A stretch of DNA of 64,000 nt from Methanoregula sp. (GTDB lineage: Archaea > Halobacteriota > Methanomicrobia > Methanomicrobiales > Methanospirillaceae): contig NZ_JAJRCG010000002.1 in the NCBI RefSeq assembly GCF_028679125.1, positions 62,001 through 126,000 of the forward strand. The letters are read 5' to 3'. Shown one piece after another: positions 1 to 64,000 of the stretch. Made by a program: the position numbers and the translations under genes. The notes beneath the pieces are model-generated. The model was not told the DNA's origin and made no database searches. It saw nothing but the letters and a program-made list of their open reading frames with translations. Positions within the stretch are counted from its first letter, which is position 1, and each line of letters begins with the position of its first letter.

Positions 1-15
1 GCCCCCTTCTCCGAT

Positions 16-708
16 GTGGAGAACATCATCCGGAACAGCTCCGAGTACATCGACACCAAGCTCCGGAAGAAATACCCGGCAATCGGCCAGGACATCAAGA
101 TCATGGGCCTGCGTGACGGGAACACCATCACCCTCACAATTGCCTGTGCTATCGTCGACCGGTACTGCAAGGACATCAGGGAATACTCGGAATACATGAG
201 CCTCCTCAACGAGGAGATCACGGCGATTGCGAAGAAGAATACCAAGCGCAAGGTCGTAGTCCATGTCAACACGGCAGACGACATCAAGAAGAAGAGTGTT
301 TTCCTCACCGTGACAGGAACCTCGGCAGAGATGGGCGATGATGGCTCGGTCGGCCGCGGCAACCGGTGCAACGGGCTCATCACCCCCAACCGCCCCATGT
401 CCATGGAGGCAACGAGCGGCAAGAACCCGATCAACCACATCGGCAAGATCTACAACCTCCTCTCCACCCAGGTGGCGCAGGAGTGCGTGAAGAAGGTTGA
501 CGGTATCGAGGAGATGTACGTCCGGCTGCTCTCCCAGATAGGGAATCCGATTGACCAGCCTCTCGTGGCCAGTGTCCAGGTGCTTCCCGCATGCGGCGTG
601 AAGCTCAAGGACATCAACGCGGATATCATGGAGATCGTGGACGACCGGCTGGCCAATGTCACCCAGATCACCGAAAAGGTCATCGAAGGCAAGCTCAAGA
701 CCTTCTGA
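16..708 (+). CDS. mat: Archaeal-type S-adenosylmethionine synthetase (methionine adenosyltransferase), 5'-truncated by window edge
   Basis: Translation contains GRGNRCNGLITPNRPMSMEATSGKNPINHIGKIYN and a C-terminus typical of archaeal AdoMet synthetase; the frame is open to the window start. Confidence 0.93.
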   Translation: MENIIRNSSEYIDTKLRKKYPAIGQDIKIMGLRDGNTITLTIACAIVDRYCKDIREYSEYMSLLNEEITAIAKKNTKRKVVVHVNTADDIKKKSVFLTVTGTSAEMGDDGSVGRGNRCNGLITPNRPMSMEATSGKNPINHIGKIYNLLSTQVAQECVKKVDGIEEMYVRLLSQIGNPIDQPLVASVQVLPACGVKLKDINADIMEIVDDRLANVTQITEKVIEGKLKTF

Positions 709-715
709 TACGACA

Positions 716-1633
716 ATGGCAAAACCAGCAAAAGTCACCAAAAAAACCCGTGACATCCCCTCTTTTTCAGACCGGGTACGGCTTGCCATACCCAATAAGG
801 GAAGAATTGCAGTTCCTATCATGGACCTGGTCGAGAAGAGCGGGCTCCACCTGGCGGAGAGCGGCACTGACCGGCGCCTGATCACCCAGACTCTCGACCC
901 GCATGTCGAGATCCTGTTCGCCCGCCCGGTAGATATCCCGGAGTACGTTGCCACCGGTGCAGCGGATCTCGGTATTACCGGGCACGATATGGTTATTGAA
1001 CGGGAATCCGATGTGGAGGAACTCCTCGACCTCCAGTTCGGCAAGGCCAGACTCGTTCTTGCCGTGAGTGAGGATTCCGATATCACGACGGTAAAGGATC
1101 TTGAGGGCCTGAAGGTCGCCACCGAGTTCCCCGTGATCACCCGGTCCTATTTCAGGCAGCACAAGGTCAATGTCGAGATCGTCATTGTCGGAGGAGCCTG
1201 CGAGGCAACGCCGCACCTCGGGATTGCCGATGCGATCATCGACCTCTCCAGTTCAGGGACTACCCTGAAGACCAACCGGCTCCGGGTGATCGATGAGGTG
1301 CTCGTGACCTCCACGCACCTTATTGCAAACCGGGAATCCCTGAAAGCGAAGAAGGACAAGATCGACGAGATCCACCTCGCGCTGGAGAGCGTTATCAGGG
1401 CAAAGGGCCAGTGTTACCTCATGATGAACGTCAAGCGTAACTGCCTGGAAACCGTGAAACGTGTCCTTCCCGGGCTTTCCGGACCTACGGTGATGGATGT
1501 GGCATCGAGCGAGGATCTTGTTGCCGTCCATGCGGTTGTCAACGAGGAACGTGTCTACACCCTGATCAATGCGCTGAGGCGTGCCGGGGCAAAGGACATC
1601 CTCGTCATGGCCATCCAGCGGATGATCCGCTAG
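716..1633 (+). CDS. hisG: ATP phosphoribosyltransferase HisG (long form)
   Basis: [58 protein letters not shown]; start chosen at MAKPAK; followed by hisA and hisB. Confidence 0.93.
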
Positions 1634-1641
1634 GATCGCCT

Positions 1642-2352
1642 ATGAAAATTTTTCCCGCTGTTGATATCCTCGGGGGCCGGTGCGTTCAGCTGGTGCAGGG
1701 CCGGCGGGAGAGTGCAACGGCGTATGGCGATCCCCTTTCCTGTGCAACCCGGTGGCTGAACGAAGGAGCAGAAGCGCTCCACGTCGTCAATCTCGACGGG
1801 GCATTCGGGACCTCATCGAAAAACGCTGAACTTATTGCCGAGGTCATCAAAAAGACCGGTGTCGAGATCGAACTCGGCGGGGGTATCCGGTCAGTCGAGG
1901 ATGCCCGGCGCTGGCTGGAGACCGGAGTGGATCGTGTCATCATCTCTACCCTTGCCACCCAGGATCCGGACTGTATCCGGACCCTTGCTCAGGAATTCGG
2001 GCGTGAACGCGTGATGCCCGGCGTGGATGCAAAAGGCGGGCAGATCGCAGTTCATGGCTGGCAGGAGACCGCGGGCGACTATATCGGCTGGGCCAAACGG
2101 TTCGAGGAGCTGGGTGCCGGCTCGCTCCTGTATACCAACGTTGATGTCGAGGGCCTGCAGCAGGGCGTCCGGTTCGAACCGGTGAAGCGGCTGATCGATG
2201 CGGTCGGTATCCCGGTTGTCGTGGCCGGTGGCGTGTCGGCCCGTGCCGATGTGGCCGGGCTGCGGGAAGCCGGGGCGGCCGGGGCAGTACTGGGTTCGGC
2301 CCTGTACAGCGGGAAGATCAGACTGAAGGATGCACTGGAGGAATGTCTTTGA
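1642..2352 (+). CDS. hisA: Phosphoribosylformimino-5-aminoimidazole carboxamide ribotide isomerase
   Basis: [47 protein letters not shown]-barrel HisA motifs. Confidence 0.95.
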
Positions 2353-2930
2353 GAATTGTGGAAGTCAAGCGGGAAACCAGGGAGACGAAGATCGCGATCA
2401 ACCTCAACCCGGACGGGACCGGGAAGGTATCGGTCAACAGCGGCGTGCCGTTCTTTGACCACATGCTGACCGCACTGGCCCGGCACGGGGGATTCGATCT
2501 CACCTGCACGGCCAAAGGCGATCTGGAGGTGGACTGCCACCATACGATTGAAGATATCGGCATCGTGCTCGGAGAGGCGATCAAGCAGGCGATTGGCGAC
2601 GGTCGGGGCATCAGACGTTTTGCCCATGCCATCATTCCCATGGACGAATCGCTTGGCCAGGTTGCGCTGGACTGCGGGGGCCGGGGATACCTGGTCTGGC
2701 ACGGTACCTTCGGCAACAAGGTGGTAGGGTCTATTCCGTCGGACATCTTCGAGCACTTCTTCTACTCGCTCTGTACCCATGCCGGGATCACGGCACACAT
2801 CACCTTTACCGGGAAGAACGATCACCACCAGTGCGAGGCAGCGTTCAAGGCGTTCGGTATCGCCCTGGGAGAAGCCCTGGCAATCAGCGGGGACAAGCTG
2901 GCTGTCCGGAGCACGAAGGGGAAGTTCTGA
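2343..2930 (+). CDS. hisB: Imidazoleglycerol-phosphate dehydratase
   Basis: [51 protein letters not shown]; overlaps the hisA end. Confidence 0.96.
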
Positions 2931-2935
2931 TCGTT

Positions 2936-3442
2936 TCAGATGAACTTCTGCATCCAGACGGTATCGAACGTAACTCCTTTTTTCATCCCGACTTTTACAA
3001 ACCTGCCACACTCGGAAAAACCGTGACGGGCATGGAACCGGATACTGCCCTCGTTCAGCGATGATATACTGGCAAGGATCGTGGTGATACCCTGTGTTTT
3101 TCCTGCGGTTTCAAGATATCCGAGCATCTCTGTCCCCAGTCCTTTTCCCGTCCAGTCAGGCCGGATGAAATACGTGATCTCGGCAGTATGCCGGAATGCC
3201 GGCATCGGGTTATGGGCGCGGAGCATGCCGAATCCCGCAATCGTTCCCGTGGGAAGTTTAGCCACAACAGAGGGATAGTTCCGGCATGAATCCAGAAACA
3301 GTGAAAAAAAATCATAAGGAAATTTCTGTTCCGGGTAGGCCGCAAAGCTGTTCTCGATATAATAATTGAAGAGATCGATGATCTCCGTTCTGTTCTCTTC
3401 CGTAATCGGGTCGAATCTGTATTCCTGCGGATCTGGTTTCAT
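2936..3442 (-). CDS. GNAT family N-acetyltransferase
   Basis: Acetyltransferase fold signature YFIRPDWTGKGLGTEMLGYLE ... NEGSIRFHARHGFSECGRFVKVG. Confidence 0.85.
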   Translation of the reverse strand: MKPDPQEYRFDPITEENRTEIIDLFNYYIENSFAAYPEQKFPYDFFSLFLDSCRNYPSVVAKLPTGTIAGFGMLRAHNPMPAFRHTAEITYFIRPDWTGKGLGTEMLGYLETAGKTQGITTILASISSLNEGSIRFHARHGFSECGRFVKVGMKKGVTFDTVWMQKFI

Positions 3443-3474
3443 GGATATTACCTCATGATTGTACGATGTGCAGA

Positions 3475-3499
3475 AAATAGTTTAGTATCTAAACTATTT
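3475..3499. promoter_or_regulatory. Perfect palindrome AAATAGTTTAG-TAT-CTAAACTATTT, candidate MarR operator upstream of the GNAT gene
   Basis: 11-bp perfect inverted arms with 3-nt spacer in the short gap between the MarR gene stop and GNAT start; a degenerate related site overlaps the MarR start (about 4034-4058). Confidence 0.7.
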
Positions 3500-3524
3500 A
3501 TGGGCGAGCCCCGGCCTGCTCCCG

Positions 3525-4046
3525 TCAAGGTCCTGCCGTTTTATTCTGTACCATCTCCCGGGTGATCCGGTTCCGGGTCTCTTGGCAGTCGTCAAATATC
3601 GCTTCCATCTGCACGAGGAACTGCCGGATATTCTCCCGGTCTTTCCCGGCAAGCCCGGCGAATTCCCGGGCAATCCTGTCATTCACCACTGCATGGTACG
3701 CCCTGTGCCAGCTGAATGCCTGCATCCCGGTATCCGTAAGCCTGATTAGAATGGTTTTATTGTCGCCCTCAGGACTGATTCGTTCAAGGTACCCTTTCTG
3801 CTCAAGTTTCTTTGCGGTTTGGGATATGGCACCCTTGGTGACACCCAGCCGCGAGGCAACCTGGGACATACTGTCACCGGGAAAACGCCCGGCCATGTCA
3901 AGTAAGTGGATCTCCGATGTGTAGAGCAGTATGCCGTCCCCGGTATCCACCGGCTCCCGCTCGATCAGGGCAGCCTTGCTGAGGAGTCGCACAAACTGGT
4001 CCATGCATGCTTCTGCGGTTATGTCAGACCCGGAAATATTTAGCAT
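3525..4046 (-). CDS. MarR family transcriptional regulator
   Basis: Winged-helix pattern DSMSQVASRLGVTKGAISQTAKKLEQKGYLERISPEGDNKTILIRLTDTG. Confidence 0.88.
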   Translation of the reverse strand: MLNISGSDITAEACMDQFVRLLSKAALIEREPVDTGDGILLYTSEIHLLDMAGRFPGDSMSQVASRLGVTKGAISQTAKKLEQKGYLERISPEGDNKTILIRLTDTGMQAFSWHRAYHAVVNDRIAREFAGLAGKDRENIRQFLVQMEAIFDDCQETRNRITREMVQNKTAGP

Positions 4047-4148
4047 CTATACGAATTTATGATCCGGATAGAATAAGATGCCTTCTGATAAAGAGCGCCA
4101 GCGTAAAAACCCTGGCCTGATGGGAATGTAAGAGAAAAAAAGAGTTGA

Positions 4149-4355
4149 TCAGTTGGACTTTGCCGCCAGGTCAACGTCTTCTTTCTTGATGGTCTTTCTT
4201 CCCGCGTGCTCGGCAAGCTTGTTGGCTTCCTTGGTCAGCTGGGCGATGTACTTCTCTGCCTTTGCAACAAGTGCCTCTGCTGCATCGCTTCCTACGCGTT
4301 CGGCTCCGTTCTTCTTTGCAATCCTTACAACTGCGGCGATTGGTAAATCTGCCAT
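4149..4355 (-). CDS. Archaeal histone
   Basis: MADLPIAAVVRIAKKNGAERVGSDAAEALVAKAEKYIAQLTKEANKLAEHAGRKTIKKEDVDLAAKSN; RBS-like GAGGTAA just upstream. Confidence 0.96.
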   Translation of the reverse strand: MADLPIAAVVRIAKKNGAERVGSDAAEALVAKAEKYIAQLTKEANKLAEHAGRKTIKKEDVDLAAKSN

Positions 4356-4551
4356 GTTTCTTACCTCAAAAGAAATCATCTTGAGATATTTAAATACTTT
4401 TTGGGAAATTATTGCAAATTACCCAGCATTATGCTATCAGATGGCATACTGTGCAGGAAGTGAGAATCGGGGTTAGTAATTTCGCAGAATATTTTTTTAT
4501 TGCATTATTTGCTTTTTTGGGAGGAAAATAAAGGAGAAATGAGGTTTAAAA

Positions 4552-5316
4552 TTATTCCGACAAAGATACAGCCAGCAATAGCGCATTGGCATAATTTGGA
4601 GAGGCGCGCGAAGTATCCACGAAAATTCTGCGGATATTTACCACTGGTGCGCCATGGCCGTACCCGTTGCCCAGGAACGTAAGTGTACGGAAGATGAGAT
4701 TGCCGGAAATCCCGTCCGGTGCAATGATCAGCCCGCATGACTGAATGGCATCTTCGATCAGGATCTCGCAGTGCACCGAGCCGGAGAGCCGGGCCACGAG
4801 CTCCGCCTCTGCCATGCTGGCATCCACCTGCGGATGCCGGCCAATGTCCCCCAGCCTTCCCCCGGAGAGTACTCCCGTCTTCTCCGGCAGGCCGAATTTT
4901 TTTGCAATGATCTTCCCTTTTTTTATCAGTTCGATCTTTTCCGGAACGGTCCAGCCCTCATCGACTCCCACCGGAGTCAGGAGGAATTTTTTCCCGCCTG
5001 AGGTCTCCAGCAGGGCAATACGTTCAAGATGATCGACCCCTTCGGCGATCTTCAGAGCCTTTAAGGTGGAGTTCGAAGGAAGCGTGCCCCGGACAGCGGC
5101 ATCGATCGTGCCTGCCATGAGATCATCGATCATGGCTTGTTCGGGATTGGCAGATTCCCGGATATGGATGGATTCGGCTGCCGGTTTTATCTTCACAATG
5201 CCAGGATGACAATAACAGAAAATCTGGCAGGTGGCACTTACTTGTGTGGCACTTTCGAGAACCTTTTCGGGATCCTCACAAATCCCGATCCCGATCCGTT
5301 TCAGCGCTGGCGGCAT
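4552..5316 (-). CDS. mtxX: Methanogenesis marker protein 4 / MtxX family (phosphotransacetylase-like)
   Basis: RIGIGICEDPEKVL ... VRGTLPSN ... LSGGRLGDIGRHPQVDASMAEAELVA ... PDGISGNLIFRTLTFLGNGYGHGAPVVN; adjacent to methanogenesis marker 2. Confidence 0.85.
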   Translation of the reverse strand: MPPALKRIGIGICEDPEKVLESATQVSATCQIFCYCHPGIVKIKPAAESIHIRESANPEQAMIDDLMAGTIDAAVRGTLPSNSTLKALKIAEGVDHLERIALLETSGGKKFLLTPVGVDEGWTVPEKIELIKKGKIIAKKFGLPEKTGVLSGGRLGDIGRHPQVDASMAEAELVARLSGSVHCEILIEDAIQSCGLIIAPDGISGNLIFRTLTFLGNGYGHGAPVVNIRRIFVDTSRASPNYANALLLAVSLSE

Positions 5317-6350
5317 GCAACATCCTCTTCGGTCAGGTGCATGATCCCGTTCTGCATGAAGTCAAAGACCTGCGTCTCGTTCCCGTCGTACCGTATCCGC
5401 AGGGTCTTCTCGTTGTCAACCGTGCCGATCATTTTTGCGGTCATCCCGACCCTGGCAAAGATACTGATGAGTTCCTCCACGTGCTCTTTCCTTGACGTCA
5501 GGATAAATCCCATGCCCGGGTACATCTTGACCCACTGCTCGAAGCTCATGTTGTTCTTTGCAAGGTCCGGTTTCGGGATCAGCCCGAGATCGATCTCTGC
5601 CCCCTTACCGCTGATCTCCAGCAGCATCCCCAGCGTTCCGATGATCCCGGGATTACTGATGTCTTTTCCCGCAGTTGCGAGATGCTTCTTCCCGATCTCT
5701 TCCAGCACGGCGATCTGGGCCCGGACTTCGGCCGCGGATTTCATGGTGACCGAGTCCCAGTTGAGGGCGCAGGACGGGTGGACCCGCCCGTTCAGGTCGA
5801 TTGCGGCAACAATGCAGTCGCCGTCCTGTGCTTTGTGGCTGTAGATGATGGAGTCGAGCTGCGCCGATCCGAGAATGGAGACGTCGATGACGCTGTAGGG
5901 CGCGTCCGGGTGCAGGTGCCCGCCAACGATCGGGACACCGAACTGTGCCGAGGCATCGTGCATCCCCTTCACCACCTGCTCCTGGATCATGCTTTTCGAC
6001 ATGGAGAAGACATCCACCATGGCAATGGGTCGCCCTCCCATGGCCGCGATGTCGTGGATGTTGACGAGCACCGAGCAGTATCCTGCCCAGTAGGGATCCG
6101 CTTCCATGAGTTTTGACCAGATACCGTCAGCGGCAAGGAGGAGAGCCTCACCGTTATGCTCGATCACCGCTGCATCTTCCCCAAAGGCGGCCACAACCTG
6201 CGGGGCGTCGATCATAAGCGCTTTGACCATATCTCCGATGGCCCGTTTCCTCCTGACGCCCTCATATTCCCTGACCACTTTTGCGATAGATTCTGTGGAG
6301 CAGTTGTGGACCACGACATCACCTGAAAAAACAACACCCTGTTTGCACAT
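5301..6350 (-). CDS. Methanogenesis marker 2 protein (AIR synthase-related)
   Basis: AIR-synthase-like pattern GEDAAVIEHNGEALLLAADGIWSKLMEADPYWAGYCSVLVNIHDIAAMGGRPIAMVDV. Confidence 0.86.
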   Translation of the reverse strand: MCKQGVVFSGDVVVHNCSTESIAKVVREYEGVRRKRAIGDMVKALMIDAPQVVAAFGEDAAVIEHNGEALLLAADGIWSKLMEADPYWAGYCSVLVNIHDIAAMGGRPIAMVDVFSMSKSMIQEQVVKGMHDASAQFGVPIVGGHLHPDAPYSVIDVSILGSAQLDSIIYSHKAQDGDCIVAAIDLNGRVHPSCALNWDSVTMKSAAEVRAQIAVLEEIGKKHLATAGKDISNPGIIGTLGMLLEISGKGAEIDLGLIPKPDLAKNNMSFEQWVKMYPGMGFILTSRKEHVEELISIFARVGMTAKMIGTVDNEKTLRIRYDGNETQVFDFMQNGIMHLTEEDVACRQR

Positions 6351-6413
6351 GGGTTCTTGTGTACTCCTACTTTAGAGACTCATCAGAGATAATTTATTTG
6401 ATATCCGACCAAC

Positions 6414-7880
6414 GTGTCTAGTATGGACTGGGCAGAGAAATACCGCCCCGCACACCTTGCGGACCTCGTCGGGAACACGACCGCTGTGCGGCAGATCGCG
6501 GACTGGGCGAGGAACTGGACCAACAAGTCCCGCCCCCTCCTGATCTACGGTAAGCCCGGTATCGGAAAGACCTCCACGGCATACGCGCTCGCAAATGACA
6601 TGAACTGGGAGGTCATCGAGCTCAACGCGAGCGACCAGCGGACGGCTGCCGTCATCGAACGGATTGCCGGCGCGGGCAGCGTGACCGCAAGCCTGACCGG
6701 GGCCGTGCGCAAGCTGGTTGTGCTCGATGAGGCTGACAACCTCCAGGGCAATTCCGACCGTGGCGGGGCAAAGGCGATCCTTGAATGCATCCGCAATGCC
6801 CAACAGCCGATGGTCCTGATCGCAAACGACCTGTACGGCCTCTCCCCGGAGATACGGGCACGCTGCGAACCGGTCCAGTTCAAGGCGGTTCCTGCCCGCT
6901 CGATTGCCCCGCGCCTCAGGTATCTCTGCTCTGCCGAGAAGATCACGTGCAGCGATGCTGCGATTCATGCAATCGCCGAGAGTGCGGAAGGCGACATCCG
7001 TTCCGCGGTCAACATGCTCTATGCATCGGCTCTCGGGAGGGACAGCCTTGACGATGCGCAGGTCCACACGTCCCAGAAGGATGAGCGCGTCTCCATCTTC
7101 TCCCTGGTCTCTGCCCTGTTCGGCAGGACGGGCGACGATGAACTGATGCGGCTCTCGTACGATGTGGATGACACCCCCGAGACCGTCGAGCAGTGGGTTG
7201 AGGGCAGCGTCCACCTGATTGCAGATCCTCCCGCCGTTGGCCAGGCATACCGCCACCTTGCGCGGGCGGACGAGTACCTTGGCTATACCTACCGACGCCA
7301 GTACCACACGCTCTGGCGTTACGCAACCGCCGTGATGCTGCTTGGCGTTGCAGACGCTGCCGGGGGAAAAGGCATTCATACGCGGATCATGCCCCCGGAG
7401 CGCTGGCAGAAGATGTCAACGGCAAAGAAGCAGAAGGCGATCCGCCTTGCCACGCTGAACAAGGTCTCCGGCATGATGCACATCCCGCAGAATACCCTGC
7501 GCGAATCCTATCTTGGCACCATCACCCTGCTCGTTGAACAGGATCCCGCCGGGTATGCCCGCGATCTCTTGTTCGATGCAGACCAGCTCAACTTCTTCCT
7601 CAATGACCGGGCACGGTCAGCAGAGATCATCCGGGCTCTCGTGCAGGAAGAGAAGGACCGGGAGAAAGAGCAGAAGAAGGAGGCAGCGCAGCAGAAAAAA
7701 ACCCGGAAGGAACCTAAGGAATCAAAGAAAGAGGTCCCCGTGGATGAGCCCCCTGCAAAAGTTCCTGACGAATCGCAGACGGTAATTCCGCAGGCAGTTC
7801 CCGAATCACCCCCGCCGGAAACCCCCGAGACCAAAAAGACGCCGTCGCAGTCCCAGTCAACCCTGTTTGACGGTTTCTGA
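6414..7880 (+). CDS. rfcL: Replication factor C large subunit
   Basis: [43 protein letters not shown]-terminal PCNA-interaction-like QSTLFDGF. Confidence 0.95.
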
Positions 7881-8276
7881 TCCCCGCACGTACCGGTGGA
7901 GACGCACCCCGCAGTCGATACTCTCCCCCCCATTGCCGTAGATCTCGAATCCCAGGTGGTACACCACGAGATCGCACCCGATGCGCCGGGCCAGATCCAT
8001 GAGCGGCGGGATCATCTCGATGGCCGGCCGGATGGAATAGATCACATCTGCCCCAGTATAGAGCGACAGGTCCGGTTCAAAGATATCATCGACTGTAAAA
8101 ACAATTCCCCCGGGTATGTCGAGTGGCCTGATATCCGTACACCGGACAGGAATCCCGGCAGCATGGAGGATCGCCGCCGCGCCCGGGTTTCTCCCAACGC
8201 CAACTTCGACGGGACTCGCGTAATGGCCGGCAATATACCTGCCGACGCTCGTCTCAATATGTTTATAGGATTCCAT
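7857..8276 (-). CDS. UPF0146 family protein
   Basis: [37 protein letters not shown] ... [41 protein letters not shown]. Confidence 0.8.
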
Positions 8277-8293
8277 TCCAACAGAATATAGCG

Positions 8294-8833
8294 ATGCATG
8301 TCCATATTTTTTGGGATGCCTCATCTCCCGTCGGTCTCCAGATGCCGGTCTCCCGTTTAATCTCATCAATTCTTCGCGTTCCGACCACGGTGTCGGAGAA
8401 TCATGTCCGCATGATGGGATATGTCCCGGAGCGGAAACAGATCGATGCACAGGCGCTGCTGGATGGAATCCAGGCCTATAAGTACCGGCATGGGATTGAT
8501 GATCCCGTGCTCCTCGTTGTCCAGCAGGATCTCTTCAGGAACGGGAACAGTTTTGTCTTCGGTCTCGCCCGGGAGCAGGTGGGTGCAGCAGTGGTCTCGT
8601 CTGCCCGGCTCAGCAACGAGTATTACGGCCGGTATGGCAGTGACGACGACCTGATCGACCGGATCACCAAGGAGGGAGCCCACGAGATCGGGCACCTGCT
8701 GGGCCTGGGTCACTGCGAGAATCCGGAATGCATCATGTTCAGGCCTAATACACTGGATGAACTCGATCGCAAGAAGAAGATGCTCTGCCCGGCATGCGAG
8801 GCACAGCTTGACGGGATCACTCCCGCGCAGTAA
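8294..8833 (+). CDS. amzA: Archaemetzincin-type zinc metalloprotease
   Basis: HEIGHLLGLGHCENPECIMFRPNTLDELDRKKKMLCPACE: HExxHxxGxxHCxxxxCxM archaemetzincin signature. Confidence 0.93.
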   Translation: MHVHIFWDASSPVGLQMPVSRLISSILRVPTTVSENHVRMMGYVPERKQIDAQALLDGIQAYKYRHGIDDPVLLVVQQDLFRNGNSFVFGLAREQVGAAVVSSARLSNEYYGRYGSDDDLIDRITKEGAHEIGHLLGLGHCENPECIMFRPNTLDELDRKKKMLCPACEAQLDGITPAQ

Positions 8834-9001
8834 CCGGCGCTCTTTTTACCCGCAGTCACTCTTTTGTACCTGTTCCGGGAACAGCAATAATCCCGTACCT
8901 GGCTTCCGGTGCTCCCTGGTACGGGGGATCGGACGCCTGAAATCCCGCGGGAGATCACCCGGCAAATGGAAAAATACCTGTGCCTATCCGGTAACAACGG
9001 G

Positions 9002-9571
9002 TTATTCAGATGGGATCACAATGATCTCCATATGGCTGATCTTCTCGTAGATCTTCTTTTTTTTGATGATAGGCCAGAGTTCGTACAGGAGGACCGTGAC
9101 CGGTTCCCACATCGCAGCCCATCCGATGATGAGGAGTGAATCGGCAATAATCTGGGAGACGAGGTGGCTGCTGCCCAGGATGGCTGAGACGAGCTGCCGG
9201 AGGATCATGGCGATGGCGACAAAGACGAGACCGATGAGGAGTGCCCATCTCCCGTACCGGAACCGTGCGCGGAATATCTGGTCCTGCTCCATCACACGGT
9301 ACTGGAAATGGGACCGGATCGCCTGGGGGAGGGTCTTTGCATCGTAATCGAAGGCACTCTCGCCATGCATGTAGATGTTGAGCAGGAACGGGGTTTTCAG
9401 GGGAAAATCATCGACAATATCAACGATATAGTGTTCCGCGTTCGCATCGAGTTCCTTCTCGTGGAACGGGGCGTGGTCGAAGGTGTTGAAGATCTGCTTG
9501 ACAGAAGAGAGATCGATCTCTATCAGAACCTTCCCGTCAACTTTCCGGTACAGGGATTCGATCTCGGCCAT
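9002..9571 (-). CDS. Hypothetical protein with N-terminal cytosolic domain and two predicted TM helices
   Basis: Complete ORF; hydrophobic segments WALLIGLVFVAIAMIL and IADSLLIIGWAAMW. Confidence 0.7.
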   Translation of the reverse strand: MAEIESLYRKVDGKVLIEIDLSSVKQIFNTFDHAPFHEKELDANAEHYIVDIVDDFPLKTPFLLNIYMHGESAFDYDAKTLPQAIRSHFQYRVMEQDQIFRARFRYGRWALLIGLVFVAIAMILRQLVSAILGSSHLVSQIIADSLLIIGWAAMWEPVTVLLYELWPIIKKKKIYEKISHMEIIVIPSE

Positions 9572-9674
9572 GTGTTGCCTTTGAGATCCATTACTCTCCT
9601 GATTGCCTATAAACCCCGCTCATTGATGCAGAAGATAAAAAAGAAAAAGGGAACCGGAAAACCCGGGTCCGGGT

Positions 9675-10271
9675 TCATTCCTTGTCTTTCACGTACTGGA
9701 TCCCGGCGGGTTCCTTGTAATCGGTCTTGATAACGATGGTATTGGATAACCGGTTGAACATCCTGAGCTTGGTTCCGGGCATCGCGAGCCAGCCGATGAG
9801 GCAGTCCAGCGGGAGGAGAAGGACGAATGCCTTGCCAAAACTTTCGAGCGCGGCGGACGTATACCGGATCTTTGTGCCGTCGCGGTTGACGACTTTTAAG
9901 TTCATCACCATCTTGCCGATAGACTGGCCTCTTCCCTGGAATCCTTCCATGATCGTCCAGTACGCGAAGAAGATCAGGCTCTGGAATCCGAATTCGAACG
10001 GCTCCCAGTACCGGAAATCGATATACAGGGGGATCTCCCACCCGGTCGAGGCAAAGATGCCGCGGACAATGTTGAGGAAGAGGATGACCATGCAGAAATC
10101 GATGATCCATGCCCAGAACCGTGTGGTCCACTTGGCAAGATACAGCGTCCGGCCCCGCTCATCCTTTACCGCGTCGGGTTCCGTTGATGCCACCGGGGCG
10201 GGGACTGGTGGTGTTACCAGGTCGCCTGCCTGCTCTGCAACAGGTCCTGGGACTGGTGATTCGTCAGCCAT
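9675..10271 (-). CDS. RDD family membrane protein
   Basis: RFWAWIIDFCMVILFLNIVRG ... GRGQSIGKMVMNLKVVNRDGTKI ... LLPLDCLIGWLA. Confidence 0.85.
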   Translation of the reverse strand: MADESPVPGPVAEQAGDLVTPPVPAPVASTEPDAVKDERGRTLYLAKWTTRFWAWIIDFCMVILFLNIVRGIFASTGWEIPLYIDFRYWEPFEFGFQSLIFFAYWTIMEGFQGRGQSIGKMVMNLKVVNRDGTKIRYTSAALESFGKAFVLLLPLDCLIGWLAMPGTKLRMFNRLSNTIVIKTDYKEPAGIQYVKDKE

Positions 10272-10497
10272 TTCGGTATATCTGTTGGCCGTTGGTATGA
10301 ATGAAGTTTACTCTTTATCGTATGAGCCCGGTTATGCCCGACGGCATTATGGCCTGAAGTCTGCGCCGGACAGCTGCCGGTTCTGCTCCCGTTTGCCGGA
10401 GTTCTGGATTCCGGGAACGCCCGATAAACTATTTCTCCTCGGCTCAATAACGTTAGAAACAGAAGCTATCAATGCGTGAGCGGAGTGAACACCTGAT

Positions 10498-11700
10498 ATG
10501 ACCGATCCCGTTATTACCGAACATACCGGATCCCGTCACGGGCCCGTTGTACGCTCTTACCAGTATGGTAACGGCGGAGTTCGTGTGCTTGATGCAAAAA
10601 AGGTTATCCGGCGGCAGTATCTCTTCGACCCCTCATCGGACATGATGACGGAATGCGACCCGGCTAATCCGGGCCGTATCCTCCGGCGATTTGTCTTTGA
10701 CAATTATGGCATGGTAGAGGAGGTCTTCGCATTCGGCCAGCCGCCCCGGACCTTCCGGTACGAGGATGGCGGGAACCGGATCGCCGTCCGGGAAGGCGGG
10801 GATTACGGCGCAGTCGGGAAACTCTTCACGTTTGAGGAGAACGGGGTATCGGAGACCGGCTGGGGTCGCAACGGCGAGATCGAACGGGTTTTTGTTTTTG
10901 AGAGGGGTAATGACACGATCACGGAGCGGGCCGGGGGGTGGTTCGGGGATGTGGAGCGGGTCATTGTCTTTGAGCGGATCAATGCCTCGGTCTTCCGCGA
11001 GCCCGAGTCATTTCTCCAGTTCCTGATGTTCACGGAATGGAGCGAGAGTGACCGCGAGGCACATATCAACGAGGAAGTGGCAAAGATCCGTGGCGGGAAA
11101 CCGGCATCTTCCGGCGGAAGCCCGTATGCGTATACCGGCAATCGTTCCGCGTCGCAGAATGCCGGCGGGCAGGCACCCCGCATGCCAGCCCGTGCGTCCC
11201 GGAATGATACGGATAACGGGAGCATTGATTTCATCCAGGATGCCGATGCACCGGCACAGGCTGCTCCAGCGGGCCCCATGTCAAGACGGAGTGCCAGTAT
11301 CCCTGTTGAGGAACGCCGGCAGCAGCGTGACCGTGACGTCCAGGACCGGTACACGAATGTGAGAAGCGCCGAGATCGATCTCCAGGATCGCTTCGAACGA
11401 GCCCGCAGCGGGCGGGGCGAGTTGTCGAAAGGGAAAAGCGTTGAGATCCCGATCCAGGAACGCTTTGAACACGCCCGGGGGGAACGTGAGCCCCTCTCCC
11501 GGGGTAAAAGTGTTGAGATCCCTCTTGAGGAACGGTTTGGCGAGGCACATGCCGACCGCGAACCACTCTCCCGGGGGAAGAGTGTCGAGATCCCGCTCGA
11601 AGAACGGTTTGAGAATGCCCGCAGCGATCGCAAGAAACTCTCCCAGGGCCGGAGCGCTGAGATCCCATACGATGAACGGCGGGGCGGCAGGGACCGGTAA
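10498..11700 (+). CDS. Hypothetical repeat protein: N-terminal beta-rich repeats, C-terminal 24-aa tandem repeats (GKSVEIPLEERFENARGDREPLSR type)
   Basis: Complete ORF; repeats visible in the translation from about aa 260 to the C-terminus. Confidence 0.75.
   Translation: MTDPVITEHTGSRHGPVVRSYQYGNGGVRVLDAKKVIRRQYLFDPSSDMMTECDPANPGRILRRFVFDNYGMVEEVFAFGQPPRTFRYEDGGNRIAVREGGDYGAVGKLFTFEENGVSETGWGRNGEIERVFVFERGNDTITERAGGWFGDVERVIVFERINASVFREPESFLQFLMFTEWSESDREAHINEEVAKIRGGKPASSGGSPYAYTGNRSASQNAGGQAPRMPARASRNDTDNGSIDFIQDADAPAQAAPAGPMSRRSASIPVEERRQQRDRDVQDRYTNVRSAEIDLQDRFERARSGRGELSKGKSVEIPIQERFEHARGEREPLSRGKSVEIPLEERFGEAHADREPLSRGKSVEIPLEERFENARSDRKKLSQGRSAEIPYDERRGGRDR
11360..11695 (+). repeat. 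In-frame imperfect 72-bp tandem repeat encoding (G)(K/R)S(V/A)EIPxxERFxxARxxRxxLS
   Basis: Direct reading of repeated RSAEIDLQDRF / KSVEIPIQERF / KSVEIPLEERF / KSVEIPLEERF / RSAEIPYDERR units. Confidence 0.85.
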
Positions 11701-11711
11701 AAAAGGGGAGA

Positions 11712-11897
11712 TTATTCGTCACAGCGGAGTCTTCCGCCCTTGGCGATATCCTCGAGTTCCTTTTCTTCAAAAAAGATCGTGACGAGCTCTTTTTTGAAGC
11801 CGGCTACGCTGACCAGCGTCTCGGTAAATTCCTTTGCGATCCGGCGTTTCTGTTCGGTCGAGAGGCCTTTTTTGCTTTTCAGGATAATGACGGGCAT
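11712..11897 (-). CDS. 4-oxalocrotonate tautomerase family protein
   Basis: MPVIILKSKKGLSTEQKRRIAKEFTETLVSVAGFKKELVTIFFEEKELEDIAKGG; Pro-1 after Met. Confidence 0.85.
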   Translation of the reverse strand: MPVIILKSKKGLSTEQKRRIAKEFTETLVSVAGFKKELVTIFFEEKELEDIAKGGRLRCDE

Positions 11898-12984
11898 GGT
11901 AATACCTTGTCCGGATATTGGGCCGGATGCAGGTAACGACTTTGCGGTTCTTGTGGTCCCGTGCACTACCCTTTCTAATCCGTGCTTTCCGGAAACACGA
12001 CAGGTATCTTTCAGCAAAAAAATCCTGAGACCCTTCTCCTCAAAAAATATTTTCCGGTTTTCGTTTTGCAAATCCAAAATTATTTTCTCATTCTCTTTCG
12101 CGTAAGAAAATTTACGGCACGATCACGAATGGTCCGGAAAATCTTTTGCGCATGAACAAGTCCGGTGCCAGATGTGAAATGCATAATCGTACGCCGGTCG
12201 TGGGGGTTCAGAAAACCCCGGTTACCGGTGACCGGAGACCATGGATCCCGGAGATGCCTGATGGGGTTTCATGGACAGGATGTACCTCGGATCGTGTCTC
12301 CGTCGGAGAACACCGTGGCCCGGAGTCGTACAGGACATACCCTTTACACATGATCACTCTCCTTCGGAGAACCCCGGGAAGTATGGCTGCCGGCCCCTAC
12401 GGACCGACATAGTTTTGTGAAAAACGACACTATTGTTTTACGAAACGCTGATTTTGTGCTCTGATTGGGGGAAATCCCTATAAACCGTGCCCGAAAAAGC
12501 AGTAAACAGCAGAGTTACAGCGGCCGATAGGTTTAAGATCGCTCCAGGAGGGTGGAAAATGAAAAGAACCCCTGTTTTCCGGATCGGGTTTACGTCGGAG
12601 AGGCGCCGGGCCACGTCGGAGGAAAAAGGAGTTTTTGTGCTGATGGGGCGGTGCATGGGGGATGGCGGTGCCGGGTGGTATGCGAACAGGGCCCGGCGCC
12701 GGCATTTTTTTATTCGTGGCCGTGATGATCGGAAAAATTTCCGGTGCGATCATTGTTGGCCCGGATTTTTTCTCTCTGATCTGATCGTTGGATCTGTCTC
12801 GCAGCTTCCGGGTCGGACGCGTGTTGTGGGGCCGGACCTTTTTATGGACCGAGCCTTACCGCAAACCCGGACCTGATGATTCCTGTTTTCCGGAATCCAG
12901 GACTCTTCATCTTCAGTACCTGGTGACAGGATTGCTCTGAACCCCCATTGATCGTTTCTTTCCAGACGTACACCTGGCCCAATA

Positions 12985-13743
12985 TCATTTTTTGCGGGGA
13001 TTTTCAGCAGATCGTTTCTTTTTTGGAGACTCGATCGTCACCGGGTCCATGCAGAAAAAGAGCGACGCAAACGGGTTTAACCCACCGTCATACCGGAAGA
13101 GCTGGGGTTTCTCACCGGTCGAGATCGCCGGCGTGATGAACCGGAAGAATTCCTTCGAGAACTGCTCGTAACTGAACCCCTCCGCCTCGATCACCTGTTT
13201 CCACTTGTCTTCCATGGACAGGATGCCCATGAAGGATATCATCAGGTACATCGAGATCAGGAACGGGTCGAGATCGGCCCGGATCGTGCCATCATCGATG
13301 CCCTCCTGGACAGCATCCCGCAGGATCATCCGGCACGTGCCATACCCTTTTCCGATCTCTGCCGTGCACGGGTTCTCTTTGGAAAAACGTTCCGTCCCGT
13401 AAAAGTGGATCAGTCGCTGGTAATCCGGGTGTTCCTGCGAAAACCGGTAATATGCCTGGCCCAGCAGGGCTACCTTGACAACGCCCGGGACCTGTGTCTC
13501 CATACATTCCATGTATTTTTTCTGCAGGATCCAGATGCCCCGGAGCACAATAGCCGCGAAAAGTGTTTCCTTATTTTTAAAATAGAGATAGAGGGTGGCC
13601 TTGTTCAGCTCGACCTCGCAGGCGATCTCATCCATGGAAACATCCTCGTACCCCCGGGAGAAAAAGAGCCGTTCGGCTGCATCGAGGATCTCTTTCTTCC
13701 GCTGCTCCTTTTCCCGTATTTTTCTTTCAGAGATTCCCATCAT
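12985..13743 (-). CDS. TetR/AcrR family transcriptional regulator
   Basis: RKKEILDAAERLFFSRGYEDVSMDEIACEVELNKATLYLYFKNKETLFAAIV. Confidence 0.93.
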   Translation of the reverse strand: MMGISERKIREKEQRKKEILDAAERLFFSRGYEDVSMDEIACEVELNKATLYLYFKNKETLFAAIVLRGIWILQKKYMECMETQVPGVVKVALLGQAYYRFSQEHPDYQRLIHFYGTERFSKENPCTAEIGKGYGTCRMILRDAVQEGIDDGTIRADLDPFLISMYLMISFMGILSMEDKWKQVIEAEGFSYEQFSKEFFRFITPAISTGEKPQLFRYDGGLNPFASLFFCMDPVTIESPKKKRSAENPRKK

Positions 13744-13789
13744 GCCCTCCTGCTAACCTCTGTTTATACTATAACCGGGAGTTGAACAA

Positions 13790-14746
13790 TTAAAGGATTT
13801 GGCCGGCACAGCCCGGTTTTCTCTCGTATGTTTCCGCATGGCAGAACCTGAGCAGCCCCGTTGTCTCCATCCCCCTGGCATTTTCCGGGAACAGCTCGCG
13901 GAGATATTCCCGGTTCGAGACGTTTCTGATGATCCGGTACCCGAACTCTGAAAGGAATGCCTCGGCCCCTTCCTTTGGCATCCCGAACAGGAACGGTTCC
14001 CCAACTGCTGCAACGTGGCGCCGGATATTCTGTGCGATCGCGGAAGGATGGATCCCGTCCACTACGGACTGGTCGAGGTAATCGAACAAGATACTGCTTC
14101 CGGGCTCTGCCTTGCATGCGTTCTCCCAAAGCAGGTCCCGGACCCGAGGCGGGGGGAGGTAGTAGAGGAGCCCTTCCATGATAACCACCGCCCTTTGCGT
14201 GCGATCAAATCCGGCACCAATAAGAGCGGTAAAAATGCTGCTGGTCGAAAGATCGAGCGGGAGATATGTGACATGGGAGGGCAGCGAACCGAAGATCTGT
14301 ACAACCATTGCCTTTTTTACGTCCTGGAGTTCCGCCCGATCGATTTCAAAAACCCGGGCCTGCCGGATCCCTTCGATGCGGTACGCCCGCGAGTCGTAAC
14401 CGGCTCCGAGGATGATAACCTGCCGGATTCCCCCTGCAATCTCTTTTCTGACAGTATCGTCAAAGAATCGGACCCGCGATGCAATCGAGTTCCGCTGCCC
14501 GGGAAATTCCTGGTCGTAGGCAGCCCGGTCCGCTTCCCGTTGCTCAGGTGGTATGTCCCTGAAATGTGCGAGGATTTCCGGCCGGATAAACCGGACCGCG
14601 TACGGATCATAACAGATCCGCTCATCCTTGGGCTTTGCGGATTCTGTTGCCCGGATCAGGGCCACGCCTTCGGCGGTCACGCTGCCGGCACTGCGCTTTT
14701 TTATGGACGATTCGTAATACTCCATGGTTTTATCTGGTTGCTTCAT
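13790..14746 (-). CDS. Class I SAM-dependent methyltransferase (leucine carboxyl methyltransferase-like)
   Basis: VIILGAGYDSRAYRIEG ... VFEIDRAELQDVKKAM ... VVIMEGLLYYLPPPRVRDLL. Confidence 0.86.
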   Translation of the reverse strand: MKQPDKTMEYYESSIKKRSAGSVTAEGVALIRATESAKPKDERICYDPYAVRFIRPEILAHFRDIPPEQREADRAAYDQEFPGQRNSIASRVRFFDDTVRKEIAGGIRQVIILGAGYDSRAYRIEGIRQARVFEIDRAELQDVKKAMVVQIFGSLPSHVTYLPLDLSTSSIFTALIGAGFDRTQRAVVIMEGLLYYLPPPRVRDLLWENACKAEPGSSILFDYLDQSVVDGIHPSAIAQNIRRHVAAVGEPFLFGMPKEGAEAFLSEFGYRIIRNVSNREYLRELFPENARGMETTGLLRFCHAETYERKPGCAGQIL

Positions 14747-14836
14747 TGCATATTCCTTATATCCGTTGATGATTGTTCCACAGGATACCGACAATGCCGA
14801 TGATTTTCTGGAAATGCACCCCCTCTTTGCACTTCA

Positions 14837-15637
14837 TTACAAAAAGAATACCGGCTCCTTTCGCTCTTTATACAGGGTACTCAGACGCACTGCGGCATCC
14901 CTGACCAGGCCGGGTTTCATGGTTCTCGCATGGTGGGGACAGTGCCTGATGCAGGCACAACAGGTAATGCATGTTTCCGTGTCGATTGCCCTGCTGTTTT
15001 CCGGATCGATGGCTCCGACTGGACACCCTTCTGCGCAAATCCCACATTGCACGCACTCATTACCCACCGCAATAAAATCAACCGTCCACAGTTTCGAGTC
15101 ACCCCGGTAGGGATGGCAGCCGGGTATTGTTACATCAGGGATCTTGTCGGATGATGAAACGGACCGGAGTTTTTCCTGAATTTTTTGCCCGAACAATTCT
15201 GCGTGTTCCAGATCCCTTGCATCCGGACGGCCTTCGGCTGTGGGTGTCTCAGCGTTCGAGAAGGAGTGTTCCCCGATATATGCTGCACCGGCGATCGGTT
15301 TACATCCACACGATTTCAAAATATCTTTCAGCTCGAGCAGGGCATCGTCAAACATCCGATTGCCATACACGACAACGCAGACTGCAGGTGTATTATGCGC
15401 GTGTATCGCCTGCAGCCATTCCATCAAAAGTGCCGGCACTCTTCCCATATACACGGGCACTGCAACAACAAGCAGGTCACGTTCCGATGCCTGTAATGGC
15501 TGCTTTCTCGCATCGGGCCGGGTGATATCGATACATTCCCCATTGCTGTGATTGATTCCGCGTGCAATCCCCTGAACAACTGCTTTTGTTGTTCCCGTTG
15601 GTGAAAAATAAACGAGTTTCAGTGACTGAATTTTCAT
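14837..15637 (-). CDS. EFR1-type flavodoxin-ferredoxin fusion
   Basis: Flavodoxin-like FSPTGTTKAVV plus two 4Fe-4S motifs CVQCGICAEGCPVGAI and CITCCACIRHCPHHA. Confidence 0.9.
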   Translation of the reverse strand: MKIQSLKLVYFSPTGTTKAVVQGIARGINHSNGECIDITRPDARKQPLQASERDLLVVAVPVYMGRVPALLMEWLQAIHAHNTPAVCVVVYGNRMFDDALLELKDILKSCGCKPIAGAAYIGEHSFSNAETPTAEGRPDARDLEHAELFGQKIQEKLRSVSSSDKIPDVTIPGCHPYRGDSKLWTVDFIAVGNECVQCGICAEGCPVGAIDPENSRAIDTETCITCCACIRHCPHHARTMKPGLVRDAAVRLSTLYKERKEPVFFL

Positions 15638-15736
15638 CGGCTTTTCTCCTTGGATCTCTAGATTTTATACCGGTTATAATCGTAATTCAATTCTCTGTTG
15701 ACGGTTCATGCCGGGCCCTGCCTGCACGGTACGGTT

Positions 15737-17323
15737 TCAGGCCCGGTAGACCTGCTTGCCGTTCCGCCATGTTTCAGCCACCCGGGGCGGATGAGCCGGA
15801 TCGAGTTCTCCTTCAAGGATCACAAGATCGGCAACGAGCCCTTCTTTGAGCATGCCCCGTTCGTTCTCCTGCCCGCCGGCCCAGGCCCCGCCTGCCGTGT
15901 ATATCCGGAGCCACTCTTCAAACGGGAGAACCTGTTCGGGGAAGATGGTTCTGCCATCACCGGCGCTCATGGTCGCGCCCATCACCGAGCATTTGATCGG
16001 ATCACGGGCATCCATGAATCCGCCCGGATCATCGCTGCTCGCTGAAACCACAACGCCGGCACGGGAAAGGTCTCCGTAGGCAAACCATTTCGCTTCTTCA
16101 ACCGGGGCACGCTTCATCTTCTCCCCCCGTATGAGAAACTGGGGCTGGATCGAGACACACCCTTTCAGGTCTGCAAGCCGCTGGATCTGGCTGTCTGACA
16201 GGAGGGTGACGTGTTCAAGCCGGGGCCGGAGGATTACGCCAGCGGGAACTCCTTTCGCTGCCTGTTCATAGGCATCGAGTACGGCATCCGTTGTCACGTT
16301 CCCGAACGAGTGGACACAGGTCTGGAACCCGAGCCGGGTTGCCGTGCATAATGCATCGGTGAAATCATCCCGGTAGTTCCCGCTGCGGAATACCTGGCCC
16401 CGCATCTTCATGGCAAACGCGACGGTCTCTGCGGTTGCACCATCCGCAAAGAGTTTCACCGGGCCGGTACGGAGCTGCTCGTCACCCGTGCCGGTCACCG
16501 GACCGGAGAGTCGTGCCCCGACATCGTTGTCGAGCACGCTGCTGCCGTGCGGCATCATCAGGATCGAGACGGGCAGCCTCCCCTCAGCAGAGAGAAGGTG
16601 GTACGCGGCCTCTGCTGACGGGGTGACACCGGGGTCTTGGATCGCAGTGATCCCCAGCGGCAGCAGTTCCCGTGCCCGGGCCTCGATGAGATCGGCATGT
16701 CGCCTTGTATCTACTGCCATGATCTCTTTGAAGACCGGGGCCTGGGCCTGCTCGATCAGGATGCCGTTGGGAACTCCCTCCGGGTTGCGCCGGATGATCC
16801 CGCAGCGGGGGTCCGGTGTTGACGGCCCGATGCCGAGGTGGTCCAGTGCCCGAGTGTTTACCACGCTCTTGTGGAACGTGGTCTGGATGAGGACTACCGG
16901 GCGATCCGGGTAGCGGACGTCGAGGTCTTCTCGTGTGAGGTCAATACCATCGGTCTGCGCATCATACCAGCCAAACCCGACAAGCCAGCCAGTGCCGGGA
17001 TTTTTTTTCGCGTGCTCATCCAGTGCTGCAAAGACTGCATCCTGTGTTGTGAGGGCGATGAGGTTTGCCCATTCCGGGAAGAAGCAGGCAAAGGAGGAGA
17101 GGTGGTTATGGGAATCGATGAACGCCGGGATCAAGGTCCGGTCTGCAAGGTCATGTACTTTAATTCCCGGAAAATCCCGGAGGAGGGACTCCTCCCCCGC
17201 CCCGACGATTCTGCCCCCCTGGATGACATCCGTCTTTGCGGTTGGTTTTTCGGGGTCCATGGTCAGGATTTTTCCGTTCGTGAATGCGATTGCCGGTTCT
17301 GTTGTATGGTTTTTTGTTGTCAT
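15737..17323 (-). CDS. Amidohydrolase family protein (YtcJ-like)
   Basis: ADRTLIPAFIDSHNHLSSFACFF ... VGFGWYDA ... VVVSASSDDPGG ... GLVADLVILEGELD; start set at MTTKNH. Confidence 0.88.
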   Translation of the reverse strand: MTTKNHTTEPAIAFTNGKILTMDPEKPTAKTDVIQGGRIVGAGEESLLRDFPGIKVHDLADRTLIPAFIDSHNHLSSFACFFPEWANLIALTTQDAVFAALDEHAKKNPGTGWLVGFGWYDAQTDGIDLTREDLDVRYPDRPVVLIQTTFHKSVVNTRALDHLGIGPSTPDPRCGIIRRNPEGVPNGILIEQAQAPVFKEIMAVDTRRHADLIEARARELLPLGITAIQDPGVTPSAEAAYHLLSAEGRLPVSILMMPHGSSVLDNDVGARLSGPVTGTGDEQLRTGPVKLFADGATAETVAFAMKMRGQVFRSGNYRDDFTDALCTATRLGFQTCVHSFGNVTTDAVLDAYEQAAKGVPAGVILRPRLEHVTLLSDSQIQRLADLKGCVSIQPQFLIRGEKMKRAPVEEAKWFAYGDLSRAGVVVSASSDDPGGFMDARDPIKCSVMGATMSAGDGRTIFPEQVLPFEEWLRIYTAGGAWAGGQENERGMLKEGLVADLVILEGELDPAHPPRVAETWRNGKQVYRA

Positions 17324-17351
17324 GGTTATGCTCCTGTTTTGGATCCTCATC

Positions 17352-18080
17352 TTACCAGATCCCGGGCACCAGCCGGTACCGGACCTGCCGGGTGAATTCC
17401 CGGTATCCGGGGAGTTCTGCCTGGAGTGTTGCATCCTCCCGGGAGGTGCGGATGACGATGATCCCGGCCGTGATGATGGCAGGAATGATCGCGAGGATTG
17501 ATCCCAGGATGACCGGCTGGGCAAGCACGATGATGAAAAAACCGGCATACCCGGGGTGCCGGACGAACCGGTACGGTCCACCGGTAATAACCGTGTGCCC
17601 CTTCTCCTCCTGGACCCGGACAACGAGCGAGAAGAAGCGGTTGGTGATCATTGCCCAGGAGAAGAGGCAGTACCCGAGGATGAACAGGACAAATGCCCCG
17701 GCCTGAACCGGTAACGTGATCTGATCAGTCCAGCCAAACCGGAAATCGAGACCGGCAACAAGGAATGGCAGAAGCCCGACAAGGTTCAGGAGCCGGACCA
17801 GCTGCGCATCCCAGTCTTTTGCCCCTGCCTGCTTTTTAGTACGCTCCATAACGAGATCCGTACTGCAGGTAAGGGAGACTACAACTACTGCTATAAAGAC
17901 CGGAAGGAGAATCAGCCATGCAGCAGGCCAGAAAATTGTTCCTGCGGAAATGAAGAGGACGGCGCCCATGATGATTATGGGGAAAAGTCCAAAGAGGATC
18001 CCCCGGAGCCGGAGCTGGCGTTCATGGGGGATATCCAGCGGTTCCGGGGTTCTGCCTGAATCAGGATGTATAAACGTCAT
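17352..18080 (-). CDS. Isoprenylcysteine carboxyl methyltransferase-like integral membrane methyltransferase
   Basis: VITGGPYRFVRHPGYAGFFIIVLAQPVILGS motif and multiple TM segments. Confidence 0.85.
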   Translation of the reverse strand: MTFIHPDSGRTPEPLDIPHERQLRLRGILFGLFPIIIMGAVLFISAGTIFWPAAWLILLPVFIAVVVVSLTCSTDLVMERTKKQAGAKDWDAQLVRLLNLVGLLPFLVAGLDFRFGWTDQITLPVQAGAFVLFILGYCLFSWAMITNRFFSLVVRVQEEKGHTVITGGPYRFVRHPGYAGFFIIVLAQPVILGSILAIIPAIITAGIIVIRTSREDATLQAELPGYREFTRQVRYRLVPGIW

Positions 18081-18261
18081 TTTTTCTCACAACTCAGTAC
18101 TAACCTTTGGTTAAATTATAACTATCGGTTACTTTGTAACTAAAAGTATCAATGAAGAAAGAGCCATAAAAGTAAGACAGATACTCTGTTAGTGCATTGC
18201 CAAAACGGTAATCAGAACCTGAAAGAAATGAAACAGTAATACTCTGTTAATCCCCGATTGA

Positions 18262-18480
18262 TTGAACCTGAAATTTATTCTGGAAATCATACCAGACCTC
18301 CTGAAACCGGAGGGGTATTTTGGCCTGACCTGTTTCAACCGGAACGGTGGTGCAGATATTTCAGATTATGCTGTGTCCAGGAATGGTTCCCTGCACGGAG
18401 GAAGGGGATATTCTGATTAAAAACTCAGATCGGTTCTGGAAGATTACTTCGATATCGTTGAATTCAGGAAAATGAAGTAG
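18262..18480 (+). pseudogene. Remnant of a class I SAM methyltransferase C-terminus
   Basis: In-frame LNLKFILEIIPDLLKPEGYFGLTCFNRNGGADISDYAVSRNGSLHGGRGYSD*KLRSVLEDYFDIVEFRKMK*: no N-terminal part, internal TAA at 18418-18420. Confidence 0.6.
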
Positions 18481-18566
18481 CCTCCAGGTTTTTTCCCGGA
18501 GGCAGTCTCGCTTCACCGTGATTACTCGTGGTTAAAGGATAACCCCGGATCGTATACAACTAAACG

Positions 18567-18761
18567 TTAACGTGGAAGGCGGGATTGCTGCATTTTCTGG
18601 TTATCTGTGCCAGCGAGAAATTCCATCACCGGTGTCACCAGCTGTTTTGGATGCATCCGGGCAATCCGATGGTCCCCGTCGGTATGGATCAGCCGGGCAA
18701 CGTCAATCCCCCTCGCAGGTCCATTTATAATGGAGAGATGTGCGGGTCTCTCCTCGCTCAC
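18567..18761 (-). CDS. Small ORF (64 aa), possibly truncated hydrolase C-terminus; GTGA-coupled to the upstream condensation-domain gene
   Basis: GTG start overlaps the TGA of the upstream gene; RLIHTDGDHRIARMHPKQLVTPVMEFLAG resembles an alpha/beta hydrolase C-terminal segment. Confidence 0.45.
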   Translation of the reverse strand: MSEERPAHLSIINGPARGIDVARLIHTDGDHRIARMHPKQLVTPVMEFLAGTDNQKMQQSRLPR

Positions 18762-20278
18762 TCCATTGCCCCGTCATGCACCTTCTCCGCAAAGCCGAGA
18801 TATTCCAGTGCCCGATTCCGGATCCGGATCAGATGTTCTTCCACAGAGATCCCGTTCTTTGCCGAAGGATCGACAAACGGCAGTGAAAATACCATACGGC
18901 CCCCGGCACCGGCCCCGCCCAGGACCAGCGGATTGAGATCGCTTATCCCTGGCAGGAAGATGAGTCGGTCCAGCCGGATACCGCCCGGGGATTCCGGGAC
19001 ATCGATCCTTCCCACATTCGAAGGGACAAAGCCGGGAAGGCCCGCCTCATAATTGCGGGTAAACGCGAAGGCAACATTTCCGGTATCCCTGATGAACCGT
19101 TGCAGGGTATCTGTGCGGGTATATGCATCCGGGACTTTATCGACGAACAGGCTGAACGCTGAGAGGGCATCGATAAAGGATGGTTCAAATTCCGGTATGT
19201 CGAGACAGGACGGGTCCAGAACCTCGATCCGTGAGTGGATTTTTTTGTGCAGGTCCTTTGCGTTATCCCAGAATGTTTTTTTCACGGAATAAGCAAACGG
19301 GAACTTTACCCCGCCATCGCAGAAACAGAAGACATTCCCGATTGGCGGGTTCAACCGCCTCCTTAAGTCAAAGGGAACCATCACCGTCTGCTTTTTTTCT
19401 GGAAAACCTCCGGTGATATCAGTATGGGCTGCCAGGCATGCCGCAGAGACTGCCGATCCCACGGTAATCCCCTGGCTCCTGCAGGTTGCAAGAAGGTGAG
19501 CGGATTCCTCCGGATCGAACTCCAGGAGGACAAGACCGGGTTTCCGGTTCTCCCAGTAACCACGGTACAGGGCAGCATACTCTTCCGCCCCGAAATGGTA
19601 CGGGTTCTTTTGCCACTTCCGGTTACCAAGGCTGACAAAGAACCGGGCAATGAGCCCCTGCAGGGATATGCCGGGCTTCACAAGATCAAGGACATCCGGT
19701 GGATCCAGCACGCGGACTTCCTGGGCAGGATCCTCATACAGGCAAAAGATGTCCCGGACAAGGTTCGCAAGCGCCATGCCGTCGCAGATGCTGTGGTTGC
19801 ACAAAATGAGGAGATCGGACACCTCCGGTGACTGGAGGAGCACGAACCTGATGAGCGGTCCCCTTCCGATATCGAAGGGAACCCGAGCCTCTTCTTTCAG
19901 TTCGTCAAGCCACTGGTGTTCTGACTCTCTCTCGGCAATCCTCATCGGGACCGGCGGAACACCTTCTGATGAGAACCATGCCTCGTGCCGCTCATCGAAC
20001 ACGACTTTTGCGCGGAGCAACGGGTGTTTCCGGGAGGCAGCATCGAGCGCCTGCCGGAGCCGAATCGTATCAACAGCGCCGGTGATCCGGGCTGCCATGA
20101 TGATGGTAAATAACGGGCCCATGAAGAAGAGCCGTTCGCACCGGGACATCTTCCGGATACAACCGGGGATACCGGGATTTTTCACGTTTCGCATTTCAGT
20201 CTGAGATGGCATTCCGGTTGAGGATTTGACCGGACTGGTTTCTTCCCCGGATGAACCGGGGTTTATTGTTGGTTGCAT
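18758..20278 (-). CDS. Condensation-domain / alcohol acetyltransferase-like acyltransferase
   Basis: LILCNHSICDGMALANLV (HxxxDG-type catalytic motif), KHPLLRAKVVFDE, MVPFDLRRRLNPPIGN. Confidence 0.75.
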   Translation of the reverse strand: MQPTINPGSSGEETSPVKSSTGMPSQTEMRNVKNPGIPGCIRKMSRCERLFFMGPLFTIIMAARITGAVDTIRLRQALDAASRKHPLLRAKVVFDERHEAWFSSEGVPPVPMRIAERESEHQWLDELKEEARVPFDIGRGPLIRFVLLQSPEVSDLLILCNHSICDGMALANLVRDIFCLYEDPAQEVRVLDPPDVLDLVKPGISLQGLIARFFVSLGNRKWQKNPYHFGAEEYAALYRGYWENRKPGLVLLEFDPEESAHLLATCRSQGITVGSAVSAACLAAHTDITGGFPEKKQTVMVPFDLRRRLNPPIGNVFCFCDGGVKFPFAYSVKKTFWDNAKDLHKKIHSRIEVLDPSCLDIPEFEPSFIDALSAFSLFVDKVPDAYTRTDTLQRFIRDTGNVAFAFTRNYEAGLPGFVPSNVGRIDVPESPGGIRLDRLIFLPGISDLNPLVLGGAGAGGRMVFSLPFVDPSAKNGISVEEHLIRIRNRALEYLGFAEKVHDGAME

Positions 20279-20867
20279 TTCTGAATCTCGTTTGGTCTGG
20301 AATTATTCTCATGAGCGATTCATGGATGTTCATGAGCCCGGGACGGATCAGGCTTCCGGCACTGGCGATTACCCGTTTTTCCGGCGCCGTCAGCACCTGA
20401 TCACAATGGAGGGTATTTTTCGTGATGAGGGATGCGGGCCGGTCACGAATGACCTCACGTAGCATCCGAAACATGGAGGGGAGGTGCGGGGAACCGGTAC
20501 GCACGCTGACGTAAACCGGTCCTGTTAATAAAAACCCGCCGGAAGATTACAGCATTACTGGTTACACCATTCTGCCTTCACGTGAACGTGAGGGCATGCT
20601 GCTTTCTCCGGGCATGAACATCAGGGAGATATTCCGGTTATGGAACTCCGGTCTCCCGTTGGTTCAGGGTATTAAAACTGCATACCTGATATAGAGCGTG
20701 AATCTCCAAATAATCTGCGGTCCGTTTGCCCGAACTTCTTCTCGTACGCCTCGGTAAACCTCAGTGTACGGGTCGGCGGAGGGGTTGGTCCCCTAAGACA
20801 TTTCGCCGAAGTGCCAGGTAGTTGGATCAGGGGCGGTTGTGTCCCGGCACCGGTCAGGGCCCATCAG

Positions 20868-21050
20868 TTATGTATGGTGGCAATAAGCATCGTGACAGCC
20901 GGAGTTTAACGGAGCTATCTGACCGGCCACCTGATCAGGAGCGATTACCACGAAATACATCACAAGTGCGATGATGGTGGCGATGAGGGCGAGGGCGATC
21001 ATGAACGTTACAAGTTTTTTTATGGCATCGGGAGACATTGACGCAGACAT
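20868..21050 (-). CDS. Small single-TM hypothetical protein
   Basis: MSASMSPDAIKKLVTFMIALALIATIIALVMYFVVIAPDQVAGQIAPLNSGCHDAYCHHT. Confidence 0.55.
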   Translation of the reverse strand: MSASMSPDAIKKLVTFMIALALIATIIALVMYFVVIAPDQVAGQIAPLNSGCHDAYCHHT

Positions 21051-21145
21051 GGGGAGAACCTTCCGTATAAGTCTTCATTTATCAATGAGGGTATATAAGA
21101 ATATACTATTTTGAATAAATGGGGGGATTATTTTTTACCTTGACA

Positions 21146-21207
21146 TGAGCGGCGGACCCGGGACTGGATTCGTGCAATTGCCCGGAACCGGGGACACTGA
21201 GGAACGA
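21146..21207 (+). repeat. Island intergenic repeat, copy A (short 3' module)
   Basis: gcggacccgggactgg...ccggaaccggggacactgaggaacg. Confidence 0.75.
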
Positions 21208-21306
21208 TGATGGAGAGGGTAAGGTTCTGGCAACTCACAAAAGATTCCGCAATAGTTCTAAAATATTTATTAATAGTTCGTCGCCCATTTTACCATAGGT
21301 ACTATT

Positions 21307-21603
21307 ATGAGATCCACCCGGCAGGATATCCTTTCCTCACTGAAAAAACTTAAAGGGGAAGTGGCACGGGAATATTCTGTCAAAAAAATAGGCCTGTTCG
21401 GCTCAATCTCCCGGAGCGAAGGGACCGAACAGAGCGATATCGATCTCTTGGTGGAGTTCTCAAAGCCGGTTGGTTTTGTAACATTCATACGGCTTGAAAA
21501 TTTTCTTTCAGAGCAACTCGGGGAGAGGGTTGATCTCGTGACTTCGGATTCCTTAAAGCCAGTGATCCGCCAGGATGTTCTCGCTGAGGTCATCTATGTC
21601 TAA
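21307..21603 (+). CDS. MntA-like minimal nucleotidyltransferase (type VII TA antitoxin-like)
   Basis: GLFGSISRSEGTEQSDIDLLVEF: GSx10DxD motif; followed by HepT-like ORF. Confidence 0.88.
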   Translation: MRSTRQDILSSLKKLKGEVAREYSVKKIGLFGSISRSEGTEQSDIDLLVEFSKPVGFVTFIRLENFLSEQLGERVDLVTSDSLKPVIRQDVLAEVIYV

Positions 21604-21937
21604 ACGCGAGGTGAAACTCTACCTCACGGACATCGATGATTCAATCTCCACGATTCTGTCCTATACCGATGGGATAACGTATGAACAACTGCTCGGCGAC
21701 CGGAAAACCCGCGAGGCAATCATTCTCAATTTTGTGGTTATCGGTGAAGCGATAAAGAAAATTCCGTCGGAGATTATCGAAAGGTACCCCGACGTCCCCT
21801 GGAAAGAATTTGCGGGGATGCGGGACAAGATGGTCCACGGGTATTTCTCGATAAGTCCCATGATTATGTGGGAAACAATCCACCACGATCTGTTACCTCT
21901 TGCAACTGCGGTGAAAGAACTACTCCGGCAATGTTAG
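21596..21937 (+). CDS. HepT-like (DUF86) ribonuclease toxin
   Basis: FVVIGEAIKKIPSEI ... AGMRDKMVHGYFSI: Rx4HxY motif of HepT. Confidence 0.9.
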   Translation: MSKREVKLYLTDIDDSISTILSYTDGITYEQLLGDRKTREAIILNFVVIGEAIKKIPSEIIERYPDVPWKEFAGMRDKMVHGYFSISPMIMWETIHHDLLPLATAVKELLRQC

Positions 21938-21945
21938 GGGAATGT

Positions 21946-22248
21946 ATGGAATATTCCGTCCTGATCCACAAGGCTGAGGAAGGCGGGTTCTGGTCTGAAG
22001 TGCCAGCCTTGCCCGGCTGTCTTTCGCAAGGGGAGACGGTAGAGGAGACGATCGCAAATACGAAGGAAGCTGCCGAGCTGATCATCTCTTGTCTTAGGGA
22101 AGATAACCGCGAGATCCCGGTTGAAGATGAATTCACCGTCCTTCGGATCCGGGTAAGCGACGATTACACCGAAGAGCGCAGGCAGTGGCTCAGCAACGAT
22201 CTTGATGAAATCTGTGGAGAGATCCAGCAGACGCAGAAAGAGGAGTGA
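21946..22248 (+). CDS. HicB-like antitoxin-family protein
   Basis: MEYSVLIHKAEEGGFWSEVPALPGCLSQGETVEETIANTKEAAELIISCL. Confidence 0.88.
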   Translation: MEYSVLIHKAEEGGFWSEVPALPGCLSQGETVEETIANTKEAAELIISCLREDNREIPVEDEFTVLRIRVSDDYTEERRQWLSNDLDEICGEIQQTQKEE

Positions 22249-22595
22249 ACCTCATGGTTGACGCACAAGTCCTCGAAGTGGTCCTTTTTTTCAGCGCCAT
22301 CGTGAGGGAAAAGGGTGTTCACATCCACGATCTTATCCTCTTTGGGTCATCAGGCACCGGAATTGCTATTCCGAAAAGCGACATCGACATCGCGATTATT
22401 TCGAGCGATTTTGCCGGTAAGGATATTTTTGACCGGGCTCTCATGACGAAAGACGCGGAGATCCAGACCGTCAGGAAATACCGTGTGGCCCTCGATGTGC
22501 TCACCCTGACGCCGGAAGAATACCAGGATCCGGCATCGCTTATTGCCGGCACAATCCGGAAAGGAATCATTGTGCCGGTTACTTCATCTGCTTGA
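22245..22595 (+). CDS. Nucleotidyltransferase domain protein
   Basis: IHDLILFGSSGTGIAIPKSDIDIAIIS: GSx(n)DxD motif; start overlaps the HicB-like stop. Confidence 0.82.
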   Translation: MNLMVDAQVLEVVLFFSAIVREKGVHIHDLILFGSSGTGIAIPKSDIDIAIISSDFAGKDIFDRALMTKDAEIQTVRKYRVALDVLTLTPEEYQDPASLIAGTIRKGIIVPVTSSA

Positions 22596-22640
22596 GATAA
22601 TCCGGTACGTGCGTTCATTCCCGGATCTATTTCCTGTCGG

Positions 22641-22751
22641 TCGCGTGCGGTGGGGCGGGGCCGGGCTTGTGGTGACTGGGCGGACCCGGGACCGGTTAGT
22701 ATCGAGGCCGTCGTCAATCTCCGGAAACGGGGGCACTGAGGAGCGCCGGTA
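22641..22751 (+). repeat. Island intergenic repeat, copy B (3' module)
   Basis: ggtggggcggggccgggcttgtggtgactgggcggacccgggaccgg...gtcgtcaatctccggaaacgggggcactgaggagcg. Confidence 0.85.
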
Positions 22752-22801
22752 ATGGCGGGCCGGGACAAAAAAATGAGATACCAAAAACCAGCGAGAAAAA
22801 A

Positions 22802-23092
22802 TTAATAAAATCCGTATTTTTTATGAGCCTGCTCGATTGGCAGTATCTCCTGGACAATCACCAGTTTTTCCTCTTTATCGATATCGTAAAATGCGGTGTA
22901 ACTGCGGGAAATGTGAAGCCGGTAAATTACAACCCCGCCTCGTAAAACCAGTTTCTCTTTATCCCCTTTGCTTCCCGGGAATGGATCTTCTTCGAGCCGT
23001 TTCAGGGCAGTTTTGATGATCCTTCGTGACTTCTCCGGCAGGCGATTGATCTCATCAGCTAACTCGTGCCAGAGCACAAGGGAAAATGTCAA
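22802..23092 (-). CDS. RelE/ParE-family toxin
   Basis: EINRLPEKSRRIIKTALKRLEEDPFPGSKGDKEKLVLRGGVVIYRLHISRSYTAFYDIDKEEKLVIVQEI. Confidence 0.85.
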   Translation of the reverse strand: MTFSLVLWHELADEINRLPEKSRRIIKTALKRLEEDPFPGSKGDKEKLVLRGGVVIYRLHISRSYTAFYDIDKEEKLVIVQEILPIEQAHKKYGFY

Positions 23093-23289
23093 TCCTTAAT
23101 CTCCGAAAGTGAAACGTACCCTTCTTTCTTACGGCCGCTCCACGTCCTGACATCTTCCTCAAGCCTGCGCCTCTTGCGGTCCTCGATCATCTCTGCCAGG
23201 AGATCCGTATAGGTCTGGCCGGCCGCCCGCATCTCGGCAAGGTCCTTCCATACCGGCTCCGTTACCGGTATCCGTTTTACCGCAGACAT
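23089..23289 (-). CDS. Antitoxin paired with the RelE-like toxin
   Basis: MSAVKRIPVTEPVWKDLAEMRAAGQTYTDLLAEMIEDRKRRRLEEDVRTWSGRKKEGYVSLSEIKD; overlaps toxin start. Confidence 0.75.
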   Translation of the reverse strand: MSAVKRIPVTEPVWKDLAEMRAAGQTYTDLLAEMIEDRKRRRLEEDVRTWSGRKKEGYVSLSEIKD

Positions 23290-23337
23290 GATCAGATTGT
23301 AAACATTGTAAGTATGAATATTTTTGGCTGGTTTTCT

Positions 23338-23427
23338 GCGTGTGTTGGGGGTCGGGCTTATGGTGGTTGGGCGGACCTGAGGCCGGTGTAGTACCGGACC
23401 CGTTGTCAGGTGCCGGAACATCGGGGT
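23338..23427 (+). repeat. Island intergenic repeat, copy C (diverged 3' module)
   Basis: gggggtcgggcttatggtggttgggcggacctgaggccggtgtagtaccggacccgttgtcaggtgccggaac. Confidence 0.75.
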
Positions 23428-23530
23428 TCCCCGGGTGGAGAGGGGAACTCTTTTTTAGAAAAGGTACCGGAAAAATACGGCAGCAAAATACAGTGCGGAA
23501 AAAATAGTTCCGGGAAATTTTTCCCGGCAA

Positions 23531-23902
23531 TCATGCAGGCATTCCACCGGCCGCGAGCGGCTTCCCGTCCCGGTCGATCTCGATCAGTCCGGTGCCGGTG
23601 ACCAGGAAGAACCGCCATGTCCCGTGTTTCGACCGGAGCCAGAGTTCGGCCGAGATGGCAGCGTCCCGGGCGATGATCCGGAGCTTGTCGATCTCGTCTT
23701 TGAAATCCCCGGCAATCTGTTCGATCGCCACGAGGATCTGCGGCGCAAACATAACCCGTGCGAACGTGACCGGGATCTTCGAGATGATGGATATGTCATA
23801 GATCCGTTCAGGGCCGAGACCCGACATCTGGAAGACGCCGCGCAGTTGGGCGATGGGCATCGCCGCAGCGAGCGCCCGGTGCGGACGCGGTCCGCGGCTC
23901 AC
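23531..23902 (-). CDS. Hypothetical protein of unknown family; GTG start overlapping the stop of a 24-aa leader ORF
   Basis: VSRGPRPHRALAAAMPIAQLRGVFQMSGLGPERIYDISIISKIPVTFARVMFAPQILVAIEQIAGDFKDEIDKLRIIARDAAISAELWLRSKHGTWRFFLVTGTGLIEIDRDGKPLAAGGMPA. Confidence 0.6.
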   Translation of the reverse strand: MSRGPRPHRALAAAMPIAQLRGVFQMSGLGPERIYDISIISKIPVTFARVMFAPQILVAIEQIAGDFKDEIDKLRIIARDAAISAELWLRSKHGTWRFFLVTGTGLIEIDRDGKPLAAGGMPA

Positions 23903-23973
23903 CGGAAGCACCTCCCGGTGGTTTTTAAGGTGGTTGCCGGATTTTGTACCGGCGGGGTTTTGGTTTTTCTCAT
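23899..23973 (-). CDS. 24-aa putative leader peptide MRKTKTPPVQNPATTLKTTGRCFR with strong upstream Shine-Dalgarno
   Basis: AAAGGAGGTAACAACACATG start context; TGA stop overlaps the GTG of the next ORF (GTGA). Confidence 0.5.
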   Translation of the reverse strand: MRKTKTPPVQNPATTLKTTGRCFR

Positions 23974-24262
23974 GTGTTGTTACCTCCTTTTGTTGTGATG
24001 TCGCGGGGCCCTTTGACAGAACAGGATTAGCTCGGGGTATATAAGCGCTTGTATGAATAAATCCGGAAACACAAAATCCAGAGGTTTTGCTCGCGATTGA
24101 GCGCCAACGGGGCCCGATACGCTGATATTGGCGGGCGCAAAAATGGGAACCGCATGTGGTGTACAGGAGGGAACTTCTGCCGGAACGGGTCCCGGGAGAT
24201 CCCCCGCCGGCTGATCCGGCCCACGGTACCCTGATCGGTCTGGTCTTCGTGTGCTGGAACAC

Positions 24263-24850
24263 GGCTAAATCCGACCTCAATTATTCCCGTCGATAATGAG
24301 GGGTAAATTCCGTACCCGGTTCCCTAGTTTTTGCGAATTATGACCTCTGTTTTTGGTGCTTTTGGGAAAAGAGGTACAACCGGGCTCGCAGCAGGCTCCG
24401 TTGTACCAGAATTCCCACGGGTGCCTCCCAGCCTTCTGTGAGGGAGGTCACCGGGGAGGTGTCGTCTGGCAAGGTCACCGGGGATGGAGGTGCCCATCGT
24501 CAGTCGCTGGTATCCTGAGGGCAGTGCCAGGGGATGCGGTGGAGGGGGGTGGGAGTTTGCGAACAGGGCCCGGACAAAAAAAATTATTGCGGACAGGGCC
24601 CGGTAAAAATATTTTTGATTGCGCTGGATTTTTCCGGAAAAATTTTTGGTGCAAACGTAAACGGCCCGGAATTTTTTTACACGAACCGGTTCTGCCGGGA
24701 ATTTTTTTTGCCGGAGCAACCCGACACGATCTCCCGCCCGTGTGCAGTGGGGCGGGGTCGGGCTCTCGCTGATCGGGCGGACCCGGGACCGTATTTAGTA
24801 CCGGACCCGTCGTCAATTGTTGGAACCGGGGGTACTGAGGAACGCTGGCA
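24263..24850 (+). repeat. Island intergenic repeat, copy D (full length, about 588 bp)
   Basis: Near-colinear with 26690-27234, from gctaaatccgacctcaattattcccgtcga to the gcggacccgggacc module. Confidence 0.88.
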
Positions 24851-24912
24851 ATCAGCAGGAAAAATCATAACTATAACAGAAATAACAAACCAGAAAAATC
24901 CAGATTTTTCAC

Positions 24913-25707
24913 TCAAGAATGGGATTTTTTCTTCGAATATCCCTCAATTACCTCCAGCATTGTCTCAAACGACTCATCAAAATCCGGAACCCCGCTCATC
25001 TGGTGGCCCAAAGAAACCTGCCACAGATCTTTGAAGTGCTCCCGCTTTCCATTGAGTACCGCCATATCGACAACAACACCTTTCGCATCGCATTTACGAA
25101 GGAGAATCGACTTCACAACCCGGTGGTCCACCCGGTTCGCCAGTTGCACGATATCATAGAGATCGCGTGAACGGCTCCGCTGGAAGAGCGACCGTATCTT
25201 CTCTGCCATGATCTCTTCGAGCGCATACGAAGCCACGGATACAGAGAGCCCGTCGGAATACGGGTGGAAGACCGGGCGTTCGCTGACCGGAAGCAGGACA
25301 TCCTCCTGGCCCGGGCCGGTCAGGTCAAGATCGATTTTCACCGGGGATGATGAACCCCGGTTCAGGATCCGGAACCGGGCCGTTGCCTTATAACCGGTTT
25401 TAGTTTCCCGGAAGCCGGGATCGTCTTCGAACAGGATGCCACTCTCCTCACGAACCCGGAGTACTGCATCGCTCACCGCTGCCTGCAATGCACCAGCATC
25501 GACCGGTTCAAGAAGGGTAAAATCGAGGTCATCGGAGAACCGGTAGTTCTCGATGAACACTTTCCGGATGCCGGTCCCTCCCTTGAATGCCATGTTGATT
25601 GGGCGAAGTGCGGACAGGAGCCAGTTCTGCGCATAATCCCGCTCAATGGTGGAGGTGGGAACGCCGGATTCCCGGGCGCGTTCCTTGATCTCAAGGGTCG
25701 TAATCAT
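24913..25707 (-). CDS. AbiEii-like nucleotidyltransferase toxin (type IV TA)
   Basis: MAFKGGTGIRKVFIENYRFSDDLDFTLLEPVDAGAL; overlaps the AbiEi-like gene. Confidence 0.9.
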   Translation of the reverse strand: MITTLEIKERARESGVPTSTIERDYAQNWLLSALRPINMAFKGGTGIRKVFIENYRFSDDLDFTLLEPVDAGALQAAVSDAVLRVREESGILFEDDPGFRETKTGYKATARFRILNRGSSSPVKIDLDLTGPGQEDVLLPVSERPVFHPYSDGLSVSVASYALEEIMAEKIRSLFQRSRSRDLYDIVQLANRVDHRVVKSILLRKCDAKGVVVDMAVLNGKREHFKDLWQVSLGHQMSGVPDFDESFETMLEVIEGYSKKKSHS

Positions 25708-26462
25708 TCAAGCGACTCCGACAGCACAGCATCGTGATTGATCACGAGCCGCCATTTCGGATCGTTCTTTCCTTCTGCCGGCATGGTGGGATCCAGCAGC
25801 AGGTATTTTTTCGAACGCGGCGGCGGGAGATCGATTTGCACGCCCAGTTTCTCGCACAGGTACCCGAGCCTCCGGACCACGGCAAAGTTATCGATCCGGA
25901 TGGCGTATTCCGTGAGCCGGTCGCGATCCAGCGAACCGCTTTTGAGCGCTTTTGCGACTTCGATGATTCCCCCGGCGTACTGTGGCTTGTCGAGGCAGTC
26001 GATGATCGTCTTTTCCTTGTCTGTGATGCTGACCGGAGTCTCCTCGATCCATTCCTTACGGATTCCGAAGATCTTCTCCTCCTTCACCCGCACGATCTGA
26101 TAGTTCACTCCGAAAATCTCCATCGCGCTTTTGCTTTTGCGTGCAGGTGTCTGGATAAATACGGTGGCAGGGATCTGCTCGGTGAGACCGTAGTGGTGGA
26201 GAGCGCTCCAGTAGGAGATCGCGTACGGTTCGACAAGGTACGACGCGATGACAAATTCGTGGAGCGTGTATTTTCCTTTCTCGCTCCCGAGCGGAATGAT
26301 GAGGTACTTGCCCTTGTCAATCCGTTCGATGAACCCTTTTTCCTCCAGCCGGAAGAGGATGACCCTGAGCGTTCCTTTACTGATGTGCGTCTTCTGGTAG
26401 AGCTGGTCAAACGAGAAGACCTGGTTCTCTTTTGCCATGGACTTCAGGATCTCAATGGTCAT
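25704..26462 (-). CDS. AbiEi-like antitoxin/transcriptional regulator (type IV TA)
   Basis: Winged HTH at N-terminus (TLRVILFRLEEKGFIERIDKGKYLIIP), YLVEPYAISYWSALHHYGLTEQIP, KEKTIIDCLDKPQYAGGI. Confidence 0.88.
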   Translation of the reverse strand: MTIEILKSMAKENQVFSFDQLYQKTHISKGTLRVILFRLEEKGFIERIDKGKYLIIPLGSEKGKYTLHEFVIASYLVEPYAISYWSALHHYGLTEQIPATVFIQTPARKSKSAMEIFGVNYQIVRVKEEKIFGIRKEWIEETPVSITDKEKTIIDCLDKPQYAGGIIEVAKALKSGSLDRDRLTEYAIRIDNFAVVRRLGYLCEKLGVQIDLPPPRSKKYLLLDPTMPAEGKNDPKWRLVINHDAVLSESLE

Positions 26463-26689
26463 TCCCCGGAGTTCCCCCTTAGATACACTAATGTTATCAT
26501 TTATGTTAACATTTGCGTACTGGAGGGGGAATTATCCGGGTTCCCTGTTTGACGCATTAACGTCGGACAGATCCATCAGGTCGGAGGGGGACCGTCGTCA
26601 AATGCCGGTACGAAATCCAGACATCAGATCCGGCACCCGGGAAAACCAAGACTCCACAATCCGGCCCTGACTTTTGCCATCAAAACGTT

Positions 26690-27234
26690 GCTAAATCCGA
26701 CCTCAATTATTCCCGTCGACAACTCACAGTAAATTCCGGGCCCGGTTCCGCATTTTTACGAATTATGACCTCCCCTTTTTGGGGGTAGGGGGAAAAGAGG
26801 TACAACCGTCCCCGTTAAGGGCTCCGTTGTACCTGAATTCCCACAGGTGCCTCCCAGCCTTCTGTGTGAGGGGTCACCGGCGGAGGTGTCGTCTGGCAAG
26901 GTCACCGGGGAGGGAGGTGCCCATCGTCAGTCGCTGGTATCCTGAGGGCAGTGCCAGGGGATGCGGATGAGGGGGGGCGGGAGTCTGCGAACAAGGCCAG
27001 GACAAAAATTGATTGCGCCGGATTTTTCCGGAAAAAATTTTGTGGGAACGTGACCGGCCCGGAATTTTTTTTATACGAACCGGTTTTGCCGGTTTTTTTT
27101 GCCGGAGCAACCCGATGTGATCAATCAAGTCGGCCGCATGCAGGGGGGCCGGGCTGGAACTGATTGGGCGGACCCGGGACCGGTTGGTCCCGACCCGTCT
27201 TGCTTCTCCGGAACCGAGGGCACTGAGAAAAGTG
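26690..27234 (+). repeat. Island intergenic repeat, copy E (full length, about 545 bp)
   Basis: Near-colinear with copy D; block ggtgcccatcgtcagtcgctggtatcctgagggcagtgccaggggatgcgg identical or nearly so. Confidence 0.88.
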
Positions 27235-27262
27235 AGCGATTCGGCGAGTTCGGGTTGGCGTC

Positions 27263-30200
27263 CTAATTGGCGATCTTTCTTGAACGGACCATTTGTTCCC
27301 TGAGATAATATGCCCCGGAAGATCCTGTATCTACGAGTGCATCCAGCAAAATCTTACACGATTGATATTGTATTCTCGGGATCGATGTGCTATTTTCAAC
27401 TAAAAAACGGTTGATGCACATTTCGAGATAAAATGCTGTGTTTTGAGTGAATAATTGTGTTCCACCAATAGCCTTCTGATGTTTTGCAAGAATTTTCATT
27501 CCTGAATCAAGAAATACATCTGAATATTGAAATATCAACTTGGTAGCGGACTCAAAAACTACCCGGTTTACCCCGGCAGTGTCTATGAAATCGATGATTA
27601 GTCTTTTTCCTTGAATGAGATTATCGCGTTCATATTCGACTTGGTGCGGTTGAAGATCTGAAAATAACATATCACGAATTAATTTATGCTGATTTTTTAC
27701 CAGGTCATCTTCATATCTATTCGATCGAGATTGGTTTTCAGCATTTTTTATGGCAATTTTTTGCATTGGTCCTGATAACGCACTCCATAGTTCCCAATAG
27801 CGATCTCGTTTTTTTGTCTTATCGGCCGATACGAAAGTCCACATTAAAACCCATTTTACAAGATCTGGAGCTGTGTCGCAGAGTAACTGTAATTGTTCCT
27901 CATATTTTTGTTTGACTTCACCTTTTGAAATGTTGAACAAATGGTCCGACAATAATTTTCCAAATTCTGTGGGAAGTTTATAATCCATTCTTTCTCTATA
28001 TCCCTCTCTAACATGACTATCGTGGGACTCTTCATCTTGCTCCGCTTTTCCGAAGAGTTCCAACATTCGTGAGATAAGGAAGATATGCTCTGGGTCAGTT
28101 GAACCGTTAGGAATCATCAAACAAGATGTCAATAAATGTTCGGGGCTATGAGATTCAAAAGTTATATTTGTAATATCTGTTGTTATTTCCCCACGTGCAA
28201 TTTTTTCACAGAAAGCAAAAAGCCATTCATTCAGATCTTCTATTTTCTTGAAATTCTTTTGTTCCAAAGCCTCTAATCGGGAGTACTCTATAATTCCAAG
28301 AATACATTTATGAGCAAAATCAGGATCTCGTTGCCAGAGATTGTTTCTCACACCGTTAGCGGCTTCGATTCGCACATTTTTATTTACATGTGTTAGTGCG
28401 ATGGCTATGATCGTCTTGACAATAATCTTCTCATCGTCGTTTGAGGTAAAATCTAAACTAATTGGGAGAACGGAAGCCGCAGCCGCAGCACCACTTGAAT
28501 CTGTTACATCCATAGCTACGGCTGGATTTCCGGAATCTGCATGAACAATGATTGTATTGAGGATTAAATCGAAACCTAAAGAAAAATTCTCACTAGTAAT
28601 TTCGTCATGGTGGTCTCGTAACAACACTGCTGCTCCATTTACGAGACACCTAGAGAATAAAAAAAGTCCCGACGATAGTATGTCTGAAACATCACCTTTT
28701 GTATTGCTTTGGATGATCGTTGATAAACTTTCAATTTCTTCATATGCATCACGCCATGTAGAATAATATTCTCTATCCAGTTTCTCATTTTTCAGAAGTT
28801 TGTCCGACCACAGACACAGTGAATAAAATCGATTATTTAATGTCTGTTCAGATTCGGTTTTCTTTTGGATTTCAATTAGATCGGGCTCCATATTTTGTGG
28901 AGTGAATACAATCCTACTGTTCTCTTTATCAACTTCTGGCTTCCACTCACGACTATCAATTCTATGGAACCGGAATCTCCAGTTCTCATCTTTTCCGGTC
29001 TTTGACCGCAAATCGTCAAGGATTTTTAAAATCTCATCCCTAGAATCTTTAAACTGGAGATATCCGATCAGCCATTCAAGATCTTTTTTCCTCCAGGGTC
29101 GTAATGCAGCTTTACGTCTTTCTTCTATGTAGATATCTGCTAAAGGATCGATTTTTGGTACAAACAAATTAACTTCATTTCCACCACGTTCGTGTAACAT
29201 CCTGTCCAAATCCAAACCATAAAATTCAGGTGTTCTTAGAATTGGAAAAGCGGCTTTTCCTATTTTCTCCGGAAAACCAGTCGCGATCGATGCCAGGATA
29301 GCGGTTGGCATGACAGAATTGCTTCGCCGTAAAACTTTACTGAAAAGAGCTTCAAAAATTTCAGGACGATCAAAAATAGTCACAAGATCGATCATCCAGT
29401 TCTCTAGTGCCATCAGGGCACATTGTAAAATATACGGAATTACTTCATGACCCCGATATCCGACCCACAAACGTTTCGAACAATATTGTTTGATTTTCGA
29501 TCCGTCGTTCAGGGTGATTTCAACTTCCTGAACCCCCGAAGATTTCATATCGTCTGGCAAATTCGGGAATCTTTCAGGATCATCGAATTCAGAATGGGCG
29601 TAACTATCCGCAGTTGTGTTAAGGAATCCTAAGATAAAATCCAATCCGTTTACCGAAGGAAAACGAAGTAGGGAAGAAAATGGCCCTTTTTCTCCACTAG
29701 GCGGAAAAAATTTCATATCCGTCTTGTATTTATCTAATCCAAAACACTCGTCTGCATCTCTATATCCGTACCCACTATCAATATCGTTGTCAGATGGTAC
29801 TTTGATCCATTCATGCCATGCAATATTGATGACTGTGTCTGGTACGTATTTGCACAAGAACTTAGATTCTTGCTTACGTAGAGCGATGGCGACAAGATCA
29901 TCAATATAGCGCGGTCGACGCTTTTTAGTATCTTCTTGAAACAAGTCAGTTTCCAGAAGTTTGTGGAATTCGTCCTGAATCGCCGGAACGACACGGACGA
30001 TGACATTTAGTATTTTTTTTCTTTCTTCATCCTCTCTATGCGAATCCTTGATATCACTTAGCAAATGCAGCGCAAGAAGGCCAACTTCACGGGAATTGGG
30101 GGGCAGATCGTCATTTATGTTAATTTGCGAGGACCATTCATCGAGAACCGAAGAAATATGAGGTAAAAGGTTTTTTGAAATATTTTGTTTTTCAGTAAAT

Positions 30201-32386
30201 ATGAAATGAATTATTGCATACCAGCCCGGGCCATAGGGTTTTAAGAAAATAGTATGGGACAGATATCCTGCCATTTCTTTTTTAATTGCCAGCTGACTCA
30301 ATAACTCCTGATTGGGAATTTTACATGCAGTTCTTAGAATAAAACAGAATCGTTTGAGAAGTTCGCTATCGTTCGTAAATAACTGATCTTTTAATTCGCA
30401 GAGAAACCCAAGTGGGTTTTGGCCCTGGAGTACAGCAGTTATTGTTTCATCTTGCCAGATTCTTTCAATCTTCTCGTCGTTTAATATTGACAGAATCAGG
30501 GGCTTGATATCCGCCCCATCTTTTAATTTTTGATTAAGCCACAAACGAAAAGCTCGATTCATTGCCGGTTCGTGACCTATTGAGTCTAAGAATCCTTTGG
30601 TTTCCCCGATAGATGACTGAAATTTCTCTTCAATATATTCAACAATTGCCCAATCTTCAAAAACATCATGATCTGGCCGGACGCGAGAATTTGATGGATT
30701 CCGATGAATCAAATTATCGGCTTCAAGTTTAAGTAATGCATTAGCATCGAATTCAGTACTAGTGACTTCGTAAACCATTTGTTTTGCCCGTTTTACTGCG
30801 ACAGCGATAAACGCTCGCCGTCGCCTTATTGGCATACCGTCCGATCTCTCAGATTCTTTTGAGATTATATCATTCCAGACGGCTTCCCGAAATTCCCGTT
30901 CGCCCTCGCTGTTTGAAAACTTCTTGCCATTATTGATAACTAGGTAAGCAAGGTCCGCTAGGAACGGGTTTTTCAATAAAGGTTTGAGAAGGGGATTTTC
31001 TGCAAAAGGTTTCAGAATTTGAAATTTTTCGCACAATTGTGTGATATCATCATCCCTAAATCCACTGATCGGTATTGTTTCATAATTAACACCGGATGGC
31101 TGAAGAAACGTAAAAGATATTGGTTGAAAAGCATACTCTCGACAGCTCGCAATTATTGTCCATTCGGGATGTCGTTGAATAAATTGAATCAGATCGTTAA
31201 ACGCGGTTTTGTTCTGAAGTTCGAGTAATTTTTCCAAAGACTCAATGAGAAGGTATTTTTTCGGCATTAAGGCGAGACCTTCTTCTAGATCTCCGAGAGA
31301 ACTTGTCAGACCTATTGCTGAAAAAACGTTATCCAGGTGAGGTTTGTCAAGATCCTCTGTTCGAAGGCAAAATATAGGCTCTTTTCCGATCAAGTCGCCA
31401 GTAAATTCTCGAACGAGACTGGACTTTCCACAACCCCTCTCCCCTAAAAGGATGACAAATTTATTTTCTGCACTGTTTTCAATAAGCTGAGCAAGTAGTT
31501 CTGGACGCTTGACATGAAACCCACCAATTTCCGACCTTATCCCCTCAACGATGTATTTACTTCTTTCATTCAATTTTTTGAGGTCGTGAGCGAAGTGCGG
31601 ATTTTTCTTAGTATCGAGAGAATCACGGATTTCTTTCGAAATTGTAAGTGGCGAAAGTGTTCCTGCATCTGGATTGAATGATTGTACTTCTCCGAGGATC
31701 TTTTCCCAAATTGACGACGGATCATTATTGGAACTTTTGGAAATCAGTGATAGTACTAACTGGAGAATGCTGCTGGAATCCGAATCCAGATCATATCCCA
31801 ATTGATAGAAGTGTTTTAAAAAATCCCAAAGTTGATGATCCGAAAGGGCAATCCCCTCATTTGCATTTTGTAATTGTGTCCTGAATGCTTTGAGAAGATT
31901 TTGTTTCTTTTCGCTGCTGAATTTCCCTTTACTAACCTTATAGAGAAATTCGTTTTCATCTTCAGAATGTCGTGCCCAATCCAGAATTGTTCTAAGGTTA
32001 GTATCGGAGATAACGGTGATAAGGGCAAATACATCCGTTTCTTTATTAAAAATATCAGGATTATTAAAATCCGTCCAAGCTGCTTGAATTACCTCTTTAA
32101 AAGTTTCATTTTCTTCCGTTATTGTTATTGAACGTTTAATTTGAGCTAAAAGTTTTGCTTCTTGGCCTGTTGATTCGTCTTTTGTAAAGACAATGAAATC
32201 ATCAATATTGAACCCGGCATAACGTCCTTGTAGTTTTATTTTTTGAATAGGCCATTGGGGTAAACAAGGTGAAATTCTGCTCGTTAACATGAAGACTACA
32301 AATGCAGCCTGGACCCGTGTTTCAAAAAATGCCCCTAAGGATCCTGAAGAAGCGGGATTAATCAGATTTTTTTCTTTATCGGTCAT
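27263..32386 (-). CDS. Large STAND-like NTPase with putative N-terminal PD-(D/E)XK (Cap4/DUF4297-like) nuclease domain; candidate antiviral effector
   Basis: N-term GAFFETRVQAAF...FNIDDFIVFTKD...AKLLAQIKRS; P-loop VILLGERGCGKSSLVREF; ECF-like TIIASCREY; winged-helix-like RPDHDVFEDWAIVEYIEE; long helical C-terminus; visibly AT-rich. Confidence 0.72.
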   Translation of the reverse strand: MTDKEKNLINPASSGSLGAFFETRVQAAFVVFMLTSRISPCLPQWPIQKIKLQGRYAGFNIDDFIVFTKDESTGQEAKLLAQIKRSITITEENETFKEVIQAAWTDFNNPDIFNKETDVFALITVISDTNLRTILDWARHSEDENEFLYKVSKGKFSSEKKQNLLKAFRTQLQNANEGIALSDHQLWDFLKHFYQLGYDLDSDSSSILQLVLSLISKSSNNDPSSIWEKILGEVQSFNPDAGTLSPLTISKEIRDSLDTKKNPHFAHDLKKLNERSKYIVEGIRSEIGGFHVKRPELLAQLIENSAENKFVILLGERGCGKSSLVREFTGDLIGKEPIFCLRTEDLDKPHLDNVFSAIGLTSSLGDLEEGLALMPKKYLLIESLEKLLELQNKTAFNDLIQFIQRHPEWTIIASCREYAFQPISFTFLQPSGVNYETIPISGFRDDDITQLCEKFQILKPFAENPLLKPLLKNPFLADLAYLVINNGKKFSNSEGEREFREAVWNDIISKESERSDGMPIRRRRAFIAVAVKRAKQMVYEVTSTEFDANALLKLEADNLIHRNPSNSRVRPDHDVFEDWAIVEYIEEKFQSSIGETKGFLDSIGHEPAMNRAFRLWLNQKLKDGADIKPLILSILNDEKIERIWQDETITAVLQGQNPLGFLCELKDQLFTNDSELLKRFCFILRTACKIPNQELLSQLAIKKEMAGYLSHTIFLKPYGPGWYAIIHFIFTEKQNISKNLLPHISSVLDEWSSQININDDLPPNSREVGLLALHLLSDIKDSHREDEERKKILNVIVRVVPAIQDEFHKLLETDLFQEDTKKRRPRYIDDLVAIALRKQESKFLCKYVPDTVINIAWHEWIKVPSDNDIDSGYGYRDADECFGLDKYKTDMKFFPPSGEKGPFSSLLRFPSVNGLDFILGFLNTTADSYAHSEFDDPERFPNLPDDMKSSGVQEVEITLNDGSKIKQYCSKRLWVGYRGHEVIPYILQCALMALENWMIDLVTIFDRPEIFEALFSKVLRRSNSVMPTAILASIATGFPEKIGKAAFPILRTPEFYGLDLDRMLHERGGNEVNLFVPKIDPLADIYIEERRKAALRPWRKKDLEWLIGYLQFKDSRDEILKILDDLRSKTGKDENWRFRFHRIDSREWKPEVDKENSRIVFTPQNMEPDLIEIQKKTESEQTLNNRFYSLCLWSDKLLKNEKLDREYYSTWRDAYEEIESLSTIIQSNTKGDVSDILSSGLFLFSRCLVNGAAVLLRDHHDEITSENFSLGFDLILNTIIVHADSGNPAVAMDVTDSSGAAAAASVLPISLDFTSNDDEKIIVKTIIAIALTHVNKNVRIEAANGVRNNLWQRDPDFAHKCILGIIEYSRLEALEQKNFKKIEDLNEWLFAFCEKIARGEITTDITNITFESHSPEHLLTSCLMIPNGSTDPEHIFLISRMLELFGKAEQDEESHDSHVREGYRERMDYKLPTEFGKLLSDHLFNISKGEVKQKYEEQLQLLCDTAPDLVKWVLMWTFVSADKTKKRDRYWELWSALSGPMQKIAIKNAENQSRSNRYEDDLVKNQHKLIRDMLFSDLQPHQVEYERDNLIQGKRLIIDFIDTAGVNRVVFESATKLIFQYSDVFLDSGMKILAKHQKAIGGTQLFTQNTAFYLEMCINRFLVENSTSIPRIQYQSCKILLDALVDTGSSGAYYLREQMVRSRKIAN

Positions 32387-32593
32387 GTCCCTTGCGCCCT
32401 TATTATAATTGCTCTATTTTCAAACATTACAATCTTCCGTGCCTTTAATTGGGCGATGAAGTAAAATTAATCAGGTAAAGGTTTGAGATTAACTATCACG
32501 ATGTCAAAGGACACTGAATCTATCAGCATTAACGAAAAAATTCAAATTCATTGTCCTTATTGTGGAAAAGAGTTTTTAGATTTCGAACAAATC

Positions 32594-32730
32594 GGTTCCG
32601 GAAAATCCACGCTCGCTAATCGATACGCTCTATGCGGAAGGCCAGCGCCGGTACAGGGAATCGCTCTCCAATTGCCCGTCAGTTCCTCATGCTGATGCAG
32701 AAGTCCGACGTGGACTTCATCGGGTCAGTG
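32594..32730 (+). pseudogene. Decayed duplicate of an internal 5' segment of uvrA (Walker A region)
   Basis: ggttccggaaaatccacgctcgctaatcgatacgctctatgcggaaggccagcgccggtac... aligns to 33874-34010 of uvrA with substitutions and a frameshift. Confidence 0.85.
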
Positions 32731-32787
32731 CATGATAAAAACGAAAACAGATTATTTTCCCGGGCAGAATTATTTTCACAGGGAGGA

Positions 32788-33360
32788 TTAACGTTCATCA
32801 TAATCGCTTAACGGCGCATTCTTCCCGATCCTCTCAAGTTCCTTGTGGATGTCGATATACAGGGGAATAGTGTCCCTGCCCTTCAGCTTTCCTGGATCGA
32901 AAATAGCTTCATGAAAAGAGAATTTTACGTAGAATCCCACGGCATCGGGTTTTGCATCGACCGTAATGATCCTGCACCCGATATACCGCGAGAATCGTAT
33001 CCAGATGGAAAAAATCTTCAGCAACATCGCGCGGCCTACACCCTGGTGTTCAAAATCCTTGTGGGTTGCGAGCCGGGCAATTTTCAGAGCCGAATATGTT
33101 TTGTACTGATAACCAGGATCGCCATCGTCTTCTGCAAGCTCATCCTTCTTGATAACATCCGTGACAAGCGTGAAATACCCGACAAGACGACCCTGCCAGA
33201 AAACCAGCCGGGTAACGGAAATCCGGTCCAGCTGGTTCTGGTAAGCATCTTCCGATAAAAAATCTTTCAGCTCGGGATTCCTGCAGCTGAATGTTGAAAT
33301 CTGTTGATCGTGATCGGCAGTTAAAACTACAAATTCAAGATCATCGAGGCTGATACTCAT
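32788..33360 (-). CDS. GNAT family N-acetyltransferase, candidate TA toxin
   Basis: FSCRNPELKDFLSEDAYQNQLDRISVTRLVFWQGRLVGYFTLVTD ... KIARLATHKDFEHQGVGRAMLLKIF. Confidence 0.87.
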   Translation of the reverse strand: MSISLDDLEFVVLTADHDQQISTFSCRNPELKDFLSEDAYQNQLDRISVTRLVFWQGRLVGYFTLVTDVIKKDELAEDDGDPGYQYKTYSALKIARLATHKDFEHQGVGRAMLLKIFSIWIRFSRYIGCRIITVDAKPDAVGFYVKFSFHEAIFDPGKLKGRDTIPLYIDIHKELERIGKNAPLSDYDER

Positions 33361-33507
33361 TTAGAAACGCGATCGTTCAGCCAGATCGGCTGCTTCCCTG
33401 ATAAGTTTACGTCCTTCCTCGGTGTAGGTCGGATTATCAATATATTTCTGGAACCTGACAGACTCTTCCCGATCAAGGATGAGACCCAGTTCAATTGGTT
33501 TTGCCAC
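33361..33507 (-). CDS. 48-aa small protein, candidate antitoxin of the adjacent GNAT protein
   Basis: GTG-initiated (V/M)AKPIELGLILDREESVRFQKYIDNPTYTEEGRKLIREAADLAERSRF; TAA abuts the ATG of the GNAT gene; below the ORF-track length cutoff. Confidence 0.7.
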   Translation of the reverse strand: MAKPIELGLILDREESVRFQKYIDNPTYTEEGRKLIREAADLAERSRF

Positions 33508-33776
33508 GGTTGTCCACCTTCGTTATAATGGTAACTAAGTTCGTTTGCATATTATAAAATTGTGGTCAACGTATCACTCGCTTCTTGCTCACTTCAATCC
33601 GAGTCGTTTCACGTAACTCCCATTGTTTTCCGGAGTGTCGTGTTGGCAGGATGACGCCCCTGAAGGTGAATTTTTTTTCCTCTGGATGTGATAAAAAACA
33701 ACACTTACTCTCTTCACTTTCATGCCCCGAACTGAACTCCTTTATATGCCGGTGCCAAACAGTCTGAGCACCTAGC

Positions 33777-34595
33777 ATGAAAAATATCATCATCAAAGGT
33801 GCCCGCCAGCACAACCTGAAAAACATCAGCGTCGAAATCCCCCGCGACAAACTCGTGGTGATCACGGGAGTCTCCGGGTCCGGCAAATCAACGCTCGCAT
33901 TCGATACGCTCTATGCAGAAGGCCAGCGCCGGTACGTCGAGTCCCTCTCTTCCTATGCCCGGCAGTTCCTCGGCATCATGCACAAGCCCGATGTGGACCA
34001 TATCGAGGGACTTTCCCCTGCCATCGCCATCGAGCAGAAGACCACGTCCAAGAATCCCCGGAGCACGGTCGGGACGACAACCGAGATCTACGATTACCTC
34101 CGTCTCCTCTACGCCAGGATCGGGACACCGTTCTGCCCCGAGCACAATATTCCCATCACCGCCCAGACCCCGGACCGGATGGCGGACCAGATCACCGCGG
34201 AACATCCCGGCATGGTCACTATCCTCGCACCGATCGTGCGGCAGAAGAAGGGAACGTACCAGCAGCTCCTCCGCGACCTGAACAAGGAAGGATACGCCCG
34301 GGTCCGGGTCAACAGGAAGATCATCCGGACCGATGAGGAGATCAGCCTCGACCGGTACAAGAAGCACGACATCGAGATCGTGATCGACCGGCTCGAAACA
34401 AGCGACCGCTCGCGTCTCGCGGAAGCCGTGGAGAACGCCCTCAAAAAGTCGGAAGGACTCATCATCGCCGTGGACGAGCAGGAGAATGAGACAACGTACT
34501 CCTCGCTGATGGCCTGCCCGGTCTGCGGGATGTCGTTCGAGGAGCTCCAGCCACGGATGTTCTCGTTCAACAGCCCGTTCGGCGCCTGCGATTAA
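33777..34595 (+). CDS. uvrA: UvrA N-terminal portion, ends at an in-frame TAA in the Zn-finger CxxC
   Basis: [66 protein letters not shown] ... ends FGACD*. Confidence 0.88.
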
Positions 34596-34616
34596 TGTCA
34601 CGGGCTGGGCGTCAAG

Positions 34617-36599
34617 ATGGAGTTCGACCCGGACCTGATCATCCCGGACAAAACCCGCTGCATTGCTGACGGTGCCGTAGCCCCGTACCGCAATCCCATG
34701 GACGGGTTCCGGGGCCAGTACCTTGCAACCGTTGCAAAGCACTTCGGCTTTTCTGTGATGACGCCGATCAAGGATCTCACCGAAGAACAATACAATGCCC
34801 TGATGTACGGCTCGAACGAGAAGATGCATTTCTCGATGAGCACGCGGAATGGCGATGCCCAGTGGTCCCACAACGGCGAGTGGGAAGGTCTCCTCCCGCA
34901 GACCGCCCGGCTGTATTCCCAGACCAAGTCCGAGTGGAGGAAGCGCGAGATGGAAGGCTACATGCGGGTCTTTGACTGCCCGGCCTGCAAGGGGAAGCGG
35001 CTCAAGGACAAGATCCTCGCGGTCCGGATCAACGGCAAGTCCATCATAGATGTCACGGACCTCTCCGTATCCGGCGGTCTCGCATTCTTCGACGGCCTTA
35101 AGCTTACCGACAAGGAAGCGGAGATCTCCCGGCAGATCATCAAGGAGATCCGGGGCCGGCTCGCATTCCTTGAAAAAGTCGGTCTCAGCTACCTCACGCT
35201 CTCCCGCAATGCCGGCACCCTCTCCGGCGGAGAGGCCCAGCGGATCCGGCTCGCCACCCAGATCGGCACCAACCTGATGGGCGTGCTCTACGTGCTGGAC
35301 GAGCCCTCCATCGGCCTGCACCAGCGCGACAACCGGAAACTCATCGAGAGCTTACAGACCCTCCGTGACCTCGGCAATACCGTGATTGTCGTGGAGCACG
35401 ATGAGGACATGATCCGGTCTGCCGACCACGTGATCGATATAGGCCCCGGGGCGGGGATGCATGGCGGGGAGGTCATTGCGGAGGGCAACCCGAAACAGAT
35501 CGAGAAGAACAAAAAGTCGCTGACCGGCCAGTACCTCGCCGGCACTAAATCGATCGCGGTTCCGGCCACGCGGCGGAAAGCCGGGAAGTTCATCACGGTA
35601 AAGGGCTGCCGTGAGAACAATCTCAAGAAGATCGATGCAAAGTTCCCGATTGGCCTGCTGACCGTTGTCACCGGGGTATCAGGGAGTGGGAAATCCACGC
35701 TCGTGTACGAGACCCTGTACAAGGGCATGATGCAGATCATCAACAGGTCCCGTGAGCAGGTGGGCAAGCACGACAAGATTGTTTTCGATGCGGATATCGA
35801 CAAGGTGATCGTCATCGACCAGTCCCCGATCGGCAGGACCCCCCGGAGCAACCCGGCAACATACACCAAACTCTTCGATGAGATCCGTACCGTCTTTGCC
35901 GGGACCAAGGAGGCAAAGATGCGGGGCTACACCCCGGGACGGTTCTCGTTCAATATCCGGGGCGGCCGGTGCGAGGCCTGCGAAGGCGACGGCCTGATCC
36001 GCATCGAGATGAACTTCCTGCCCGATGTGTATATCGAATGCGAGGAATGCAAGGGGAAGCGGTACAACCGCGAGACCCTCGAAGTGCAGTACAAGGGCAA
36101 GTCCATTGCCGATGTGCTGGACATGAGCGTTGAGGAAGCGCTGAACCTGTTCGAGAACATCCCTTCGATCCGTTCCAAGCTGGAGATGCTCTCCCGCGTG
36201 GGCCTGGATTACATCAAGCTCGGCCAGAGCTCCACGACGCTCTCCGGTGGCGAAGCCCAGCGGATCAAGCTCACCCGCGAACTGGCGAAAAGGGCCACCG
36301 GCAGGACGCTCTACCTGCTCGATGAACCGACCACCGGCCTTCACTTCGACGACACCAAAAAACTGATCAAGGTGCTCGACGATCTCGTGGAAAAAGGCAA
36401 CACCGTCATCGTCATCGAACACAATCTCGATGTGATCAAGTCGGCGGATTATATCATCGATATCGGTCCTGAAGGCGGGGATGCGGGCGGGAAGATCGTG
36501 GCGTGCGGGACACCGGAGAAAGTCGCATCCGTTCCCGGAAGTTATACCGGGCAGTTCCTGAAGGAGATGCTCGGCCGCAAATCGCCGGCCCCCTCATGA
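34617..36599 (+). CDS. uvrA: UvrA C-terminal portion, same frame as 33777-34595
   Basis: Immediately after the TAA reads CHGLGVKMEFDPDLIIPDK..., then [33 protein letters not shown]-terminal UvrA motifs. Confidence 0.88.
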   Translation: MEFDPDLIIPDKTRCIADGAVAPYRNPMDGFRGQYLATVAKHFGFSVMTPIKDLTEEQYNALMYGSNEKMHFSMSTRNGDAQWSHNGEWEGLLPQTARLYSQTKSEWRKREMEGYMRVFDCPACKGKRLKDKILAVRINGKSIIDVTDLSVSGGLAFFDGLKLTDKEAEISRQIIKEIRGRLAFLEKVGLSYLTLSRNAGTLSGGEAQRIRLATQIGTNLMGVLYVLDEPSIGLHQRDNRKLIESLQTLRDLGNTVIVVEHDEDMIRSADHVIDIGPGAGMHGGEVIAEGNPKQIEKNKKSLTGQYLAGTKSIAVPATRRKAGKFITVKGCRENNLKKIDAKFPIGLLTVVTGVSGSGKSTLVYETLYKGMMQIINRSREQVGKHDKIVFDADIDKVIVIDQSPIGRTPRSNPATYTKLFDEIRTVFAGTKEAKMRGYTPGRFSFNIRGGRCEACEGDGLIRIEMNFLPDVYIECEECKGKRYNRETLEVQYKGKSIADVLDMSVEEALNLFENIPSIRSKLEMLSRVGLDYIKLGQSSTTLSGGEAQRIKLTRELAKRATGRTLYLLDEPTTGLHFDDTKKLIKVLDDLVEKGNTVIVIEHNLDVIKSADYIIDIGPEGGDAGGKIVACGTPEKVASVPGSYTGQFLKEMLGRKSPAPS

Positions 36600-36665
36600 T
36601 TTTTTTATCCTGATGGTTTCTCCCCATTCATTAATAATCCGGGCGGAGAGACGCTAGTTACAGAA

Positions 36666-38255
36666 ATGTTCGACACTGCCACCCTCCCCGGCAACCCCGG
36701 CTGTTACCTGTTTCTTGACAAAGAGGGGACGATCATCTATGTCGGCAAGGCAAAGAACCTGAAAAAGCGGGTGAGCAGTTACTTCCAGAAGAAAGACCAC
36801 GACCCGAAGACAAGGAGCCTTGTCGCGGCCATTGCCCGTGTCAGCGTCATGGTGACCAACACCGAGACCGAGGCTTTCCTGCTGGAAAACAACCTGATCA
36901 AGAAGAACCAGCCGAAATACAATATCGATCTCAAGGATGCCAAACGGTATGCCTACATCGAACTCAGTAACGAACCATTCCCCCGGATTGGGATTGCCCG
37001 GCGCACCGGGACTGACGGTTCCACGCAGTTCGGGCCGTTCGTCTCGGCTGCGGAACGCGATGCCCTGATCCACATCATCCGGAAGATCTTCCACCTCCGG
37101 TCCTGCCGGAGACTGCCGAAACGGGCGTGCCTCCGGTACCATATGCATACCTGCAGCGCCCCCTGCATCGGCGCGATCAGCGAGGAAGAGTATCGCCGTG
37201 ACGTGAATCGTGCAGCAGAACTGCTGAAAGGGAAGAGTGCCGAACTCCTCCTCTCGCTGCGGGAGGAGATGGCCGGTTATTCGGCACATGAGGAATACGA
37301 GAAGGCGCTTACTCTGCGCAACCAGATCATCGCGGTTACGCACCTGGCAGAACGCCAGCATGTCGAGCGGCCGAAAGAGACCGACCAGGACGTGATCGGG
37401 TACGCGATCTCGGACGATACCGTCTACCTCATGGTCTTCTCGGTCGAGAAAGGGCTGCTCTCCGGCAAACAGGAATACTCGTTTGACAACCGCGAGGATT
37501 TCCTTGATGAATTTCTCGTCCAGTATTATGCGGATCGCGTTCCCCCGTCCGAGCTGATCGTGCCGCACGAGGTTGACGAAGCAATGGCAGGGTACCTGTC
37601 AGAGCGGAAGGGAAAGGCCGTGCAGGTGACGGTTCCCCGGATCGGGGAAAAGAAGAAACTGCTCGATCTCGTGGAGAAGAATCTCGAACACGCGTTCCTG
37701 AGAAATGACCTGAAGATCCGGGATCTCCAGGCAAGTCTCGGTCTTGCGGATGCCCCGGATGTCATCGAATGTTTCGATATCTCGCACCTCTCGGGTACTG
37801 CCATGGTGGGATCGATGGTGCAGTTCCGGGGCGGCATCCCGGACAAGAAGAATTACCGCCGGTTTAAGATCAAGACCGTGGAGGGTGTCGATGATTTTGC
37901 TTCCATTGCCGAGATCGTGAAACGGCGGTATGACCGTCTCATCCGGGAGGATGCGGAACTGCCCGACCTGATCATCATCGATGGGGGGAAGGGGCAGCTC
38001 TCTGCTGCCGGGGAATCTCTCCGCGATCTTGATGTCACCGTCCCCGTCATCGCCATCGCAAAACAGGAGGAGGATGTGTACCTCCCCGGGGAGATGCTTC
38101 CCCGGCAGCTGGACAAGAAAGGCATGGCCCTGCACTTCATCCAGGAGATCCGCGATGAGGCGCACCGGTTTGCCATCACGTATAACCGCCAGCTCCGGAA
38201 AAAAGCGGTGATCCCGGAAACGAAGCCGAAAAAGTCCCGGAAGAAGGACACCTGA
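36666..38255 (+). CDS. uvrC: Excinuclease ABC subunit C
   Basis: LPGNPGCYLFLDKEGTIIYVGKAKNLKKRVSSYF ... CFDISHLSGTAMVGSMVQF. Confidence 0.96.
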   Translation: MFDTATLPGNPGCYLFLDKEGTIIYVGKAKNLKKRVSSYFQKKDHDPKTRSLVAAIARVSVMVTNTETEAFLLENNLIKKNQPKYNIDLKDAKRYAYIELSNEPFPRIGIARRTGTDGSTQFGPFVSAAERDALIHIIRKIFHLRSCRRLPKRACLRYHMHTCSAPCIGAISEEEYRRDVNRAAELLKGKSAELLLSLREEMAGYSAHEEYEKALTLRNQIIAVTHLAERQHVERPKETDQDVIGYAISDDTVYLMVFSVEKGLLSGKQEYSFDNREDFLDEFLVQYYADRVPPSELIVPHEVDEAMAGYLSERKGKAVQVTVPRIGEKKKLLDLVEKNLEHAFLRNDLKIRDLQASLGLADAPDVIECFDISHLSGTAMVGSMVQFRGGIPDKKNYRRFKIKTVEGVDDFASIAEIVKRRYDRLIREDAELPDLIIIDGGKGQLSAAGESLRDLDVTVPVIAIAKQEEDVYLPGEMLPRQLDKKGMALHFIQEIRDEAHRFAITYNRQLRKKAVIPETKPKKSRKKDT

Positions 38256-38440
38256 TACCGGCCGGGGACACGGTATCCGGCCACCCGGAACCGGGTGCGG
38301 CAATCCGGATTATTGTCCGGCATGCACACCTGCCGCCCTGGAAAAACACTCCTGAAAAAAAGTGAGCATCCCGGCGTACGCTCGTTTTCCATCCCCTTGG
38401 TGATGATGAGCGGGACGGCTTTTGGGGAATCACGGTGCGA

Positions 38441-38839
38441 TCAGATGTCCCGGTCCACAAGTACCCGCTCGCTCCCGTCACTGAAATACCCGATCACGAG
38501 GACATGGTTTTTCCCGCCATAGGATCCGGTCATGGACTCGGTTGCGTGGATGGGGATGGGTGTTGTGCCAAGCCTGGATCCTTTTGAACGGGTGATGCTT
38601 TTTCCATTGCTGTCAGTAAACGTGATCTCCATCTCAACAAGGGAATCCATGCCCTCTGCACCGACAAAGGCAACGGTGATGTGCGAATCGTCCGGGTGCG
38701 TGACCTGTATTCCGTTCGCGGTCCAGGTACTGCCTGTTGAACTCTGGGTGCATCCCGCTGAAATAATCAGGAGGAGAAGTGCTGCTGCAACAGAACAATA
38801 CCGGACGGCTGCATGCCGATCAGGGAACAAGGATCTCAT
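38441..38839 (-). CDS. Putative lipoprotein, hypothetical
   Basis: Signal/lipobox AAALLLLIISAGCTQS; no recognised domain. Confidence 0.65.
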   Translation of the reverse strand: MRSLFPDRHAAVRYCSVAAALLLLIISAGCTQSSTGSTWTANGIQVTHPDDSHITVAFVGAEGMDSLVEMEITFTDSNGKSITRSKGSRLGTTPIPIHATESMTGSYGGKNHVLVIGYFSDGSERVLVDRDI

Positions 38840-38946
38840 GTATCACCTATTTCTCACCCGTTCTTAATACCTTAATGAATGGTACCCGCTCATTGCAGCA
38901 GGATGGAACCGGTAAACCCTGTTAAAAAAGGACGTATGGCTGATAT

Positions 38947-39261
38947 TCAGTCGTACTGGCGCCATGTGTGGTCGCATTCCGTGCACCGGAAGAACCGCAC
39001 TTCACTCTCATCCGCAGCCCGGAGCTGGCGCAGCCACCAGATCGCAAGGTTGTTCCCGCACTTGGGACACTTGATCTGGATCGTGGGCATGGTCTTGAGA
39101 TCTTCATCCTCATCGTCAACGATCGTGATCTCGTTCTCCGTGCGCTTCTTCTCAACTTTCATCTGGTCGGAACTCTCAATCTTCCTGATATACCCGCACT
39201 TGCGGCATTTGAGCTGCCCGCCAGATGATATCATAAGAGACTTACATTCAGGGCAAAACAT
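38947..39261 (-). CDS. tfs: Transcription factor S (archaeal RPB9/TFIIS-like)
   Basis: MFCPECKSLMISSGGQLKCRKCGYIRK and C-terminal IKCPKCGNNLAIWWLRQLRAADESEVRFFRCTECDHTWRQYD. Confidence 0.95.
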   Translation of the reverse strand: MFCPECKSLMISSGGQLKCRKCGYIRKIESSDQMKVEKKRTENEITIVDDEDEDLKTMPTIQIKCPKCGNNLAIWWLRQLRAADESEVRFFRCTECDHTWRQYD

Positions 39262-39428
39262 CGGTATAGTATGCGTGATGATAGAAGATTAAGCCTCGCG
39301 TTCGGGGATGAATGCAGATTCCGGTAATTCACACCCGAATTGCGGAACCCTTCAACCATTCAATTCCTGCCCGTACATGTGACGGGAGTGCAGAATCCTT
39401 TTTTTGGTATCGGGTGGATAATTCTATA

Positions 39429-40307
39429 ATGATCGAGTATCTGGTTCTGCTGTCCTGTGCCGGATTCCTGGCATTCCTCATACCCGGTCGTCATCGGAAC
39501 TATGCAGCCATAGCAGGCTGGATATTAATTGTCCTGACCCTCTTTGCCCTTCTGCCGGAATATTTTGCTGAAAATAACTTCCTGTATCCCCTTATTGCAG
39601 CCCTTTCCGTGCCGTTTCTTGTAATCACCGTCAAGTACCTGCTCGCCGGCGATGAACGGGCGATCTGCCTTTCCCGGGCAGCAGCGGTGGCATTCCTCAT
39701 TTATGCACCGTTCGGGTTCACGCAGGTCCCCCTCTTTGCATGGCTCGGGAACCAGCTCATCTCTCTTGTTGTCGGGCAGGTGATGTGGATTCTTGATGCC
39801 CTCAACTTTGCCGTCTCGCTCACCTGCATGAATCCCCTGACCGAGCGGGTTATCGATCCGGCCGCATGTGGCGACCTGCTCCGCGACACCATCACCCGCA
39901 ACGGGTTCAGCGTCCAGATCATTCTCGGGTGCACCGGTATCCAGAGTATCGCGATCTTACTGGGCGTTGCGGCGGCAGTCCCCACAACGCTCCGTCAGAA
40001 GATTTATGCATTCCTGATCATCGCGCCGACGATCTATATCCTTAACCTCCTGCGCAATGTCTTTGTTATCATGGCGTATACGGACCAGTGGTTCCCGTAT
40101 TACCCGGATATTGCCGGCAACGGCGAACTGGGATACGAGAGTTTCTTCTGGGCGCATAATGTCATTGCCGAGATGCTCGCCCTTGTGATCCTGGTCATAA
40201 TCGCCTACTGGCTCTTTACCCTCATCCCCCGTCTCGGGAAATTTGCCGACGATCTCTACCAGCTCTATACCGGGGAGATCAGGAAAGCGTTCGGCAAAGG
40301 GAAGTAA
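39429..40307 (+). CDS. artA: Archaeosortase A
   Basis: Multi-TM protein with Cys/Arg/His triad regions ILGCTGIQSIAILLG, LNLLRNVFVIMAY, ESFFWAHNVIAEM. Confidence 0.85.
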   Translation: MIEYLVLLSCAGFLAFLIPGRHRNYAAIAGWILIVLTLFALLPEYFAENNFLYPLIAALSVPFLVITVKYLLAGDERAICLSRAAAVAFLIYAPFGFTQVPLFAWLGNQLISLVVGQVMWILDALNFAVSLTCMNPLTERVIDPAACGDLLRDTITRNGFSVQIILGCTGIQSIAILLGVAAAVPTTLRQKIYAFLIIAPTIYILNLLRNVFVIMAYTDQWFPYYPDIAGNGELGYESFFWAHNVIAEMLALVILVIIAYWLFTLIPRLGKFADDLYQLYTGEIRKAFGKGK

Positions 40308-40725
40308 TCCGCGTAACAAAGCTGAGGCGGGTGCCGGTGGCAATGCCTGATGAACCGGATGTTTCCGGTATCGGCGAACCGGGCTTCCGGTGTTTTTTCC
40401 GGGCGTACACGGTTATTCCCGGACTGCCGGTGTTCAGGATCCCATAATGATCTCTCTCTCTTGCGCCACCATTCCCCCGTGGGGGACGGGGCGCTATTAG
40501 CGATGCCTCGGCATTACCTTAATTGGGGGCACACACAGGTACAGGTAATACGGCACTATCGCAACCGGGGGATGCCCGATCGGTGGGGGCGGAGGCTTGC
40601 CGGAGCCCCCAGGAGCGGTAATGAAAATTTTGTTTCAGGTTTATCGCACGTTTGGTGGATGTTACGCAATCACCTAAAAAAATTATAAAATACTGATGAT
40701 CTCTTCCCGCACTATGTCGGTGAGA

Positions 40726-41358
40726 TCAGGAAAGCGTCCGGTAAAGGTAGATGATCCTCTGCAGTGCCGAGAGGTTGGTGCAGATGGCAATGATGATGAT
40801 TGAGGCCCAGATAAACCCGGTCACTCCCCCGATAATCAGGATGAGGAAGGTTTCAGGACGCCCGAAAAAGCCGACGCCTTCGAGGGGGTCATCGATCTTG
40901 CCCTCGACTTTTTCCCGGTAACCAATCTCCGCGTAGACTACGGGCTTGATGAACGTGTTCATCAGCGACCCGATGATGGCGAGTGCCACGACCCCGAAAT
41001 CGGCGATCGGGGAGACGGCTATGAACTGGCTGATGATCTGGATCCCGGAGAGCCCGATGCCGAGCATGGCCAGGGCATCGACGTACTTGTCGACAATCCA
41101 GTCAAAGACTGCCCCGAAGTTGGTGTGAGCACCGGTCTTCCGGGCAACGCTGCCATCAATGAGATCGAATATTGCCGAGAGCAGCAGTGCCAGGGATCCG
41201 AGAAGGAACTGTCGCTGGAAGAACAGGGCGGCGCACAGGATACCGGCGGCGAGCGAGAGCAGGGATATCTGGTTGGGCGTGATCCGGAGCCGCACAAAGA
41301 GATCTGCTACCGGCTCAAGGTATCCGATGAACCTTGGCCGGAGTGCAGTAATATTCAT
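40726..41358 (-). CDS. CDP-alcohol phosphatidyltransferase (archaetidylinositol phosphate synthase-like)
   Basis: DLIDGSVARKTGAHTNFGAVFDWIVDKYVD: DGxxAR...GxxxDxxxD motif. Confidence 0.88.
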   Translation of the reverse strand: MNITALRPRFIGYLEPVADLFVRLRITPNQISLLSLAAGILCAALFFQRQFLLGSLALLLSAIFDLIDGSVARKTGAHTNFGAVFDWIVDKYVDALAMLGIGLSGIQIISQFIAVSPIADFGVVALAIIGSLMNTFIKPVVYAEIGYREKVEGKIDDPLEGVGFFGRPETFLILIIGGVTGFIWASIIIIAICTNLSALQRIIYLYRTLS

Positions 41359-41494
41359 GACTCAATTCTTTCGCAGATGAACCATTAATAGTTGCCCATC
41401 CGGCGTTAATCCGGTGCATTACGGGGAGGAGTATGGCCGCAATCGCCACGTTATTTATATCCGCCGCCCTATTATTCCTGAGAGACGAGACCTC

Positions 41495-42178
41495 ATGACA
41501 ATTCCTGCAGACCGCCCGCACGTGCTGATGATGTCGGAGATCACTGCTGACGGCAAACTCACGCTCAAGAAAGGGGCATCCTCGAAGATCCTGATGAAAT
41601 ACATGGCTCACGAGACCGAACTCCTCCTCCATAATACCCGGGCGGAGTACGATGCGATCATGGTCGGGGCCAACACCATACGGATCGACAACTCGTTCCT
41701 GACGGTACGGTATGTACCCGGAAAAAGTCCTCTCCGGGTGATCCCCTGCAGCATGGCGGACATCCCGCTCGATGCCAATGTGCTGGGTCCCGATGCGCCG
41801 ACAGCCATCGCGGTAGCTGAAGTCGCCCCGGAAGAGCGTATCGAGGCAATAAAAAAGAAAGGCGCACATGTGATCGTTGCCGGGAAGAACCATGTCGAGC
41901 TGCCCCTGCTCATGAAGATCCTCCGGGAACAATTCGGCGTGAAGAACCTTATGATCGAGGGCGGGCCCACGCTGAACTGGCACATGCTCCACGACCGGCT
42001 CGTGGACGAGATACGGCTCATCCACCTCCCCTTCATTGTCGGGGGTTCCGACACCCCGTCACTGGTCGGCGGGATGCATATCGATAACGAGAACGAGATG
42101 ATCCGTCTCAACCTGAAAAAATACTATATGTGCGGCAGTAACCTCGTATCAGAATTCGATGTTCTGTACACACAGTGA
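41495..42178 (+). CDS. 2,5-diamino-6-(ribosylamino)-4(3H)-pyrimidinone 5'-phosphate reductase (RibD C-terminal family)
   Basis: PHVLMMSEITADGKLTL ... YDAIMVGANTIRIDNSFLTVR ... LMIEGGPTLNWHML. Confidence 0.88.
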   Translation: MTIPADRPHVLMMSEITADGKLTLKKGASSKILMKYMAHETELLLHNTRAEYDAIMVGANTIRIDNSFLTVRYVPGKSPLRVIPCSMADIPLDANVLGPDAPTAIAVAEVAPEERIEAIKKKGAHVIVAGKNHVELPLLMKILREQFGVKNLMIEGGPTLNWHMLHDRLVDEIRLIHLPFIVGGSDTPSLVGGMHIDNENEMIRLNLKKYYMCGSNLVSEFDVLYTQ

Positions 42179-42184
42179 GGTACC

Positions 42185-42988
42185 ATGGATATATTCGAAG
42201 AACAAGCCACTGTTTCCCATAAAAAATCCCATTCAAACCTCAAACTTGCCCTGGGAATTGTTGCCGTGCTGATCATCCTTGCCGGCCTTCTCATTGTTGT
42301 TTATGACCTGAAGAACATGGATACCCGCGGGGTTACGGTTATCCGGATGGAGGGTGAAATGGCCACCGGGAATATCGACGACGGTACAACGGTTGGCAGC
42401 GAGGCGGTCGGGAACCAGCTCCGTGACGCTGCGGATGACCCTCTTGTCGAGGCAATCGTGCTCCGGGTGAACAGTCCCGGCGGTACTCCTGCGGCAGCGC
42501 AGGAGATTATCGGGGATCTCGAGTATGCCAAGAGCAAAAAGCCGGTTGTGGTGTCGATGGGAGATATGGCAACCTCCGCGGCATACTACGTGAGCGCTCA
42601 TGCAGACCGGATCTACGCGAATCCCGATACGATCACCGGCAGTGTCGGGGTCATCTGGAAATTCTCGGATATCAGCAGCTGGATGCGGAACGAGGGTTAC
42701 AATGTCAGCGTGGTGAAGTCCGGCAGCAAGAAGGACATGGGCTCGACCTCCCGTCCCATGACCGGTGACGAGGAAACGTATGCCCAGAATCTCGTGGATG
42801 AGAGTTTTGAGGCATTCATCACCGATGTGACCACCGAGCGTGCGATCGCCCGCTCCGATGTCGAGGATGGCAGGGTCATCCGCGGCGCCGATGCGCTCAA
42901 ACTGAATATCGTTGACGAGCTCGGGAATCTCAACGACGCCATTGAAGGCGCAAAAAAGCTGGCAGCGTCCCGGTCTAGATCATCCTGA
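42185..42988 (+). CDS. sppA: Signal peptide peptidase SppA-type serine protease (S49)
   Basis: VLRVNSPGGTPAAAQEI ... VVVSMGDMATSAAYYVSAHADRIYANPDTITGSVGVI; N-terminal TM. Confidence 0.93.
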   Translation: MDIFEEQATVSHKKSHSNLKLALGIVAVLIILAGLLIVVYDLKNMDTRGVTVIRMEGEMATGNIDDGTTVGSEAVGNQLRDAADDPLVEAIVLRVNSPGGTPAAAQEIIGDLEYAKSKKPVVVSMGDMATSAAYYVSAHADRIYANPDTITGSVGVIWKFSDISSWMRNEGYNVSVVKSGSKKDMGSTSRPMTGDEETYAQNLVDESFEAFITDVTTERAIARSDVEDGRVIRGADALKLNIVDELGNLNDAIEGAKKLAASRSRSS

Positions 42989-44252
42989 CCGGGTCGGCTT
43001 TCATATATTCCCTGCATACGGTTGTCGCGTAGTGGCCGGGGGGCAGGGTGAACTTCAGGCGCACGGCATTCCCTTCAGGCGCTGATTCGATGTCCGCCCT
43101 GAGGGAGATCGGGCGGTAGGCGCCCTCGAATTTTGTCTCAACGAACCGTGCTGCCCGGCCGAAGTCTTCCCGGGTTATGCCGTGCTCTGCAAGCAGGGCG
43201 TCTATGACCGGTCCCGCTGTCCCGCCTTTCCCGGCGGCCATCTCTTTTCCGGGCATGAAGAGGGCGATACTGCACCGTCCCCGCTTGATGTGCATTGCCG
43301 CAGCACCGGCGTTCACGGCAGTCACCGTGTCGGTCCGCCCGTTTGCAAAGACCAGGTGATCGCCCGGCACCGGTTCCGTGAGCTGGTGCCCGTCGTCAAA
43401 CCGCTGGCTCAGGGCGCAGTTGAAGAGATAGGACTGGAACGCGGATACGAACATGGAGAGCAGCTTGGGGGGCAGCTCACGGAGGGCACCCGCGTAGTCG
43501 CCCGGGTTGTTGTAGATGTGCTGGAGCATTGCCCGTTCGTAGTTCATCTGGACAGGGAATTCCTTCAGGGCCGGGCCGGGATCGCGGCTGTCGAGGAATG
43601 CCTGGCGGGTTGTCCTGGTTGTTTCATTTTCAGACGGGAAGGGGAGGCCGATGTAGGTCATGACTGCCTGCTCGTAGTCCCCCTTAAGGATCCACTCGCC
43701 CACGGTGTGAGTAACCGGCCGGATCGCACCGAACCGCTGGAGGCCGAAATAATTGGGCACGCCTTCGCGGACGGTCCCGGTGATCGTATCGACCCGCGCT
43801 GCAAGGTCAGGCACTTCGCAGTCCCGGATCACGAGATCGAACCGGTTCCCCAGCAGGTCGCCAAGGGAGAGCGCCTCGTTTGAGCTCCGGAGCGGCTCCA
43901 GCACGATGTCCTTCATCTGGACGGCGTTCACCTGCTCGGGCGTGATGTTGTACAGGGAGATCCATTGGGTTGTGATCGCATTCCGATCCTTGGTGCCGGC
44001 CCACCCGATCCGGCGGTGGCTGATACCGAGCCGTTTTGCGATCTCTTTTACCGCGTGCTGGAGTTCCCAGTTCGTCTTTGTCAGCCGGCAGATGAGGAAA
44101 GGACCGGTTGTCCCGCCCTTGTTCTCGATCGGGATCTCCTCGACAATGAAATCGGTGGGGGCCGCCCGGAGCCTGCCGCCGATCCCGTCGGCATCGCTGG
44201 CGTAATACCGCATGCCGAGGTCGCGTTCGAGAGGATAGGTGCTCTGTCTCAT
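42975..44252 (-). CDS. truD: tRNA pseudouridine(13) synthase TruD
   Basis: FIVEEIP ... RIGWAGTKDRNAITTQWISL ... GVPNYFGLQRFGAIRPVTH. Confidence 0.95.
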   Translation of the reverse strand: MRQSTYPLERDLGMRYYASDADGIGGRLRAAPTDFIVEEIPIENKGGTTGPFLICRLTKTNWELQHAVKEIAKRLGISHRRIGWAGTKDRNAITTQWISLYNITPEQVNAVQMKDIVLEPLRSSNEALSLGDLLGNRFDLVIRDCEVPDLAARVDTITGTVREGVPNYFGLQRFGAIRPVTHTVGEWILKGDYEQAVMTYIGLPFPSENETTRTTRQAFLDSRDPGPALKEFPVQMNYERAMLQHIYNNPGDYAGALRELPPKLLSMFVSAFQSYLFNCALSQRFDDGHQLTEPVPGDHLVFANGRTDTVTAVNAGAAAMHIKRGRCSIALFMPGKEMAAGKGGTAGPVIDALLAEHGITREDFGRAARFVETKFEGAYRPISLRADIESAPEGNAVRLKFTLPPGHYATTVCREYMKADPVRMI

Positions 44253-44611
44253 AGGAGGGTGAGCGATCCGGTAATCTTGTCGAGATCCTCGCTCTTTGCC
44301 GGGCCAAGGCCGAGGGCCGTGATCGTGCCCGGCGGGATCTCGGTCATGCCCGCATCCTGGATGAGGGAATGTGAGATGCCGGCCCGCTCGGCAAGGACCT
44401 TGAGTTCAAACAGAGTCCGTTCGTCGTTTGCCTTCAGCACGACCTTCTTCTGCCCTTCGGTCATCCAGGCCTTCTGCAGGGACTTGTCGGCACCATTGTA
44501 GGCGCCGATGGCGGCGTGGCCGGCCTGGGCACAGCGCTTGCCGCAGCTCATCTTGACATCGTTACGGATGATGATGCATTGTTTGTATCTGAACTCGGGC
44601 TCGGGAACCAT
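44249..44611 (-). CDS. pth2: Peptidyl-tRNA hydrolase, Pth2 type
   Basis: YKQCIIIRNDVKMSCGKRCAQAGHAAIGAY ... AGMTEIPPGTITALGLGPAKSEDLDKITGSLTLL. Confidence 0.95.
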   Translation of the reverse strand: MVPEPEFRYKQCIIIRNDVKMSCGKRCAQAGHAAIGAYNGADKSLQKAWMTEGQKKVVLKANDERTLFELKVLAERAGISHSLIQDAGMTEIPPGTITALGLGPAKSEDLDKITGSLTLL

Positions 44612-44725
44612 TGGCGTATACTTGGTTGCCGCACGTCAAATAAGTATAGCTGGAAAAACCTGGCCGATCCACCCCGGAATCCACCTCCTTTTTCAGCCTG
44701 CCCGGCAAACAGACCGGTGACTGCA

Positions 44726-45361
44726 ATGACCGGTGAAAAACGGGATTTTAACGCGGCTGCGGCAACCTGGGATGAGGACCCGGGCCGGGTAAAGATGGCG
44801 CACGATGTGGCACGGGCGATCCGCGAGACCGTGAAGCTGAGTCCTGACATGGATGTGCTGGACTTCGGCTGCGGGACCGGACTTTTAACCCTCGCCCTCC
44901 AGCCGCAGGTCCGCACCATCACGGGTGCCGACAGCTCGCAGGGCATGCTCGATATCCTTGACGCGAAGATCAAAAAGCAGGGACTGGCCACCGTCAGGAC
45001 CCGGCTCATCGACCTGGACCATGGCGACCGGCTTGACGGGCAGTATGACCTGGTGGTCAGCAGCATGACCTTCCACCACCTTAAGGATGTGCAGCTGCTG
45101 CTCGACCAGGTTGCCCGCGTTCTCAAACCCGGAGGCCGGCTCGCTGTCGCTGACCTTGACTGCGATGAGGGGAGGTTCCATGATTCGAACGAGGGTGTGT
45201 TCCATTTCGGGTTCGACCGCTGTATCATGATGAACCATTTCAGGGCAGCAGGATTCGGGTCGGTCCGGAACCGGACCGCTGCAATCAGGGTAAAACAATT
45301 TCCTTCCGGTGAAACACGGGCATTCACGGTCTTTCTCATGACCGGGCAGAAACAGCCCTGA
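44726..45361 (+). CDS. Class I SAM-dependent methyltransferase
   Basis: MDVLDFGCGTGLLTLALQPQ ... YDLVVSSMTFHHLKDVQLLLDQVARVLKPGGRLAVADLD. Confidence 0.9.
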   Translation: MTGEKRDFNAAAATWDEDPGRVKMAHDVARAIRETVKLSPDMDVLDFGCGTGLLTLALQPQVRTITGADSSQGMLDILDAKIKKQGLATVRTRLIDLDHGDRLDGQYDLVVSSMTFHHLKDVQLLLDQVARVLKPGGRLAVADLDCDEGRFHDSNEGVFHFGFDRCIMMNHFRAAGFGSVRNRTAAIRVKQFPSGETRAFTVFLMTGQKQP

Positions 45362-45424
45362 TCTCCGGGCTGCCTGATGGAACGATCGTCGGATTCATGT
45401 ACATGGACCCAGAATACTTCTTGT

Positions 45425-46432
45425 ATGGTACAACCGGGTCCCGCTGGCGACGATCCCATCATTCTCGTGGAGAATCTCGAACATACCTATGGGAATTTCA
45501 AAGCGGTTGACGGGATCAGTTTTGCAGTGAAGAGAGGGGAGATCTTCTCGTTTCTCGGCCCGAATGGCGCCGGCAAGAGCACGGCTATCAATATCCTGAT
45601 CACGCTTCTCACCATTCAGAAAGGGCGGGCTGTCGTGGCCGGATATGATGTAGCCACCGAGCCGCAGCGGGTCCGGGAATCGATCGGGATCGTCTTCCAG
45701 GACATTACGCTCGACCGGGACATGACCGTGTGGGAACAGCTGGAGTTCCACGGCAGGTTGTACGACATGCCGGTGAAGGATCGGCGGGACCGGATCGAGG
45801 AGCTGCTGAAACTCGTCCAGCTCGAAGCAAAACGCAACGAGCTCACGAAACGACTGAGCGGGGGCATGAAACGACGGCTCGAGATAGCCCGCGGGCTGAT
45901 GACCCGGCCAACCGTTCTCTTCCTTGACGAGCCGACCATTGGTCTCGACCCGCAGACCCGGATGCGGATGTGGGAGTACATCAAGGGGGTGAACCGCGAG
46001 GGCACCACCATCTTCCTCACCACCCACTACATGGATGAGGCCGACCAGCTCTCGGACCGGATCAGTATCATCGACCACGGGAAGATCATCATCTCGGGAA
46101 CCTCCGGTGAACTGAAAAACACTCTCGGCCGGGATCTGATCCACCTGGAAACAGACAACAACGAAAAGGCGATCACCCTGCTCGAACATCTTCCGTCCGT
46201 CCGGGAGATCACGGTCCGGGACACCCTGATCGTGCTGATGGTGAACGAGGACGGGACCCGGGTGCTGCCCGGTATCATCGACACCCTGCGGGATGCGGGG
46301 ATCGAGATCAGTTCCATCAACCTGAAGAAACCCAGCATGGACGATGTCTTTGTCTTTTACACGGGCAAGGATATCCGCGATGAAGGACAGGGGCCTGCCC
46401 GCCCGCATTTCCTGCGGGCCGGAGGGAAGTAA
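45425..46432 (+). CDS. ABC transporter ATP-binding protein (DrrA-like)
   Basis: FLGPNGAGKSTAINILITLL ... LSGGMKRRLEIARGLMTRPTVLFLDEPTIGLDPQTR. Confidence 0.93.
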   Translation: MVQPGPAGDDPIILVENLEHTYGNFKAVDGISFAVKRGEIFSFLGPNGAGKSTAINILITLLTIQKGRAVVAGYDVATEPQRVRESIGIVFQDITLDRDMTVWEQLEFHGRLYDMPVKDRRDRIEELLKLVQLEAKRNELTKRLSGGMKRRLEIARGLMTRPTVLFLDEPTIGLDPQTRMRMWEYIKGVNREGTTIFLTTHYMDEADQLSDRISIIDHGKIIISGTSGELKNTLGRDLIHLETDNNEKAITLLEHLPSVREITVRDTLIVLMVNEDGTRVLPGIIDTLRDAGIEISSINLKKPSMDDVFVFYTGKDIRDEGQGPARPHFLRAGGK

Positions 46433-46433
46433 C

Positions 46434-47270
46434 ATGCAGTACGGTTTTGTGACCATCTACTGGAGGGACATGATCCGGTTTGTCCGGTTCAAGACCCTGC
46501 TCATCTCATCGCTCCTCCAGCCGGCGCTCTGGCTCGCGTTCTTCGGCATTGCCATGGCGAGCAACTTCGACGCGATGATGGCGGGCATGCCGGTTCCTGC
46601 TGGTATACACTCTGTCGGGTACCTCACGTTCATGGCCGCCGGTATCATCGCGATGACAACGCTTTTTACCAGCCTGTTTGGCGGGATCGTGATCCTGTTC
46701 GACAAGAACTGGGGGCTGATGCGGGAGATCCTTGCAAGCCCGGTAGGCCGGAATCACATCATTGTCGGTATTGCGCTCTCCGGGGTAACAAAGTCCTTCA
46801 TCCAGGCCCTCATCATCATGGGCTTTGGCGTTTTGATCGGTGCTGCGTTCTTTGCCGGGTATGCGCCGCTCCAGATCGTGATTGGGATCCTCGGCATCCT
46901 CGCGTTCGTTGCCCTGTTCGCGCTGGGTTTTCTGTTCCTCTCCGCAGCGATCGCGATCTCGATGGAGAGCCCCGAAGGGCTCCAGGGTGTGATGACGCTC
47001 CTGACCATGCCGATCTTCTTTGCGAGCAATGCCTTGTACCCGATCGACAGCTTCCCGGAGATCCTCCGGGTGATCTCCCTGTACAATCCCATGACGATGC
47101 TCATCAACGGCATCCGGTACTTCGCGATCGGCCCTGACTTCTATGCCCTCGGACACCACTACGCCTTCACGCAGATGGATATCGCGCTCTCGTTCCTCGG
47201 GCTTGTCGTCTTCTCGGTTATCATGTTCGTTCTCGCCTGGTGGCGGTTCCGGAAGGCAGTGGTGACGTAG
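46434..47270 (+). CDS. ABC-2 type transporter permease
   Basis: Multi-TM protein downstream of the ATPase; ABC-2 pattern ...FGGIVILFDKNWGLMREILASPVGRNHIIVGIALSG... FFASNALYPIDSFPEILR. Confidence 0.92.
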   Translation: MQYGFVTIYWRDMIRFVRFKTLLISSLLQPALWLAFFGIAMASNFDAMMAGMPVPAGIHSVGYLTFMAAGIIAMTTLFTSLFGGIVILFDKNWGLMREILASPVGRNHIIVGIALSGVTKSFIQALIIMGFGVLIGAAFFAGYAPLQIVIGILGILAFVALFALGFLFLSAAIAISMESPEGLQGVMTLLTMPIFFASNALYPIDSFPEILRVISLYNPMTMLINGIRYFAIGPDFYALGHHYAFTQMDIALSFLGLVVFSVIMFVLAWWRFRKAVVT

Positions 47271-47401
47271 ATTCATCTCTCTGTGCCGGACCCGGTTGAT
47301 CAACAGATCCCCCGGAATTCCGTTCCAGGGTCATTTAAAAAACCTATACCCTTTTACACGGCCCGCCCCAATAATATCCCCAGCACAGAAGAGCATGGCC
47401 C

Positions 47402-49987
47402 ATGAAGGAAGAACCACAGATCCCGCTTGAAAAATTACAGGAGATTGCCGGCACGTCAGGTCTGGCATCCGACCGTGTCGAAGCAATGCGTACGCAGTAT
47501 GGCGCCAATGTCATGACGCCCCCGGTACGCGATCCTCTCTGGAGACAGTACCTCGAGAAATTCGACGACCCCATCATCAAGATCCTGCTCTTTGCGGTTG
47601 CCGTATCCACGGTCGTTGCTGTCGTGAAAGGCAGCGGTCTTCTGGATACGGTGGGAATCATTGCGGCTATCCTCCTCTCCACCGGGATTGCATTCTTCAA
47701 CGAGTACCGGAGCAGCAAGGAGTTCGATGTCCTGAATGCGCACCGGGATGATACCGCGATCAAGGTTGTCCGGGACGGCCACCCCACCAACGTGGCTTCG
47801 CGGGACATTGTTGTCGGCGATCTCATCCTCCTTGAAGCAGGAGATGCCGTTCCCGCCGACGGGTGGATCCTCTCTTCGGACGAGCTTGTTGCTGACGAAT
47901 CCGCCTTTACCGGCGAGAGCGAGCCGGTCAGGAAGAAGGAAGAGGAGCGTCTCTTAAAGGGGACGTATGTCACTGCCGGCAAAGGCAGGATGCTCTCCAG
48001 TGCCGTGGGCGATTCGGCACAGATGGGCCAGATTGCCGCAGCGCTGGGTATTGATCATGCGACCCAGACTCCTCTTGAGAAGAAACTCGAAGAACTGGCC
48101 GGCGTGATCAGCAAATTCGGGTACGCAATGGCCATCCTGATCTGCAGCACGCTCCTCATCCGCGGTCTCGTGACCGGGGAAGTGACCGGCCTCAACATCG
48201 ATACGGTCAACAATGTCCTGCATTACTTCATGCTCGCGGTCGTGATCGTGGTTGCAGCAGTGCCCGAGGGCCTGCCGATGAGCGTTGCCCTCTCGCTCTC
48301 CCTTGCCATGCGGAAGATGACCCGGGCGAACTGCCTTGTCCGCCGGCTCATCGCCTGCGAGACGATCGGGTCTGCCACTACTATCTGCACGGATAAGACC
48401 GGAACGCTGACAAAGAACCAGATGCTCGTGGCGTCTTCGTCTGCCGGCAATCCGGTCATAGCGGATTCGATCCCGGAAACACCCATAGAATGGATCACCC
48501 TCAACGCAGCGGTGAACGGTACTGCCTACCTTGACACGCATGATGGCAGGACCGTTGTCATCGGGAACTCCACGGAAGGTGCCCTCCTCCGGTGGCTTGC
48601 CGAATACAACCTGGACTATGCGCAGATCCGGGCCGAGCAGCACGAGACCAAACAGTTCCTCTTTGACGGGAACCGGAAACGGATGTCTACCATTGTCCGG
48701 ATTGAGGGCAGGTCATTCATTCTCGTGAAAGGTGCGCCGGAAATTCTCGCTGCGCTTTGTACCGAGAAGCCTGATCTCGAAGGCGTCTCGGTACTGGCCC
48801 GGCGTGCGATGCGGACGCTCGCGTTCGCCCACCGGGAGATCACCGGCAGCGACGAGAGCGAGACGAACCTTGTCTGGGATGGTTTTGTCGGTATCCGCGA
48901 CCAGCTCCGGGACAATATCGGCGACGCGGTTGCCACCTGCCAGCAGGCCGGTATCCGCGTGCGGATGGTGACCGGCGATAACCCGGAGACTGCCCGTGCC
49001 ATTGCGCAGGAATCGGGGATCCACAAGGGCGGGACCGTTGTTCCCGGCCCGGTCTTCCGGGCAATGAGCCCCGATGAGCAGGTGACCGCTGCACAGAACC
49101 TCGATATCATGGCCCGCGCCGAGCCGATGGACAAGCTGCTCCTCGTCCAGGCGCTCCAGAAGTCCGGGGATGTTGTCGCGGTGACCGGCGACGGCACCAA
49201 CGATGCCCCCGCACTCAAGCATGCCAACGTCGGATTTGCCATGGGCATTGCGGGAACCGAGGTGGCCCGCGAGGCAAGCGATATTATCCTGCTCGACGAT
49301 TCCTTTGCCTCCATCACGCAGGCAGTCTGGTGGGGCAGGTCGCTGTACGAGAACATCCAGCGCTTCCTCCTCTTCCAGCTGACCATCAACTTCTGCGCAT
49401 GTCTCCTGGTCTTCCTCGCGCCGCTCCTTGGCTACCAGGAGCCGTTTTCCATCATCCAGATCCTCTGGATAAACATCATCATGGACACGCTTGCGGCGTT
49501 CGCCCTCTGCTCTGAAGCCCCTCATGCAGGGCTGCTCAAGCGCCAGCCGATCCCGCAGAACGCGACCATCATCACGCCGTTCATGTGGCTCTCGATCATC
49601 GTGACCGGTGCCGTACTGATCATCGGCGGGCTCCTCCAGCTGGCAACCGGGTTCCTCGGCGGCTCAACACCGGAAGAGATCCGCACAGTCTTCTTCTCCG
49701 CGTTCATCATCGCCGCGGTCTGGAACGGTATCAACTGCCGGGCCCTTGACGGGAAGATGCCGGCATTCTTCAAAGGAAACCCGATGTTCTTTGTCATCAT
49801 GGGTCTCGTGGTCGTCCTCCAGATTGTGCTGGTGCAGTACGGCTGTGCGATCTTCAATACGGTCCCGCTCTCGGCACTCCAGTGGGTGACGATCATCCTT
49901 GCGACAGCATTCATCCTTGTTGTCGGGTTCGTGCTCAGGGTTGCATACCACGGATACATGGCAGGAAAGAGTTCTGCGCCAGCGTGA
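47402..49987 (+). CDS. Cation-translocating P-type ATPase (Ca2+-type)
   Basis: TTICTDKTGTLTKNQMLV, VVAVTGDGTNDAPALKHANVGFAMGIAGTEVAREASDIILLDDSFASI, VVAAVPEGLPMSVALSLS. Confidence 0.94.
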   Translation: MKEEPQIPLEKLQEIAGTSGLASDRVEAMRTQYGANVMTPPVRDPLWRQYLEKFDDPIIKILLFAVAVSTVVAVVKGSGLLDTVGIIAAILLSTGIAFFNEYRSSKEFDVLNAHRDDTAIKVVRDGHPTNVASRDIVVGDLILLEAGDAVPADGWILSSDELVADESAFTGESEPVRKKEEERLLKGTYVTAGKGRMLSSAVGDSAQMGQIAAALGIDHATQTPLEKKLEELAGVISKFGYAMAILICSTLLIRGLVTGEVTGLNIDTVNNVLHYFMLAVVIVVAAVPEGLPMSVALSLSLAMRKMTRANCLVRRLIACETIGSATTICTDKTGTLTKNQMLVASSSAGNPVIADSIPETPIEWITLNAAVNGTAYLDTHDGRTVVIGNSTEGALLRWLAEYNLDYAQIRAEQHETKQFLFDGNRKRMSTIVRIEGRSFILVKGAPEILAALCTEKPDLEGVSVLARRAMRTLAFAHREITGSDESETNLVWDGFVGIRDQLRDNIGDAVATCQQAGIRVRMVTGDNPETARAIAQESGIHKGGTVVPGPVFRAMSPDEQVTAAQNLDIMARAEPMDKLLLVQALQKSGDVVAVTGDGTNDAPALKHANVGFAMGIAGTEVAREASDIILLDDSFASITQAVWWGRSLYENIQRFLLFQLTINFCACLLVFLAPLLGYQEPFSIIQILWINIIMDTLAAFALCSEAPHAGLLKRQPIPQNATIITPFMWLSIIVTGAVLIIGGLLQLATGFLGGSTPEEIRTVFFSAFIIAAVWNGINCRALDGKMPAFFKGNPMFFVIMGLVVVLQIVLVQYGCAIFNTVPLSALQWVTIILATAFILVVGFVLRVAYHGYMAGKSSAPA

Positions 49988-50359
49988 GCTTCGGGCCTGC
50001 ATTTTTTTTACTCTGGCGAAAACCCGTTGTATGGTATATGATCACCCCCTTTTGTCCCACAGTCTGCCGACGGGACGGAGCACATCGTGATGCACTGGTA
50101 TCAGTAAAGTACAGATTTTTCACTCGTGTATAGAGGTAAGGCAGTACCCTCGCAACCGGGAGAAACCCCTGGAACGTTACACAATTAATTGCATGATGCC
50201 GACTGAGGGCAGGAAAATCGGGGTCTGAAGGATAAAATATCGGTACAGCGCACTACGTCTCTTCTGGAAAATATTCAGCAATCTGCGAGAAAAACAAAAG
50301 AGTACAGGTCTGACGATCCGATAGATACACCGGGGGAATCCCGGTCGCCGGAGGACTCT

Positions 50360-50740
50360 TCAGATGGTCTTCTTTCCCACGGTATTGATCAGGCGATGGA
50401 TCTCGGCAAATTCCTTCTCCGGATCGCCGCCCCGGTGCAGGTAATGGTCAGCCCCGCAATCGAGAGCGGTACGGATATCGGTACTCATGTTATACCCGGA
50501 GTACAGGATAATTAACGATGTGCACCCGTCCTTGCGCAGTTTCCTGACAAGATCGATGCCGGTCATGCCGGGCATGCGCCAGTCGGTTATGATAACATCG
50601 TACCGGCGCCCCTGCGTCTTCTCGATCGCTTTTGCGGCAGTACCGGAGATATCCACTGCAATGGCCGGATCGTCCTCGAGATCGAGACGGATAATATCCA
50701 GTATATCAGGATCATCGTCAACGAGAAGGATGTGTGGCAT
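50360..50740 (-). CDS. Response regulator receiver protein
   Basis: MPHILLVDDDPDILDIIRLDL ... YDVIITDWRMPGMTGIDLVRKLR. Confidence 0.92.
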   Translation of the reverse strand: MPHILLVDDDPDILDIIRLDLEDDPAIAVDISGTAAKAIEKTQGRRYDVIITDWRMPGMTGIDLVRKLRKDGCTSLIILYSGYNMSTDIRTALDCGADHYLHRGGDPEKEFAEIHRLINTVGKKTI

Positions 50741-50853
50741 TTTTGTTCCCGGCAGATATTCGTATCTTCTGTTACAGGACGGAGGTATTTATAAATTGTT
50801 CTTTTATTCCGGATTGTGCCGGGAAGGATCGGTTCTTGTGTAATAACGCCCCT

Positions 50854-52914
50854 TCACGGGGTCATCGCGGTAAACCGGTAGTAGGTTTCCGGTACCCGGA
50901 TCTCGAACCGGGCGCCGGCTCCCGGAATCCCGTTCTCCGTGAGGTCGATGCCTGTCAGGGAGAGGATCTCGCGTGCAATGAGCAGCCCGTGATCCCCGGA
51001 TCCGTTATTCTGCACGTCGAAGATCTGTTCCTTCTCTTCCGGTGAAAAACCCGGCCCGTTGTTCTCAATGACGATGAACAGCGTGTTGTCCTTCACGTGA
51101 TGGCTGATCCGGATCTCCGGGCTATCCGCCCTGTGCTCCTGCGATCTCCCGATGAGCCGGTCAAAGACAAGGGCCAGCTGGCCGTCGGCAAATATATCCG
51201 CATCCGGAAGATCGGTGCTGATCCGGACTGCCTGCTCATACCGGTGCACTACCCCGGCAACGAGGGCCGGGATATTCTGCCATACCGGGGGATGGCTTCC
51301 CAGGTCCTTGAACTCGCGGGTCAGGTTGATCTCGGTCCTGATGGCCTTTGCGGCCAGTTCCTGGTGATTGAGATAGTCAAGAAGGCGGGGATCGGTGATC
51401 GATCTCTTTGTCCTGCTGAGATAGGCAAGCAGGATCGTGATCTTGTTCTGGATGTCGTGACGGGCAATGCTGGTGTAGATATTGATCTTTTTATTGGCTT
51501 CCTTGAGTGCCCGGTCCAGGCGTATCCGTTCTGTCAGGTCGCGCGAGGAACCGTACACAAATTCCTTGCCCCGGTACTCAAGGTAGGTCAGGTGGACCTC
51601 GGCAGGGAACCGGGTTCCGTCCTTTTTTACCAGCGGGGTCTCATAGGATACCTGCCCGCCCTGTTTGAGTTTCTGCCAGACCTGATCCCAGTCGGTAATG
51701 GTGTAGCCGGGAACAATATCGCCAAGCGTGCAGTCCAGCAGTTCAGTTTTTCCGTACTGGAGTGCATCTGCCGCAACATCATTGGCATACCGGATCCGTG
51801 CATTCTGGGTGATCCAGAAGACCATGTCGGTAGACCTGTCCATGGCAAACTGGGCAAGGAGGAGCTGCTCTTCCATCTGTTCCCGCTGGGCAATCTCCTG
51901 GTACAGCTGCCGGTTGATCCCGCGCAACTCGTCCGTGCGGTGGACAATGGAATCCTCAAGGGTCTCCTGTGCGTTCTTCAGTTTCCGGGTGGCAAGAACC
52001 TGTTCGGTGATATCGATGCCAAACGAGTTGATGGTGTCAAGTTCTCCCCGCGAGTTGAATACGGCCCGGTCCTGCCATCGCAGGTGATGAAGTTCCCCGT
52101 TTGCCATGACAACCCCGTACTCGATGGTGCCGACCGGGTACTGCACGTTCAGGCCCGCGATGTGGGTCCGGATCCTGTCCGTATCCTCCGGTGAGATGAG
52201 GGGCTTGAAGGGACGGCCGACAAGTTCTTCCCGGCTCTTTCCCGCGGCGCGACAGTAAGGCTCGTTCACGTACTGTGTGATTCCCTCCGCGGTCCTCCGG
52301 ATAACATACTCAAATCCGTCATCAAGAAGGCCCGTGACGTCAAAGGATGCAGCTTCTCTCCGGTTTGAATCTGCGAGGGGATTGTCCATTTCGATGATAA
52401 CAGAGACCCCGGGTCTGCCGGTCTCAAATACGCCCGGGATCATAAGAAGCGTAACCGGCAGGATCTTCTCTCCCTGCCGCACCTGTGCCCGGATCCGCTG
52501 CTCGGTACCTTTCAGCACCGCTTTGATTGCAGCGCCCGGAGAGGTCGCGTCAAGGAACCGGACCGGCAGGTTCTCGATGGGGAGTCCCGTGAGCTGATCT
52601 CTGGCCATACCAACAAGAGTGCCGAACTCCTGGTTGTGGTCTGTTACCTTCCCGTCCTGGTTGGTAACAAAGAACGGGCGGGTACAGAATTTCCTCAGGG
52701 ATGCGACCGGAAGCCGTTCGGAGAGGAAAAAAACCTTGGAGGTTCCTTTCCTGCGCCCGTCAACAGAACCCTGGATCTGGAGAATGTCCATGTACTTGGC
52801 AACCGTGTTCCGGTTCATATTGAGCATACCTGTGATCTCGGTTATGCTCAGACCCTCCCGGTTGGCTGAAAGCAGTTCCTTGATCCGGAGAATTTCAGCC
52901 TGGTACTTTTCCAT
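50854..52914 (-). CDS. PAS-domain sensor histidine kinase-like protein with N-terminal winged-HTH segment
   Basis: SITEITGMLNMNRNTVAKYMDILQIQGSVDGRRKG HTH; several PAS segments; HDIQNKITILLAYL, VIENNGPGFSPEEKEQIF. Confidence 0.88.
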   Translation of the reverse strand: MEKYQAEILRIKELLSANREGLSITEITGMLNMNRNTVAKYMDILQIQGSVDGRRKGTSKVFFLSERLPVASLRKFCTRPFFVTNQDGKVTDHNQEFGTLVGMARDQLTGLPIENLPVRFLDATSPGAAIKAVLKGTEQRIRAQVRQGEKILPVTLLMIPGVFETGRPGVSVIIEMDNPLADSNRREAASFDVTGLLDDGFEYVIRRTAEGITQYVNEPYCRAAGKSREELVGRPFKPLISPEDTDRIRTHIAGLNVQYPVGTIEYGVVMANGELHHLRWQDRAVFNSRGELDTINSFGIDITEQVLATRKLKNAQETLEDSIVHRTDELRGINRQLYQEIAQREQMEEQLLLAQFAMDRSTDMVFWITQNARIRYANDVAADALQYGKTELLDCTLGDIVPGYTITDWDQVWQKLKQGGQVSYETPLVKKDGTRFPAEVHLTYLEYRGKEFVYGSSRDLTERIRLDRALKEANKKINIYTSIARHDIQNKITILLAYLSRTKRSITDPRLLDYLNHQELAAKAIRTEINLTREFKDLGSHPPVWQNIPALVAGVVHRYEQAVRISTDLPDADIFADGQLALVFDRLIGRSQEHRADSPEIRISHHVKDNTLFIVIENNGPGFSPEEKEQIFDVQNNGSGDHGLLIAREILSLTGIDLTENGIPGAGARFEIRVPETYYRFTAMTP

Positions 52915-53085
52915 ATTCTTACCGTATCACAGTGTATGTTTCGCGGGAGTATAAACGCATCGATTTTGCCAAGCATATCTGCATGGCAAATAAGTTCTAT
53001 TATAAACAAAATCACTCACAAATATGTTTGCTGCAATGAAACGCATGGCAGATAAAAATTGTGCTGCAAACTTCTGGTGACGAAA

Positions 53086-53241
53086 ATGACCGATGACATG
53101 ACACAAATTGCCCCCACAGGAGGGATCTCCCCCGCCTATGGTCTTCACGACGGATTACAGGAACATATGCAGACATTATCCCGGTTATCGACCGCCCTGG
53201 ATGAGTACTTTGCCCTGCGGACGATGGGCAGTCCGAAATAA
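53086..53241 (+). CDS. Small hypothetical protein (51 aa) at head of AceTr-chemotaxis operon
   Basis: MTDDMTQIAPTGGISPAYGLHDGLQEHMQTLSRLSTALDEYFALRTMGSPK. Confidence 0.5.
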   Translation: MTDDMTQIAPTGGISPAYGLHDGLQEHMQTLSRLSTALDEYFALRTMGSPK

Positions 53242-53255
53242 TGGAGTGAAAAACC

Positions 53256-53429
53256 ATGATATCAACCGACATGAAGATGAGGAGTCCCGCGGGATTCTGG
53301 CGTGACGTGCCAATCGTGATCGGGTCTTCGTCATCGGATGCAAATCGCGCCCAGCTCCTGTATGGCTGGTTGCGCTCTACGGGAATGGATGAGATGAATG
53401 AGATCAAGGGAATGGTGATTGTAGAATGA
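53256..53429 (+). CDS. Small hypothetical protein (57 aa), ATGA-coupled to AceTr gene
   Basis: [64 protein letters not shown] upstream; stop overlaps the next ATG; not in ORF track. Confidence 0.5.
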   Translation: MISTDMKMRSPAGFWRDVPIVIGSSSSDANRAQLLYGWLRSTGMDEMNEIKGMVIVE

Positions 53430-54022
53430 CAGAAGCAGTTGATGAAGTATTCTTAAACGAGATTAAAATTACTGACCGAACGGCGAACGCGGGCGCACTG
53501 GGCCTGATGGCATTCGGGATGACAACGATCATCCTGAACCTGCACAATGCAGGGCTCTTCGGGATGGGTTCCGTCATCTTTGCCATGGGTATATTCTATG
53601 GCGGTCTTGCACAGGTAATTGTGGGAATCCTGGAATGGAAGAAGAGCAACACGTTCGGTATGGCCGCGTTCGTATCATACGGATTCTTCTGGATCATACT
53701 GGTGATGATACTCCTGATGCCAACGCTTGGATGGACCCCTGCGTTCGACAAGATGTCGTTCGTTGCATTCCTGACCCTCTGGGGCATCTTCTCGCTCGTG
53801 ATGTTCGTCATCACCCTGCGGCTCTCGAAAGCCCTCCAGGTAGTATTCGGATCGGTTGTGATCCTGTTCTTCATGCTCGCCATAGGAAATTTCCTGGGCA
53901 GCCAGCTGATCCTGACGTTCGCTGGAATAGAGGGAATCATCTGCGGAGCAACAGCCCTGTACACGGGTCTTGGTGAAGTCATGAATGAAGTATACAAAGA
54001 GAAAATTGTCAAACTCGGGTGA
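53426..54022 (+). CDS. GPR1/FUN34/YaaH (AceTr/SatP) family transporter
   Basis: [25 protein letters not shown] ... [35 protein letters not shown]. Confidence 0.9.
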
Positions 54023-54027
54023 TTACG

Positions 54028-55506
54028 ATGGTAGATGTAAACGAATTCAATGAGATGTTTGAAAGGAACCCGCTCGCCCAGGTACTTATCGATGCCGACC
54101 TGAAGATCCAGTTGGTGAATGAGGCCTTTACAAAACTGGTCGGGTTCAGCAAGGACCGACTGCTCGCGATCCGGATAAGTGATCTCCGGTCACAGAACAT
54201 GATCAAGTACCTGAAGGATTCAGGACAGACCATCCAGGATGCAATTACCACAAAACGGGTATCTCATGGCGAGAGCACCATTGATACCCCCTCCGGGATG
54301 CACGTCATTGTCAGGGCAAACATCCCCCTCATGGATGAAAAGGGGAATGTGAAGTACGTCTATGTTACGTACAACGAAATCACAAAGATTGTAAAGTCCC
54401 AGCAGTTTATGGAAAAACAGGTTGATGCGCTTTCACAGGGTTATGCCAAGATGGCCGCAGGCGACCTGACGATCCGTCTCCAGCTCCAGGAACCTGATGA
54501 AGATACAAAAGATGTGAATACCCAGATCATCAAGCTCCGGGATGCTGTCCGTGGCATCGTCATCAGCCTTGAGAAGAACATCGGTGATGTCAACAAACAG
54601 ATGCTGAACCTGACTTCGACTGCAGATAATGCTTCGAAGAGCGTTGAGGATGCATCCAAGAGCGTCAACCAGATTGCCAAGAATGCCGGTGTTGTCTCCG
54701 AGAATGCACAGAAATCCTCGGAAGGCATCGAGCAGATGTCAAAGGCCATGCAGGACATGAGCGCAGCAGTCGAGGAAATTACCTCCAGCATGGAGAGCGT
54801 CTCGTCCCAGGCAAACACGGCTAAAGATTCGGCAAGGACCGGCGCAGTCCTTGCGGAGAACGTCAACAAGGACATGATGGACATCACCACTCAATCCGGC
54901 GTGACCTACGAGGTCATCAAGGAGATCGAGAAGCAGATGACCGATATCGGCAAGATCATCGTCCTGATCCGTGACCTCGCCAGCCAGACCAACCTGCTCG
55001 CCCTTAATGCGGCGATCGAGGCAGCCCGTGCGGGAGAGCACGGCCGGGGCTTTGCCGTAGTGGCATCGGAAGTCAAGTCGCTGGCCCAGGAGTCCCGGTC
55101 AAGCGCAGAGAAGATCGAGGAGATGATCACACAGCTCAACATTGCCACCAAGAAGGCAGCGGATGGGATGGAAGGAGCCCAGGTCCTGGTCAAGAAAGGT
55201 GTCGAGGAGTCTAAGCAGGCCCTTGAAGCATTCAAGACCATCCAGAAAGCGGCCGAGGCCGTTGCGAACAGCGCTTCGGAAGTCGCTGCGGCAACCGAGG
55301 AACAGGCAGCAACCACGGAAGAGATCACCGCAAGCGTGCACGAAGTGGCAAGCCTGATCGAGCGGACCGCCAAGGAGTCCGGGGACACGGCCGCGGCAAC
55401 AGAAGAGTCCGCTGCAGCCATCGATGAGATCACGCGGATGATCCAGACCGTCAACGATGTCGCCGTCGAGGCAATGGAAGCCAACAAGAAATTCAAGGTG
55501 GAATGA
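54028..55506 (+). CDS. Methyl-accepting chemotaxis protein with PAS domain, no clear TM segment
   Basis: PAS-like N-terminus; MCP hairpin [53 protein letters not shown]. Confidence 0.94.
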
Positions 55507-56057
55507 GCGGGAGGAAATTGCCCATGACAGCAAAGGTAAGCGAACCTGTTGCAACGGCAAAAACTTCCGTTACTACCGAGAAAATGGCTGACACGATCCA
55601 GGTTGTGGAGTTCGTACTCGGGAGCGAGCACTTCGCAGTCGACCTGTTCGACGTGAAGGAGGTGGTGGAGTACACCACCATCACCAAGCTTCCCAATGTC
55701 CCCACCTACGTGAGGGGCATCATCGACCTGCGGGGCGAGATCACCATGATCGTCGACCTGAAGGGGCGCCTGAACATCACTGAAGCGAGCATGACCTCTG
55801 TCGACGCATCGCGGATCATTGTCCTCGATGACAAGATTGCAAAGTCGAAGATCGGTATTCTCGTCGACGACGTAACCTCCGTATCGACATTCGAGAACAA
55901 CCAGGTGGATTATACCTCCGCTTCCGTGAGCAAGGAAGAGACCTCCATCATCGGGATCATCAAGCGGAAGATCAAGGTCAAGGACAAGGAGATCAACGAA
56001 CTGATCATCTGGGTTGATATCAAGCAGCTGCTCAGCAACATTGACTCCACCCTCTGA
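55503..56057 (+). CDS. cheW: Chemotaxis protein CheW
   Basis: [57 protein letters not shown]. Confidence 0.94.
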
Positions 56058-56059
56058 CG

Positions 56060-57523
56060 GTGAGTGAGGCGGATTGGATGATCCACGTGCTGTGTGTGGA
56101 CGATGAGCCGGATCTGCTGGCGATAACAAAGGCATTCCTTGAGCTGCCAGGTACCATCGCTGTTGATACGGCCACATCAGCACAACAGGCCCTGGAGATG
56201 CTGGGACTCGTATCCTATGATGCGCTGGTCTCGGATTTCCAGATGCCCGGGATGGATGGGATTGCACTTCTGGTCCGGATACGAAAAGACCAGGGCGATC
56301 TCCCGTTTATTCTTTTTACCGGAAGAGGGAGAGAGGAGATCGTGATTGAGGCGCTGAACCAGGGTGCCGATTTTTACCTGCAGAAGGGTGGCGATCCCAA
56401 ATCCCAGTTCACTGAGTTGTACCACAAGATCCTCCAGGCGGTCAGCAGGAGGGAGGCGGATGAAAAATTCCGCATTCTTATTGAAGAATCGCTTGTCGGC
56501 GTGTATATCATCAAGGATGACCGGTTTCTCCATGTCAATGACCGGCTTGCGGCACTGTTCGGGTATACACCGGATGAGATCATCCATGATCTTCGCGTGA
56601 GCGATCTCGTTGCAATGGAAGACCGGGACCTGGTGGCATCAAACCTCCAGATGCGCTTCTCCGGGGAACAGAAGAGCGTGCACTATGCATTCAGGGGCAG
56701 GCACCGGGACGGGGGAAGCATTGATGTGGAGGTAGCCGGGACCCGGGCGGTATTCCATGGCCAGCCCATTGTTGTCGGGACGCTCATGGAGATGACCGGG
56801 TTCCGTAAGGTCGACCGGGACCTGATCCTCGCCAACCGGAAGATCCAGCTTCTCAACACGCTGACCCGGCATGATATTGCCAACCGGCTCACGGTGCTCC
56901 GTGCAAGGCTCATGACGGTAAAGAAGCACTGTGCCGATCCTGTCCTCCGGAAGCAACTGGAAAAAGTTGACGATGCGGGAAAGGACATCTACAATCTCCT
57001 GGAAACCGCCCGTATTTACCAGGAGATCGGTGTCATCACTCCCCAGTGGCAGAACGTACATGAGATCATTACAACCGAATGGAAACGGATGGCAATGCCT
57101 TCCCCCACCCTCTCCCTGATGCTGGGGGGGCTCGAAGTCTGTGCCGATCCGCTGCTGGACCGGGTTTTTGCAAATCTCCTGGAGAACACGGTGCGTCACG
57201 GCGTTCATGTCACGGAAATCCGCGTCTCGTGCCGGAGGTCCGGTGCGGGTATGACCGTTATCTGGGAGGACAATGGTGTCGGGATCGCCGCGGATCTCAA
57301 GGAGCGGATATTCGAAGAGGGATTTGGTACGAATACCGGTCTGGGGCTCTTCCTCTGCCGGGAGATCGTGTCCGGTACCGGGATCACGATAACCGAGACC
57401 GGGATACCGGGCAAAGGTGCACGGTTCGAGTTTTTCATACCGGAACACAACTGGAGGGTCTCGGGCGATTCCCTGGGGGTGAGCGTCAATTCCCTGATTG
57501 AAAAGACCAATACGCAGTCGTAA
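56060..57523 (+). CDS. Receiver-PAS-histidine kinase-like protein
   Basis: VLCVDDEPDLLAITKAFL ... YDALVSDFQMPGMDGIALL; PAS; LLNTLTRHDIANRLTVLRA; VIWEDNGVGIAADLKERIFEEGFGTNTGLGLFLCREIV. Confidence 0.9.
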   Translation: MSEADWMIHVLCVDDEPDLLAITKAFLELPGTIAVDTATSAQQALEMLGLVSYDALVSDFQMPGMDGIALLVRIRKDQGDLPFILFTGRGREEIVIEALNQGADFYLQKGGDPKSQFTELYHKILQAVSRREADEKFRILIEESLVGVYIIKDDRFLHVNDRLAALFGYTPDEIIHDLRVSDLVAMEDRDLVASNLQMRFSGEQKSVHYAFRGRHRDGGSIDVEVAGTRAVFHGQPIVVGTLMEMTGFRKVDRDLILANRKIQLLNTLTRHDIANRLTVLRARLMTVKKHCADPVLRKQLEKVDDAGKDIYNLLETARIYQEIGVITPQWQNVHEIITTEWKRMAMPSPTLSLMLGGLEVCADPLLDRVFANLLENTVRHGVHVTEIRVSCRRSGAGMTVIWEDNGVGIAADLKERIFEEGFGTNTGLGLFLCREIVSGTGITITETGIPGKGARFEFFIPEHNWRVSGDSLGVSVNSLIEKTNTQS

Positions 57524-57639
57524 GACGTGTTCTTTTTCAGATCCCCGAACCGGGAATCTTCCTCCCATCAATTAGTTTTTCCGTTTACAAAAAAAGGGTT
57601 GCCGGATTTATATCCGGGTATGGGAGAAACAGCTCTCGT

Positions 57640-60600
57640 TCAGACCAGCCGGTAGCCCTGTGCCTGTGCAAGACTGAGCAGTTCCCTGACCTGCTCTTCC
57701 TGTTTCTGGGTAAGCTTCCTGCCCCTCTGCATCAGCCGGCCCATCCGCAGGATCTGCATCCGCTGATCCTGCGTGAGTGTCCCGGAATGATGTGCCCATT
57801 TCAGGAGATCGTACCACTGGGCACGGTTAATCGCGAGTCCCCAGGAAGTGCTCTGGGTGGATTCTCCTGGAGCCGGGGCCGGGTCATCTTCGAACACAGC
57901 ATCATCGTCCGTCTCCTCCGGCATATCCGTGGAAACCACTCCGTCCTCTTCTTCAGGCACTGTGGCTCCGGTTTCCGGCCGGGTTATACCTGTCTCAACC
58001 GGTTCAACGGATGCAGTGCCTGCAAGGTAGTCCTGTACCGGTGAATCCTCATCGTCCGATGCGGGTTCGTGGATGATGGAGACCGAAGGTATCTCTTCGC
58101 CCTCTTCCTCAGGCTCATCATCTTCAAAGAGATCGTCGATGTTCGTGATTCGCGGTACCGGTGAAACCATGGCGGGTACACCGGCAGGCTGCACCGCACT
58201 GAGGGAATGCGGGTGTATCCCGGCGTTCATGGGAAGATCCGGCCCTTTGATGATGAGCGAGCGTTTCTTTGCCTTCTCGGATTCCAGTTCTCCGGGCGGG
58301 TGCAGGGATGCCTCCATCTGCTGTTTTTGGCGGACGGCTGCTTCCAGGCGCTCTTTTGCATCCATGTGGTTTTCCCATTCGTCGGCAAGGGCAGTCCGTG
58401 CCTGGTCGATCTCTGCTGCGAGATTTTCTGCAGTTCCTTCTACCTGCTGTTTCTCATGGACAACCGTATCCAGGCGCTCTTTTGCATCCATGTGGTTTTC
58501 CCATTCATCGGCAAGGGCAGTCCGTGCCTGGTCGATCTCTGCTGCAAGGCTTTCCGCAGTCTCTTCTGCCCGCTGTTTTTCGCGGGAGAGCACAGCAACC
58601 TGTTCTTCGAGATCCCGCAGGTGGGACTGCGAGGCCTCAAGTTCTGTGCTGAGCTTCCGGATCGCAGTGAGTTTATAGGATTCCTGGAGTTTACTTTCGG
58701 ATTCAGCAGCTGCAAGGAGTTTTTCGAGCCGGTCCTTCTCCTGGTTCTGGCCAGCCAGCTGGTCCCCGGCCTCGCGCCGCTGCCTCCTGCTGGTTTCGAG
58801 TTCGGCTTTTACCTGTTCCAGTTCATCGGCAAGAGCGCTTGCCTGCTTACCGGTATGAGCGCCGGCGCTTGTCGCGGTCTTCAGTCCCGCTTCAAGTTCC
58901 TGGATCGTTGCCCGTGCCTCTTCGAGATCGCGGGATACCTGTTCCCGTGCCTGTTTCTCACTGGCAAGAGCGTTCCCTGTGCTGGTGGAAAGACTCCTCG
59001 CCTCCGCCAGCCCGGCCCTCACCTGTTCCAGTTCGCTGGCAAGGGCGCTTGCCTGTTTACCGGTATCGGCTCCGGCGCTTGTCGCGGCCTTCAGCTCCGA
59101 TTCGAGTTCCTGGATCATTACCCGTGACTCGGTAAGGTTGCGCTCCAGGTCCTCCCTTGTTGCAAGCGCGGTTTCGAGATCGCGGGAGACCTTCTCCCGT
59201 TCCTGCTTCTCACCGGCCAGCGACTCCTCCGTGCTGCGGGAGGCACTCCTGCTGGTTTCGAGTTCGGCTTTTACCTGTTCCAGTTCTCCGGTGAGTGCCT
59301 GGATCTGACGACTGCTCTCCCGGCTGTCTTCTGAAGTTGCGGTAAGTCTGGATTCCAGGTCACGGATCCGTGCAGTTGCAGCATCAAGGCTGCTCTCGAT
59401 ATCCGCTCGCGTGGCGAGAGCAGCTTCGAGATCGTTTCTCACCTGGCTCAGGCTGCTCCGGTGCTCGTCCAGATCGCTCTGGGCAGACTGGTGCACTCCG
59501 TGGAGTTCCTGTAACGCGGTATCCCTCTCACGGATCTCGCCTGCCAGCCGCTCTTCCGCAACGCGGAATCGTTCCCGCTCTTCGTTCAGGGTGGCCCGCG
59601 TTGCGCTGAGTTCATCAGAGAGTGTCTTCATGTCCAGGCCGGTCTTGTCCCGGATCTCTTCAGTCTCCTTTACAACGGCCTTCAGCGATTCGGTTTCCCG
59701 CTCTTTTTCACCCAGCGTGGCCCGGGTCTCATCGAGCAGGGCCCGGAGATCCTGGATCTCCGCTGCGTGTGCCGCGGTACGGGTGTCCAGTTCAGTCTCT
59801 GCCCGTCCTTTATCGGCAGTCAGGTCCAGGATCTGGTTCTCAAGGCGCTCGATCCGGGTCTTCCCGGTATCGAGTTCATCCGCCCTGCTGGCGAGTTCCG
59901 TCCCCTGCTGTCGTGCAGTCTCCTTGAGTTCGTCGATGATGCGGGTCAGGTTCTGTTCGGATTCATTTTTTGCCTGGACCAGGGCGTTGAGATCGTATTC
60001 CACGGATTTGGCATGGTTCTTTTCCGTTGCCAGGGATGCCCGCATCTGTTCCGTCTCCAGCGTGAGCTCCTTTACCGTCTTCTCCACCAGCTCTTTCTCG
60101 GTGGTGATCCCCATGATCCGGGTCTCGGTCTCCTTTCGTTGCCCGGTCTCGCGGGAAAGGGAGGCTTCCGTCTCTTTTAGTTCTGCACTGGCAGCCGCAA
60201 GGCGTTCCGAGAGGCATGAGACCTGCTGGCTGAGGGCCCCGGATTCCTTTGCAGCGCGATCAGCAGCCTCTTCAGCCTCACGGGTAAGCCGCTGGATCTC
60301 TTCCCTGTCTGCCGCACTCTGGTCTTTCAGGGATGCGAGATCATCGTTGAGCTGCCGGATCTCCGTCTCATTCTTCTGGATCAGCCGGTCCTTCTCTGCA
60401 CCATCCGCTGTCAGCGTGCTGATGGTTGCATCCCGTTCCTGGAGTGTCCCGCTCAGGGATTCGATGGAGTGCCCCTGATCCTGGATCCGACCTTCGGCAT
60501 TGTGCAGGGATGTGGAGAGTGTTTCGTTCTCCGCGGCAATCCGGGAGATCGTGATCGAGCGGTTGACCCCGATCTCAAACGAGGAGAGGAGGAATTCCAG

Positions 60601-61092
60601 CAGCCGGCGGCGGTCGGCGGTGACAACGAACATGCGGTCGTCGTGCTGGATCTTGAACTGGGTCTTGATCTGCTCGGATGTGGGCCGCTCAACCGGCGTG
60701 GCGAGCATGCCTTCGATCAGGGAGGAGAGGTAGGCCGGATCATAGGGTTGTGAGATGAAGTTGTCAGCATTACTGTCAAGAACATTGAGAAGATCGGAGA
60801 GGTTCGATGCACCGGTGACGATCAGGACGGGGATGACCCAGAGATCGAAATCGTCCTTGATATGGTGGCAGATATCATAGGCCTCTTCCGGGAAGGTCAC
60901 CGAATCGCAGATCAGGAGGTTCGGTTTTCCTGCCCGGAGGGCGTCTAACAGCTGTTGTGCGTTGGAAAAAAAGGTGAGCTGGTAACCCCGCTTCTCAAGG
61001 TAACCGGCCTCGATGGGAGAATCGGCTGCATCGGTACTCAGAACGAAAATATCTACGATATTCCCGTTCCCGTCTGACTGGTCGTCATTCAT
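57640..61092 (-). CDS. Receiver-like domain fused to very long coiled-coil protein (1150 aa)
   Basis: N-terminal receiver-like fold (VDIFVLSTDAADSPIEAGYLEKRGYQLTFFSNAQQLLDALRAGKPNLLICDSVTFPEEAYDICHHIK...) then about 750 aa of Glu/Ala/Leu-rich heptads and a C-terminal helical domain. Confidence 0.8.
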   Translation of the reverse strand: MNDDQSDGNGNIVDIFVLSTDAADSPIEAGYLEKRGYQLTFFSNAQQLLDALRAGKPNLLICDSVTFPEEAYDICHHIKDDFDLWVIPVLIVTGASNLSDLLNVLDSNADNFISQPYDPAYLSSLIEGMLATPVERPTSEQIKTQFKIQHDDRMFVVTADRRRLLEFLLSSFEIGVNRSITISRIAAENETLSTSLHNAEGRIQDQGHSIESLSGTLQERDATISTLTADGAEKDRLIQKNETEIRQLNDDLASLKDQSAADREEIQRLTREAEEAADRAAKESGALSQQVSCLSERLAAASAELKETEASLSRETGQRKETETRIMGITTEKELVEKTVKELTLETEQMRASLATEKNHAKSVEYDLNALVQAKNESEQNLTRIIDELKETARQQGTELASRADELDTGKTRIERLENQILDLTADKGRAETELDTRTAAHAAEIQDLRALLDETRATLGEKERETESLKAVVKETEEIRDKTGLDMKTLSDELSATRATLNEERERFRVAEERLAGEIRERDTALQELHGVHQSAQSDLDEHRSSLSQVRNDLEAALATRADIESSLDAATARIRDLESRLTATSEDSRESSRQIQALTGELEQVKAELETSRSASRSTEESLAGEKQEREKVSRDLETALATREDLERNLTESRVMIQELESELKAATSAGADTGKQASALASELEQVRAGLAEARSLSTSTGNALASEKQAREQVSRDLEEARATIQELEAGLKTATSAGAHTGKQASALADELEQVKAELETSRRQRREAGDQLAGQNQEKDRLEKLLAAAESESKLQESYKLTAIRKLSTELEASQSHLRDLEEQVAVLSREKQRAEETAESLAAEIDQARTALADEWENHMDAKERLDTVVHEKQQVEGTAENLAAEIDQARTALADEWENHMDAKERLEAAVRQKQQMEASLHPPGELESEKAKKRSLIIKGPDLPMNAGIHPHSLSAVQPAGVPAMVSPVPRITNIDDLFEDDEPEEEGEEIPSVSIIHEPASDDEDSPVQDYLAGTASVEPVETGITRPETGATVPEEEDGVVSTDMPEETDDDAVFEDDPAPAPGESTQSTSWGLAINRAQWYDLLKWAHHSGTLTQDQRMQILRMGRLMQRGRKLTQKQEEQVRELLSLAQAQGYRLV
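58344..58595 (-). repeat. 126-bp tandem duplication (42 aa) inside the coiled-coil gene
   Basis: ccaggcgctcttttgcatccatgtggttttcccattcrtcggcaagggcagtccgtgcctggtcgatctctgctgc repeated at 58344 and 58470. Confidence 0.85.
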
Positions 61093-61245
61093 TACAATCT
61101 CTCACATGTGACAGGGATCCGGCTGGATACCTATTGATATAATTTTATATACAGGATTATAGCATTTCTGGTCGAAAACGTCATTTGCCTGCCACAGATA
61201 TGCCGGAATGGGGGACTATCATACAAATACGGCCGGTATTTTCGT

Positions 61246-62079
61246 TCATTTGTCCGCAATCCACCGGTCTATGAGAGCACGGGAGATGCTCAGGGGCGAC
61301 GGGAGCGTGGGGAGATCCTCCCGGCCAAACCATCCCGCCGCAACAATCTCGTTGTTGTCGATGGTGATCCCGCCGCCTGCGTAATCGGCGACAAACCCGA
61401 GCATCAGGGAGTTCGGGAACGGCCACGGCTCGCTGGCCAGGTAGCGGATGTTGGTGACCTCAAGGCCGACCTCTTCCCGGACCTCGCGGCGGACGGCCTC
61501 CTCAAGGGTCTCGCACGCTTCCACGAACCCGGCGATGATGCTGTACATATCGGGAGGAAACCGGGGGGAACGGGCAAGGAGGACTTTGTCTCCCTTCCGG
61601 ATCAGGACAATGATCGCCGGGGACGTGCGCGGGTACGTGATCATGCCGCAGGCATCGCAGCACTTCGCGCGTTCAATGCCGGACTGCCGTGTCGGGGCGC
61701 CGCACTGCCCGCAGAACCTGGTTGTCCGGTCGAAGTCGATGATGCGCACGGCAAATGCGGCAAGGGCCAGTTCATCGTCAGGCAGGATCCCGTGCAGCTC
61801 CCGGATATTGGCATGGAAGGTGCACCCGGCAACCGGGGAGTCCGGCCCGGTCTCTACCGCATAGAGGGGGACATCGTTCCGGTGCCCGAGATACTGGCTC
61901 CGCAGGATCGTGCAGGTCTTTTCCGGGTTGCCGGAGAAGAGAATGGTCGGGGGAGTGCCGGCCGCAATGTACACGCCGTTCCCGCGTACGATCACCCACC
62001 CGGCATTGCCCGGCATCCGGTCCGGTTCCGGGTACCGTGTCGGGAGGAATGCTGCCGAAAATGCTGCTGCATGGTTCAT
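61246..62079 (-). CDS. nudC: NudC-like NUDIX hydrolase (NAD+ diphosphatase)
   Basis: FCGQCGAPTRQSGIERAKCCDACGMITYPRTSPAIIVLI ... GFVEACETLEEAVRREVREEVGLEV Nudix box. Confidence 0.92.
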   Translation of the reverse strand: MNHAAAFSAAFLPTRYPEPDRMPGNAGWVIVRGNGVYIAAGTPPTILFSGNPEKTCTILRSQYLGHRNDVPLYAVETGPDSPVAGCTFHANIRELHGILPDDELALAAFAVRIIDFDRTTRFCGQCGAPTRQSGIERAKCCDACGMITYPRTSPAIIVLIRKGDKVLLARSPRFPPDMYSIIAGFVEACETLEEAVRREVREEVGLEVTNIRYLASEPWPFPNSLMLGFVADYAGGGITIDNNEIVAAGWFGREDLPTLPSPLSISRALIDRWIADK

Positions 62080-62208
62080 CGTATCAGGTAGCTGAGTGTT
62101 GTCCCCGCAACCAGAAAAGCGATCGGATCGTGTCTTCCCCTACCGAGAGATTATTAACAGACTCCTGCGGATAGCTGATCATTGCCCCATATCGGCGGTG
62201 GCACCCTT

Positions 62209-63159
62209 ATGTATACGATTACCCTCATCCCCCCGGAAGAGAAAGACCGGCTGGCTGCCCGCCTCATGCCGGCCGTCCGGTACGAGATCAAATCCGAGAT
62301 CTATGGCTGCTGCATCAAGCTCCTGTCCGATGATCCCGTGCTCCGGGATACCTGGCAGGAGAATTTTTACGCCATGTCGCAGAGCATCCGCTCGCACGGA
62401 CGAATGTTCGTTTTCAAAGACCCGGCGTATCCTCCCGACACCGTCCTCTACGAGCCGCAGGCCCGGACCGCGTTCCTCTTCAACATCGGGTATTACGGGT
62501 GGATCAAGTCCCTGGCGCTCAGTCTCACCGGCGATATCCTGGAAGATGAACACGGAATCTTTTCGGTGCACGGGGCCTGCATTGACATCGCGGGCAACGG
62601 CCTCTGCCTGATCGGGATCTCCGGCGCTGGCAAGACAACGCAGACCTATGGGCTTCTGAAGCATCCCGCGACCCGCATCGTCTCGGATGACTGGTTCTTC
62701 TCCCGGATGTTCGGCCCGGAGATTCTTGCCTATGGCTCCGAGAAGAACTTCTATATCCGGCAGGACCTGGCCACGGTCTGGAAAGAATACAGCGGGCTTG
62801 TCAAAGCGGATGAATATGACCGGAACGGGCGTGCTGTCGCGGATCTCCGGTGGGTGATCGGGAAAGGGAGACTCCTCCCCCTGACCACTCTGCGGACGGT
62901 CATCATGCTCAGGCGCGACCCGGCTGACCGGAATACCGTGCAGTCCCTGAACCCGGAGGCGGCGCTCGCGCTCTTCGAGAAGAACAATTTCTTCAACCCC
63001 CACCTCCTTGTCAGCAGCCCCTACAAAGCGGCGATACGGAAGCGGTACATGAGCGAGCTGCTCGGGCGGACAACCGTGTACGAGGTCAATACGATCGGTA
63101 CGCCGGCCGAGACGCAGAGGATGATCCGGTCGCTCGTTGCCGTCCCGCAGGAGATCTGA
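62209..63159 (+). CDS. HPr kinase-like P-loop protein
   Basis: GIFSVHGACIDIAGNGLCLIGISGAGKTTQTYGLLKHPATRIVSDDWFF: HprK/PEPCK-like nucleotide-binding arrangement. Confidence 0.7.
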   Translation: MYTITLIPPEEKDRLAARLMPAVRYEIKSEIYGCCIKLLSDDPVLRDTWQENFYAMSQSIRSHGRMFVFKDPAYPPDTVLYEPQARTAFLFNIGYYGWIKSLALSLTGDILEDEHGIFSVHGACIDIAGNGLCLIGISGAGKTTQTYGLLKHPATRIVSDDWFFSRMFGPEILAYGSEKNFYIRQDLATVWKEYSGLVKADEYDRNGRAVADLRWVIGKGRLLPLTTLRTVIMLRRDPADRNTVQSLNPEAALALFEKNNFFNPHLLVSSPYKAAIRKRYMSELLGRTTVYEVNTIGTPAETQRMIRSLVAVPQEI

Positions 63160-63320
63160 ACCGGATCCTGAAAATATCGTTTGATCATTATTAGACCGTC
63201 AGCACAGTCTGATCATACTGTTGACTCTCCGGGTTAAAATGGACAGGAAACGGGAAAATTTCTGTCATTTTTCCACATTTCCGCTCTTTTTTAAAAAGAT
63301 GGATAGGGATTTCCGGATTG

Positions 63321-63764
63321 TCAGGTCTGTGCTTTCTTCAGGTGGAGATCGAACACGCCATTTCTCATGCTCAGTCGGGCCCCCTGATTCGTGACCGGTC
63401 CGGGAAGCGTGACAACCCTTTGTAAGGCGATCGATACCCGTTCCGGCCCGGCATTCCTGCCAGTGTCCCCGCACTCGTTTCCCTCGCAGTCACAGGTGAT
63501 CTTCAGCATATCCCGATTGATGAGATCAACGGATATTTTTGCATTTGTCCCCGGGATCGTATCCATCGTCACCGTTACTTCGTCATCATGTACCGTGACT
63601 TCCGCGTCCAGGTTATGCAGGTACTGGCAAATGATCTCAGGATTTTTTTCTGGCGGCAACAGCGGGTTGTCCGCAGGTTCAAGAGCAAGCTGGTACAGGT
63701 AGTCCATGGATGCTCTGAGTTCATCGAGTTCATCATAGATAGATCGGCGAAAACGTCGTACCAT
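63321..63764 (-). CDS. Hypothetical protein, Hsp20/alpha-crystallin-like C-terminal half
   Basis: EVTVTMDTIPGTNAKISVDLINRDMLKITCDC ... RVVTLPGPVTNQGARLSMRNGVFDLHLKK. Confidence 0.6.
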   Translation of the reverse strand: MVRRFRRSIYDELDELRASMDYLYQLALEPADNPLLPPEKNPEIICQYLHNLDAEVTVHDDEVTVTMDTIPGTNAKISVDLINRDMLKITCDCEGNECGDTGRNAGPERVSIALQRVVTLPGPVTNQGARLSMRNGVFDLHLKKAQT

Positions 63765-63863
63765 TTCTCAACCTCCTCTTTTTTGTTGCCCAGGTGAGAT
63801 CCCACCTGGATAAGGGGACGGAGGATGTCTGGGCGAATATAGGTTGTGGTAAAAAAGAACCGG

Positions 63864-64000
63864 TTAGATGTACTGGTTTCTCCTGAGCCAGTCAGTCTGC
63901 GGTTTGAGATACCGGTAAATAATATCGCATTTTTCATCCTGGAAACTCCAGGGAACGACAAGAACGGTATCTCCCTCACGTATCCACTGGCGTTTCTTCA
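63864..64000 (-). CDS. Translation initiation factor 1A, C-terminal part (continues past window)
   Basis: Minus-strand [44 protein letters not shown]. Confidence 0.85.

What the first reader, a model, noticed from the sequence alone, without database searches (positions are those of the whole stretch)
27263..32386. 1707-aa nuclease-NTPase, candidate antiviral STAND (Avs/Cap4-like) protein in an archaeal defence island
Seen: one AT-rich ORF in a GC-rich neighbourhood. N-terminal GAFFE...FNIDDFIVF...LLAQIKRS fits a PD-(D/E)XK layout (E, D, QxK). It is followed by P-loop LLGERGCGKSS, IIASCREY, a winged-helix-like HDVFEDWAIVEYI and a roughly 1000-aa helical region. Established knowledge: Avs-type defence proteins have an N-terminal effector (often a Cap4-like nuclease), a central STAND NTPase and a C-terminal helical sensor. 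Composition plus TA neighbours suggest a horizontally acquired defence gene. The Walker B region (KYLLIESLEK) is atypical, and the C-terminal sensor is not one I recognise.
Basis: partly seen in the sequence, partly recalled or inferred. Interest (0 to 1): 0.85.

Follow-up and report, generated by a model that had tools for sequence, protein, structure and literature searches.

The report
Methanogen Avs4 immune receptor, swapped nuclease
A methane-producing archaeon carries a giant antiviral alarm protein whose virus-sensing part matches the bacterial Avs4 immune receptor but whose killing part is a different, uncharacterised DNA-cutting-type domain also found in E. coli prophages; it is a new combination of known parts, sitting in an unusual repeat-divided island of toxin and defence genes.

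Summary
The 1707-aa ORF is real (minus strand, 38.9% GC, Ka/Ks 0.165 against a 90%-identical Methanoregula copy). Residues ~263-1707 align end to end with Avs4, the portal-sensing STAND receptor (PADLOC E=2e-172; NCBIfam 659 bits; PDB 8DGF E=7e-74). It falls below NCBIfam's 1500-bit equivalog cut-off, and residues 1-262 are not the Mrr-type nuclease of EcAvs4. They form another module with invariant E22, D62-D63, K84 (and near-invariant Q82) across 16 proteins, a PD-(D/E)XK layout. Close copies (42-46%) head an unrelated 1180-aa E. coli prophage protein and a Shewanella plasmid protein, so the effector is shuffled between receptors. Membership in Cap4 could not be shown, and two structure predictions failed. 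Best mechanism (inferred): the C-terminal sensor binds a viral protein, most likely the portal; ATP-dependent oligomerisation activates DNA cleavage and aborts infection. The atypical Walker B is a D-to-E change. Avs in archaea is already reported. More unusual is the setting: avs4 lies in a row of TA/defence modules separated by a ~100-bp same-orientation repeat upstream of uvrA, recurring across Methanoregula, without attC hallmarks or a detected integron integrase.

The parts
27263..32386 (-). Whole gene: 1707-aa Avs4-type STAND receptor with a non-Mrr effector
   Evidence: ORF; PADLOC Avs4 E=2.4e-172; NCBIfam Avs4 659 bits; PDB 8dgf E=7e-74
31601..32386 (-). N-terminal effector module, residues 1-262, PD-(D/E)XK-type layout, not covered by Avs4 models
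   Evidence: Avs4 profile matches start at residue 263-269; 16-sequence alignment A9
32321..32323 (-). E22, proposed motif I acid of the nuclease
   Evidence: invariant in 16 of 16
32198..32203 (-). D62-D63, proposed metal-binding acid(s)
   Evidence: invariant in 16 of 16
32135..32143 (-). Q82-I83-K84, QxK motif
   Evidence: K84 invariant, Q82 in 15 of 16
30527..31600 (-). STAND NTPase and winged-helix region, residues 263-620 (boundary approximate)
   Evidence: alignment A3 with E. coli, archaeal and Bacteroidota Avs4; weak Pfam nSTAND3/AAA_16
31418..31444 (-). Walker A GERGCGKSS, residues 315-323
   Evidence: aligned with GEGGSGKTS of E. coli Avs4
31229..31252 (-). Walker B LLIESLEK, residues 379-386; D to E at E382, same change in G274 homologue
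   Evidence: aligned with VIDSAEHL/VIDSAERL; G274 LLIESLEK
31133..31156 (-). IIASCREY, residues 411-418, conserved sensor arginine R416
   Evidence: aligned with VWFTTRNA etc.
30647..30670 (-). HDVFEDWA, residues 573-580, Avs4 signature (H)D(I/V)xE(D/E)WA
   Evidence: D574 and E577 invariant in A3
27266..30526 (-). C-terminal sensor, residues 621-1707, Avs4-type
   Evidence: Avs4 profile covered to its last columns; invariant columns through to R1696-E1697
24913..26462 (-). AbiEii/AbiEi type IV TA module, neighbouring cassette
   Evidence: Pfam PF08843 1.5e-29, PF09407 6e-6
32788..33506 (-). GNAT-type toxin candidate (190 aa) with small upstream antitoxin-like ORF (about 33401-33506)
   Evidence: Pfam GNAT 4e-7; sequence
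21307..21937 (+). Nucleotidyltransferase-like ORF plus HepT-like toxin module
   Evidence: Pfam HepT-like 5e-26; ORF list
27136..27231 (+). ~100-bp island repeat immediately downstream of avs4 (one of five copies: 21136-21205, 22645-22744, 23336-23427, 24742-24843, 27136-27231)
   Evidence: nhmmer; copies found by a search of the held genome are all in this stretch
32593..32715 (+). Displaced fragment of the uvrA 5' end (uvrA nt 99-222, 80% identical), upstream border of the avs4 module
   Evidence: blastn

Best explanation
It is an antiviral STAND (NLR-like) receptor of the Avs4 clade with a swapped effector. Proposed mechanism: during infection by a tailed archaeal virus the C-terminal ~1100-aa helical sensor binds a conserved packaging protein, most likely the portal; ATP-bound NTPase domains oligomerise; the clustered N-terminal PD-(D/E)XK-type domains become active and cleave cellular and viral DNA, killing or arresting the cell before virus release. 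Shown here: Avs4 homology of the core, presence of Walker A, altered Walker B and sensor arginine, a distinct conserved effector module with invariant E...DD...QxK, module shuffling, island context, patchy distribution, purifying selection. Inferred: nuclease activity and substrate, portal as trigger, oligomerisation, abortive outcome.
For: Core: PADLOC Avs4 2.4e-172 over 269-1699 with no other Avs model hit, NCBIfam Avs4 1.6e-197, 8DGF 7e-74, and a family profile that hits only 8DGF strongly (1660 bits); end-to-end alignment with invariant columns to the C-terminus. Effector: E22, D62, D63, K84 invariant and Q82 near-invariant in 16 proteins down to 19% identity; same module on several different scaffolds. 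Full architecture conserved in a second genus, G274 (61%/50% identity), there interrupted by an insertion sequence. Patchy: 3 of 108 genomes of its own family, 3 of 112 of the G274 family. Defence/TA surroundings. Literature: nuclease effectors of Avs1-4 are triggered by terminase or portal and kill the cell (PMC12931631); Avs recognises structurally conserved portals with <5% sequence similarity (PMC11249213); a tailed virus of Methanomicrobiales, Blf4, has portal and terminase genes (PMC8540584).
Against: No experiment. Below the NCBIfam Avs4 equivalog cut-off (659 of 1500 bits). Core identity to E. coli Avs4 is only ~24%, so the ligand could differ. The nuclease fold is not confirmed: AlphaFold models at pLDDT 38-39, no PDB or Pfam match. 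Walker B D-to-E may change ATP hydrolysis. The effector also sits on a scaffold without a detected NTPase, so it may have other modes of activation.
Confidence: 0.82

Rival explanations
1. Same receptor class but the trigger is not the portal: the diverged sensor recognises another viral protein (large terminase, capsid or an archaeal-virus-specific protein).
For: Only ~24% identity to E. coli Avs4; separate clade from the E. coli-type Avs4 in the tree; other Avs receptors use terminase, Ksap1 or jumbo-phage proteins (PMC12931631).
Against: Sensor aligns with Avs4 over its whole length and not with other Avs models; Avs sensing tolerates extreme sequence divergence of the portal (PMC11249213).
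Confidence: 0.3
2. The N-terminal module is not a DNase but another activity (RNase, or a non-catalytic DNA-binding or adaptor domain).
For: No fold confirmation; no Pfam, NCBIfam or PDB match.
Against: E, DD and QxK conserved at fixed spacing in 16 proteins of 19-96% identity; Avs1-4 effectors are nucleases (PMC12931631); strongest purifying selection of the gene lies here (Ka/Ks 0.10).
Confidence: 0.12
3. Decaying or inactive remnant, not a working defence gene.
For: Atypical Walker B; the G274 homologue is broken by an insertion sequence; a 98% identical N-terminal piece in G510 lies at a contig edge.
Against: Intact 1707-aa frame in two genomes and Ka/Ks 0.165 overall.
Confidence: 0.05
4. 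Housekeeping NTPase or repair factor linked to uvrA.
For: Adjacent to uvrA/uvrC.
Against: Present in 3 of 108 genomes of the family although uvrA sequence is found in all 39 genus genomes; foreign composition; homologues on plasmids and in defence settings.
Confidence: 0.02

Closest known systems
E. coli Avs4 (AVAST type 4; PDB 8DGF; NCBIfam NF041815; PADLOC Avs4)
   Same: NTPase, winged-helix region and C-terminal sensor align end to end; Walker A, sensor arginine, (H)D(I/V)xE(D/E)WA signature
   Different: ~24% identity; N-terminal Mrr-type nuclease (ETNP...GWQxKFY) replaced by another module; Walker B D to E; archaeal host
Hymenobacter aerilatus plasmid protein WP_245097727.1 (L035)
   Same: Same effector class plus Avs4-type core over most of its length
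   Different: ~25-30% identity; bacterial plasmid
G274 homologue (unnamed archaeal genome of the same phylum, L047)
   Same: Same architecture, 61% (effector) and 50% (core) identity, same IESLEK Walker B
   Different: Interrupted by an insertion sequence at residues ~402-408
E. coli prophage protein WP_000182525.1 / L062, and Shewanella baltica plasmid WP_014620926.1 (L039)
   Same: Effector module 44-46% identical with all motif residues
   Different: The remaining ~900 aa are unrelated, with no NTPase or family detected
Mrr-Avs4 of archaeal genomes G217 and G387
   Same: Avs4 core, archaeal, above the NCBIfam cut-off (2113 and 2059 bits)
   Different: Mrr-type effector; group with E. coli Avs4, not with this clade
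Cap4-type nuclease (Pfam PF14130)
   Same: Order of conserved residues and a similar post-nuclease segment (weak)
   Different: No Pfam hit; profile-profile probability 2-4%

Membership tests
Avs4 (AVAST type 4) | Avs4-type STAND NTPase and C-terminal sensor over full length | tested here: met
Avs4 (AVAST type 4) | NCBIfam NF041815 equivalog score of at least 1500 bits | tested here: not met
   658.8 bits; positive controls G217, G387 exceed it
Avs4 (AVAST type 4) | N-terminal Mrr-type nuclease as in EcAvs4 | tested here: not met
   profile starts at residue 263-269; different residues and spacing
Avs4 (AVAST type 4) | Activation by viral portal protein, ATP-dependent tetramer, abortive DNA cleavage | not testable with these tools
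   needs experiment
STAND NTPases | Walker A, Walker B, sensor arginine, winged helix | tested here: met
   Walker B is E instead of D (conservative); Pfam nSTAND hits are below gathering cut-offs
PD-(D/E)XK nucleases | Conserved E, D and (D/E/Q)xK at catalytic spacing | tested here: met
PD-(D/E)XK nucleases | alpha-beta-beta-beta-alpha-beta core fold | tested here: inconclusive
   two AlphaFold jobs with pLDDT 37.5 and 38.6
Cap4 nuclease (PF14130) | Match to the family profile | tested here: not met
   no hit at E<=10; hhalign 4.0% and 1.9%; only three Cap4 sequences were used for the comparison
Integron/CALIN gene cassettes (for the island repeats) | attC core sites GTTRRRY/RYYYAAC and single-strand hairpin | tested here: not met
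   8 of 63 copies with GTTRRRY against 13.6 expected; fold z-scores -1.2 to +1.0
Integron/CALIN gene cassettes (for the island repeats) | Integron integrase IntI | tested here: not met
   TIGR02249 above cut-off in 0 of 39 genomes; one 129-aa fragment of 171 bits in G023

The most novel reading that the evidence does not exclude
avs4 is one module of an archaeal gene-capture platform that is not an integron: Methanoregula collects TA, restriction and other accessory genes upstream of uvrA as one- or two-gene cassettes bounded by a ~100-bp same-orientation repeat, with displaced uvrA 5' ends marking insertions, and Avs-type receptors with interchangeable effectors are among the cargo.
Probability: 0.2. 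Interest if true: 0.8.

Novelty: new variant of a known kind. Interest (0 to 1): 0.47.

Why it matters
It adds an effector-swapped form of a well-studied virus-sensing receptor in a methanogen and names an uncharacterised nuclease-type module shared between Avs4-type receptors and an ATPase-less prophage protein in E. coli, which makes module swapping directly testable in a laboratory strain. It also gives a concrete cross-domain test: whether an archaeal Avs4-type sensor recognises portals of archaeal tailed viruses. The repeat-divided island upstream of uvrA could be a separate gene-capture mechanism in methanogens.

Tried and rejected
Cap4 identity of the effector: no Pfam hit, hhalign 2-4%. 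PDB profile searches with the effector alignment gave only chance hits. The nuclease-protease pair of PMC12799240 was considered: that nuclease is of the metallo-beta-lactamase type and encoded separately, so it is not this module. A viral-contig scan with the whole protein found nothing; one phage record has a weak core-only match. Rfam found no RNA in 20000-34000. The attC/integron reading of the repeats was tested and not met. The key Avs structural paper (10.1126/science.abm4096) is not held, so portal-contact residues could not be mapped.

Full report
OBSERVATION. It is 38.9% GC (GC3 0.34) between genes of 55-60% GC. A second Methanoregula genome has the same gene at 90% protein identity over all 1707 residues; Ka/Ks is 0.165 overall and 0.10 in the first 262 residues. 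The protein is therefore under purifying selection. The host is assigned to Methanoregula because the held same-genus genome G012 carries what appears to be that MAG contig.

CORE. Residues ~263-1707 are Avs4-type. PADLOC Avs4 matches 269-1699 at 2.4e-172 and no other Avs model appears. NCBIfam Avs4 matches 263-1699 with 659 bits, below the curated 1500. The only strong PDB relative is 8DGF, ATP-binding protein Avs4. A nine-member alignment with E. coli, archaeal, cyanobacterial and Bacteroidota proteins runs to the last residues, with invariant columns throughout. Walker A is GERGCGKSS. Walker B LLIESLEK aligns with VIDSAEHL, so the 'atypical' feature is D to E, shared with the G274 homologue. 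HDVFEDWA aligns with THDIYEEWA.

EFFECTOR. Residues 1-262 are outside every Avs4 model and unlike the Mrr-type nuclease of EcAvs4. They match a module found at the N-terminus of different proteins: 44% identity in a 1187-aa Shewanella baltica plasmid protein whose remainder is unrelated, 42-46% in ~1180-aa prophage proteins found in 8 of 5426 E. coli genomes, in the examined case beside lambdoid prophage genes, about 30% in a Hymenobacter Avs4-type protein, and 19-31% in Azospirillum, Polaromonas, Pseudomonas, Burkholderia, Aromatoleum and Agrobacterium proteins. Across 16 sequences E22, D62, D63 and K84 are invariant and Q82 nearly so, at near-constant spacing. This is a PD-(D/E)XK layout. 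The fold is not confirmed: two AlphaFold jobs failed, and no Pfam, NCBIfam or PDB family matches. Cap4 membership was tested and not met, though the Cap4 comparison set was small.

MODULARITY. The effector is closer to that of a prophage protein with an unrelated body (about 45%) than to that of Hymenobacter with a homologous body (30%), which indicates shuffling. Avs4-type cores carry at least three effectors: Mrr (E. coli, G217, G387), this module, and in Haliscomenobacter an N-terminus that hits the Avs2, LmuA and UG9 N-termini and reads like a trypsin-type protease (LTARHV; inference, compare PMC12799240). In a tree of cores, this clade and the Mrr-Avs4 of G217/G387 are separate, the latter grouping with E. 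coli (long branches, so the position of Hymenobacter and others is unsure). Archaea thus probably received Avs4 more than once.

DISTRIBUTION. 3 of 108 genomes of the family and 3 of 112 of the G274 family. In G274 the same architecture (61% and 50% identity) is interrupted at residues ~402-408 by an insertion sequence with 17/18 terminal inverted repeats.

MECHANISM. Nuclease effectors of Avs1-4 act after terminase or portal recognition and cleave host and phage genomes (PMC12931631). Portals with <5% sequence similarity can be recognised (PMC11249213). Tailed viruses with portal genes infect Methanomicrobiales (PMC8540584), the order to which Methanoregula belongs (own knowledge). Hence the most likely course is portal binding, ATP-dependent oligomerisation, activation of the N-terminal nuclease, abortive infection. 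Trigger, oligomerisation and activity are inferred.

CONTEXT. Around avs4 lie an NTase/HepT module, AbiEi/AbiEii and a GNAT-type pair. These modules are separated by a ~100-bp repeat; five copies are found, all at 21.1-27.2 kb of the window and all on the plus strand, and a search of the held genome with one copy finds no others. In 20 further Methanoregula regions (partly chosen because they matched) the repeat model finds 77 more copies; within each region all copies have one orientation, the same as uvrA where uvrA is present; median spacing is 878 bp. The genes between them include NTase/HepT, HicA, AbiE, restriction enzymes and methylases, hydrolases and others. Fragments of the uvrA 5' end recur upstream of the intact uvrA, twice directly abutting a repeat. 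avs4 lies between the last repeat and such a fragment (32593-32715). attC hallmarks are absent and no integron integrase passes its cut-off. How the modules arrive is unknown.

NOVELTY. Avs4 is known; AVAST in archaea is already reported (5.6% of archaeal systems in rumen genomes, PMC11834463). New here is the combination of an Avs4 core with this effector, and the identification of the effector as a mobile module. I therefore rate it a new variant of a known kind. It is not filed as NCBIfam Avs4, since the cut-off and the Mrr feature were tested and not met; in the sequence features of sensor and NTPase it looks and should work like Avs4.

Noticed in passing
window 21136-21205, 22645-22744, 23336-23427, 24742-24843, 27136-27231; loci L080-L098: A ~100-bp repeat (GGGCGGACCCGGGACCGG...GTACCGGACCCGTCGTCAATTGCCGGAACCGAGGGCACTGAGAA), always in one orientation per locus, separates one- or two-gene TA/defence/accessory modules upstream of uvrA and elsewhere in many Methanoregula genomes; 82 copies in 19 loci, median spacing 878 bp, not attC-like.
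   Followed up: partly
window 32593-32715; L092 8022-8237; L094 2970-3173; L079 14895-15197; L082 17297-17596; L084 15732-15908: Displaced copies of the uvrA 5' end (within nt 1-300) lie upstream of the intact uvrA in the same orientation, in two cases abutting the repeat, which suggests that the uvrA 5' end is an insertion hotspot.
   Followed up: partly
window 34593-34595: uvrA has an in-frame TAA inside its zinc motif (GACD*CHGLG), so it reads as 272 + 660 aa; could be a real nonsense change or an assembly error.
   Followed up: no
L062 485-4024, L066, L055; E. coli NZ_AP027748.1 3631624-3635166 (WP_000182525.1): A ~1180-aa prophage protein of unknown function carries the same effector module on a body without a detected NTPase; a candidate phage-defence gene in E. 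coli (8 of 5426 genomes).
   Followed up: partly
L047 7714-8587: Insertion sequence with 17/18 terminal inverted repeats breaks the closest-architecture homologue in archaeal genome G274 near residue 402-408.
   Followed up: yes
L036 8257-13221 and 7221-8264: Haliscomenobacter Avs4-type core carries an N-terminus that looks like a trypsin-type protease, with a 347-aa gene of unknown function just upstream; possibly the gated nuclease-protease pair described for AVAST and Hachiman.
   Followed up: no
L040 6992-8671 (Agrobacterium pAt): A 560-aa protein with the same effector module sits beside two trypsin-like serine protease genes.
   Followed up: no
window 24264-24840 and 26690-27230: The AbiE module is flanked by ~500-bp imperfect direct repeats (about 78% identical, one 95-nt block 97%), of which the ~100-bp repeat is the end part.
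   Followed up: partly
L002 5270-5695: In the other Methanoregula genome ~430 bp of unrelated DNA lies between the avs4 stop and the shared downstream repeat.
   Followed up: no
G023:C120:15020-15406 (L099): A 129-aa fragment resembles integron integrase (171 bits, below cut-off) in a Methanoregula genome; could be contamination or a remnant.
   Followed up: no
window 23531-24280: 249-aa ORF between two repeat copies with no Pfam match.
   Followed up: no
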